Part shown: in pieces, positions 1-38,230 of the stretch
How the letters are laid out: each line of letters opens with the position of its first letter
Numbering within the stretch: position 1 is the stretch's first letter
DNA from: an uncultured beta proteobacterium
GTDB lineage: Bacteria; Pseudomonadota; Gammaproteobacteria; Burkholderiales; Rhodocyclaceae
Direction of reading: 5' to 3'
Assembly: GCA_903908065.1 (NCBI GenBank)
Contig: CAIVQO010000023.1
Location: 1 to 38,230 of the forward strand
Length of the DNA stretch: 38,230 nucleotides
The notes under the pieces: generated by a model
Seen by the model: the letters and a program-made list of their open reading frames with translations, nothing else
Told to the model about the DNA's origin: nothing
Database searches by the model: none
Program-made: the position numbers and the translations under genes

Positions 1-911
1 CTGCTGTTCGACAGGGTCACCAACACCGTGTCCTGCGCCACCGCGCCCAAGGTCGCGGTGTAGGTGATCGACTGCCCTTCCGTGCCGCCGCCCGTCGCCG
101 TCAGGCTCACGCTGGTGGCGTCTTCGTCATCCACCACCGTCGAAGCAGCAGTAGGCTCGGTTCCGACAGAAGGAACGCCTGTCCCTCCGGAGACTATATC
201 GTCCAGCGTTGCCCGATCTCGAGCTCCGAACTGATAGCCTAAAGGATCAATCGCCTCCACAATTCGCAAGAGCTGGACAAATGAATGCCCGTCATCCGTC
301 CTACCGAAAACGACAGGGCGGCCCGCTGAAGTTTCCTCAAGGAGTCGCTCAAGGCTCGAACCTTGGGCTATGGCACGGGATATCTCATCAAAATCGCCAG
401 GCTTACCAGGAAGGAGAACCGCCTCTTTGGCATCAGTCGCGCGTCCTCCAAACACCATTCCATCGAGAGTGACCGCCTCTCTGTCCCTTAAAAAATACGT
501 CGCCCCGGAATTAAAAGACAACTCGACCCTTCCATTGGTAGTCGGGGTCTGAATGATTTCTCCTTCAAAAACCGGGTCACCGACTTTCAGTTGTCGTATT
601 GAGCCATCCTGCCCCTTGGCAAATACCTGCCCTTCAACGGATGCCACCTTTCCTACAATATTCCCGGAGTCGGAACGCCCTGCACCAAATGTCATCCCGT
701 CGAGAGTGACCGATTCTCTATCACGCAGGAAATAGGCTGCTCCGTCTCGAAACGCGAGTTCGACATGCCCCCCCGGCGAAGCTTGAACAACCTCGCCTTC
801 ATAAACCGGATCGCCTAAGCGGACCTGCCTTAAGCTGCCATCTTCAGCTTTAGCAAATGCATCCCCTTTTACCGAAGCTACTTTCCCGATCGGGTTACCA
901 GAATCAGCCAT
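1..911 (-). CDS. N-terminal part of a giant LapA-type adhesin with duplicated N-terminal module (partial)
   Basis: The reading frame starts at the ATG at 911-909 and stays open for about 303 codons to the left edge, so the C-terminus is missing. Residues 9-76 and 87-154 are two copies of a FecR-like beta module (each has GKVASV, GDPV, EGE, YFLRDRE and VTLDGM), offset by 78 residues. A helical stretch (about 172-240) follows, then a Pro/Thr/Ala-rich linker containing TAAS (254-257), then the start of an Ig-like repeat (about 258 onward, DDEDATSVSLTATGG). This order matches the retention module of LapA-family giant adhesins, which lodges the N-terminus in the outer-membrane secretin-like pore until a LapG-type protease cuts at an Ala-Ala site. 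No LapD, LapG or type I exporter gene is visible. The family assignment is good; the cleavage site is inferred. Confidence 0.8.
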   Translation of the reverse strand, partial: MADSGNPIGKVASVKGDAFAKAEDGSLRQVRLGDPVYEGEVVQASPGGHVELAFRDGAAYFLRDRESVTLDGMTFGAGRSDSGNIVGKVASVEGQVFAKGQDGSIRQLKVGDPVFEGEIIQTPTTNGRVELSFNSGATYFLRDREAVTLDGMVFGGRATDAKEAVLLPGKPGDFDEISRAIAQGSSLERLLEETSAGRPVVFGRTDDGHSFVQLLRIVEAIDPLGYQFGARDRATLDDIVSGGTGVPSVGTEPTAASTVVDDEDATSVSLTATGGGTEGQSITYTATLGAVAQDTVLVTLSNS

Positions 912-1243
912 GTCTTTGCCCCAAACAAAATGCCGCGACAGTGGCCACTGTATTCCAGTAGGTCAACAATCTCTATTGAACCAAGGTACTAGAACAAAAA
1001 GACTGCAACTGGTTGTTTTTATATATTTCCCCCCATAAAACCCCGCAGATCGAGCGGTGGGGTGTTACGCCCTTGGGAAATTAAAGATATCGGAGATTCG
1101 CGGATATTCGACCAGGAAAACGCTACCGCCAAATTCAGCGCCAACTAAATGGCTGGACGGCAGATCACCACCGCATGAAATATCAGTTCCATGACCTGAA
1201 GGAGCGAGTTTGCCGAACTTGAGCGTCTTTGAATGACAAAAAT
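912..1243. other. Intergenic region between the adhesin gene and the acetoacetyl-CoA synthetase gene
   Basis: This 332-nt stretch looks more AT-rich than its neighbours and holds no convincing gene. It contains the leader of the leftward adhesin gene, including the 938-951 palindrome and an A/T-rich tract at about 995-1030, and the 3' flank of the leftward acetoacetyl-CoA synthetase gene. A weak 7-bp hairpin (1040-1046 with 1057-1063, one G-T pair) lacks a T-tract on either strand, so I do not call it a terminator. Confidence 0.5.
938..951. promoter_or_regulatory. Perfect 14-bp palindrome upstream of the adhesin gene
   Basis: ACAGTGGCCACTGT reads identically on both strands. Its near edge is 26 nt upstream of the adhesin ATG (911). 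It is a candidate dimeric-regulator operator or a 5'UTR hairpin; no matching regulator is identifiable in the window. Confidence 0.4.
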
Positions 1244-3235
1244 TCAGTCGATCGCCAATTCCTTGCGGCTACGGAAATGCTCCAACGCCTCGGCATTCGC
1301 CAAGGCCTCGACATTCTTTACGGGCTGGCCATGTACCACGTTGCGCACGGCCAATTCGACGATCTTGCCGCTCTTGGTTCGCGGGATGTCAGCCACCTGA
1401 AGGATTTTCGCCGGCACATGGCGTGGCGTGGTGTTATCCCGGATGACCTGCTTGATGCGCCGTTCCAGCACCTCATCAAGTTCATGCTCATCGCGCAATT
1501 TGACGAAGAGGACAACGCGAACATCGGCTGAACTTCCGGGCGGCCAATCCTGACCGATCACAATGGATTCGACGACCTCAGTCAGCTTTTCTACCTGACG
1601 ATAAATCTCTGCCGTACCGATTCGCACACCACCCGGATTCAATGTCGCGTCAGAACGGCCATAGATGATGAAGCCACCATGCTCGGTAATTTCCGCAAAG
1701 TCTCCATGGCACCAGACGTTGGCAAAGCGATCAAAATAAGCCGCGTGATATTTGGCACCGCCGGCGTCATTCCAGAAGCCGATGGGCATTACCGGGAAGC
1801 TTCGCGTACAAACCAGTTCGCCCTTCTGGCGGCGTACCGGCCTACCCTCATCATCCAACACATCAACTGCCATTCCCAGCCCGGCACACTGGATTTCCCC
1901 GCGATAAACAGGACTGATCGGATTGCCTCCAACGAAGCAGGAGACAATATCGGTGCCGCCCGAGATTGACGCAAGCTGAATATCGGTTTTGATGTTGGCG
2001 TATACATAGTCAAATCCCTCGGGGACCAACGGACTCCCCGTGGAGAACATCGCCCGCAACTCCTTGAGGCGATGGGTTCGACGAGGTTCCAATGAAATCT
2101 TGGCGATGGCATCGATGAACTTTGCCGAGGTACCGAAATGCGTCATGCCTTCAGCATCAGCATAGTCGAAGAGGATGGTGCCGCGACCGACAAATGGCGA
2201 TCCATCGTAGAGCAAGAGTGTGGCACCGGACGCCAAACCGGACACCAGCCAGTTCCACATCATCCAACCGCAAGTCGTGAAGTAGAACAGCCGATCGCCT
2301 TGCTTGACGTCACCTTGCAGTTGATGCTCCTTGATGTGCTGCAACAAAGTGCCCCCAGCACAATGCACGATGCACTTCGGGACTCCCGTCGTACCCGACG
2401 AATACATGATGTATAGCGGATGATCGAAGGGCAGCCGCTCAAAACGCAGTTTTCGCTCTTCGGCAAACGGCGCCAAAAAGTCCGCCAGCATCACCCCGAG
2501 CCGGATTCCTGCAATGCCCTTCGCACCCGACGAATCACCTCCATACGGGACCACCACGACACGCTCCAGGCTTGGCATTCGGTCCGCAATCTCGCCTAGT
2601 TTTCCAAGGCAATCGACCAGCTTTCCGTTGTACCAGTAGCCGTCGCAGGCGAACAGAACCTTGGGCTCGATCTGACCGAAGCGGTCGATAACGCCCTGCA
2701 CGCCAAAATCCGGCGAAGCCGAAGAGAAGATGGCACCTATCGAGGCCGTGGCCAACATGATTACCACCGTGGCCGGAATATTGGGCAGATAGGCGGCAAC
2801 ACGGTCTCCCCTGACCACACCCAAAGCACGCAGGGCCGCCGCCGTCTGAGCCACGGCCTGATGTAATTCAGTGCGACTGATACGTCCCTTGACCTTGTCC
2901 TCGCCCCAGAAAACCATTGCTTCCTGATTCCCAGGCCGCCACAACAGGTTCTCAGCGAAGTTCAGGCGCGCTTCAGGAAACCACTTTGCGCCTGGCATCT
3001 TGCCGCCGTCGACAAGAACCGTCTGGCCCATGTCACCGATCACTCCGCCGAATTCCCACACTGAAGCCCAGAACTCTTCGGGATGATCGATCGACCAGTC
3101 ATGCAATTTCGAATAGTCGGCGCTGGCAAGACGGCGATTCCATCGCCTGTCGGCAAACTTGGCAAAGGCCTTCAGGCGGCTCGCGGCTACACGCCGCGCG
3201 CTTGGCTTCCATAGGGGTGGGGTTGCTTGAGTCAT
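1244..3235 (-). CDS. Acetoacetate--CoA ligase (acetoacetyl-CoA synthetase)
   Basis: A 663-aa adenylate-forming enzyme predicted to activate acetoacetate to acetoacetyl-CoA with ATP, feeding ketone bodies or PHB breakdown products into thiolysis. The AMP-binding P-loop is [10 protein letters not shown]; the C-terminal lobe ends in [11 protein letters not shown] with the conserved catalytic lysine. The N-terminal part (WKPS, then [19 protein letters not shown]) is typical of the acetoacetyl-CoA synthetase subfamily rather than acetyl-CoA synthetase. The frame is open further upstream, but I chose the ATG at 3235 because AAGGA lies 8 nt before it and the protein then begins as family members do ([12 protein letters not shown]). 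It lies 17 nt downstream of the thioesterase gene, probably in one transcript. Confidence 0.88.
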
Positions 3236-3252
3236 TGAGAGTTCCTTGCAGG

Positions 3253-3660
3253 TCAGAGCGTGGCGATTCGCATTGCGTCGGGAAGTGGAATCGACTTTCC
3301 GGTTTGCGGATTGATCCAAACGAGTTTTGCGGCGCCCTCGGCGTATAGGCGATCCTCGCCAACAACACGCATTTCATAGTACGTGGGAATGCTGCTGCGG
3401 CCTGGATGACCGCAGTACATCCGGCAGTCGATGATCCCAGGGTAGGTGACGGGCACGAGAAAAGTGCAACTCGCGTTGACGATGACCGGCCCCTCCGTCT
3501 GGGTCACCGACGTACCAAAACCGAATGTCTCCAGCCATTCGATGCGAGTCTGTTCCATGTAGCGGAAATAGACCGTGTTATTCACGTGCCCCATGGCATC
3601 TTGGTCACCCCAGCGAATGGGCATCTGGTTGCTGTAGACAAGCTTTCGGTGGTGTTCCAT
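3253..3660 (-). CDS. Acyl-CoA thioesterase, 4HBT/YbgC-like hot-dog fold
   Basis: A 135-aa single-domain hot-dog protein. The segment [20 protein letters not shown] carries the Asp and HVNN signature of the 4-hydroxybenzoyl-CoA thioesterase/YbgC family (Asp19/Asp21 and His25), so thioester hydrolysis of an acyl-CoA in the cytoplasm is expected; the substrate cannot be told. The frame continues upstream to 3705, but the ATG at 3660 gives the usual family length; its ribosome site (GAGG about 12 nt upstream) is weak. It is the first gene of a two-gene leftward unit with acetoacetyl-CoA synthetase and is divergent from ETF:quinone oxidoreductase, which suggests recovery of CoA during acyl-CoA oxidation. 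Confidence 0.78.
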
Positions 3661-3693
3661 CAGGCGGTCGCCTCGGATTGAAGGATGGTTCAA

Positions 3694-3703
3694 GATTATA
3701 ATC
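3694..3703. promoter_or_regulatory. Palindromic -10-like element in the divergent thioesterase/ETF-QO promoter region
   Basis: The perfect palindrome GATTATAATC contains a TATAAT hexamer readable on both strands inside the 73-nt divergent intergenic region (3661-3733). On the plus strand TTGAAG at 3678-3683 would be only 13 nt upstream, too short for a standard sigma-70 spacer, so the -35 element is uncertain. Confidence 0.3.
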
Positions 3704-3733
3704 ATCCGATCAATTCATTCGATCGAGGTCAGC

Positions 3734-5365
3734 ATGCAGCGCGAGTCCATGGAGTTCGATGTCGTCGTTGTCGGTGGTGGTCCGGCTGGCCTGTCCGCAG
3801 CGATCCGGCTCAAGCAAATCAACCCCGAGATCAACGTCTGCCTGATCGAAAAGGGCTCGGAAATCGGGGCACACATCCTGTCCGGTGCCGTCATGGATCC
3901 GCGCGCAATTACCGAACTGTTTCCAGACTGGAAGGAACAAGGCGCGCCACTCGAAACGCCGGTTACCCGCGACCGCTTCACCTTCCTGACGCGCCACGGC
4001 TTCGTCGATCTGCCGGTATTCGCGCTGCCTGGCTGTTTCAAGAATCACGGCAACTACGTCATCAGCCTCGGGCAGGTTTGCCGCTGGCTTGGCGCACAAG
4101 CCGAAGCACTTGGCGTAGAGGTCTACCCCGGATTTGCTGGCGCGGAAGTCCTCTACGATGACAAGGGCGCAGTACGCGGCGTTGCCACTGGCGACATGGG
4201 TATCACCCGCGACGGGCAACCCGGTCCGGCCCACCAGCCAGGAATGGAACTGCTTGCGAAATACACCCTGTTTGCCGAAGGCTGTCGTGGCCATCTCGGC
4301 AAACAGGTCGAGGCCAAGTTCAATTTGCGTGCAGATTCCGACCCACAGACATACGCCATCGGTATCAAGGAACTCTGGGAGATCGATCCGGAACAGCATG
4401 AACGAGGCCTGGTCTGGCATACCTTCGGCTGGCCGATGGCCTCCGACACCTATGGCGGCGGTTTCATCTATCACTTCGGCGACAACCTTGTATCGATCGG
4501 CCAGGTCGTTGGCCTGGGCTACAAAAATCCTCATCTCTCGCCATTCGAGGAAATGCAGCGACTGAAAACTCACCCGCAGATTGCCCCGACATTCAAAGGT
4601 GGCAAGCGCCTCGCCTACGGCGCGCGCGCCCTTGCGGCAGGTGGTCTGCAATCCCTGCCTAAACTTGATTTCCCCGGGGGGACATTGATCGGGGACGACG
4701 CAGGCATGCTGGTTGCATCGCGCATCAAGGGTAGTCACGCGGCAATCAAGAGCGGCATGTTGGCAGCCGAGGCGGCCGCCACCGCCCTGCAGGCCGGCAG
4801 GTCCGGGGACACATTGAGCGACTACCCCGAAATGTTCCGTGCCTCCTGGCTATATCAGGAGCTGCATACTGCGCGCAACTTCAAGCCCTGGATGGCGAAA
4901 GGTTTGTGGACCGGTTCGATCGGTTTTGGAATCGACCAGGTGGTGCTGCGCGGCAAAGCGCCCTGGACCATGCACAACACGGCGGATCACGAAAAACTGC
5001 GTCCGGCGGCTGAATGCGCACCAATCGCGTACGAGAAACCGGACGGAGTGCTGACCTTCGATCGCCTGGCGTCGGTATTTCTCTCCAATACCAACCACGA
5101 AGAAGACCAGCCCTGCCATCTGCAGCTGAAGGATGCGGCAGTTCCCATCACCACCAATCTGGCCCTCTACGACGCGCCCGAACAGCGCTATTGCCCGGCC
5201 GGCGTCTACGAGATCGTGCGGGACGAATCCGGCAACAATCCGCGTTTGCAGATCAATGCGCAGAACTGCGTGCATTGCAAGACCTGCGATATCAAGGATC
5301 CTACGCAGAACATCACCTGGGTCGTGCCCCAGGGCGGCGAAGGCCCGATCTACGCCCAGATGTAA
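3734..5365 (+). CDS. Electron transfer flavoprotein:ubiquinone oxidoreductase (ETF-QO)
   Basis: A 543-aa flavo-iron-sulfur protein that takes electrons from reduced ETF and passes them to the quinone pool at the membrane. The N-terminus has the FAD dinucleotide motif (VVVGGGPAGLSAA). The C-terminus carries the [4Fe-4S] cluster cysteines Cys487 and CVHCKTC (512, 515, 518) followed by DPTQNITWVVPQGG, diagnostic for ETF-QO. Length agrees with the family. The start at 3734 has GAGGT just upstream; a second ATG at 3749 (MEFDVVVVGG) is possible. It stands alone on the plus strand but serves the EtfAB proteins at 11999-13680 and the two acyl-CoA dehydrogenases in the window. Confidence 0.95.
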   Translation: MQRESMEFDVVVVGGGPAGLSAAIRLKQINPEINVCLIEKGSEIGAHILSGAVMDPRAITELFPDWKEQGAPLETPVTRDRFTFLTRHGFVDLPVFALPGCFKNHGNYVISLGQVCRWLGAQAEALGVEVYPGFAGAEVLYDDKGAVRGVATGDMGITRDGQPGPAHQPGMELLAKYTLFAEGCRGHLGKQVEAKFNLRADSDPQTYAIGIKELWEIDPEQHERGLVWHTFGWPMASDTYGGGFIYHFGDNLVSIGQVVGLGYKNPHLSPFEEMQRLKTHPQIAPTFKGGKRLAYGARALAAGGLQSLPKLDFPGGTLIGDDAGMLVASRIKGSHAAIKSGMLAAEAAATALQAGRSGDTLSDYPEMFRASWLYQELHTARNFKPWMAKGLWTGSIGFGIDQVVLRGKAPWTMHNTADHEKLRPAAECAPIAYEKPDGVLTFDRLASVFLSNTNHEEDQPCHLQLKDAAVPITTNLALYDAPEQRYCPAGVYEIVRDESGNNPRLQINAQNCVHCKTCDIKDPTQNITWVVPQGGEGPIYAQM

Positions 5366-5511
5366 GCGATTCTTCGGCTGGACTCGTCCTGTTTTGTAAC
5401 ACAGGGCGGACGGCAATGCCTGCCCGGGCCAAACCAATGCTTTCCCGGGCTACGTAGGTCCCGCAGTTTCTCGCGCATTTCACGTATAAACAATTCACCG
5501 GGAGTTTGGGA

Positions 5512-5536
5512 ACATTGCGAAGCTGACCCGCAATGT
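5512..5536. promoter_or_regulatory. Inverted repeat upstream of the FIST gene
   Basis: ACATTGCG (5512-5519) and CGCAATGT (5529-5536) are exact reverse complements separated by 9 nt, ending 45 nt before the FIST start codon. It could be an operator or a leader hairpin. The rest of the 216-nt gap after ETF-QO contains only a weak GCCCGGG/CCCGGGC pair (5422-5428 and 5444-5450) without a T-tract. Confidence 0.35.
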
Positions 5537-5581
5537 AGGTGTTCGTCCATGCGGGCAACCCCATCCAGCAAGGGACACCCG

Positions 5582-6723
5582 ATGAAAATAGAACAACTCA
5601 GAATATCCGACCCCGGCTCTCTTGGCGCCAAACTGGACTCGCTGGATACGTTTTCGCCAAACCTGCTGCTGGTATTTGCTGCCCCGCGATATTTCGAAGA
5701 CGAAAGATTGGCCTCCGAACTCGGACATCGATATCCCGACGCCGTCCGCATTGGCTGCTCCACGGCCGGCGAGGTATCGGAACGGGGCGTTGAAGACAAT
5801 ACGGCGGTAATCACGGCCATCCGCTTTGATCGGGTTGAAATTCGCAACGGATCGACCGACTTGGTCGAGATGTCCGACTCACGTGCGGCAGGCCAACGCC
5901 TGGCGGCAGAGATCAAGATGGATGGACTCCGCGCAGTCCTAGTTTTCGGCCAGGGAGTCAACATCAATGGCAGCGCCTTGATCGAAGGCATGATGGACGT
6001 TTTGGGAAATACAGTCCCGATAGCCGGCGGCTTAGCCGGGGACAACGGCCTGTTCAAAAAGACGTGGACACTTGGCAAAGCGGCATATCGAATCGTGCCA
6101 TTGTCGCCGTGGGGCTCGCGGGAGATGGCATCGAGGTGGGTCACGGCTCGTTCGGCGGCTGGCAAGCATTCGGCCCGGCGCGCAAAATCTCCCGTTGTGC
6201 CGACAATATTTTGTACGAGTTCGACGGCGAGCCGGCGTTGGACGTTTACAAGCGCTATCTCGGCGAGTACGCAGATCAATTGCCCGCATCCGGGCTGCTC
6301 TTTCCCTTCGCCATGCTGGGTGATGATCAGAATGCCCTGGGCCTGATCCGCACCATTCTTGGCATCGACGAAAAGAGCGGCAGCCTCACCCTAGCCGGCG
6401 AAATCATCGAAGGTAGCTATCTCAAACTGATGCATGCCTCCACCGATGCCCTGGTCGACGGTGCGGAGAACGCTGCAATAGCGGCGGCAAAGATGTGTCG
6501 TCGTCAAGGCCCGACTCTGGCCCTCCTGATTTCCTGCGTTGGACGCAAGCTGGTGATGGGGGATCGCACTGATGAGGAGATCGAGGCCGTGGCCACTGTG
6601 CTCGGACCGAATGCCGTGCGAACCGGGTTCTATTCCTACGGAGAGATCAGTCCCTTTGATCAATCGGTATCTTGCAAATTGCATAACCAGACAATGACTG
6701 TTACCACACTCGCCGAAATTTGA
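5582..6723 (+). pseudogene. FIST-domain sensor protein, split by a one-base frameshift
   Basis: The N-terminal FIST part reads from the ATG at 5582 (AAGGGA upstream; an in-frame ATG at 5549 lacks such a site) through GCSTAGEVSERG and PIAGGLAGDNGLFKKTW. Homology-like sequence then moves to another frame, where RAIVAVGLAGDGIEVGHGS, LYEFDGEPALDVYKRYLG and ASGLLFPFA form the FIST C-terminal half and end at 6723. The two frames fit together if one base is missing between about 6053 and 6080; the whole span (1142 nt) is one short of a multiple of three. FIST domains are small-ligand sensors that partner with signalling proteins, and a histidine kinase follows 30 nt later. It may be a true pseudogene, a sequencing error at the A-run near 6053, or rarely a recoding event. 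Confidence 0.75.
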
Positions 6724-6753
6724 GTTCCGAATCGGACGAGCGGCCGACACACA

Positions 6754-9483
6754 ATGAACACAATGGACAAAACCCTGCTGAGACAAATGCGGCGGTATGT
6801 CGGAATCGAAGACGAGATTCAGCTCGAACAGATGCTCATCGCCGCCGGAAAGTTCGCGCAACGCGATGATGTGCCGAGGGAGTTGGTATCGACGCTTAGC
6901 GGCTTGGGCATGCTGCTTGAACGCATTTCAGTGACCTACGAACAACACGACCGCGACCTGGCGTTGCGCTCACGCAGTCTCGAAATCAGCTCGGTCGAAT
7001 TGACAACGGCCAACAGTCGCCTTCATTCCGAACTCGCGAGCCGCGAAAACGCAATCTCGCGACTGAGAACAACGGCACACGCATTGCAGGAGGAGGCAGG
7101 ACTTGTCCCTCCCTCCCGCCCTACTGAGAACCTCGAAGATCTGATTGAGATCATCAGCAGTCTGGTTCAGTACCGGCAGGAAAGCATGTTGGCGATTCGC
7201 TCTGCCCAGCGAGCGCTTGAAAACCAGAAATTCGCACTCGATCAGCACGCCATCGTCAGCATCACGGACCGAACCGGAACGATTACCTACGCCAATGACA
7301 AGTTCTGCGAGATCAGTGGCTATACGCGCGAGGAACTTCAGGGGGCCAACCACCGCATTGTCAATTCGGGACTGCATTCGGCTGAATTTTTCCGCGACAT
7401 GTGGGATTGCATTGCGGCCGGCAAGGTATGGACGGGAGAGTTGCGCAATCGGGCCAAGGATGGAAAGCTCTACTGGGTCGCCGCCACGATCGTGCCATTC
7501 CTTGATGACACTGGCTTGCCGGACCAATATGTCGCAATACGCACCGACATTACGGAACGACACCAAGCCGCGGCTCGCCTCGAGGAACAATTGCACTTTG
7601 TCGAGGAGCTTATTGAAGCAATTCCGTTGCCCGTCTACGTAAAGGATGAGAACCGCCACTACCGACTCGTGAATCGAGCCTTCGAGGAGTTTTTTGGAGT
7701 TCAGCGAAATGAGTTCCTTGGCAAGACGGCCTTCGATCTGATCGAGCCAGAAGCCGCAAGGGATCATGACCAGCGGGATCGCGATTTGTTGCAAGCGATC
7801 TCACGCCAGTTCTATGAGGCTCGCACTCCAAACCGCAACGGCAATGTACGCGAGGGCATTTTTCACAAGGCTACCCTGACGCGTCCGGATGGCTCCATAT
7901 CCGGCTTGGTTGGCACCATCTCCGACATCACCGAACGCAAAGCCCTGGAACAAACCGCCGTAATGGCCAAGGAAGCAGCCGAAGCCTCGAATCGCGCGAA
8001 GAGCGACTTTCTAGCCAATATGAGCCACGAGATCCGTACTCCGATGAACGGAATCCTGGGCATGCTGGATCTTGTGCTGGACAGCAATCTGACCACCGAA
8101 CAGCGCGAGTTCATCGACATCGCCCGAGGATCGGCGAAGGGTCTCCTGACCATCATCAACGAAATTCTCGACTTTTCGAAGATTGATGCCGGCAAGGTCG
8201 GGATAGAAAGCGTGGCTTTTGATCTGCGCGACTTGCTCAACAGCATCGTCAAGCTGATGCAGCCCGTTGCCTCGGACAAGGCCTTGGCACTGCGCGGCGA
8301 ACTTGCACCCGGACTGCCACGGGACTACCTCGGGGATCCGCTGCGCTTGCGCCAGATCATCCTGAACCTTTTGAGTAACGCCGTGAAGTTTACAGAGCGC
8401 GGTGAGGTTGTATTGCGAGCCGAGATTGAAATTGACGCCGACCCAGGGCCTCTACTTCACCTGGCGGTGGCCGATAGCGGAATAGGAATCGCCCCTGAAC
8501 GTCAAACCCATATTTTCGACGCCTTTGCCCAAGAGGATGCCTCAACAACCCGACGCTATGGAGGTACGGGATTGGGGCTCACCATCTGCAACCGGTTGGT
8601 TGAACTGATGGGAGGACGAATTCACGTGGAAAGCACCCTAGGCCAGGGAAGTGTTTTCCATGTCCGTCTGCCCGTGCCGATCGAAATTCCGATTGGTGTA
8701 TCCAACCCTGACACCTCCTTCCCATTTCCCAAACCGGGATCCTCCGGCGGGCTCGAAGTCCTGGTCGTTGAATACAACCCGACGAATCGCAAAGTGATTG
8801 GGGCGCTACTGCTCAAGATGGGACATCAACCAACCTTCGCCGACAATGGTCGCGAGGCGATCGATCTCTGGCGGCAGAAACACTTTGGCCTGATCCTGAT
8901 GGATATGCAGATGCCGGTGCTCGACGGCTTCGCCGCAACGCGTGAAATTCGATCGATCGAAAGGGAAGATCCGATGAAACCTGCGACACCGATCTATGCG
9001 GTAACGGCGTCAGCAATGGCCAGCGACCAGCAGCGCGGGCTTGATGCCGGACTGGACGGCTATCTCACCAAGCCAATCGATCGTCGTGAATTGGAGGAAA
9101 TTCTCGCCGTGCATACTCCCAAAACGGCCCCAGGACCTGTTCCGGGATCCTCAGGCTTTGACTATGCTGGCGCGCTCAATGCCGCCGATGCTGAAATCGT
9201 CACGATTATTGCCGACGAATTCCTGCAGCTTGCTCCAAGCGAACTGGATCAAATGCGGTCCGCTGCGGCATTGGGCGACATCGAACGACTTGGTCGCCTG
9301 GGCCACACCTATAAGGGCCTCGCGGCGAACTTTGGCGCCCGTCCACTCCAGGAGGCTGCGGCCCGCTTGCATGAGGCTTGCCAAAAATCGGCCTATCAGC
9401 CGGAACTGCTCGATACCGTTGAACGCGAGTTGTTGGCCCTGTGCGCGGCCTTGCGAAAGCACCTGGCGGAAAACCCGGCCTGA
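6754..9483 (+). CDS. Hybrid sensor histidine kinase (PAS-PAS-HisKA-HATPase-REC-HPt)
   Basis: A 909-aa soluble-looking hybrid kinase. The N-terminal 150 residues are helical/coiled-coil, as in kinases encoded beside FIST proteins. Two PAS domains follow (about 150-270 and 280-396; ITDRTGTITYANDKF, then VKDENRHYRLVNRAF). The H-box FLANMSHEIRTPMNG has phospho-acceptor His425; the ATPase shows NLLSNAVKF (N-box), DSGIGIAP (G1) and GGTGLGLTI (G2). The receiver has phospho-acceptor Asp717 (LILMDMQMPVLDG) but reads VVEYNPTN where VVEDNP is usual, so one acidic-pocket residue is Tyr674. A C-terminal HPt domain has His851 (GHTYKGLAANFGA). It probably forms one transcript with the FIST gene. No dedicated output response regulator is adjacent. 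Confidence 0.92.
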   Translation: MNTMDKTLLRQMRRYVGIEDEIQLEQMLIAAGKFAQRDDVPRELVSTLSGLGMLLERISVTYEQHDRDLALRSRSLEISSVELTTANSRLHSELASRENAISRLRTTAHALQEEAGLVPPSRPTENLEDLIEIISSLVQYRQESMLAIRSAQRALENQKFALDQHAIVSITDRTGTITYANDKFCEISGYTREELQGANHRIVNSGLHSAEFFRDMWDCIAAGKVWTGELRNRAKDGKLYWVAATIVPFLDDTGLPDQYVAIRTDITERHQAAARLEEQLHFVEELIEAIPLPVYVKDENRHYRLVNRAFEEFFGVQRNEFLGKTAFDLIEPEAARDHDQRDRDLLQAISRQFYEARTPNRNGNVREGIFHKATLTRPDGSISGLVGTISDITERKALEQTAVMAKEAAEASNRAKSDFLANMSHEIRTPMNGILGMLDLVLDSNLTTEQREFIDIARGSAKGLLTIINEILDFSKIDAGKVGIESVAFDLRDLLNSIVKLMQPVASDKALALRGELAPGLPRDYLGDPLRLRQIILNLLSNAVKFTERGEVVLRAEIEIDADPGPLLHLAVADSGIGIAPERQTHIFDAFAQEDASTTRRYGGTGLGLTICNRLVELMGGRIHVESTLGQGSVFHVRLPVPIEIPIGVSNPDTSFPFPKPGSSGGLEVLVVEYNPTNRKVIGALLLKMGHQPTFADNGREAIDLWRQKHFGLILMDMQMPVLDGFAATREIRSIEREDPMKPATPIYAVTASAMASDQQRGLDAGLDGYLTKPIDRRELEEILAVHTPKTAPGPVPGSSGFDYAGALNAADAEIVTIIADEFLQLAPSELDQMRSAAALGDIERLGRLGHTYKGLAANFGARPLQEAAARLHEACQKSAYQPELLDTVERELLALCAALRKHLAENPA

Positions 9484-9490
9484 GCCGGGT
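9473..9490. terminator. Hairpin between convergent kinase and acyl-CoA dehydrogenase genes
   Basis: ACCCGGC (9473-9479) pairs with GCCGGGT (9484-9490) around a CTGA loop that contains the kinase stop codon. A 12-bp palindrome TTAGCCGGCTAA (9496-9507) covers the end of the opposing gene. Neither has a good U-tract, so this is only a possible bidirectional terminator. Confidence 0.35.
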
Positions 9491-9503
9491 CCGCCTTAGC
9501 CGG

Positions 9504-11294
9504 CTAAAACATCGATTCGTCGAGTTCCAGCGCACTGTTTCCGGCGTCAACAACTACCCGGGCAAGGCCAGGCGCCGCCGCCATGACGTGCTCTGCGTAG
9601 AACCGCGCGGTCGCAATCTTGGCAGGATAGAAGGGATCCGCATCGCCTCCGGAAATCTTGGCTTGCGCCACCAGCGACGCGCGCGCCATCATCCAGCCAC
9701 CAGCGACATTTCCCATTAGTTTCAGGAAGGGTACGGCCCCGGCAGCCACGGCACGCACATCCTTGCCATAGTTCGCCACGATATGGTCGGTAGCCTCGCC
9801 CACCGCGTCGATGCCGCGTCCCAGCGCAGCGGCAATCGCGGCAAATGCCACACCGGGCTGCGCCGCCACTTCCTGCTGGGTGACCCGCATCATCGCTATA
9901 ACGGCCTTGGCCGTCGCGCCGCCTTCGCGCGCGATCTTGCGCCCCATCAGGTCGTTGGCCTGGATGCCGGTGGTCCCTTCGTAGATCGTCGTGATGCGGG
10001 CATCGCGCATGTATTGCGCCGCGCCAGTCTCTTCGACGAACCCCATTCCGCCGTGAATTTGAACACCGAGATAGCTCATGGCATTTCCGGTTTCCGTACT
10101 CCAGCCCTTCACCACCGGAATCATCAAGTCGACAAAGGCCTGGTTCTGTGCCCGCTGCGCCGCGTCGGGGTGCCGATGCGATGCATCGTGGGCTGCGGCA
10201 ACCGCATATGCCAAGGCACGCATCGCTTCGACATGGGAACGCATCAGCATCAGCATGCGGCGAATGTCCGGGTGACGGATGATCGCCACCGGCGCCGGCG
10301 AACCCTCGATGGCGCGGCCCTGGACTCGGTCGCGAGCATAGGCAACAGCGTGCTGGTAGGCGCGTTCCGTCACCGCGAGACCCTCGAGGCCAACCGCAAA
10401 ACGGGCCGCATTCATCATCACGAACATGTACTTGAGGCCTTCGTTTTCCTTGCCGACCAGGGTCCCGATCGCGCCACCATTGTCGCCGTGGACCATGACG
10501 CAGGTCGGGCTGGCGTGAATGCCTAGTTTGTGTTCGATCGACACGCAGTAGGCGTCATTGCGTTCGCCCAGCGAGCCATCCGCATTTACAAGGAACTTCG
10601 GCACGACGAACAGGGAGATGCCCTTCACCCCTTCCGGCGCATCGGGCGTGCGGGCCAGCACCAGATGAATGGTGTTCTCCGCCATGTCGTGGTCGCCATA
10701 GGTGATGAATATCTTCTGGCCAAAGATGCGGTAGGTGCCGTCACCCTGCGGGACCGCACGCGAGCGGATGGCGGCAAGGTCGGAACCGGCCTGCGGCTCG
10801 GTGATGTTCATCGTGCCAGTCCATTTGCCCGAAATCATGTTGGGCAGATACATCGCCTTCTGCTCGTCGGACCCCGCCAGTTCCAAGGCTTCGATCGCTC
10901 CGAGCGTCAGCAAGGGGCAGAGCGAGAAGGACATGTTGGCCGACTTCCACATCTCCTGCACTGCCGCCGAGACCACCTTGGGCAAGCCCTGTCCGCCAAA
11001 CTCCGGATTGCCGCCGAGTGCATTCCAGCCGTTATCGACAAACTGCGCATAGGCTTCCTTGAAGCCCTTTGGCATGGTCACGGCCTTGTCCGCCCATTTG
11101 GCGCCTTCCTGATCGCCACTCCAGTTGAGCGGGTCAAGAACCCCGCCGGTAAACTTGGCAGACTCGTCAAGAATGGCCTCGACCACATCCGTAGTGGCTT
11201 CTTCATAGCCGGGCAACGCGGCGACCTTGTCGAGACCGGCCAACTCGGTCAACACGAACATCATGTCCTTCAGCGGGGCAACATAGGAACTCAT
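9504..11294 (-). CDS. Acyl-CoA dehydrogenase, long form with extra C-terminal domain
   Basis: A 596-aa FAD-dependent acyl-CoA dehydrogenase that introduces the alpha-beta double bond and delivers electrons to ETF. Visible motifs are the FAD/substrate core (WTGTMNITEPQAGSD, FITYGDHDM) and YEGTTGIQANDLMGRKI, whose Glu is the usual catalytic base in this subfamily. The 596-aa length includes the extra C-terminal domain found in this class. It is the last gene of the etfB-etfA-CbiM-like-dehydrogenase unit, 15 nt after the CbiM-like gene, so it shares a transcript with its own electron acceptor. A paralogue of identical length lies at 19342-21132. Substrate chain length cannot be decided from sequence. 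Confidence 0.93.
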   Translation of the reverse strand: MSSYVAPLKDMMFVLTELAGLDKVAALPGYEEATTDVVEAILDESAKFTGGVLDPLNWSGDQEGAKWADKAVTMPKGFKEAYAQFVDNGWNALGGNPEFGGQGLPKVVSAAVQEMWKSANMSFSLCPLLTLGAIEALELAGSDEQKAMYLPNMISGKWTGTMNITEPQAGSDLAAIRSRAVPQGDGTYRIFGQKIFITYGDHDMAENTIHLVLARTPDAPEGVKGISLFVVPKFLVNADGSLGERNDAYCVSIEHKLGIHASPTCVMVHGDNGGAIGTLVGKENEGLKYMFVMMNAARFAVGLEGLAVTERAYQHAVAYARDRVQGRAIEGSPAPVAIIRHPDIRRMLMLMRSHVEAMRALAYAVAAAHDASHRHPDAAQRAQNQAFVDLMIPVVKGWSTETGNAMSYLGVQIHGGMGFVEETGAAQYMRDARITTIYEGTTGIQANDLMGRKIAREGGATAKAVIAMMRVTQQEVAAQPGVAFAAIAAALGRGIDAVGEATDHIVANYGKDVRAVAAGAVPFLKLMGNVAGGWMMARASLVAQAKISGGDADPFYPAKIATARFYAEHVMAAAPGLARVVVDAGNSALELDESMF

Positions 11295-11309
11295 GGACTA
11301 CTCCGTGGA

Positions 11310-11987
11310 TTATTTGTGCAAAAGGTAACGCCGGTCATCGAAGGTGCCGACCCAGTGCGGCAAATACACCACCATCAATGTAATCAGCGCGCCGTTGAGC
11401 CAGGCCTCGGCAAAACCAAGCAGGAAGTAATAAGGAAGGTAATCGTCAGCCAATACAGAGAACGGATACACGTCGGCCAGCCACATCAGGCCACAGGAAA
11501 AGGCTCCCGTGGCCATGACGGTCAGTGCCGCACCGAAGAAGGCGGTGACAAACACATACACGAAAAAGTTGCCGGGCAAGTACCGATCAACCGCCCACCG
11601 AACCCGGTCGACCACCAAGGGCGGAAATATTGCCAATACCATGGCATTCAACGCGTAGGCCTGCCAGGCCTCACGCCCGAGCAAACTTCCGTTCAGCGTA
11701 ACTCCGGCCAGGACCAGCGAGAATCCGATGATTGCCAGTTGCCGCCCGAACATCAGTGTGAACAGGGTAGCGCCCAGCAAGTGGAGGTTGAGGCCCGGCT
11801 TCACGCCAGCTTTCATGCTCCACACGAGGACCAACAGCACGACGGTACCGAGCCAGACATTGAACTGGCTCGAATCCGCGAGTCGCCGCCACTCGGCGGT
11901 GCGCAGGCACCACAGCCAAACGGCGATCAGCGGTAGCCAAGCCCCGAGCGCCCAGGCTTGCGGAAACAGGGCGTCGGGGAAGTTCAT
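11310..11987 (-). CDS. CbiM-like integral membrane protein (energy-coupling factor permease family)
   Basis: A 225-aa very hydrophobic protein with about six predicted transmembrane segments. The N-terminus MNFPDALFPQAW resembles the CbiM/NikM start (M-H-I-P-D-G), and NLHLLGATLFTLMFG resembles the conserved membrane motif with a metal-binding His. In CbiM/NikM, Met1-His2 and this later His coordinate Co/Ni; here residue 2 is Asn, so the classical site is altered. No CbiN, CbiQ or CbiO partner genes are nearby. It sits between etfA (11 nt gap) and an acyl-CoA dehydrogenase (15 nt gap), implying co-expression with electron-transfer proteins. Function is unknown; a solitary transporter or a repurposed membrane protein are both possible. 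Confidence 0.7.
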   Translation of the reverse strand: MNFPDALFPQAWALGAWLPLIAVWLWCLRTAEWRRLADSSQFNVWLGTVVLLVLVWSMKAGVKPGLNLHLLGATLFTLMFGRQLAIIGFSLVLAGVTLNGSLLGREAWQAYALNAMVLAIFPPLVVDRVRWAVDRYLPGNFFVYVFVTAFFGAALTVMATGAFSCGLMWLADVYPFSVLADDYLPYYFLLGFAEAWLNGALITLMVVYLPHWVGTFDDRRYLLHK

Positions 11988-11998
11988 GGCGATCGTGC

Positions 11999-12931
11999 TT
12001 ACAGGGCGGCGACCAGTTCCGGCACGGTGGTGAACAAGTCGGCCACCAGACCATAGTCCGCCACCTGGAAGATCGGCGCATCCGGATCCTTGTTGATCGC
12101 CACGATCACCTTGGAGTCCTTCATCCCGGCCAGATGCTGGATCGCCCCCGAAATTCCGATGGCGATATAAAGCTGGGGCGCAACGATCTTGCCGGTCTGC
12201 CCGACCTGGTAATCGTTGGGCACAAAACCCGCATCGACGGCCGCACGCGAGGCACCCATCGCGGCGCCAAGCTTGTCCGCCAACGGTTCCAGCACCTTGT
12301 GGTAATTCTCGCCGCTGCCCATGCCGCGACCACCGGAGACGATGATCTTGGCCGCCCCCAGTTCGGGCCGTGCCGACTTGGTCAATTCGCGGCTGACCAG
12401 TTTGGCCTGGCCCAGATCCGAACCCGCCGACAGCGGCTCGACCGCGGCATTGCCGCCGGTTGCCGCCACGGCATCGAAACCGGTGGTGCGAACCGTGATC
12501 ACCTTGACCGCATCAGCCGATTTCACCGTCGCCATCGCATTGCCGGCATAGATCGGACGCACGAAAGTGTCAGCATCGACAACGCTGATGATTTCGGAAA
12601 TCTGCGCCACATCAAGCAGCGCGGCGACACGCGGCAGCGTGTTCTTGCCGATGCTGGTCGCCGGGGCCAGGATATGGCTGTAGCCAGCGGCATTGGCAAC
12701 GATCAGGGCGGCCAGGTTCTCTGCCGTCTGATCACCATAATGCGCCGCGTCCGCAACGCGTACCTTGGCCACACCGGCGACCTTCGCCGCCTGTTCGGCC
12801 ACTGCTCCGCAGCCGCTACCGGCGACGAGAACATGGATGTCACCACCAATCTTCGCGGCAGCAGCCACGGCGTTGAGCGTTGCCGCCTTCAGGCTGGCAT
12901 TGTCGTGTTCTGCAATGACGAGGAGGCTCAT
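11999..12931 (-). CDS. etfA: Electron transfer flavoprotein subunit alpha
   Basis: A 310-aa ETF alpha subunit. The C-terminal FAD-binding region is clear: [20 protein letters not shown], then [25 protein letters not shown], and [17 protein letters not shown]. With EtfB it forms the soluble heterodimer that collects electrons from acyl-CoA dehydrogenases and passes them to ETF-QO. The start overlaps the etfB stop by 4 nt (ATGA), the usual translationally coupled arrangement. Length is normal for the family and no key motif is missing. Confidence 0.96.
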
Positions 12932-13680
12932 GCGATCACCTTGGCTTCGTTCTTGAGTTTATCGACCAGGGCGGCGACGTCGGCCACCCTGATGCCGGCG
13001 CTGCGCTTGGGCGGTTCGGCGACGCTGACAGTAGAAAGGCGCGGCGCGACATCAACGCCAAGATCCGCCGGCTTCACGACTTCAAGCGGCTTCTTCTTCG
13101 CCTTCATGATGTTGGGCAGCGTGGCGTAGCGCGGTTCGTTGAGACGCAGATCGGTGGTGACGATCGCCGGCAGGGTGATCTCCAGGGTCTCCAGGCCACC
13201 ATCGATTTCGCGGGTCACGGTTGCCTTGCCCTCGCCGATCACGACCTTGGAGGCAAAGGTCGCTTGCGACCAGCCGAGCAGCGCCGCCAACATCTGGCCG
13301 GTCTGGTTCGAGTCATCGTCGATCGCCTGCTTGCCGAGAATGATGAGTTGGGGCGCTTCCTTCTTTGCCACCGCCGCCAGCAGCTTGGCCACGGCCAACG
13401 GCTGCAGTTCGACATCGCTTTCGACCAGTATCGAACGATCGGCACCAATGGCCATCGCGGTACGCAGCGTCTCCTGGCAGGCGGTGACACCGCAGGAAAC
13501 GGCTACCACTTCGGTCGCCTTGCCACCTTCCTTGAGCCGCATCGCCTCTTCGACGGCAATCTCGTCGAAGGGGTTCATCGACATCTTCACATTCGCCAGA
13601 TCGACACCAGTGCCGTCTGCCTTGACGCGAACCTTGACGTTGTAGTCAATCACGCGCTTGACCGGAACGAGGATTTTCAA
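12928..13680 (-). CDS. etfB: Electron transfer flavoprotein subunit beta
   Basis: A 250-aa ETF beta subunit, starting [19 protein letters not shown] with the conserved [11 protein letters not shown] and the adenine-nucleotide loop [17 protein letters not shown]. The initiation codon is TTG (13680-13678), not ATG; AAGGAG lies about 7 nt upstream, and the protein begins exactly where family members do, so the TTG start is well supported. It is the first gene of the four-gene leftward unit and is divergent from the TetR regulator, with an inverted-repeat operator between them. A weak -10-like TACAAT lies at 13716-13721 on this strand. Confidence 0.95.
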
Positions 13681-13744
13681 GCGGGTCTCCTTAGTTTTGT
13701 CTGATCGAAAAAAGCATTGTAGCCACTATTTCACGGCCGCCTTC

Positions 13745-13762
13745 CCATACGCTACAGTATGG
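13745..13762. promoter_or_regulatory. Probable TetR operator between etfB and the tetR-like gene
   Basis: CCATAC (13745-13750) and GTATGG (13757-13762) form a perfect inverted repeat with a 6-nt spacer. It overlaps a plausible -10 (TACAGT, 13753-13758; TTTCAC at 13729-13734 with an 18-nt spacer) for the regulator gene and lies just upstream of the etfB promoter region. A further CCGTATGG half-site overlaps the regulator's start codon (13808-13814 region). Placement suggests autoregulation and control of the etf unit. Confidence 0.55.
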
Positions 13763-13810
13763 ATTGTGAGATACTACCGCAGCGCAATACAAAATTCAAT
13801 ACCTAACCGT

Positions 13811-14386
13811 ATGGAAAACAAGGCCGCCAAAACGAATCGCGTCGTACTGGACCGCGATGCCTGGATCAAGGGTGCGATCGCCATCCTGGCCGAGCATGGA
13901 CCGGAACGCCTGCGGGTCGAAGTCCTGGCCAAACGCCTGGGGGTCACCAAGGGCAGCTTTTACTGGCATTTCAAGGACCGGCACGACCTGCAGGGCGCGG
14001 TGCTCGAGTACTGGAAGGAGGGCCGCATCCGCGACATCCGCAAGCAGACGCAGGCCGCGCCGGGGGCCGAGGCTGAAGCCCTGCTCCATACCATCGAGGT
14101 GTATTCGTCCGCGCGGAACCGCAAGGGCATTGCCATCGAAGCCGCCGTCCGTGACTGGGCCAGGCGCGACGCGCAGGCGGTGGCGGTAGTCGAAGAAGTC
14201 GACGCCGAACGCCTGCGCTGCGCCTTCCGTCTGTTCCTGGCCTGCGGCCTTTCCATCGAAGAGGCCCAGGCGCGCAGCCTGCTGCTGTATGCCTACGTCT
14301 TTGGCGTCAGCTTGATGCGGCCCGGAAATTTTGCCGGCGATCTTGCGTCCCTGCGAACCTGGATTGCCGCGCATATCGCCCGTTGA
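13811..14386 (+). CDS. TetR/AcrR-family transcriptional regulator
   Basis: A 191-aa one-component regulator. The helix-turn-helix spans residues about 36-59 (VEVLAKRLGVTKGSFYWHFKDR, with the YWHF signature of TetR proteins), followed by an all-helical ligand-binding/dimer domain. The frame is open further upstream to 13658, but the ATG at 13811 gives the usual short pre-HTH tail; there is no clear Shine-Dalgarno sequence. It is transcribed divergently from etfB-etfA-cbiM-like-acyl-CoA dehydrogenase and flanked by the 13745-13762 inverted repeat, so it probably senses an acyl-CoA-type ligand and represses that unit. The ligand is inferred from context only. Confidence 0.88.
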   Translation: MENKAAKTNRVVLDRDAWIKGAIAILAEHGPERLRVEVLAKRLGVTKGSFYWHFKDRHDLQGAVLEYWKEGRIRDIRKQTQAAPGAEAEALLHTIEVYSSARNRKGIAIEAAVRDWARRDAQAVAVVEEVDAERLRCAFRLFLACGLSIEEAQARSLLLYAYVFGVSLMRPGNFAGDLASLRTWIAAHIAR

Positions 14387-14443
14387 GCCAGCGGCATCAG
14401 GTATCCTCCGGCCTCACGTTCCATCGTTACCCATCGATAGCCC

Positions 14444-15700
14444 ATGAAGTCAAACGCCGATCCAGATCAGCTCAGGGAAGTATTTATTGGGCGCCAGCCC
14501 ATCCTCGATGGCACCCAATCCTTAACGGGATACGAGCTTCAGTTTCATGATACGGCCGTAACGCCGACCGATCTTGCCGCCGCCACAGCCGATATGGTCT
14601 GCAAGGCATTTGCCGAACTGGGGCTGGCCGATGCATTTGGGCAGGCGTTGACCTTCATTCGAGTCGATGGCGATTTCCTGGCGGCTGATTTCGTTGAATT
14701 CTTGCCAGCCAAAACCGTGGTGCTCGAAGTGGATGCACAAACCTTGCGGGGAGAAGGCAGGCTGGAGCGCTGCCGCCGACTACGTGAATACGGCTACCGT
14801 TTCTGCCTTCTGGGCATGACCGAAATCGGCGAAGGGGTATGGCCGATGGTCGAACTGGCGGAATGGATCAAGGTCGATCTGGCGAAAGTTCCCCCCGCCA
14901 GCCTCCAGGCCGTAACCCGCACCATGGCCACGACCCGCCGCCAATTGATCGCCGCCGGAATCGCCACCCAGGCGCAAAAGGAAGTCTGTACGTTGCTGGG
15001 CTTCGACCTGTTCCAGGGCTTCTATTTTGCGGAGCCGGTGGTGATCGAAGGCCGCAAGCTGGATGCATCGATCAACGGCCTGCTGCGCATTTCGCGCCTG
15101 CTCGCTGATGAGGCCGACCTGGTCAGCCTCGATGCCGCCTTCCGCGCGGAACCTGCACTGGTCATCAACCTTCTGCGGCTGGCCAATTCGGTCGGCAGCG
15201 GCATGCGCAGCCGGGTTACCTCGATCCGCAATGCCATCACGGCCGTGGGCACCAAGCAACTGCAGCGCTGGCTGCATCTGCTGATATTCGCCCAAGGCGA
15301 CAAACTCGATTTCGCACGCAATCCGCTGCTGCAATTGGCAGCTTTGCGCGGACGCTTCATGGAACTTCTTTCCGAACGACTGCAGCCGGACATCAAACGG
15401 TTGCGTGAGCCAGCTTTCCTCACCGGTCTGATGTCGGTGGTGCCAGCCGCATTGCATATGTCGATGACCGACATGCTGGCGCACATCGCGCTCGACCAGG
15501 AAGTTCGAGTCGCGCTCTCCCATCGCCAGGGAGTCCTCGGCAACATGCTGGCGTTGATGGAATGCTATGACCAGAACGACGTTGCCGGGGTGCAGAATCG
15601 CCTTGCACCCTTCGGCGACAAGGCACCCGTGGCAATGATGGGCGAACTCCTTGCGGATTCGGTGCTCTGGGTACAGCAGTTGGGAACCGAAGCGAACTGA
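14444..15700 (+). CDS. EAL-HDOD signalling protein (YuxH/CdgJ type), degenerate EAL
   Basis: A 418-aa protein with an N-terminal EAL-like domain (residues about 10-200; FIGRQPILDGTQSLTGYELQF) and a C-terminal HDOD domain (about 200-400; LRISRLLADEADLVSLDA, then LLRLANSVGSG and SIRNAITAVGTKQLQRWL). The EAL signature reads ELQ and the metal-binding acidic residues are mostly absent, as in the non-catalytic YuxH/CdgJ group, so c-di-GMP hydrolysis is unlikely and a protein-interaction or signalling role is expected. No strong ribosome site precedes the ATG at 14444. The gene follows the TetR gene by 57 nt and ends in a strong hairpin facing the thiolase gene. Confidence 0.88.
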   Translation: MKSNADPDQLREVFIGRQPILDGTQSLTGYELQFHDTAVTPTDLAAATADMVCKAFAELGLADAFGQALTFIRVDGDFLAADFVEFLPAKTVVLEVDAQTLRGEGRLERCRRLREYGYRFCLLGMTEIGEGVWPMVELAEWIKVDLAKVPPASLQAVTRTMATTRRQLIAAGIATQAQKEVCTLLGFDLFQGFYFAEPVVIEGRKLDASINGLLRISRLLADEADLVSLDAAFRAEPALVINLLRLANSVGSGMRSRVTSIRNAITAVGTKQLQRWLHLLIFAQGDKLDFARNPLLQLAALRGRFMELLSERLQPDIKRLREPAFLTGLMSVVPAALHMSMTDMLAHIALDQEVRVALSHRQGVLGNMLALMECYDQNDVAGVQNRLAPFGDKAPVAMMGELLADSVLWVQQLGTEAN

Positions 15701-15726
15701 TCGTCGCTCCGGTTCCCGGGGGTTTT
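15682..15726. terminator. Probable terminator hairpin between the EAL-HDOD gene and the thiolase gene
   Basis: The arms 15682-15695 (GGGAACCGAAGCGA) and 15704-15717 (TCGCTCCGGTTCCC) pair over 14 positions with one mismatch around an 8-nt loop that contains the EAL-HDOD stop codon. On the plus strand a GGGGG run and TTTT (15723-15726) follow. It separates convergent genes. Confidence 0.65.
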
Positions 15727-16921
15727 ACATCCGTTCGAAGATTCCGGCCGCACCCATGCCGGTGCCGACACACATGGTCACCATGCCGTACTTCAAATTG
15801 CGCCGACGCAGGGCATGTACCGTGGTCGCGGCACGGATGGCACCGGTCGCCCCCAGCGGATGGCCCAGAGCAATCGCCCCCCCCATCGGGTTGACCTTCG
15901 TGGGATCAAGTCCCAGATCGCCGATCACCGCCAGGGCCTGGGCTGCAAAAGCCTCGTTGAGCTCGATCCAGTCGAGTTGATCCTGCGTGATGCCGGCCGC
16001 CTTGCAGGCCACGGGAATCGCTTCCTTGGGTCCGATGCCCATGATCTCGGGCGGGACGCCGCGCACGGCAAAGGAGACGAAGCGCGCCAGCGGCGTCAGG
16101 TTGAACTGCTTGAGGATCTCCTCGCTTACAAGGATCAGCGCGCCGGCGCCGTCGGACGTTTGCGAACTGTTGCCTGCGGTCACGGAGCCCTTCGCCGCAA
16201 ACACCGGCTTCAGCTTACCCAGGGCGGCCAGATTGGAGTCGGCACGCGCGCCCTCGTCACGATCGACGGTGCGTTGTTTGAGGTCGATCTGGCCGGTGCT
16301 CAGGTTGGGAACGCGCTCGACGATCTCGACCGGCGTCGTCTCGTCCTTGAACTCGCCCGCCTGTTGCGCGGCAATCGCCTTTTGATGCGAGGCCAGGGCA
16401 AACTGGTCCTGCATCTCGCGAGTGACCTTCCACTGGGTCGCAACCTTCTCGGCGGTAAGCCCCATCCCATAGGCCATGCCGACGTTCTCGTCGGCAAACG
16501 CACCCATGTTGATCGAGGGATGGAAACCTCCCATCGGCACCATGGACATCGACTCGGCACCGCCGGCAATCATCACATCGGCTTGGCCGACGCGGATGCG
16601 GTCGGCGGCCATCGCGATCGCGGTGATGCCGGAAGCGCAGAAACGATTCACGGTCACGCCGCCCACAGTATTCGGCAAACCTGCCAGTAGCACGGCGTTG
16701 CGCGCCATGTTGAGGCCGGACTCGCCTTCGGGAAAGGAGCAGCCGACGATAGCATCTTCGATCAAACTGGGATCGAGGCCGGGCACCTGGGCCATCGCCG
16801 ACTGTATGGCCTTGACCAACAAGTCGTCGGGACGGACATTGCGAAACATGCCACGTGGTGCCTTGCCGATCGGGGTGCGCGTAGCGGCGACGATATAGGC
16901 GTCTTGCAGTTGCTTGCTCAT
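15725..16921 (-). CDS. fadA: Acetyl-CoA C-acyltransferase (3-ketoacyl-CoA thiolase)
   Basis: A 398-aa thiolase that cleaves 3-ketoacyl-CoA with CoA. The nucleophile is Cys95 in NRFCASGITAIAMA; the C-terminal catalytic residues are His354 (ALGHPLGATGA) and Cys384 (CVGTGMGAAGIFE). The frame is open upstream to 17050, but the ATG at 16921 follows AGGAG closely and starts the protein in the family's normal place (MSKQLQDAYIVAATRTPIGK). It is the last gene of the acyl-CoA dehydrogenase-FadN-type-thiolase operon (20 nt after the FadN-type gene). It would complete beta-oxidation and could also act on acetoacetyl-CoA made by the ligase at 1244-3235. Confidence 0.94.
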   Translation of the reverse strand: MSKQLQDAYIVAATRTPIGKAPRGMFRNVRPDDLLVKAIQSAMAQVPGLDPSLIEDAIVGCSFPEGESGLNMARNAVLLAGLPNTVGGVTVNRFCASGITAIAMAADRIRVGQADVMIAGGAESMSMVPMGGFHPSINMGAFADENVGMAYGMGLTAEKVATQWKVTREMQDQFALASHQKAIAAQQAGEFKDETTPVEIVERVPNLSTGQIDLKQRTVDRDEGARADSNLAALGKLKPVFAAKGSVTAGNSSQTSDGAGALILVSEEILKQFNLTPLARFVSFAVRGVPPEIMGIGPKEAIPVACKAAGITQDQLDWIELNEAFAAQALAVIGDLGLDPTKVNPMGGAIALGHPLGATGAIRAATTVHALRRRNLKYGMVTMCVGTGMGAAGIFERM

Positions 16922-16941
16922 AGTGTTCTCCTCGTTTCCGC

Positions 16942-19329
16942 TCAGTTGCGTACCGGCTTGCCGGTCTGCATCATGCCCATGATGCGTTCCTGGGTCTTGG
17001 GATGGTTCAGCAGTTCCATGAAGCCTTTGCGCTCCAGGTCGAGCAGCCATTGCTCGCTGACAAGACTGCCATTGTCGACGTCGCCGCCCGAGACCACGGT
17101 GGCGATCATCTGACCAAGTTTGAAGTCGTGGGCCGAAATGAAGCCGCCGTCGCGCATGTTGACCAGTTGCATCATGATCGTGCCGATTGCATAACGTCCG
17201 GCCACCGGCACCAGCTTCTGCAGAGGCGGACGGTAGCCCGCGTCGAACATGGCACGCGCCTCGACCTTGGCCACATGCAGCAGCTCGTAGGGATTGAAGA
17301 CGATTACGTCGTCGGACTTCAGGTAGCCCATTAGCCGTGCCTCCAGCGCCGACTTTGACACGGCAGCCGTCGCAGGATTCATAAAGTTGTTCTTGAGGAA
17401 CTGCAAGAGGTCGTTGCCGCGTGCCTGTTCGGCCGAACGCACCGCCGCCTCCTTGAGGCCGCCCCCCGCCGGGATCAGGCCGACACCCACTTCAACCAGG
17501 CCGATGTAGGACTCGATCAGGGCCACTCGGCGTGCCGCATGCAGCATCAGTTCGCAGCCGCCGCCCAGGGCAAGGCCGGCCACCGCCGCGACTACCGGCA
17601 CGTTGGCGTACTTCATGGCCTGGAAGGCCTGCTGCAAACGCGCCACCTCCGGCTCGATGGCCTTGACGCCACCGGACATGAAGAGCGGCAGCATGGCTTG
17701 CAGGTCGGCGCCGGCAGAGAAGGCACCGCCTTCGGCGGCATCGGCACTCCAGATGACGAGGCCCTTGTAGTTGCGCTCGGCTTCCGCCAGCGCCTTGGCC
17801 AAACCGGCAATCACACCCGGACCGATGACGCGCATCTTGGTCTTCAGCGACAGCACCAGCACTTCGTCGTCCTGGTGCCAGATGCGTACCGAATCGTCCT
17901 CGAAGAAGGTGGTGCCGGCCGTAGCGCCGTCGGCACCGCCCTCGCCCAGCACCGGTGCGCGGAACGGCTGGCGGCGATATACGGCCAGGTCGGAACGCGG
18001 CACATTGGCCTTGCGCGCCGGCGACCATGAACCGTCTGCGGCATGCACCCCGGAACGCCCGTCGAACACCCAGGCCGGCAGCGGCGCTGCACACAGCGCC
18101 TTGCCGGCATCGATATCCTCTTTCACCCACTGCGCAACCTGCTGCCAACCAGAGGCCTGCCAGGTCTCGAAGGGTCCGAGCTTCTGGCCAAAGCCCCAGC
18201 GCATCGCGAAATCGATGTCACGTGCATTGTCGGCAATGGCCTCCAGATGTACCGCAATGTAATGGAAGGCATCGCGGAAGATGGCCCAAAGGAACTGCGC
18301 CTGAGGGTGGGTCGATTCGCGCAGCGCCTTCATGCGCTTGGCCGGGTCCTTTTCCTTGAGGATGCGCCCCACCAGATCATCGGCCTTGCCACCGCCGGCC
18401 ACATACTGCCCCGTGGCGAAGTCGAGGCGTTGAACCTCCTTGCCCACTTTCTTGTAAAAGCCGGCGCCGGTCTTCTGGCCCAGGGCACCCGCCGTTACCA
18501 GCTTGGTGAGAACTTCCGGGGTCTGATACACGGCAGCAAAGGGATCCTCGGGCAGCGTGTCCTGCATGGTCTTGATCACATGCCCCATGGTATCGAGGCC
18601 AACCACGTCAGCGGTGCGGAAGGTGGCGGACTTGGCGCGCCCCAGCCGGGATCCGGTCAGGTCATCCACCACGTCGCACGACAGGCCGAACTTTTGCGCC
18701 TCGTGCATCGTCGCCATCATGCTGAAAACGCCGACGCGGTTGGCGATGAAGTTGGGGGTGTCCTTGGCACGCACCACGCCCTTGCCCAGGGTTGTGACGA
18801 GGAAACCTTCGAGTTGATCGAGGATTCCCGGGTGCGTCGCAGCGGTCGGGATCAGTTCGACCAAATGCATGTAACGCGGCGGATTGAAGAAATGCACGCC
18901 ACAGAAGCGGGACTTCAACTCGGCTTCAAAGCCCTCGGACAGCGCCGTGATCGAAAGCCCCGAAGTATTGGAGGCGAAGATGGCATTTGGAGCGATGTGG
19001 GGCGCGACTTTCTTGTAGAGGTCGTGCTTCCAGTCCATGCGTTCGGCAATCGCCTCGATGACCAGGTCGCAACCCTTGAGCAAATCGAGGTGGTCATCGT
19101 AATTCGCGACCTCGATGCAGGCTGCGTCGTCCTTGTTGCCCAGCGGCGCCGGGCTGAGCTTCTTGAGGCCTTCGATGGCCTTCAGCACGACCCTGTTCTT
19201 GGGGCCTTCCTTGGCCGGCAGGTCGAACAGCACCACCGGCACTTTGGCATTTACGCAATGGGCGGCAATTTGCGCACCCATGACGCCTGCGCCGAGAACG
19301 GCGACTTTCCTGACGATGAAATTGCTCAT
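16942..19329 (-). CDS. 3-hydroxyacyl-CoA dehydrogenase/enoyl-CoA hydratase, FadN-type domain order
   Basis: A 795-aa bifunctional beta-oxidation enzyme. The N-terminal NAD-binding 3-hydroxyacyl-CoA dehydrogenase (residues 5-190; VAVLGAGVMGAQIAAHC, ASNTSGLSI, CGVHFFNPP) comes first and the enoyl-CoA hydratase/crotonase domain (about 490-680) second. This is the order of Bacillus FadN, the reverse of E. coli FadB. The hydratase keeps both catalytic glutamates, Glu593 (GGGCELML) and Glu613 (GLVEVGVGLIP), 20 residues apart as in rat crotonase. It lies between an acyl-CoA dehydrogenase (12 nt gap) and thiolase (20 nt gap), so one transcript encodes a full beta-oxidation spiral. Confidence 0.94.
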   Translation of the reverse strand: MSNFIVRKVAVLGAGVMGAQIAAHCVNAKVPVVLFDLPAKEGPKNRVVLKAIEGLKKLSPAPLGNKDDAACIEVANYDDHLDLLKGCDLVIEAIAERMDWKHDLYKKVAPHIAPNAIFASNTSGLSITALSEGFEAELKSRFCGVHFFNPPRYMHLVELIPTAATHPGILDQLEGFLVTTLGKGVVRAKDTPNFIANRVGVFSMMATMHEAQKFGLSCDVVDDLTGSRLGRAKSATFRTADVVGLDTMGHVIKTMQDTLPEDPFAAVYQTPEVLTKLVTAGALGQKTGAGFYKKVGKEVQRLDFATGQYVAGGGKADDLVGRILKEKDPAKRMKALRESTHPQAQFLWAIFRDAFHYIAVHLEAIADNARDIDFAMRWGFGQKLGPFETWQASGWQQVAQWVKEDIDAGKALCAAPLPAWVFDGRSGVHAADGSWSPARKANVPRSDLAVYRRQPFRAPVLGEGGADGATAGTTFFEDDSVRIWHQDDEVLVLSLKTKMRVIGPGVIAGLAKALAEAERNYKGLVIWSADAAEGGAFSAGADLQAMLPLFMSGGVKAIEPEVARLQQAFQAMKYANVPVVAAVAGLALGGGCELMLHAARRVALIESYIGLVEVGVGLIPAGGGLKEAAVRSAEQARGNDLLQFLKNNFMNPATAAVSKSALEARLMGYLKSDDVIVFNPYELLHVAKVEARAMFDAGYRPPLQKLVPVAGRYAIGTIMMQLVNMRDGGFISAHDFKLGQMIATVVSGGDVDNGSLVSEQWLLDLERKGFMELLNHPKTQERIMGMMQTGKPVRN

Positions 19330-19341
19330 GCGGATTCCCTT

Positions 19342-21132
<1,791 letters not shown>

Positions 21133-21160
21133 GGTGTCCTCCTGTTGTCTTGGGTCCCGG

Positions 21161-21178
21161 CGGCCGTTTGAACGGCCG
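21161..21178. promoter_or_regulatory. Inverted repeat in the leader of the beta-oxidation operon
   Basis: CGGCCGTT (21161-21168) and AACGGCCG (21171-21178) are exact reverse complements with a 2-nt spacer. On the minus strand a candidate promoter lies just upstream: -35 TTCACG (21222-21217), 17-nt spacer, -10 TATTAA (21199-21194), placing the repeat near +10 to +27. This is a good position for a repressor operator. Confidence 0.45.
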
Positions 21179-21242
21179 TTTCAAACAAACGTTTTAATAC
21201 TAACGCAATTTGAACCCGTGAAGTAGTCGCACGACTCTAAAC

Positions 21243-21785
21243 TCAGCGCAGGAAGTTGCGGCTGATTTCGCGAAACAGATCGGAATCGGCCTTGCGCAGC
21301 CACTCGAACGCCACCATCTCGCGGCTGACGATCACGGCGCCGGCCTGGCGCATCCGTGCCAGCGCCAGCGCCTTGTCCGATTCGCGGCGCGAGCCAACGG
21401 CCTCTTCGACGACGAACACCTGGCGCCCGGTTTGGAGAAGTTCGAGCACGGTCTGCATCACGCAAACATGGCTTTCCATGCCGCAGACCACCAACTGCGG
21501 ATGGCTGCCGGCGGCGGCAAAGCCATGACAACCACCGGCCACCGCTGAAAAATGCAACTTGCCGGCAATGCATTCCGGCGGCAGTTCCGCCGCTACCGCT
21601 GGATGGGCTGGTCCCAGGCCCTGCGGATACTGCTCGCAGGCCAACACCGGGATACCCATGCGGCGGGCCACGCGGATCAGCCATACCACCTGGTCGAGCA
21701 ACGCCTGCCAGCCCGAAATGGCCGGCACCAGGCGGCCCTGAACATCGACCACCAACAAGGCAGATAGCTTGGCATCGATCAGCAT
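21243..21785 (-). CDS. Isochorismatase-like cysteine hydrolase
   Basis: A 180-aa alpha/beta hydrolase of the isochorismatase/YcaC superfamily. The triad is visible as Asp14 (LLVVDVQGRL), Lys76 (IAGKLHFSA) and Cys108 (CGMESHVCVMQT). Members hydrolyse amides or small ring compounds; the substrate here is unknown. The ATG at 21785 follows a strong GGAGG site, so I prefer it to the longer frame starting at 21818. It overlaps the end of the upstream exonuclease gene by 7 nt (21779-21785), implying translational coupling of two functionally unrelated products. Confidence 0.87.
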   Translation of the reverse strand: MLIDAKLSALLVVDVQGRLVPAISGWQALLDQVVWLIRVARRMGIPVLACEQYPQGLGPAHPAVAAELPPECIAGKLHFSAVAGGCHGFAAAGSHPQLVVCGMESHVCVMQTVLELLQTGRQVFVVEEAVGSRRESDKALALARMRQAGAVIVSREMVAFEWLRKADSDLFREISRNFLR

Positions 21786-22573
21786 GATTCCTCCCAGGCG
21801 GCAATGAACTCTTTCCAATGCGGCAATCCGGTGGCCGACAAAGATGATTTCACCAGCGCAAGTTCGGCTTCATGCTCGGCCGTACTCAACAGGCCGCGCA
21901 TCATCTGAAACCTCAGGAAGACGAGAAAGGTATTCACCACATCGGTCTCGCAATAGTCGCGAATCTCGCCAATGCGCCCTTCCTGCCAGGCCCCCCAGAC
22001 GGCGGAGCCATCCATGCCCAGCTTTCCCGGCAAGCCCATCAGTCGCGCCAACTGGTCCAGCGGAGCGCTGCCGCGTGGCTGGTACATCGCCAGCAGGTCC
22101 ATCAGGTCAAGGTGCCGCATGTGGTAACGGCTGATGTAGTTGTTCCATTTGAAATCGCGCGAGTCGCGGTAATCGCCCTCGCCCATGTCCCAGTAGCGCG
22201 GCGCGGTCACGCCATGGATCAGGCCGCGATAGTGCAACACCGGCAGATCGAAACCGCCGCCGTTCCAGGATACGAGTTGCGGAGTGAACTTCTCTACCCC
22301 GTCAAAGAAACGCTGGATGATCTCGCCCTCGCCCGACTTAGGTTCCGCCAGCGACCAGACGCGGAATCCTTCATCGCTGCGCAGGGCACAGGAAATCACC
22401 ACCACGCGCTGCAGGTGCAGCGGCAGAAAATCGCTGCCGTTCTTCGCCCGCTGGCGCTGGAAAGCGAACTCGGCCACCTCGGCATCCGCCAGATCGGCCG
22501 GTAGTTCATGCAGCGTACGCAGACCGGCAATATCCGGAATGCTCTCGATGTCGAAAACCAGCAAGGGGGTCAT
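21779..22573 (-). CDS. Predicted 3'-5' exonuclease related to the PolB proofreading domain
   Basis: A 264-aa DEDDy-type exonuclease. ExoI is VFDIESIPD (Asp8, Glu10), ExoII is LVSWNGGGFDLPVL, and ExoIII is YCETDVVNTFLVF with the Tyr-x3-Asp pattern. This matches the free-standing PolB-like exonuclease family of proteobacteria, so 3'-5' DNA degradation or proofreading in the cytoplasm is expected. It is divergent from the IclR gene with a 72-nt gap and overlaps the isochorismatase gene. Length and motifs are normal. Confidence 0.88.
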   Translation of the reverse strand: MTPLLVFDIESIPDIAGLRTLHELPADLADAEVAEFAFQRQRAKNGSDFLPLHLQRVVVISCALRSDEGFRVWSLAEPKSGEGEIIQRFFDGVEKFTPQLVSWNGGGFDLPVLHYRGLIHGVTAPRYWDMGEGDYRDSRDFKWNNYISRYHMRHLDLMDLLAMYQPRGSAPLDQLARLMGLPGKLGMDGSAVWGAWQEGRIGEIRDYCETDVVNTFLVFLRFQMMRGLLSTAEHEAELALVKSSLSATGLPHWKEFIAAWEESC

Positions 22574-22631
22574 GGCAAAATGGCGGCAGTCAGGGAGAGG
22601 CCGAAAGTCGGCGCTGGCGATGCGGCGATTC

Positions 22632-22637
22632 TATAAT
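22632..22637 (+). promoter_or_regulatory. -10 hexamer immediately before the IclR gene
   Basis: A perfect TATAAT ends 8 nt before the ATG at 22646, so transcription would begin at or next to the start codon. No good -35 hexamer is seen 16-18 nt upstream. The region before the ATG has no Shine-Dalgarno sequence, which fits a leaderless mRNA. Confidence 0.4.
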
Positions 22638-22645
22638 CCTCCGCC

Positions 22646-23452
22646 ATGCCGGATGCAGAAAAAGACGAGGACAGCCGCCAGGGCGTACAGTCGATCGAAG
22701 TCGGCGTGCCCCTGCTTCAGGCGTTGGCCGAACACGGCGCGCCCATGATGCTGCGTGACCTGGCGCTCAAGAGCGGCATGCCGGCTGCCAAGGCCCATCG
22801 CTACCTGGTCAGCTTCGTGCGCACCGGCTTGGTGGTGCAGGACGCCCATTCCGGCCGCTACGACCTCGGGCATTTCGCGCTGGAACTCGGCCTCGCCAGC
22901 CTCGCCCGCCTCGATGCCGTGCGCGCCGCTACACCGCTGCTGGATGCATTGAATGAAGAACTCGGTGAAACCGTGGCGTTGGCGGTGTGGGGCAACATGG
23001 GGCCGACCATTGTGCGCTGGGTCGAATCGCGGCGGCCGATCAACGTAAATTTGCGTACCGGCGCGGTCATGCCGCTCCTGCATTCGGCGATCGGCCTGTG
23101 CTTCGTCAGTTTCTCCGACTCACCTCAGGTGGCTGCGCGGGTCGAGGCCGAACTCGCAATCAATGCCACGGCCACGGAAAAGCGCGGCCCGGCGAACCGG
23201 GCGGAACTCGACAATGTGATCGCCGAGGCGCGCCAGCATGGCATGTCGCGCGCGGTAGGTTCGGTTCTGCCGGGCGTCAACGCCTTTTGCGCGCCGATCT
23301 TCGATCACGAAGGCAAGATGGTGGTGGCGATTACCGCACTGGGACCGGCCAGCCTATTTCCCTCAAGCTGGAGCGGGCCGATTCCCCGCGCCGTTGCTTC
23401 GGCCGCGCAATCCCTGTCCCGCCGGCTAGGCTGGGCCGGGAAGCATTCCTGA
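22646..23452 (+). CDS. IclR-family transcriptional regulator
   Basis: A 268-aa regulator with an N-terminal winged helix-turn-helix (residues about 14-75; GVQSIEVGVPLLQAL, then LRDLALKSGMPAAKAHRYLVSF) and a C-terminal IclR effector domain (about 90-260; LNEELGETVALAVWG, then PGVNAFCAPIFDHEGKMVVAI). The full family length is present. IclR proteins respond to small organic acids or aromatics. Its neighbours are an exonuclease and an EF-hand gene, so the target is not obvious from context. The ATG at 22646 lacks a ribosome site and lies 8 nt from a -10 hexamer. Confidence 0.92.
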   Translation: MPDAEKDEDSRQGVQSIEVGVPLLQALAEHGAPMMLRDLALKSGMPAAKAHRYLVSFVRTGLVVQDAHSGRYDLGHFALELGLASLARLDAVRAATPLLDALNEELGETVALAVWGNMGPTIVRWVESRRPINVNLRTGAVMPLLHSAIGLCFVSFSDSPQVAARVEAELAINATATEKRGPANRAELDNVIAEARQHGMSRAVGSVLPGVNAFCAPIFDHEGKMVVAITALGPASLFPSSWSGPIPRAVASAAQSLSRRLGWAGKHS

Positions 23453-23626
23453 AAAGGTCCTGGACCGCTTACCGGGCCGTCCGATTTTGACCAGGGTCAA
23501 CCCGCCCGCAAATAACCGACGATCTATTACTTTCGTTGGATTCACTTTCTCGCTGAAGAGGCGCATGGTTCAGGTATCGGAACGGAGGGAACCGGTTCCG
23601 ACGGCAAAACTACTGAAACTCGCACC

Positions 23627-23926
23627 ATGCGTAGCCAATTTGCATTGTTGTTCGCGCTGTCCGTCTGTGTCACCCCTGCATTGACCCAGTCTCTCATTCC
23701 CGATCTCGACGCCCCCGGCACGCGCGGCGAGATGGCTCGCGCGGAAAAGAAAAAGGCCGAGGCACGCTTCGATGCCATGGACAACAACAAGGACGGGAAA
23801 CTGTCGCGCGAAGAAGTCGCCGGCAAGTCGGCCTATCTGTCCGACAATTTCGACAAACTGGACAGCGACAAGGACGGCGGCCTGAACTGGGAAGAATTTC
23901 TCGGCCATAAACGCTGGCCGAAATAG
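23627..23926 (+). CDS. Small secreted EF-hand calcium-binding protein
   Basis: A 99-aa protein with a Sec signal peptide (MRSQFALLFALSVCVTPALT) and two canonical EF-hand loops: residues 52-63 (DNNKDGKLSREE) and 79-90 (DSDKDGGLNWEE), each with Asp/Asn at positions 1, 3 and 5, Gly at 6 and Glu at 12. It should be exported and bind Ca2+. Its partner is unknown. It has its own 174-nt upstream gap after the IclR gene, shows no strong ribosome site, and is convergent with the DUF302 gene 11 nt away. Confidence 0.85.
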   Translation: MRSQFALLFALSVCVTPALTQSLIPDLDAPGTRGEMARAEKKKAEARFDAMDNNKDGKLSREEVAGKSAYLSDNFDKLDSDKDGGLNWEEFLGHKRWPK

Positions 23927-23937
23927 GTTTGCCTCAA

Positions 23938-24327
23938 TCAGGCGGAATTCAACGCGCGCTGGATGCGTACGTCGGCTTCCTTGGCCAATTCGGTGAGTTG
24001 TTGGTCACCCAGAATCCGCATCATTCCCGACGGTGCGACAAACTCCAGCGAGATCTTTCCGGGAGCCAGTTCGCGCACCACGGCATTGCACGGTAGCAGG
24101 CCGGCGACATCGGCATTCGCGGTGTAGGCATCGTAGGCCAGATTGGGATTGCAGGCGCCGAGAATTACGGTTGGCACGATGTCCTTGCCGGTCTTCTCCT
24201 TGATCTTGGAATGCATGTCGATCCGGGTAAGGATGCCGAAGCCCTCGGCCGCAAGGGCCTTGGTTGCCCGATCGATGGCCATGTCCATGCTTTCAGCGAT
24301 TTCGCGCTTGAAGTTTATGCCGCTCAT
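23938..24327 (-). CDS. DUF302-domain protein
   Basis: A 129-aa single-domain protein. Recognisable DUF302 features are the N-terminal MAIDRATKALAAEGFGILTRIDM, the central VILGACNPNLAYDAYTANADVAGLLPCNAVV with two cysteines, and the C-terminal helix. DUF302 proteins are small dimeric proteins of unknown biochemical role, often near thiol, sulfur or metal genes. No signal peptide is seen, so it is probably cytoplasmic. It is transcribed divergently from the small Cys-rich protein gene. Confidence 0.85.
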   Translation of the reverse strand: MSGINFKREIAESMDMAIDRATKALAAEGFGILTRIDMHSKIKEKTGKDIVPTVILGACNPNLAYDAYTANADVAGLLPCNAVVRELAPGKISLEFVAPSGMMRILGDQQLTELAKEADVRIQRALNSA

Positions 24328-24499
24328 ATCGATTCCTTTTGACTGAAAAAAATTGAAACGGGACGTTTATCCGGGGGTGGAAGCAGCCAGTGCGCTTCGG
24401 AAACTACGGATTGCCCGGAATAGCGCGCCCCATCAAACTTGTCACCAAGGTGGCGCTTGCCTGCTGGAAAAACACCAAGCCACCGTCGAGGAGACAATC

Positions 24500-24685
24500 A
24501 TGTTCGAACCGCCGATGGATCGTTGTCCGGTATGTGGGGACTATGTGGTGCTGGTTCAAGCGCAGGCCGAATGCGCCAAACGAAAAAGCTGCGGCGTGGG
24601 CACCTCCTGCCCCCTGCGCGGTGCCTTCGTGCAAAACGACTTCTACCGCCCCAAGTCGGCTCCGCCACGCGCGCTTTCGGGCTGA
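24500..24685 (+). CDS. Small cysteine-rich zinc-ribbon-like protein
   Basis: A 61-aa protein beginning MFEPPMDRCPVCGDYVVLVQ and containing five cysteines arranged CPVCG, then C (in AECAK), then C..C in KSCGVGTSCPL. The pattern suggests a small zinc ribbon or metal-binding knuckle. The ATG at 24500 is supported by GAGGAGA 8 nt upstream; the frame extends 5' to 24353 but without a comparable start. I do not know a characterised homologue, though proteins of this size with CPVCGxYV and a CPL ending are familiar from betaproteobacteria. It is convergent with the rhodanese gene (5-nt gap). Confidence 0.72.
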   Translation: MFEPPMDRCPVCGDYVVLVQAQAECAKRKSCGVGTSCPLRGAFVQNDFYRPKSAPPRALSG

Positions 24686-24690
24686 ACGGC

Positions 24691-25344
24691 TCAGCGCTTG
24701 GCGAGCGGCACGGTGGTCAAGCCCAGGCTCTTCCAGGCCTGCATACCACCGCGATACCATTTCAGCTTGTGGGCCGGGTAACCCAAGGCCAGCAACTGCT
24801 TGATATTCGTCGGCGACTGGCCGCACCACGACCCATTGCAATAGAACACCAGCGTCTTTGCGTTTTCGAAGTTCCACAGCGGGCCGGTTCGGCTGGCGCC
24901 GAATTGCAGTGTCAGGGTCTCGGCGATTGAATCGGCATCCGTCTGCGCCGGATGCAGTTTCGTCCACGGAAGATGGATTGCGCCCGGGATCAGGCCGGAA
25001 CGCTGCAACCATTCGACATCGCGCGAATCGATCACCTGCACACCCGCATCCCGAAACGTGATGCGCCGCAGATACTCCATCAGTTCCAGTTCGCCAATGG
25101 TCTCCACCCCGGGTGCCAGTTGCATCGGCTGGATGCAATACGGCGGACAGGGTCGCGACGTCAGCGCAAAGTCGGGGTCGATCTGATTCAGGTTGTCGGC
25201 CTCGCGCTCGATGCGCACCAAGCGGCCCTCATGCATCACGTCCAGCCAGGGTTGTTGCGCAGTGATGCCGACCGGCTGATCAGCCCAGGCAAGCTGGGCG
25301 GCCAAAAGTACGCAGCAGACAGCCAATAGATACTTGCGACGCAC
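24691..25344 (-). CDS. Exported rhodanese-like protein
   Basis: A 217-aa protein with a Sec signal peptide (MRRKYLLAVCCVLLAAQLAWA) and a C-terminal rhodanese domain (residues about 85-215). The active-site loop is CNGSWCGQS with Cys169 as the sulfur acceptor; VIDSRDVEWLQRSGLIPGAIHLP is the typical CDC25/rhodanese entry. A CPPYC pair (Cys66, Cys70) lies before the domain. It probably transfers sulfane sulfur or senses thiols in the periplasm. Gene context gives no direct partner; the sulfur locus is 9 kb away. Confidence 0.86.
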   Translation of the reverse strand: MRRKYLLAVCCVLLAAQLAWADQPVGITAQQPWLDVMHEGRLVRIEREADNLNQIDPDFALTSRPCPPYCIQPMQLAPGVETIGELELMEYLRRITFRDAGVQVIDSRDVEWLQRSGLIPGAIHLPWTKLHPAQTDADSIAETLTLQFGASRTGPLWNFENAKTLVFYCNGSWCGQSPTNIKQLLALGYPAHKLKWYRGGMQAWKSLGLTTVPLAKR

Positions 25345-25419
25345 GGAAGCTTCCTCCTGCTGGGCAAAGGCGAAGTGTAGCGCCGTCGCGCCGGCGCCGA
25401 CTTTTTACTGGGCAGCCGA

Positions 25420-25449
25420 TTGACGCCGCAACGTCTGCACCGCCATACT
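25420..25449 (+). promoter_or_regulatory. Candidate promoter for the DUF6279 lipoprotein gene
   Basis: TTGACG (25420-25425) and CATACT (25444-25449) have an 18-nt spacer and lie 32 nt before the ATG at 25482, inside the 137-nt divergent gap shared with the rhodanese gene. Confidence 0.35.
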
Positions 25450-25481
25450 TTGCGGTCGCCATAGCCCCTGCAAGTGAAACC

Positions 25482-26348
25482 ATGCATCGTTCCCTGCTGA
25501 CACTGCTGCTGATATCGATGACACTGCTGCTGCCGGCTTGCAGTGCGATCCGGCTCGGCTACGGCAACGCCGACAGCCTCGCGCGCTGGTGGATCGACCA
25601 ATACCTCGATCTATCCCCGGAACAGGACGCACTGGCGCGCGAACGCCTGCCGCGCCTGATGGTCTGGCATCGCAAAACGCAATTGCCGGACTACGCCGCG
25701 GTGCTCGCACAGGCCCGAAGCCTGGCAATCGGCAAGCCAAGCGCGGCAGACGGTCTGGCGCTGACTGACGCGATCATTCGGCGAGTCCGCCGGCTCGCTG
25801 ATCAGGCCATCCCCGATGCAGCCGATCTGCTGTTGACGCTGACGCCGGCTCAAACCGAGCGCATGGCCGCGCGGATGAGCGACAAGAATATAAGTTTTGC
25901 GAAGGAGGCCCGTCTGGCGGAAGGCGAAGCCGGCCAGCGCAAGGCGCGCTTCAAGCGACTGCTGGAGCGTGCCGAATATTGGTATGGTGGGTTCAGCGAC
26001 GGACAGGAAGCCGCCATTCGCCAACTGATCGACGCTCGCCCCAGCGGTGCTCAGTTCTGGTACGAGGAACGTCTGCGACGCCAGAGCGAACTGCTGGACC
26101 TTGCGCGCAAAGTGCAGGCCGAGAAGCCCTCGCGCGAGCGGGTGATCGCCTTGCTGCGCGATTATGCGGACCGGTTCGACATTCCTTCGGAGCCTTCGCG
26201 GCGGGCGATGGCACTGGCATTGCGCCAGGAATCCAGCGAACTGGCAGCGGCGATTCAGGCGCTCACCACACCGGCGCAACGAGAACACGCGCGGACCAAG
26301 TTCGACGACCTGATCCGGGAGATCGGCGAACTGGCGCAGGAGGCCTGA
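25482..26348 (+). CDS. DUF6279-type outer-membrane lipoprotein
   Basis: A 288-aa lipoprotein: the signal sequence ends in the lipobox LLPAC, with Cys20 as the lipidation site. The mature part is largely helical with the pattern RLGYGNADSLARWWIDQYLDLSPEQD, typical of the DUF6279 family of proteobacterial lipoproteins. No catalytic motif is visible and the function is unknown; the residue after Cys20 is Ser, so outer-membrane sorting is likely. It stands alone and converges with the OB-fold-like gene (10-nt gap). Confidence 0.82.
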   Translation: MHRSLLTLLLISMTLLLPACSAIRLGYGNADSLARWWIDQYLDLSPEQDALARERLPRLMVWHRKTQLPDYAAVLAQARSLAIGKPSAADGLALTDAIIRRVRRLADQAIPDAADLLLTLTPAQTERMAARMSDKNISFAKEARLAEGEAGQRKARFKRLLERAEYWYGGFSDGQEAAIRQLIDARPSGAQFWYEERLRRQSELLDLARKVQAEKPSRERVIALLRDYADRFDIPSEPSRRAMALALRQESSELAAAIQALTTPAQREHARTKFDDLIREIGELAQEA

Positions 26349-26358
26349 GCCCCCGGGC

Positions 26359-26742
26359 TTACTTCTTCGGCGTGATCGTGGCCTCTTCGATCAGCAGCGG
26401 GTAGGAGTAGCCCATGCCGAAGTCGCGGTTCAATACCACGACGCCTGAAATGCTGACTTGATCGCCCACGTTCGCCGTCTGCTTGCTGGTGACGACAAGG
26501 TTGTTGGTACCCTTCGCCGCATCGCCCGAACCATCCTGCACGTGCACGAAATTGCGGCCCATGATGCCGTTATTGACCTTGACCACCTTGCCCTGGGCAC
26601 TGATGGTCTTGCCGCCGAGACCGGCCTTGTTCTGGTTCAGGTTGGCAACGGTTTGCATCCCTGCGTCGGCCGCACTAACACTGAACGAGGCCGTTCCAAG
26701 CGTGGCGAACAGGGCGGCAAAGAGTATTGAAACGGCTTTCAT
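26359..26742 (-). CDS. Periplasmic OB-fold-like protein
   Basis: A 127-aa protein with a Sec signal peptide (MKAVSILFAALFATLGTASF, cleavage near SVSA-AD). The mature part is all-beta: KTISAQGKVVKVNNGIMGRN, then FVHVQDGSGD, VVTSKQTANVGDQVSISG and DFGMGYSYPLLIEEATI. This resembles exported OB-fold domains of the NrfJ/nucleic-acid-binding-like group often called nucleotide-binding, though a periplasmic place argues against a nucleic-acid role. I chose the ATG at 26742 over the longer frame from 26778 because it gives a clean signal peptide. Confidence 0.72.
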   Translation of the reverse strand: MKAVSILFAALFATLGTASFSVSAADAGMQTVANLNQNKAGLGGKTISAQGKVVKVNNGIMGRNFVHVQDGSGDAAKGTNNLVVTSKQTANVGDQVSISGVVVLNRDFGMGYSYPLLIEEATITPKK

Positions 26743-26825
26743 CGGAAGCTCCAGTAAATGTAGGGTCTGCAGACACATGCCGAACCGGCAGTATACCCGG
26801 CAGCGCGAGGACTACCTTGCTGCCT

Positions 26826-27911
26826 TCAGCGCTCGTCGAACGACAACACCACCTTCTCGGTCAACGGATGGGCCTGGCAGGCCAGCACGAAACCGTTGGC
26901 CACTTCGGCCTTGTCCAGCGCGAAGTTTCGCTCCATGCGCACCTCGCCTTCCATCACCTTGCAGCGACAGGTTCCGCACACGCCGGAAGTGCAGGAGAAG
27001 GGCACTTCCAGCCCGGCCGCCGAGGCGGCGTCGAGAATGCTGGGCTGGTCCTTGCTGAAATCGATTTCGCGGCGCAGGCCGTCGCGCACGATCACCACCT
27101 TGGCCCTCTCGGCATCGCCCGGCTGGGCTTCGTGCACCACGGCCCCGACCGGGGTCGCCGCTCCCGGCGCCACGCCAAAGCGCTCGATGTGGATGCGCTC
27201 CGGGGGCACGCCGGCGGCAAGCAGCGCGGCCTCGGCTTCGTCGTTCATCTGGAAGGGGCCGCAGACATAGACGTGGTCAAGAGTCGGCGCCGGCACCACG
27301 GTGGCAAGGAACTCGCCGATCTTGTCGCGGTTCATCAGGCCGGAATTGATCGGCGCGTCGGTCGGCTCGTCGGAGAACACGTGTTGCAAGGACAGCCGGG
27401 TCATGTAGCGGTTCTTGAGATCTTCCAGCTCTTCCTTGAACATGGTCGAACGCAGCATGCGGTTGCCGTAGATCAGGGTGAAATGGCTCTTCGGCTCACG
27501 CGACAGCACCGTCTTCATGATCGAGAGTATCGGCGTAATGCCGCTGCCGCCGGCGATACCAACATGGTGACGGCGCGATTCCGGCTCGATCGGCACGAAG
27601 AATCTGCCTTGCGGCGCCATGACGCTGATGCGGTCGCCCGGCCTGACGCTCTCATTGATCCAGTTGGAGAACACGCCGCCCTTGACGCGGCGCACTCCCA
27701 CGCGCAGCTCGCCATCATCGACGCCGGCGCAGATCGAGTAGGAGCGGCGCAGGTCCTGGCCATCAATGCGGGCGCGCAAGGTCAAATACTGGCCCTGGGT
27801 GAAGCCGAAGGCCTCACGCAGTTCAGGCGGCACCTCGAAGCTGAGGATGCTGGCCTCGGCGGTGTCGGGCTCGATGGATTTGACCCGCAGGTCGTGGAAG
27901 AGCGCGCTCAT
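26826..27911 (-). CDS. paaE: Phenylacetyl-CoA epoxidase reductase subunit
   Basis: A 361-aa flavin/iron-sulfur reductase that passes NADPH electrons to the PaaA diiron site. The N-terminal FAD/NAD(P) part has RRSYSICAG (flavin) and GIAGGSGITPILSIMKTVL (pyridine nucleotide), and the C-terminal plant-type [2Fe-2S] domain has Cys307, Cys312, Cys315 and Cys345 (CTSGVCGTC and VLACQAHP). The ATG at 27911 overlaps the paaD stop by 4 nt, which fixes the start. It is the last gene of paaABCDE. Confidence 0.96.
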   Translation of the reverse strand: MSALFHDLRVKSIEPDTAEASILSFEVPPELREAFGFTQGQYLTLRARIDGQDLRRSYSICAGVDDGELRVGVRRVKGGVFSNWINESVRPGDRISVMAPQGRFFVPIEPESRRHHVGIAGGSGITPILSIMKTVLSREPKSHFTLIYGNRMLRSTMFKEELEDLKNRYMTRLSLQHVFSDEPTDAPINSGLMNRDKIGEFLATVVPAPTLDHVYVCGPFQMNDEAEAALLAAGVPPERIHIERFGVAPGAATPVGAVVHEAQPGDAERAKVVIVRDGLRREIDFSKDQPSILDAASAAGLEVPFSCTSGVCGTCRCKVMEGEVRMERNFALDKAEVANGFVLACQAHPLTEKVVLSFDER

Positions 27912-28420
27912 ATGGGCTTGAAATGTTCGAAGGGTTCGCGGCAATCGAGGCAGCGGTGCAGGGACTTGCAGGCGGTCGAGCCGAAGGCGGAAAGTTGTTC
28001 GGTGCGCGGGCTGTCGCAGCGCGGGCAGGGCACGGCGGCGGTACGGCGGCCGACCAGGCGGATAGGCTGCGCACCTTCGGGCAGCGCCGGGCCGGGCGGC
28101 GCAATCCCGTACTCGCGCAGCTTGCGTTTGCCCTCCTCGCTGATCCAGTCGCTGCTCCAGGCCGGCGCACGACGCGTGAGCACGCGCGCCGGGCCGAGAC
28201 CTGCCGCGACCACCGCGTCAAGCACGTTCTGTTCGATCAGCTCGGTGGCCGGGCAGCCGCTGTAGGTCGGCGTCAGCACGACTTCCAGGCCGTCATCGCG
28301 TTCATTGACCTCGCGCACCAGGCCGAGATCGACCACCGACAGGGCCGGGACCTCTGGGTCGAGCACCTCGGCCAGCGCGGTCCAGGCGGCATCGACGCGT
28401 GAGGCGGTGGCCACGCTCAC
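27908..28420 (-). CDS. paaD: Phenylacetate degradation protein PaaD (DUF59/MIP18-type, Fe-S assembly)
   Basis: A 170-aa accessory protein needed for a functional epoxidase, probably for cofactor maturation. The N-terminal DUF59 domain shows LDPEVPALSVVDLGLVREV and TPTYSGCPA with the conserved Cys; the C-terminal zinc ribbon has CPRC and CLDC, ending in EPFEHFKPI, which is typical of PaaD. It overlaps paaC upstream and paaE downstream by 4 nt each. Confidence 0.95.
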   Translation of the reverse strand: MSVATASRVDAAWTALAEVLDPEVPALSVVDLGLVREVNERDDGLEVVLTPTYSGCPATELIEQNVLDAVVAAGLGPARVLTRRAPAWSSDWISEEGKRKLREYGIAPPGPALPEGAQPIRLVGRRTAAVPCPRCDSPRTEQLSAFGSTACKSLHRCLDCREPFEHFKPI

Positions 28421-29190
28421 CAGGCGCCTCCGGGGTAGGCGCGTTGCAGGTACTGCATCTCGGCCAGCAGATAACCCATGTGCTCGGAATGGCGACCGAC
28501 CTTGCCCGTGCTGCGAAACTTCGTCGACTCGGGCAGCGCCAGGCCGGCTTCACCCAGCACCTCTCCCATCTCGGCCAGCCAAGGCTCGCGGAGGCTGGAC
28601 CAGGCCGGGCCGAGGCCGCTGGCCTCGGCGGCCGCATCCACCGTATCGTCCTCGAACAGCTCCGGCAGGTAGGGCGCGATCTGCGCCAGCGCCGCCTCGC
28701 AGCGGCGACGCGATTCTTCGGTGCCATCACCCAGGCGCACCGCCCAGTCGGCGGCATGCTGCTGGTGGTAACGCGCTTCCTTGAGAGCCTTGCCGGCGAT
28801 CGCGGCAAGCTCGGCATCGCGGGAATCGCGCAGACGTTCCCAGATCAGTTTTAGCCAGGTCGAAAGCACCAGATTGCGCAGGATGGTGAAGGCGAAGTCG
28901 CCGCGCGGCAGTTCGGCCAGCGTCGGGTTGCGATAGGCGCCCTCGTCACGCAGGAAGGCGAGCTGGTCTTCGTCGAAGCCCTTGCCACTCTTCTGTCCCG
29001 CCAGTGTCAGCAACGCACGTGATTGGCCAATCAAGTCCAGCGCCATGTTGGACAGCGCGATGTCTTCCTCGAGGATGGGCCCATGGCCGCACCACTCGCC
29101 AAGACGTTGGCCCGAGATCAGGCAAGTGTCGCCCAGGCGCAGCAGGTAGTCGAGTTCGGGCGTCGCCGGAATTTGTATCGATGCTTGCAT
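28417..29190 (-). CDS. paaC: Phenylacetyl-CoA epoxidase structural subunit PaaC
   Basis: A 257-aa ferritin-like helical protein, the non-catalytic partner of PaaA in the 1,2-epoxidase complex. Recognisable parts are YLLRLGDTCLISGQRLGEWC, then LTLAGQKSGKGFDEDQLAF and EARYHQQHAADWAVRLGDGT. It lies 9 nt after paaB and overlaps paaD by 4 nt. Length agrees with characterised PaaC proteins. Confidence 0.95.
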   Translation of the reverse strand: MQASIQIPATPELDYLLRLGDTCLISGQRLGEWCGHGPILEEDIALSNMALDLIGQSRALLTLAGQKSGKGFDEDQLAFLRDEGAYRNPTLAELPRGDFAFTILRNLVLSTWLKLIWERLRDSRDAELAAIAGKALKEARYHQQHAADWAVRLGDGTEESRRRCEAALAQIAPYLPELFEDDTVDAAAEASGLGPAWSSLREPWLAEMGEVLGEAGLALPESTKFRSTGKVGRHSEHMGYLLAEMQYLQRAYPGGAW

Positions 29191-29199
29191 GGCGCGGCC

Positions 29200-29490
29200 T
29201 TACATCTGATCCACAGAATCCGGCAGCTTGTAGAAGGTCGGGTGGCGATACACCTTGTCCTCCGCCGGATCGAACAGCATGTCCTTGTCGCCCGGATCGC
29301 TGGCGACGATCTGGTCCGAGCGCACCACCCAGACGCTGCTGCCTTCCTGACGCCGGGTGTAGACGTCGCGCGCCATCTGCACCGCCATCCTGGCGTCGGC
29401 GGCATGCAGGCTGCCGCAATGCTTGTGGTCGAGGCCAGCCTTGGTGCGGACAAAGACCTCCCACAGCGGCCATTCGTTTTCGGTGCTCAT
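29200..29490 (-). CDS. paaB: Phenylacetyl-CoA epoxidase subunit PaaB
   Basis: A 96-aa small subunit that bridges PaaAC heterodimers. [20 protein letters not shown] and [15 protein letters not shown] are characteristic. The ATG at 29490 has AAGGAG upstream and overlaps the paaA stop by 4 nt; the longer frame to 29601 is an extension into paaA. Confidence 0.94.
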
Positions 29491-30491
29491 GCTGCTTTCT
29501 CCTTTCTCGCTTGCTTGCGCGAATGCGCCAGCGCCGCCTCGCGCACCCATTCGCCCTCTTCCCAGGCGGCGACACGCATGGCAAGCCGTTCGCGGTTGCA
29601 CGGCCCCTCGCCGCCCACCACTCGCCAGAACTCGCTCCAGTCAATGGTGCCGAAATCCCAGTGCTGGGTTGCCTCGTTCCAGCGCAGGTCCGGATCGGGC
29701 AGGCTGACGCCGAGCACCTGCGCCTGCTGCACGGTGGCGTCGACGAACTTCTGGCGCAGCGTATCGTTGGAAACGCGCTTGATGCCCCAGCGCATGCCCT
29801 GCGCCGAATTCGGGCTCTGGTCATCGGGTGGGCCGAACATCATCAGGCAGGGCCACCACCAGCGATTCACCGCGTCCTGCACCATGGCCTTCTGCGCTTC
29901 GGTGCCGTTTTGCATCATCGCCAGCAGGCTGTCGTAACCCTGGCGCTGGTGGAAGCTTTCCTCGCGGCAGATGCGGATCATGGCGCGGGCGTAGGGCGCG
30001 TAGGAGCAGCGGCAGATCGGCACCTGGTTCATGATCGCCGCGCCGTCGACCAGCCAGCCGATGGTGCCGACATCGGCCCAGGTCAGCGTCGGGTAGTTGA
30101 AGATCGAGCTGTACTTGGCCTTGCCCGAGTGCAGGGAATCCAGCATCTGGTCGCGGCTCTGGCCCAGGGTCTCGGCGGCGGCGTAGAGGTAGAGGCCGTG
30201 GCCGCCCTCGTCTTGTACCTTGGCCAGCAGGATCGCCTTGCGTTTGAGCGTCGGCGCGCGGGTGATCCAGTTGCCCTCGGGCAGCATGCCAACGATCTCG
30301 GAGTGCGCGTGCTGGCTGATCTGGCGCAGCAGGGTCTTGCGGTAATTGTCCGGCATCCAGTCCTTGGCTTCGATGAAATCACCGGCGTCGATCCGGTTGT
30401 CGAAGCGCTGCTGGAGTGCGGCCTCTTCGGCCGTGCGCAGGGCGGGCTGACCGCCCTCCTCGCGCATGGTGTCCATGGCTTGGGTGTACAT
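29487..30491 (-). CDS. paaA: Phenylacetyl-CoA 1,2-epoxidase catalytic subunit PaaA
   Basis: A 334-aa ferritin-like diiron monooxygenase subunit that epoxidises the ring of phenylacetyl-CoA. The iron-ligand motifs DEGGHG (94-99) and REESFH (176-181) and the preceding [16 protein letters not shown] are present. The ATG at 30491 with AAGGA 7 nt upstream gives the family's usual start (MYTQAMDTM); the frame is open to 30578. It is the first gene of paaABCDE. No paaK, paaG, paaZ or paaJ is in the window, so ring opening and the lower pathway must be encoded elsewhere, or shared in part with the beta-oxidation operon. Confidence 0.96.
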
Positions 30492-30551
30492 GCTGCGTCC
30501 TTCGGCTCTGCTGTTGCGGGGCGCCGGCGCGCCCTGCCGGGATGCGCCAAC

Positions 30552-30606
30552 GTGATACATTTTGATAATTTTTAACAAATATAGTGTATCACTTACACCG
30601 TGTCAA
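30552..30606 (-). promoter_or_regulatory. paaABCDE promoter with embedded inverted-repeat operator
   Basis: On the minus strand a perfect -35 TTGACA (30606-30601) and -10 TATATT (30583-30578) are separated by exactly 17 nt. GTGATACA and TGTATCAC (30552-30559 and 30585-30592) are exact reverse complements: one lies between -35 and -10, the other about +12 to +19 downstream. The core is TGATAC-N27-GTATCA, similar in layout to the TGATTC-N27-GAATCA arrangement I recall for E. coli PaaX. A repressor responding to phenylacetyl-CoA is the natural reading. Confidence 0.7.
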
Positions 30607-30726
30607 TTGAAATCTAAAGCACTGACAAGCGGCCGCCCCTAACCGTCGTGCCGACATTCCCGCCGCACTAAGGATTTGCCGTGATCGTCCGTAAATACAG
30701 GTGTGATCCGACAGGAGCCCGCCATC

Positions 30727-30864
30727 ATGATGTTCCGAGTCAACTACAAGGGAATGCAGAAGTTCATCGGCCGACTGGAACTGGCCTATGCCTACCTGGC
30801 CGAAAACTGGGGCTCGGCATCCAAGGCTTATGAGATCGGGGTCAAACTGGAACGCGTACTCTGA
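30727..30864 (+). CDS. Small hypothetical protein (45 aa)
   Basis: ATGATG at 30727 opens a 45-codon frame ending at TGA 30862-30864. AGGAG (30713-30717) lies 9 nt upstream, which is good translational support. The peptide (starting MMFRVNYKGMQKFIGRLELA and ending VKLERVL) is basic/amphipathic, mostly helical, with several aromatic residues and no membrane segment. I do not recognise it. It is alone on the plus strand between the paa promoter and the convergent hydrolase gene. Confidence 0.5.
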   Translation: MMFRVNYKGMQKFIGRLELAYAYLAENWGSASKAYEIGVKLERVL

Positions 30865-30963
30865 CCGGATGAGGCCGCCAGCCGGGATGCGCGCGATTGG
30901 CTCGTCTCCAGGAGCATCGGCAGAGCGGAGACCACTTGCCCACGACGCGCCCACGACGGCGGA

Positions 30964-31857
30964 TTACAGCGACAGCTCCATGCCCTCGCGCGACAGGAGG
31001 TAAGTCGTTTCGCCACCGGTCGCCGTGACACCATTCGCCGCCAGCGCGGCCGCGAATGCGGCCTCGAGCGCATCGTCAGTTCGCTCCGGTTCGTGATGGG
31101 TGCAGACCAGTGTCTTCACCCCCAGACGACGCCCCCAGCCAATGCTGCCTTCGAGCGTGCCGTGCCCCCAGCCGAGCTTGTTCTTGTATTCGGCCGTAGT
31201 GTAGGAACTGTCGGCGATCAGGATGTCGAGGTCGGCCAGCGCCGCGTCGAGATGGGCCTGCTGCTGGTCGATGATTTGCTGAAACTCGCCGTAGCCCTCG
31301 TCTTCCGGGGCATAAATGTTGAGCCAGGGCTCGTGGTCGCCGGTAAAAAATACCGACTTCCCGTTGCAGTCGATTCGATAACCGAAATTGACCACCGGGT
31401 GATTCAACAACAGCGGAGTTACCTTGGCATCGCCTATCGTCACCGGCTCGCCGACCGTCAGGTTGCGGTAGTCGATATTGGCCTTCATCTCGGCTTCGCG
31501 CACCGGAAAAAAGCTGTATTGGAGCTGGACCTCCATGACCTGCTCGATTCCACGTTGCGACACGATGTCGAACGCACCGTGGATGCGGACCTTGTTGCCG
31601 GGGATGTACAGCGGGGTGAAGAAGGGCAGTCCCTGAATGTGGTCCCAGTGGCTGTGGGTAACGAATATGTTGGCCGGGGCCGGGGGCGACTTCAATAGTT
31701 GCTGGGCCAGAGGAAAAATGCCGGTGCCTGCATCGAGGACGATCAGGTGTCCGTCGTCGCTCCTAACTTCAATGCAGGTGGTATTGCCACCGTAGCGCAA
31801 GGTCGGTTGGCCAGGCGACGCGATCGATCCGCGCACGCCCCAGAAGCGGACTTTCAT
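30964..31857 (-). CDS. Metallo-beta-lactamase-fold hydrolase
   Basis: A 297-aa metallo-hydrolase beginning MKVRFWGVRGSIASPG, a start shared by a group of MBL-fold phosphodiesterase-like proteins. The metal motif is THSHWDHIQGLPF (HxHxDH); later ligands are in LLLNHPVVNFGY, FFTGDHEPW and CTHHEPERTDDA. Substrate is unknown; cyclic-nucleotide or phosphodiester cleavage is typical for relatives. The ATG at 31857 fits the family start; the frame is open to 31911 and would overlap the upstream HDOD gene. It is last in the leftward array and follows the HDOD gene by 10 nt. Confidence 0.85.
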   Translation of the reverse strand: MKVRFWGVRGSIASPGQPTLRYGGNTTCIEVRSDDGHLIVLDAGTGIFPLAQQLLKSPPAPANIFVTHSHWDHIQGLPFFTPLYIPGNKVRIHGAFDIVSQRGIEQVMEVQLQYSFFPVREAEMKANIDYRNLTVGEPVTIGDAKVTPLLLNHPVVNFGYRIDCNGKSVFFTGDHEPWLNIYAPEDEGYGEFQQIIDQQQAHLDAALADLDILIADSSYTTAEYKNKLGWGHGTLEGSIGWGRRLGVKTLVCTHHEPERTDDALEAAFAAALAANGVTATGGETTYLLSREGMELSL

Positions 31858-31867
31858 GCCCGCGAAC

Positions 31868-32731
31868 TCATTCGTGCGCCACCTGGGCGAAAACCATCGC
31901 CTCGTCGACAATCTTGTCCAGCGCGCCCATACGATCGATTACGGCATCGAGATCATCGCCAAAACGATGCGGTGCAATGGCCGCCTCGCCGGTGCGCCAT
32001 GGGTTTCCGCTATCACCCACTCCTCGCAGACGCACGATCTGGTCGGCGGTACGCAGGCAGTCTAGGAGTGCCGATTGAACCTGCGGATTGTGGTGGTCAC
32101 GAATGCAGTCCACCAATTCGACCGGGAAGGTCCAGCGATGGGCGAGCATGGCACCCACCACGCCGTGATCGATGCCTATGATCCGGCTTTCAGCGTCGTG
32201 CAAGGGAATGCCTTGCTCGGTCGAGTACCGCATTGCTTCGCTGAATTCCGCCGGCAGGAACTGGGCCAGGACGATCTTGCCAAAATCGTGCAGCAGCCCG
32301 GCCACGTAACAATCGCCAGGCTCGAGTTCATCGCGCGCGAAAAGCTGCCCAAGGTGACGGGCGACGCCCGCCACTACCAGCGAATGCAGCAGGTAGCGCT
32401 GGACGTCGAATCCGGCCGTCGTGGTGCGAGGCAGGATGCCGACGGCAGCGAATCCCAGCGCCAGGTTCTTGACCGTATTGATGCCGAGATAGACCACGGA
32501 CTGGCCAACCGAGGTGATCTTGTTGGGCAGGTTGTAGTACGCGGAATTGATGACCTTGAAAATCTTCATGGTCATCACCGGGTCCTTCTCGATCACGCCG
32601 ACGATTTCCTTCGGCGGGCAATTGATATTGCGCGTCAACTCCAGCACGCGCTGCACGCTGCGCGGAAAGGCCGGCATGCGTTCGACCGCATGGCCCAGTT
32701 TGCGCTCCAGTTCGGGAGTCAGTTCGCTCAA
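31868..32731 (-). CDS. HDOD-domain protein
   Basis: A 287-aa HDOD protein (residues about 15-215; MPAFPRSVQRVLELTRNI, VIEKDPVMTMKIFKVINSAYYNLPNKITS, VVYLGINTVKNLAL). GLLHDFGK keeps an HD-like pair. HDOD proteins act as non-enzymatic adaptors in signalling. No ATG gives a full domain: the first usable start is TTG at 32731, since the frame runs back to the upstream gene's stop at 32774 without an ATG or GTG; an internal ATG (residue 19) would trim the domain edge. It follows the TauD-like gene by 42 nt. Confidence 0.82.
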   Translation of the reverse strand: MSELTPELERKLGHAVERMPAFPRSVQRVLELTRNINCPPKEIVGVIEKDPVMTMKIFKVINSAYYNLPNKITSVGQSVVYLGINTVKNLALGFAAVGILPRTTTAGFDVQRYLLHSLVVAGVARHLGQLFARDELEPGDCYVAGLLHDFGKIVLAQFLPAEFSEAMRYSTEQGIPLHDAESRIIGIDHGVVGAMLAHRWTFPVELVDCIRDHHNPQVQSALLDCLRTADQIVRLRGVGDSGNPWRTGEAAIAPHRFGDDLDAVIDRMGALDKIVDEAMVFAQVAHE

Positions 32732-32773
32732 TTCGTCGACGGCCTCGGAAATGCCGTCGATTATACGGACCGC

Positions 32774-33676
32774 TCAGGCGGCGGCCGTCACCGTAGTTTC
32801 CGCAACCCGCTCGTGGTAACGCGCCCGATACAAAAGGCGGCGGCGCTCCGGCGTCTCGGTGAACCCCGACCGGTCGTGCAGCACGTTGTTGCAGACCAGT
32901 CCCATGCCGGGCTCCAGTCGGCCATGCAGGGTCCACGCCGTGGGCGCCGCCAGGATGCGGGCAAGGGCGGCCACTGCTGCGCGGGTAGCCTCATCGTTGC
33001 GCCATTCGATGCTGACCGTGCGCGCCGTGTAGCGCATGTGCAGGAAGCCCGCTTGATCCACCGAAAATACGGGGCCTGGCTGGGCCGCACGGGCGACGCC
33101 AGTGTCGTCCATGCGCGCCGGGATCACCATGGCATCGTCGCGCGACAGCGCCCGAATGTGGTCGGGGTTTTCGTCGCGCAGCAGGATGTAGGCGAGTTCA
33201 TGGTCCAGCAACTGGTTTTCGCCGCCGCCGGCCGCGCTCTGTACGCAGTGCAGGATCAGGCCGCGCACCGTGCGTTCCGGCCTGTTGTAGTAGCCGTCGG
33301 TATGCCAGCGGATCGGTTTGTCGGTATAGGGAATGAATTCGCGCCGCTCGCTGCGTTCCTCGGCGCCGCGTACCGAGATCGGCGAAATCGCGTCGTCGTC
33401 TGTCAGCCAGTGGCTGTCGAGCCGATTGAGCCCAAGCTGACGACCGAGCTGACGGGGGATCTCCTTGTCCGCATCGCCCACGGTGTTGCTGGTGTAGATC
33501 GCCATGTTCGCCGTGGCGCAGCGCTCCAGCAGCGTGGCACGCTCGGCCGGGGCAAGGCGACGCGGATCGTCAAGCGCGACGAGGATATCCTCGACGCGGC
33601 GCGGCGCAGTGTCGAGCTTGCGTTCCCGCCAGGCGGCATAGGCGGAGCGATCGGCCAGATCGAAGGGATTACTCAC
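32774..33676 (-). CDS. TauD/TfdA-family Fe(II)/2-oxoglutarate-dependent dioxygenase-like protein
   Basis: A 300-aa jelly-roll oxygenase. Iron ligands are His125 and Asp127 (IRWHTDGYYN) and His267 (NNVLHDRSGF), with Arg278-280 placed to bind 2-oxoglutarate. The start is GTG at 33676, overlapping the preceding gene's end by 8 nt. TauD relatives release sulfite from sulfonates such as taurine or hydroxylate other small molecules. Its place in an array with TusA- and DsrC-type genes, opposite dsrAB, suggests an organosulfur substrate, but that is inference. Confidence 0.83.
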   Translation of the reverse strand: MSNPFDLADRSAYAAWRERKLDTAPRRVEDILVALDDPRRLAPAERATLLERCATANMAIYTSNTVGDADKEIPRQLGRQLGLNRLDSHWLTDDDAISPISVRGAEERSERREFIPYTDKPIRWHTDGYYNRPERTVRGLILHCVQSAAGGGENQLLDHELAYILLRDENPDHIRALSRDDAMVIPARMDDTGVARAAQPGPVFSVDQAGFLHMRYTARTVSIEWRNDEATRAAVAALARILAAPTAWTLHGRLEPGMGLVCNNVLHDRSGFTETPERRRLLYRARYHERVAETTVTAAA

Positions 33677-34274
33677 CGGAAACGCCGTCCCGTGGGCGCC
33701 GACTTTTCACAGTCTCGGGGTGGAACAATCCACCCAGGGTCTTCTGCAGGATCTTGATCGCCTCGGGCGATTCGATTTCCATGACCTGGTCCACGGCCCA
33801 CAAGCGATCCTTCTCCGGCAGGGTGTCCTTGATGCAGGCGGCGAAGCAACGGCGAAAGCCGAAATCCGGCCCTGCCGCATCGAAGCCGAACTCGGCATAC
33901 TCGTCGCTGCGCCGGTTGTAGAGTTCGAGGAAGTTGCGACCGGCGGCGCCGGGTGCGAGATCGGGCAACAGAGCCTCACGCGCCTCTTCGACCATCCCCG
34001 CCAGGCGCTTCACCAACGCCACCGTGAATTCGGCGCGCGATTCCGGCTCCAGGTCGTCGTGGGCTATCCGATCGGCCGAAAGCGCAAGAAAGCAGAGGTA
34101 TTCGCAAACGAAATCGAACCAGCCGCGCCCGACCTCGATGTCGTAGTCGGCCTGGCGCATGCGGGTAATCGACTCCTGCCCCAGCTTCCAGGCCAGCATG
34201 GCAATCACGCTGGCGTGCTCGGCCATGGCGCGCGGCCGGCCGGAGTGGAAGCTGTTTCGTAGACGGAGAGCCAT
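33669..34274 (-). CDS. Unknown helical protein in the sulfur-gene array
   Basis: A 201-aa protein, largely alpha-helical (FDFVCEYLCFLALSADRIA, EFTVALVKRLAGMVEEAREA, ending IKILQKTLGGLFHPETVKSR). No signal peptide, membrane segment or known motif is visible and I do not recognise the family. I chose the ATG at 34274 because the frame above it runs into G-rich repeat sequence. It overlaps the TauD-like gene by 8 nt, so the two are probably made together, and it lies 117 nt after the DsrC-like gene across a hairpin/G-quadruplex region. Confidence 0.7.
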   Translation of the reverse strand: MALRLRNSFHSGRPRAMAEHASVIAMLAWKLGQESITRMRQADYDIEVGRGWFDFVCEYLCFLALSADRIAHDDLEPESRAEFTVALVKRLAGMVEEAREALLPDLAPGAAGRNFLELYNRRSDEYAEFGFDAAGPDFGFRRCFAACIKDTLPEKDRLWAVDQVMEIESPEAIKILQKTLGGLFHPETVKSRRPRDGVSGE

Positions 34275-34311
34275 CGGTTTCCTTGTTCGAGCACAGCGAG
34301 CTAACTGGTCA

Positions 34312-34343
34312 CCCCCGCCCGGGCGGGGGCCGGGGGGTGGGGG
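34312..34343 (+). repeat. GC palindrome with G-quadruplex motif
   Basis: CCCCCGCCCGGGCGGGGG (34312-34329) is a perfect 18-bp palindrome. Its right half runs into further G-tracts, so 34321-34343 reads G3-N1-G5-N2-G6-N1-G5, a canonical four-tract G-quadruplex motif on the plus strand (C-rich in the mRNA of the leftward array). It resembles the dispersed C/G-run intergenic elements common in betaproteobacteria; only one copy is in the window. Confidence 0.6.
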
Positions 34344-34359
34344 CAATCTTTGCGCCCTA

Positions 34360-34403
34360 GGCGGTTACTAACTCCGCCCAAGAGGGCGGAGTTAGTAACC
34401 GCC
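34360..34403 (-). terminator. Long perfect hairpin at the 3' end of the DsrC-like gene
   Basis: GGCGGTTACTAACTCCGCCC (34360-34379) and its exact reverse complement (34384-34403) form a 20-bp stem with a 4-nt loop. The stop codon (34392-34394) and last codons of the DsrC-like gene lie inside the stem. There is no U-tract, so it may be a processing or attenuation element between the TusA/DsrC part and the rest of the array. Confidence 0.55.
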
Positions 34404-34730
34404 TTTACCGAATGGCTTAGTCAGGCCGGCGATCTTGACGCCCTGTTTGGCGGCGCCGCCATCGGGAAAGAGTTCGAACATGCGGGCGCTGGAAACGTCG
34501 GCAATGACCTCTTCCTCTTCCAGCATCTTCATCATGTTGCGCAGGTTGGGCGTGTGGCCGTCTTCCTGGAACTTGCGGCGCAGGAAATCGATGATGGCGC
34601 GATGGTCGTCGGTCAGTGCAATACCCTGCTCGGCAGCAATGGCCTCCACGGCCTCGGCACTGAAATCCGCTTCCAGCAGGTAACCGTCGTCGTCGGTCTC
34701 TTTTTCCACTCCATTGATCGTGTAGGGCAT
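34392..34730 (-). CDS. DsrC/TusE-family protein lacking both C-terminal cysteines
   Basis: A 112-aa member of the DsrC/TusE sulfur-relay family: DDDGYLLEADFSAEAVEAIA, LTDDHRAIIDFLRRKFQEDG, and a C-terminal arm VKIAGLTKPFGKGGY. In DsrC the arm reads CKIAGLPKPTGCV; aligned here, the two redox/persulfide cysteines are Val98 and Lys109, and no other cysteine is present. The protein therefore cannot carry sulfur as DsrC does and fits the regulatory Cys-less branch sometimes named RspA. Start ATG 34730 shares one base with the TusA fusion stop, with GAGGAGA upstream. Confidence 0.88.
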   Translation of the reverse strand: MPYTINGVEKETDDDGYLLEADFSAEAVEAIAAEQGIALTDDHRAIIDFLRRKFQEDGHTPNLRNMMKMLEEEEVIADVSSARMFELFPDGGAAKQGVKIAGLTKPFGKGGY

Positions 34731-35212
34731 CAGGCTCTCCTCAGAAAAAATTCGTGAATTCCGCGTCCCGTCTCGTGACTGAACAAGAGTTCGGCAGCGC
34801 CGGCCTTGGCCCATGACGAGATATCGTCGGCCGAACCGGGGCAGTCGCTGACCAGTTGCAGCACTTCGCCGGCCTTCATGCCGTCGAGCAGTTTTTTGGC
34901 TTGCAGGATGGGGCCGGGACAGGAAACGCCGCGCATGTCGAGCGTGACGTGCGGAATCGGCGTCGCCGCCGCACTGCCGGCGCGCTGGATCAGGTAGGCA
35001 GTCTTGCCGTCGGCCTGCTTCTTCGATTCGAGCACCTGGTTGCCGGTGAATTTCGCCCAGGCAAACAGATCGTCGGCGGTGCCGGGGCAATCCGATATCA
35101 GCCGCAGCGTCTGGCCCGGTTGCAGGTCGTCGACGATCTTCTTGGCGCCGAGCAGCGGGGCCGGGCAGGGCAATCCGCTGGTGTCCAGCGAAACGGTGGC
35201 TTGGTCAGTCAT
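34730..35212 (-). CDS. Tandem TusA-TusA fusion sulfurtransferase
   Basis: A 160-aa protein made of two TusA (SirA-like) domains: residues about 7-78 with GLPCPAPLLGAKK (Cys16) and about 88-158 with GVSCPGPILQAKK (Cys98). Each also has an SDCPGxADD element (Cys42 and Cys124). TusA proteins carry a persulfide on the CPxP cysteine and hand sulfur to DsrE/DsrC-type partners. Single-domain TusA of about 80 aa is the norm, so this is a duplication-fusion. AAGGGAGA precedes the ATG at 35212. It lies 24 nt after the Cas6-like gene and overlaps the DsrC-like start. Confidence 0.9.
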   Translation of the reverse strand: MTDQATVSLDTSGLPCPAPLLGAKKIVDDLQPGQTLRLISDCPGTADDLFAWAKFTGNQVLESKKQADGKTAYLIQRAGSAAATPIPHVTLDMRGVSCPGPILQAKKLLDGMKAGEVLQLVSDCPGSADDISSWAKAGAAELLFSHETGRGIHEFFLRRA

Positions 35213-35236
35213 TAGTGTTGTCTCCCTTTGAACATG

Positions 35237-35863
35237 CTATTCGCCGACGGCGGCGATGGATTTGTGCGGCACAAACAGGCCGCAGCCCAGCAGATGATGG
35301 CGGCCCAGGCCGGCTTCCTGGATGGCGACGGAGTCTGCGCGCTTGAGGCCGTGGAGCATCAGGGCAAACCCATGGATTTCGGTGCCGGCGCAATGCAGTT
35401 GACGCGCACGGCCAGTGACGGGTTGCGCGCCGATCCCGCGCTCGGCAAGTTCGGCACGACAGGCGGCGAGGAACGCTATTTCGTCTGCCGTTTCATAGCT
35501 CACAAAATGCGAGTACACGACTTCGGTGACCGGCAGCAGGGGGCGCCGGCTGGCACGACCGATGCCCAATGCCTGGCCGGCCACGTCGAGGCGAAGCCCG
35601 CTCAAGGAGTCGGCGCTGGCGCTAAGGTGGTTGGGCACCCGCAGCGTCAGGCGACTGCGGCGTCCTACAAAATGCCCGCCGTCGCCGCGTCCCAATCCAG
35701 AGAGGGGCAGGATGCCGGCGCGCGGCTCTTCGTCCAGCCAGGGCAAGGCGGCGCGCAGCGCTGCCGAGAGGGCTTCGACATGATCGGTGGCCAGCGTTCC
35801 GCCATCCAGTTCGAAGACGACGTCGACCATCTTCGCCGAAGCCTCTTCCGGCCAGGTCGTCAC
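35237..35863 (-). CDS. Cas6/Cmx6-like RAMP protein in the sulfur array (orphan)
   Basis: A 208-aa protein resembling the type I-MYXAN Cas6/Cmx6 family: MVDVVFELDGGTLATDHVEAL at the N-terminus, a VSYETADEIAFLAACRAELA helix, and the C-terminal Gly-rich loop IQEAGLGRHHLLGCGLFVPHK (184-201), the hallmark of the RAMP fold in Cas6. Cas6 cuts CRISPR RNA, but no CRISPR repeats or other cas genes are in the window. The start is GTG at 35863 with GGAGG upstream, overlapping the preceding stop (GTGA); MVDVVF at residue 12 is an alternative. It is in a tight row with TusA- and DsrC-type genes. Confidence 0.75.
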   Translation of the reverse strand: MTTWPEEASAKMVDVVFELDGGTLATDHVEALSAALRAALPWLDEEPRAGILPLSGLGRGDGGHFVGRRSRLTLRVPNHLSASADSLSGLRLDVAGQALGIGRASRRPLLPVTEVVYSHFVSYETADEIAFLAACRAELAERGIGAQPVTGRARQLHCAGTEIHGFALMLHGLKRADSVAIQEAGLGRHHLLGCGLFVPHKSIAAVGE

Positions 35864-36096
35864 GCCTCACCTCCCGGGTTGGCTATTCCCGGCTGAGCAG
35901 CCGCCCAGTCGCAGAGTGCCTTGCCCCACTGGGCGGCGGTGACCGGGTCGACATCGAAGATGGTGAAGCGGCTGCCTTCGCGGATGCGCGTGCGCAGCAA
36001 GGGCATGCCGCCGGCTTCGAAGACGAACTCTTGCAACTCGATCGCCTGGTTGCCGATCGGCACACGAAACTTGGTGATGGTCTTGACGTTATCCAC
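35860..36096 (-). CDS. Small unknown protein, first gene of the leftward sulfur array
   Basis: A 78-aa protein starting at GTG 36096 (GAGGA about 7 nt upstream), sequence beginning MDNVKTITKFRVPIGNQAIE and rich in beta-strand character, with REGSRFTIFDVDPVTAAQWG near the C-terminus. No signal peptide, cysteine motif or known domain is seen except one Cys in KALCDWAA. The frame above the GTG is open to 36144 but lacks a comparable ribosome site. Its stop overlaps the Cas6-like start by 4 nt, so the two are translationally coupled. Confidence 0.65.
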   Translation of the reverse strand: MDNVKTITKFRVPIGNQAIELQEFVFEAGGMPLLRTRIREGSRFTIFDVDPVTAAQWGKALCDWAAAQPGIANPGGEA

Positions 36097-36277
36097 GGTT
36101 TTCCTCGGGTCGGGACTATGGCATCCGTCGAAGTGGGGAGCCATTCCCGCATGGGAGTGGAAGCATATAACCCTTTCGGGTAGGTACGTTTACCTGCCGG
36201 GAGTATGGTTTGTGCACCGCACCTAACCCTATGATTCGACAATCGCGTACTACCCCGACAACGAGGAGAGACTGACC
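36097..36277. promoter_or_regulatory. Divergent control region between dsrAB and the leftward sulfur array
   Basis: This 181-nt region holds two stem-loops: CCATTCCC/GGGAGTGG (36141-36148 with 36153-36160, one G-T pair) and GGTAGGTA/TACCTGCC (36179-36186 with 36191-36198, one G-T pair). A TATGAT -10-like hexamer for dsrA is at 36230-36235 and an A/T-rich TTATAT for the leftward genes at 36170-36165 (minus strand); convincing -35 elements are not seen. GAGGAGA precedes the dsrA ATG. Confidence 0.45.
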
Positions 36278-37576
36278 ATGGCCAAGCCCATGCACCCCAC
36301 CCCGAACCTGGATCAACTGGAAAGCGGGCCCTGGCCCAGCTTCGTCACCGGCCTCAAGCGTCTGGCCAAGGAAAAGGACTACGTCGTCGATGTGCTCGGC
36401 CACCTCGAGCATTCCTACCAGACCCGCAAGGGCTACTGGAAGGGCGGCACGGTCGGCGTGCGCGGCTACGGCGGCGGCGTCATCCCGCGCTTCACCGAGA
36501 TCAAGGATGCCAACGGCCAGGCCGTCTTCAAGGACGCCACCGAATTCCACACCCTGCGCATCATGCCGCCCCCCGGCATGCACTATGACACCGCGACCCT
36601 GCGTCAGCTCTGCGACATCTGGGACAAGTACGGTTCCGGCCTGATCGCGCTGCACGGCCAGTCGGGCGACATCATGATGCAGGGCTGCACCACGGAAAAC
36701 GTGCAGAAGGCCTGGGACGAGATCAACGAAATGGGCTTCGACCTCGGCGGTGCCGGCCCGGCCGTGCGCACCTCGATGTCCTGCGTCGGCGCGGCGCGCT
36801 GCGAGCAGTCGTGCTTCGACGAAGCCAAGGCACACAAGGCCGTCATCAACAGCTTCCTCGACGACATCCATCGCCCGGCCCTGCCCTACAAGTTCAAGTT
36901 CAAGTTCTCCGGCTGCGGCAACGACTGCATGAACGCCATCCAGCGTTCCGACATGGCCGTGATCGGCACCTGGCGCGACAACATGCGCACCGACGACGAA
37001 CTGGGCAAGAAGTGGTTCGCCAAGCACGGCATGAACGAGCTGGTGAATGACGTCGTCGCCCGCTGCCCGACCAAGGCCCTGCAGATCAAGGACGCCGGCG
37101 CCGTGCGCAAGGACGCCCACATCTCCGCCGTGGCCCTGGACGGCAAGCAGTGCCTGGAAATCGACAACAAGGACTGCGTGCGCTGCATGCACTGCATCAA
37201 CGTCATGACCGGCGCCCTGGCCCCGGGTAAGGACAAGGGCGCCTCGATCCTGGTCGGCGGCAAGAGCCACCTCAAGATCGGCGGCCTGATGGGCACCCTG
37301 GTCGTGCCCTTCATGAAGCTGGAAACCGAGGAAGACCGCGAGAAGCTGGTCGAACTGGCCCAGTCCATCATCGACTTCTTCGCCGAGAACGCCCTGGAGC
37401 ACGAGCGCACCGGCGAGATGATCGAGCGCATCGGCCTGGTCAACTTCCTCGAGGGCATCGGCCTCGACGTCGACCCGCACATGATCAACACGCCGCGCAC
37501 CAATCCCTACGTCCGTACCGACGGCTGGGATGAGGAAGTGGCGAAGATCGAAGCCAAGAAGAAGGCAGCCGCCTAA
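36278..37576 (+). CDS. dsrA: Dissimilatory sulfite reductase subunit alpha
   Basis: A 432-aa DsrA. Siroheme/[4Fe-4S] ligands are Cys169 and Cys175 (SCVGAARC) and Cys213, Cys217 (SGCGNDC); a ferredoxin-type insertion supplies Cys263 (RCPTKAL), Cys300, Cys303 and Cys306 (DCVRCMHC). With DsrB it forms the alpha2beta2 sulfite reductase. In a betaproteobacterium with TusA/DsrC-type neighbours and aerobic pathways, the reverse (sulfur-oxidising) direction is likely, but the window ends before dsrD or dsrEFH could decide. Codons almost all end in C or G, more strictly than in neighbours, which hints at high expression. Confidence 0.97.
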   Translation: MAKPMHPTPNLDQLESGPWPSFVTGLKRLAKEKDYVVDVLGHLEHSYQTRKGYWKGGTVGVRGYGGGVIPRFTEIKDANGQAVFKDATEFHTLRIMPPPGMHYDTATLRQLCDIWDKYGSGLIALHGQSGDIMMQGCTTENVQKAWDEINEMGFDLGGAGPAVRTSMSCVGAARCEQSCFDEAKAHKAVINSFLDDIHRPALPYKFKFKFSGCGNDCMNAIQRSDMAVIGTWRDNMRTDDELGKKWFAKHGMNELVNDVVARCPTKALQIKDAGAVRKDAHISAVALDGKQCLEIDNKDCVRCMHCINVMTGALAPGKDKGASILVGGKSHLKIGGLMGTLVVPFMKLETEEDREKLVELAQSIIDFFAENALEHERTGEMIERIGLVNFLEGIGLDVDPHMINTPRTNPYVRTDGWDEEVAKIEAKKKAAA

Positions 37577-37587
37577 GCACCGCCGCA

Positions 37588-37616
37588 GGCTCCCCCCGGC
37601 CCGGCCGGCGGGAGCC
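37588..37616 (+). repeat. Strong hairpin in the dsrA-dsrB intercistronic gap
   Basis: GGCTCCC (37588-37594) pairs with GGGAGCC (37610-37616); after one C/C mismatch the stem continues with CCGG/CCGG (37596-37599 with 37605-37608). It begins 12 nt after the dsrA stop inside a 90-nt gap and has no U-tract. It may protect upstream mRNA or adjust subunit output. Confidence 0.55.
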
Positions 37617-37666
37617 CAAACGCGTTCAAAACCCTACTAGTTATATCGACTTTTCCGGAGACAACT

Positions 37667-38230
37667 ATGGCTGAAGCTCAAGCTCTGCGCAAGGCAGTCG
37701 AGTGCGGCGTTCCCGACAACGACAAGTACATGCACCCCACGCTGCTGAAGAATCGCGGCAACTGGAAATACCACGATCGTCCCCGTCCCGGCGTGCTGCA
37801 CCACGTTGCCCATTCCGGCGACCAGGTCTGGTCGGTGCGCGCCGGCACCCAGCGTCAGATGGACACCCACACCATCCGCAAGCTGTGCGACATCGCCGAG
37901 CAGTTCGCCGAAGGCCATGTGCGTTTCACGATCCGCTCCAACATCGAATACATCGTCGCCGACCAGAACAAGGTCGATCCGCTGATCGCCAAGCTGGAAG
38001 CCGAAGGCTTCCCGGTCGGCGGCACCGGCAACTCGGTGACCATGGTGGCCCACACCCAGGGCTGGCTGCACTGCGACATCCCCGGCACCGACGCCTCGGG
38101 CGTGGTCAAGTCGATGATGGACCAGCTCTACGACGAGTTCAAGAACGAGCAGATGCCCAACCGCGTGCATCTGTCGACCTCCTGCTGCGAAATCAACTGC
38201 GGCGGCCAGGCCGACCTCGCCGTGATCGTC
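37667..38230 (+). CDS. dsrB: Dissimilatory sulfite reductase subunit beta (partial, 3' end beyond window)
   Basis: The first 188 codons of DsrB, open to the right edge. ATG 37667 follows CCGGAGACAACT. The start MAEAQALRKAVECGVPDNDK and DRPRPGVLHHVAHSG, then GDQVWSVRAGTQRQM and VRFTIRSNIEYIVAD, match DsrB; TSCCEINCGGQ (171-181) holds the first cofactor-binding cysteines. It follows dsrA by 90 nt. The remaining cluster and ferredoxin cysteines lie outside the window. Confidence 0.95.
   Translation, partial: MAEAQALRKAVECGVPDNDKYMHPTLLKNRGNWKYHDRPRPGVLHHVAHSGDQVWSVRAGTQRQMDTHTIRKLCDIAEQFAEGHVRFTIRSNIEYIVADQNKVDPLIAKLEAEGFPVGGTGNSVTMVAHTQGWLHCDIPGTDASGVVKSMMDQLYDEFKNEQMPNRVHLSTSCCEINCGGQADLAVIV

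Follow-up and report, generated by a model that had tools for sequence, protein, structure and literature searches.

Cas6-family proteins are known for cutting CRISPR RNA. Here we use the name Cas6o for a Cas6/Cmx6-family protein without CRISPR context, encoded in a bacterial DNA stretch of 38,230 nucleotides that was analysed as a whole (the window). The Cas6/Cmx6 proteins of type I-MYXAN (I-B) systems share with Cas6o their sequence family, a double RAMP fold and a glycine-rich loop with the motif GCG. They differ in context, as Cas6o has no adjoining cas genes in the loci inspected and is found in a dsr operon instead; they also lie on the other side of the family tree from Cas6o, which is neutral, has a shorter loop and carries E128, G151, H200 and K201. 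The type I-B CAST Cascade also has a Cas6 (PDB 8fcj, 8fcu), which works within an RNA-guided transposition complex; such partners were not found here.

With respect to the reverse dsr cluster, the operon of Cas6o adjoins dsrA in divergent orientation, and across genomes the gene tracks dsrA; to our knowledge, no such gene features in the usual dsr gene lists.

In the published literature, the Figure 3B legend of PMC10989796 places cas6 within the dissimilatory sulfur gene organisation of mangrove MAGs, which according to that paper's text include one Burkholderiales with dsr genes. This cas6 is very likely the Cas6o gene; the paper uses the term a single time, and its section 10 makes no comment on it. 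The passages of PMC5728499, PMC10952691 and PMC5944118 that concern cas6 deal with ordinary CRISPR systems or their absence, the dsr cluster passages of PMC5944118 do not mention a Cas6o-like gene, and CRISPR does not occur in PMC11406059. Among the open-access matches listed for Cas6 with sulfur genes, and for Cmx6 or a lone Cas6, there was no dedicated study of Cas6o. The family is known by name, but for this clade a CRISPR label misleads.

The Cas6o operon and its divergent leader

The first-pass annotation had described a Cas6/Cmx6-like RAMP protein, and both the family and the fold were borne out. In profile searches, Cas6o exceeded the curated cut-offs of TIGR02807 cas6_cmx6 (135.7 bits, cut-off 98.85, E 1.8e-39) and PF09559 Cas6 (167 bits, cut-off 26.7, E 6.2e-49), and a sequence search matched it to PDB chain 8fcj_B (E 4.2e-9). 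The sequence likeness to Cas6 is far above chance. Comparison of an AlphaFold model with the PDB identified the double RAMP (ferredoxin-like) fold whose absence the annotation had named as a ground for rejection, and the alignment contained the C-terminal glycine-rich loop with GCG.

Table 1. Features of the window (positions in the 38,230-nt stretch)
Feature	Position	Strand	Remarks
TauD/TfdA-like dioxygenase	32774..33676	-	same strand in 45/57 relatives
Conserved protein	33669..34274	-	no Pfam match; retained in dsr-linked operon
Inverted repeat	34359..34404		perfect 21-nt arms 34359-34379 / 34384-34404, at DsrC-like stop
DsrC-family protein	34392..34730	-	ends GKGGY; ATG overlaps TusA-TusA stop (TGATG)
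TusA-TusA fusion	34730..35212	-	ATG 24 nt past Cas6o stop
Cas6o	35237..35863	-	208 aa, GTG start; two RAMP domains; glycine-rich loop at C-terminus
DUF6967 (PF22295)	35860..36144	-	94 aa, ATG at 36144; overlaps Cas6o start by 4 bases (GTGA)
Divergent dsrA / DUF6967 promoter region	36145..36277		strongly conserved block with inverted repeats (AACCCTTTCGGGTAGGT...)
dsrA	36278..37576	+	above TIGR02064 cut-off; NIR_SIR domains in Pfam
dsrB	37667..38230	+	truncated at window end; named from position after dsrA

The gene order given in the annotation, with a TusA-TusA fusion 24 nt downstream, a DsrC-family gene next and dsrA followed by dsrB on the other strand, was likewise correct. The upstream gene that the annotation described as translationally coupled does overlap Cas6o, but encodes 94 rather than 78 amino acids. 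The proposed association with sulfur metabolism rather than CRISPR is supported, and the word "orphan" understated it, Cas6o being a regular part of a conserved dsr-linked operon.

The upstream partner, DUF6967, is naturally fused to Cas6o in a single open frame at three related loci (L065, L069, L167). Its model has a predicted bbbb-a fold of PUR/PC4-like type, and its nearest structures are PUR repeat and PC4-like ssDNA/RNA-binding domains, with which it shares four strands and a helix; the scores are weak and sequence kinship is undetected, as no sequence relation was found among Pfam and PDB entries, an absence from lists that is no proof.

Downstream, the DsrC-family gene exceeded the TIGR03342 cut-off when scanned minus its first two residues. 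Functional DsrC has a cysteine near its C-terminus, which is missing from the window's DsrC-like protein with its GKGGY end. The same terminus was identified in 68/74 DsrC-like relatives and GKAGY in a further 4/74, and 37 of these 72 proteins contain no cysteine anywhere; cysteine-free DsrC homologues go by the name RspA. In four of six loci inspected (three confirmed by Pfam) a double rhodanese occupies the place of TusA-TusA. For the conserved protein further downstream, the longer ORF had no NCBIfam match.

The annotation had further suggested a 20-bp hairpin downstream as a target of Cas6o. The hairpin exists, with arms of 21 nt, but is not conserved. We surveyed the DsrC-like stop in the window and 28 other loci (L103-L130, of which L126 is cut off there), and perfect stems of at least 20 bp were present in 3/29 sequences (the window, L106 and L107), with 12 bp in L109 and shorter stems or none elsewhere, the closest relative (L103) included. 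A lineage-limited element of this kind was rejected as a conserved target. The hairpin arises from an inverted copy of the DsrC-like gene's final codons placed right past the stop. Some relatives (L106, L107, L109, L111, L123) have it too, and it is perhaps a terminator.

The divergent leader between dsrA and DUF6967 contains, in the window and in the same region of relatives, palindromes of the form TACCC-N4-GGGTA within its conserved block, perhaps a NarL/LuxR-type site. One 18-mer of this block, TAACCCTTTCGGGTAGGT, has a single mismatch-free occurrence in the genome. Folding energies of the leader in 14 sequences were lower than those of column shuffles (0/100 as low, on either strand), which the palindromes can explain. 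Among the variable pairs listed for the same 14 sequences, no compensatory changes supported a fold and several pairs were broken, so a conserved RNA fold was rejected and the block is read as DNA inverted repeats. A leader structure, like the hairpin, is unsupported as a target of Cas6o. A scan of positions 28000-38230 against Rfam returned nothing near gathering score.

Distribution of Cas6o with dsrA and with CRISPR components

We identified PF09559 in 58/300 genomes of the window's order, one copy each, and examined the neighbourhoods of the other 57 carriers. All 57 loci contained an opposite-strand dsrA at a distance of 0.4 to 4.9 kb and a same-strand DsrC-like gene following Cas6o, and tblastn found at these loci DUF6967 (49/57), the unnamed conserved protein (54/57), the TauD-like protein (45/57) and TusA-TusA (19/57). 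A second set was obtained by scanning GTDB with the pattern GCG[IVL][FL][VI]PHK, which gave 583 matches. Of the 578 that proved to be relatives we used the best 80; these include Sulfuritalea, Thiobacillus, Sulfurisoma, Rhodoferax, Polaromonas and others. The two sets overlap (e.g. L129 and G248), and their counts are not additive. In a sample drawn from the phylum, the family was found in 5/398 genomes, all five of the window's order.

In 76 of these best 80 of 578, dsrA adjoins Cas6o. Among the four others, one contig ends 389 bases upstream (L154), and three loci have different neighbours (L170 and L180, Marithrix; L174, Parabeggiatoa), all from gammaproteobacterial Thiotrichaceae whose genomes encode dsrA elsewhere. 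In one of these genomes (that of L170; G670, Candidatus Marithrix BB16) an in-frame insertion of ~1 kb interrupts dsrA within a single open frame (C1:59827-62058, 762 aa), which looks like an intein in DsrA. We additionally noted by eye, in translation, a DnaB-like frame with an intein-like insertion at L174:16350-18587 on the minus strand.

At a threshold of E < 1e-80, dsrA was present in 64/300 genomes of the order, among them all 58 carriers of Cas6o, and Cas6o was found in none of the 236 genomes without dsrA (Fisher p 1.4e-55, kinship ignored). In two of the six dsrA genomes without Cas6o, the contig breaks off shortly before a dsrA (275 and 2 bases upstream); the other four retain DUF6967 and parts of the operon, indicating that Cas6o can be lost. 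Eight carriers have a second dsrA copy (L194-L201), beside which neither DUF6967 nor Cas6o was found, while the first copies have the operon.

We could not find a corresponding link to CRISPR. Cas1 occurs in 17/58 carriers versus 96/242 other genomes (p 0.17), indicating no association, and DevR/Cas7, the I-MYXAN partner, was identified in 0/300 genomes of the order. The window's own genome, 99.6% complete, contains neither Cas1 nor Cas6f, and no Cas3 above cut-off, with three weak matches below it. As the annotation had stated, no CRISPR-like repeat array was found in the 38,230-nt window. It had also named CRISPR operons beside orthologues as evidence that would count against it, and the neighbours proved to be dsr genes in 57/57 loci and in 76/80 (best 80 of 578).

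dsr-type and CRISPR-type sequences

For comparison, we aligned the 57 dsr-type proteins with nine CRISPR-type sequences, namely eight plasmid relatives and the CAST chain. Seven of the eight plasmid relatives adjoin cas8, cas7/DevR and cas5, and six of these seven also cas3; the neighbours of the Gloeobacter plasmid relative are mostly hypothetical genes. On this Gloeobacter morelensis plasmid (L094:7805-13237), the Cas6/Cmx6-family gene lies amid hypothetical genes and a PAPS-reductase-family gene, an arrangement reminiscent of type IV CRISPR with CysH. On the [Synechococcus] sp. NIES-970 plasmid (L102:5995-6656), the cas6-family match is divided between two annotated hypothetical proteins and adjoins cas3 and DevR; it is possibly a broken gene.

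The two groups differ at several positions. E128 is present in 57/57 dsr-type proteins, with proline there in 8/9 CRISPR-type sequences, and G151 (57/57), H200 (51/57) and K201 (56/57) are dsr-type marks not conserved in the CRISPR-type; the 81/81 for H200 and K201 in the GTDB set is discounted, as the search pattern itself ends in PHK, and only the 57 proteins found by PF09559 count. Position 119 is arginine in 9/9 CRISPR-type sequences and histidine in 40/57 dsr-type proteins, and K189 (8/9), P104 (9/9) and Y85 (9/9) of the CRISPR-type are also lost in the dsr-type. The stretch from residue 147 to 165 comprises 19-20 residues in 56/57 dsr-type proteins versus 25-32 in the nine CRISPR-type sequences, making the dsr-type loop 6-13 residues shorter. 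The median core net charge is 0 in the 57 dsr-type proteins and -0.5 in the 80 from GTDB, versus +6 in the nine CRISPR-type sequences (lowest +2); in a composition control of five readable Cas6f matches from that order, charges ranged from +4 to +8. Retained in the dsr-type are R75 (57/57), the glycine-rich loop with R190 (R in 52, H in 5 of 57) and C194.

Judging from nine sequences, we infer that R119, K189, P104, Y85, the longer loop and the basic charge may define the CRISPR role, and all are missing from Cas6o. The loss of these residues and of the basic charge speaks against an unchanged crRNA-style cleavage by Cas6o. His28, which we guess from its position alone to be a candidate catalytic residue, varies among the dsr-type proteins (H 40, Y 15, N 2 of 57); this decides nothing, because, as a passage of PMC3727216 states, a general acid and base can be missing from active Cas6 enzymes. 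We additionally considered Cys150 as a sulfur carrier and rejected it as not general, as it is present in 49/57 dsr-type proteins but in 41/81 of the GTDB set and is replaced by threonine in the window's protein.

In a tree of 51 proteins, the CRISPR-type and dsr-type sequences split with support of 100/99. The tree is unrooted and gives no order, and an origin in CRISPR followed by recruitment to sulfur metabolism is inferred from the wider Cas6 superfamily. With 100/100 support, the Thiotrichaceae proteins cluster with those of the genomes L049 and L056, from one family of the window's order, whose DsrA proteins are in turn closest to Thiotrichaceae DsrA (75-78%). The same grouping in both Cas6o and DsrA is as expected if Cas6o and dsr moved together.

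Possible roles in reverse-Dsr sulfur oxidation

Our main reading, to which we assign a probability of roughly 95%, is that the Cas6o clade works outside CRISPR, and a role there in reverse-Dsr sulfur oxidation is well supported. The dsr-adjacent, CRISPR-free arrangement, common in related sulfur bacteria, suggests that an immune part was recruited into sulfur metabolism. A Cas6-family protein would thus have left CRISPR and become an accessory factor of reverse-Dsr sulfur oxidation. Together with DUF6967, it would form a small two-protein module, its RAMP and PUR/PC4-like folds both resembling those of nucleic-acid-binding proteins. The module may bind or process RNA from the dsr region or other cellular RNA, so that Dsr expression would track sulfur supply, as signalled by the operon's own TusA-TusA (or rhodanese) and DsrC-like proteins. 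Since these two folds are coupled, sometimes fused, and divergent to dsrA, we favour an RNA- or ssDNA-directed regulator, yet give the mechanism, with its putative RNA target, nucleic-acid binding and regulatory link, even odds. A passage of PMC5944118 reports that DsrC of Allochromatium vinosum binds DNA upstream of the dsr cluster, and this lends plausibility to a regulatory role for the Cas6o operon. The fullest version, in which a domesticated Cas6 and a PUR-like protein act as a sulfur-responsive regulator that processes or binds RNA, integrated into reverse-Dsr sulfur oxidation across Betaproteobacteria and passed with dsr to or from giant sulfur bacteria, is tentative, with odds somewhat against it.

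The strongest counter-evidence to a regulator is the lost basic charge, which would suit a protein scaffold. Cas6o would then act away from RNA, its double RAMP fold holding TusA-TusA or rhodanese and the DsrC-like protein, or aiding DsrAB. The neutral charge, the loss of basic residues and loop, the conservation of E128, G151, H200 and K201 in the dsr-type and not the CRISPR-type, and the sulfur-carrier genes of the operon all agree with this alternative, which we consider rather unlikely, as R75 (57/57) and the glycine-rich loop with its R190 (R in 52, H in 5 of 57) are retained, the closest partner is predicted to resemble ssDNA/RNA-binding folds, and Cys150, absent from the window's protein and from 40/81 of the GTDB set, is no general sulfur carrier. 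In E. coli, 2-thiolation of tRNA involves TusA and TusE, and members of both the TusA-like and TusE/DsrC-like families stand here beside an RNA-enzyme fold, which would fit a part for Cas6o in RNA thiolation or another tRNA modification. We regard this as improbable: in our sample Cas6o occurs only in dsrA genomes, whereas general tRNA modification needs no dsrA; TusA-TusA is on the same strand in 19/57 loci and replaced by rhodanese in 4/6 (three confirmed); and the DsrC-like protein has no cysteine close to its C-terminus. An ordinary crRNA endonuclease for an array elsewhere in the genome, to which family and fold only would point, is the most doubtful of these readings and very improbable, given a genome without Cas1, Cas6f or above-cut-off Cas3, an order with DevR/Cas7 of the cognate system in 0/300 genomes and no association with Cas1, and no arrays in a search that covered the window.

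NCBI's own model labels Cas6o, above its cut-off, a CRISPR protein, and automatic annotation follows; such genes should not count as evidence of CRISPR-Cas. In the loci inspected (57 relatives, and the best 80 of 578 from GTDB) the family behaves as sulfur-oxidation equipment. If our reading is true, a CRISPR nuclease would have been exapted for energy metabolism, and the reverse-Dsr pathway would gain two uncharacterised proteins in many environmental sulfur oxidisers, with the Cas6o module as a directly testable candidate for dsr gene control.
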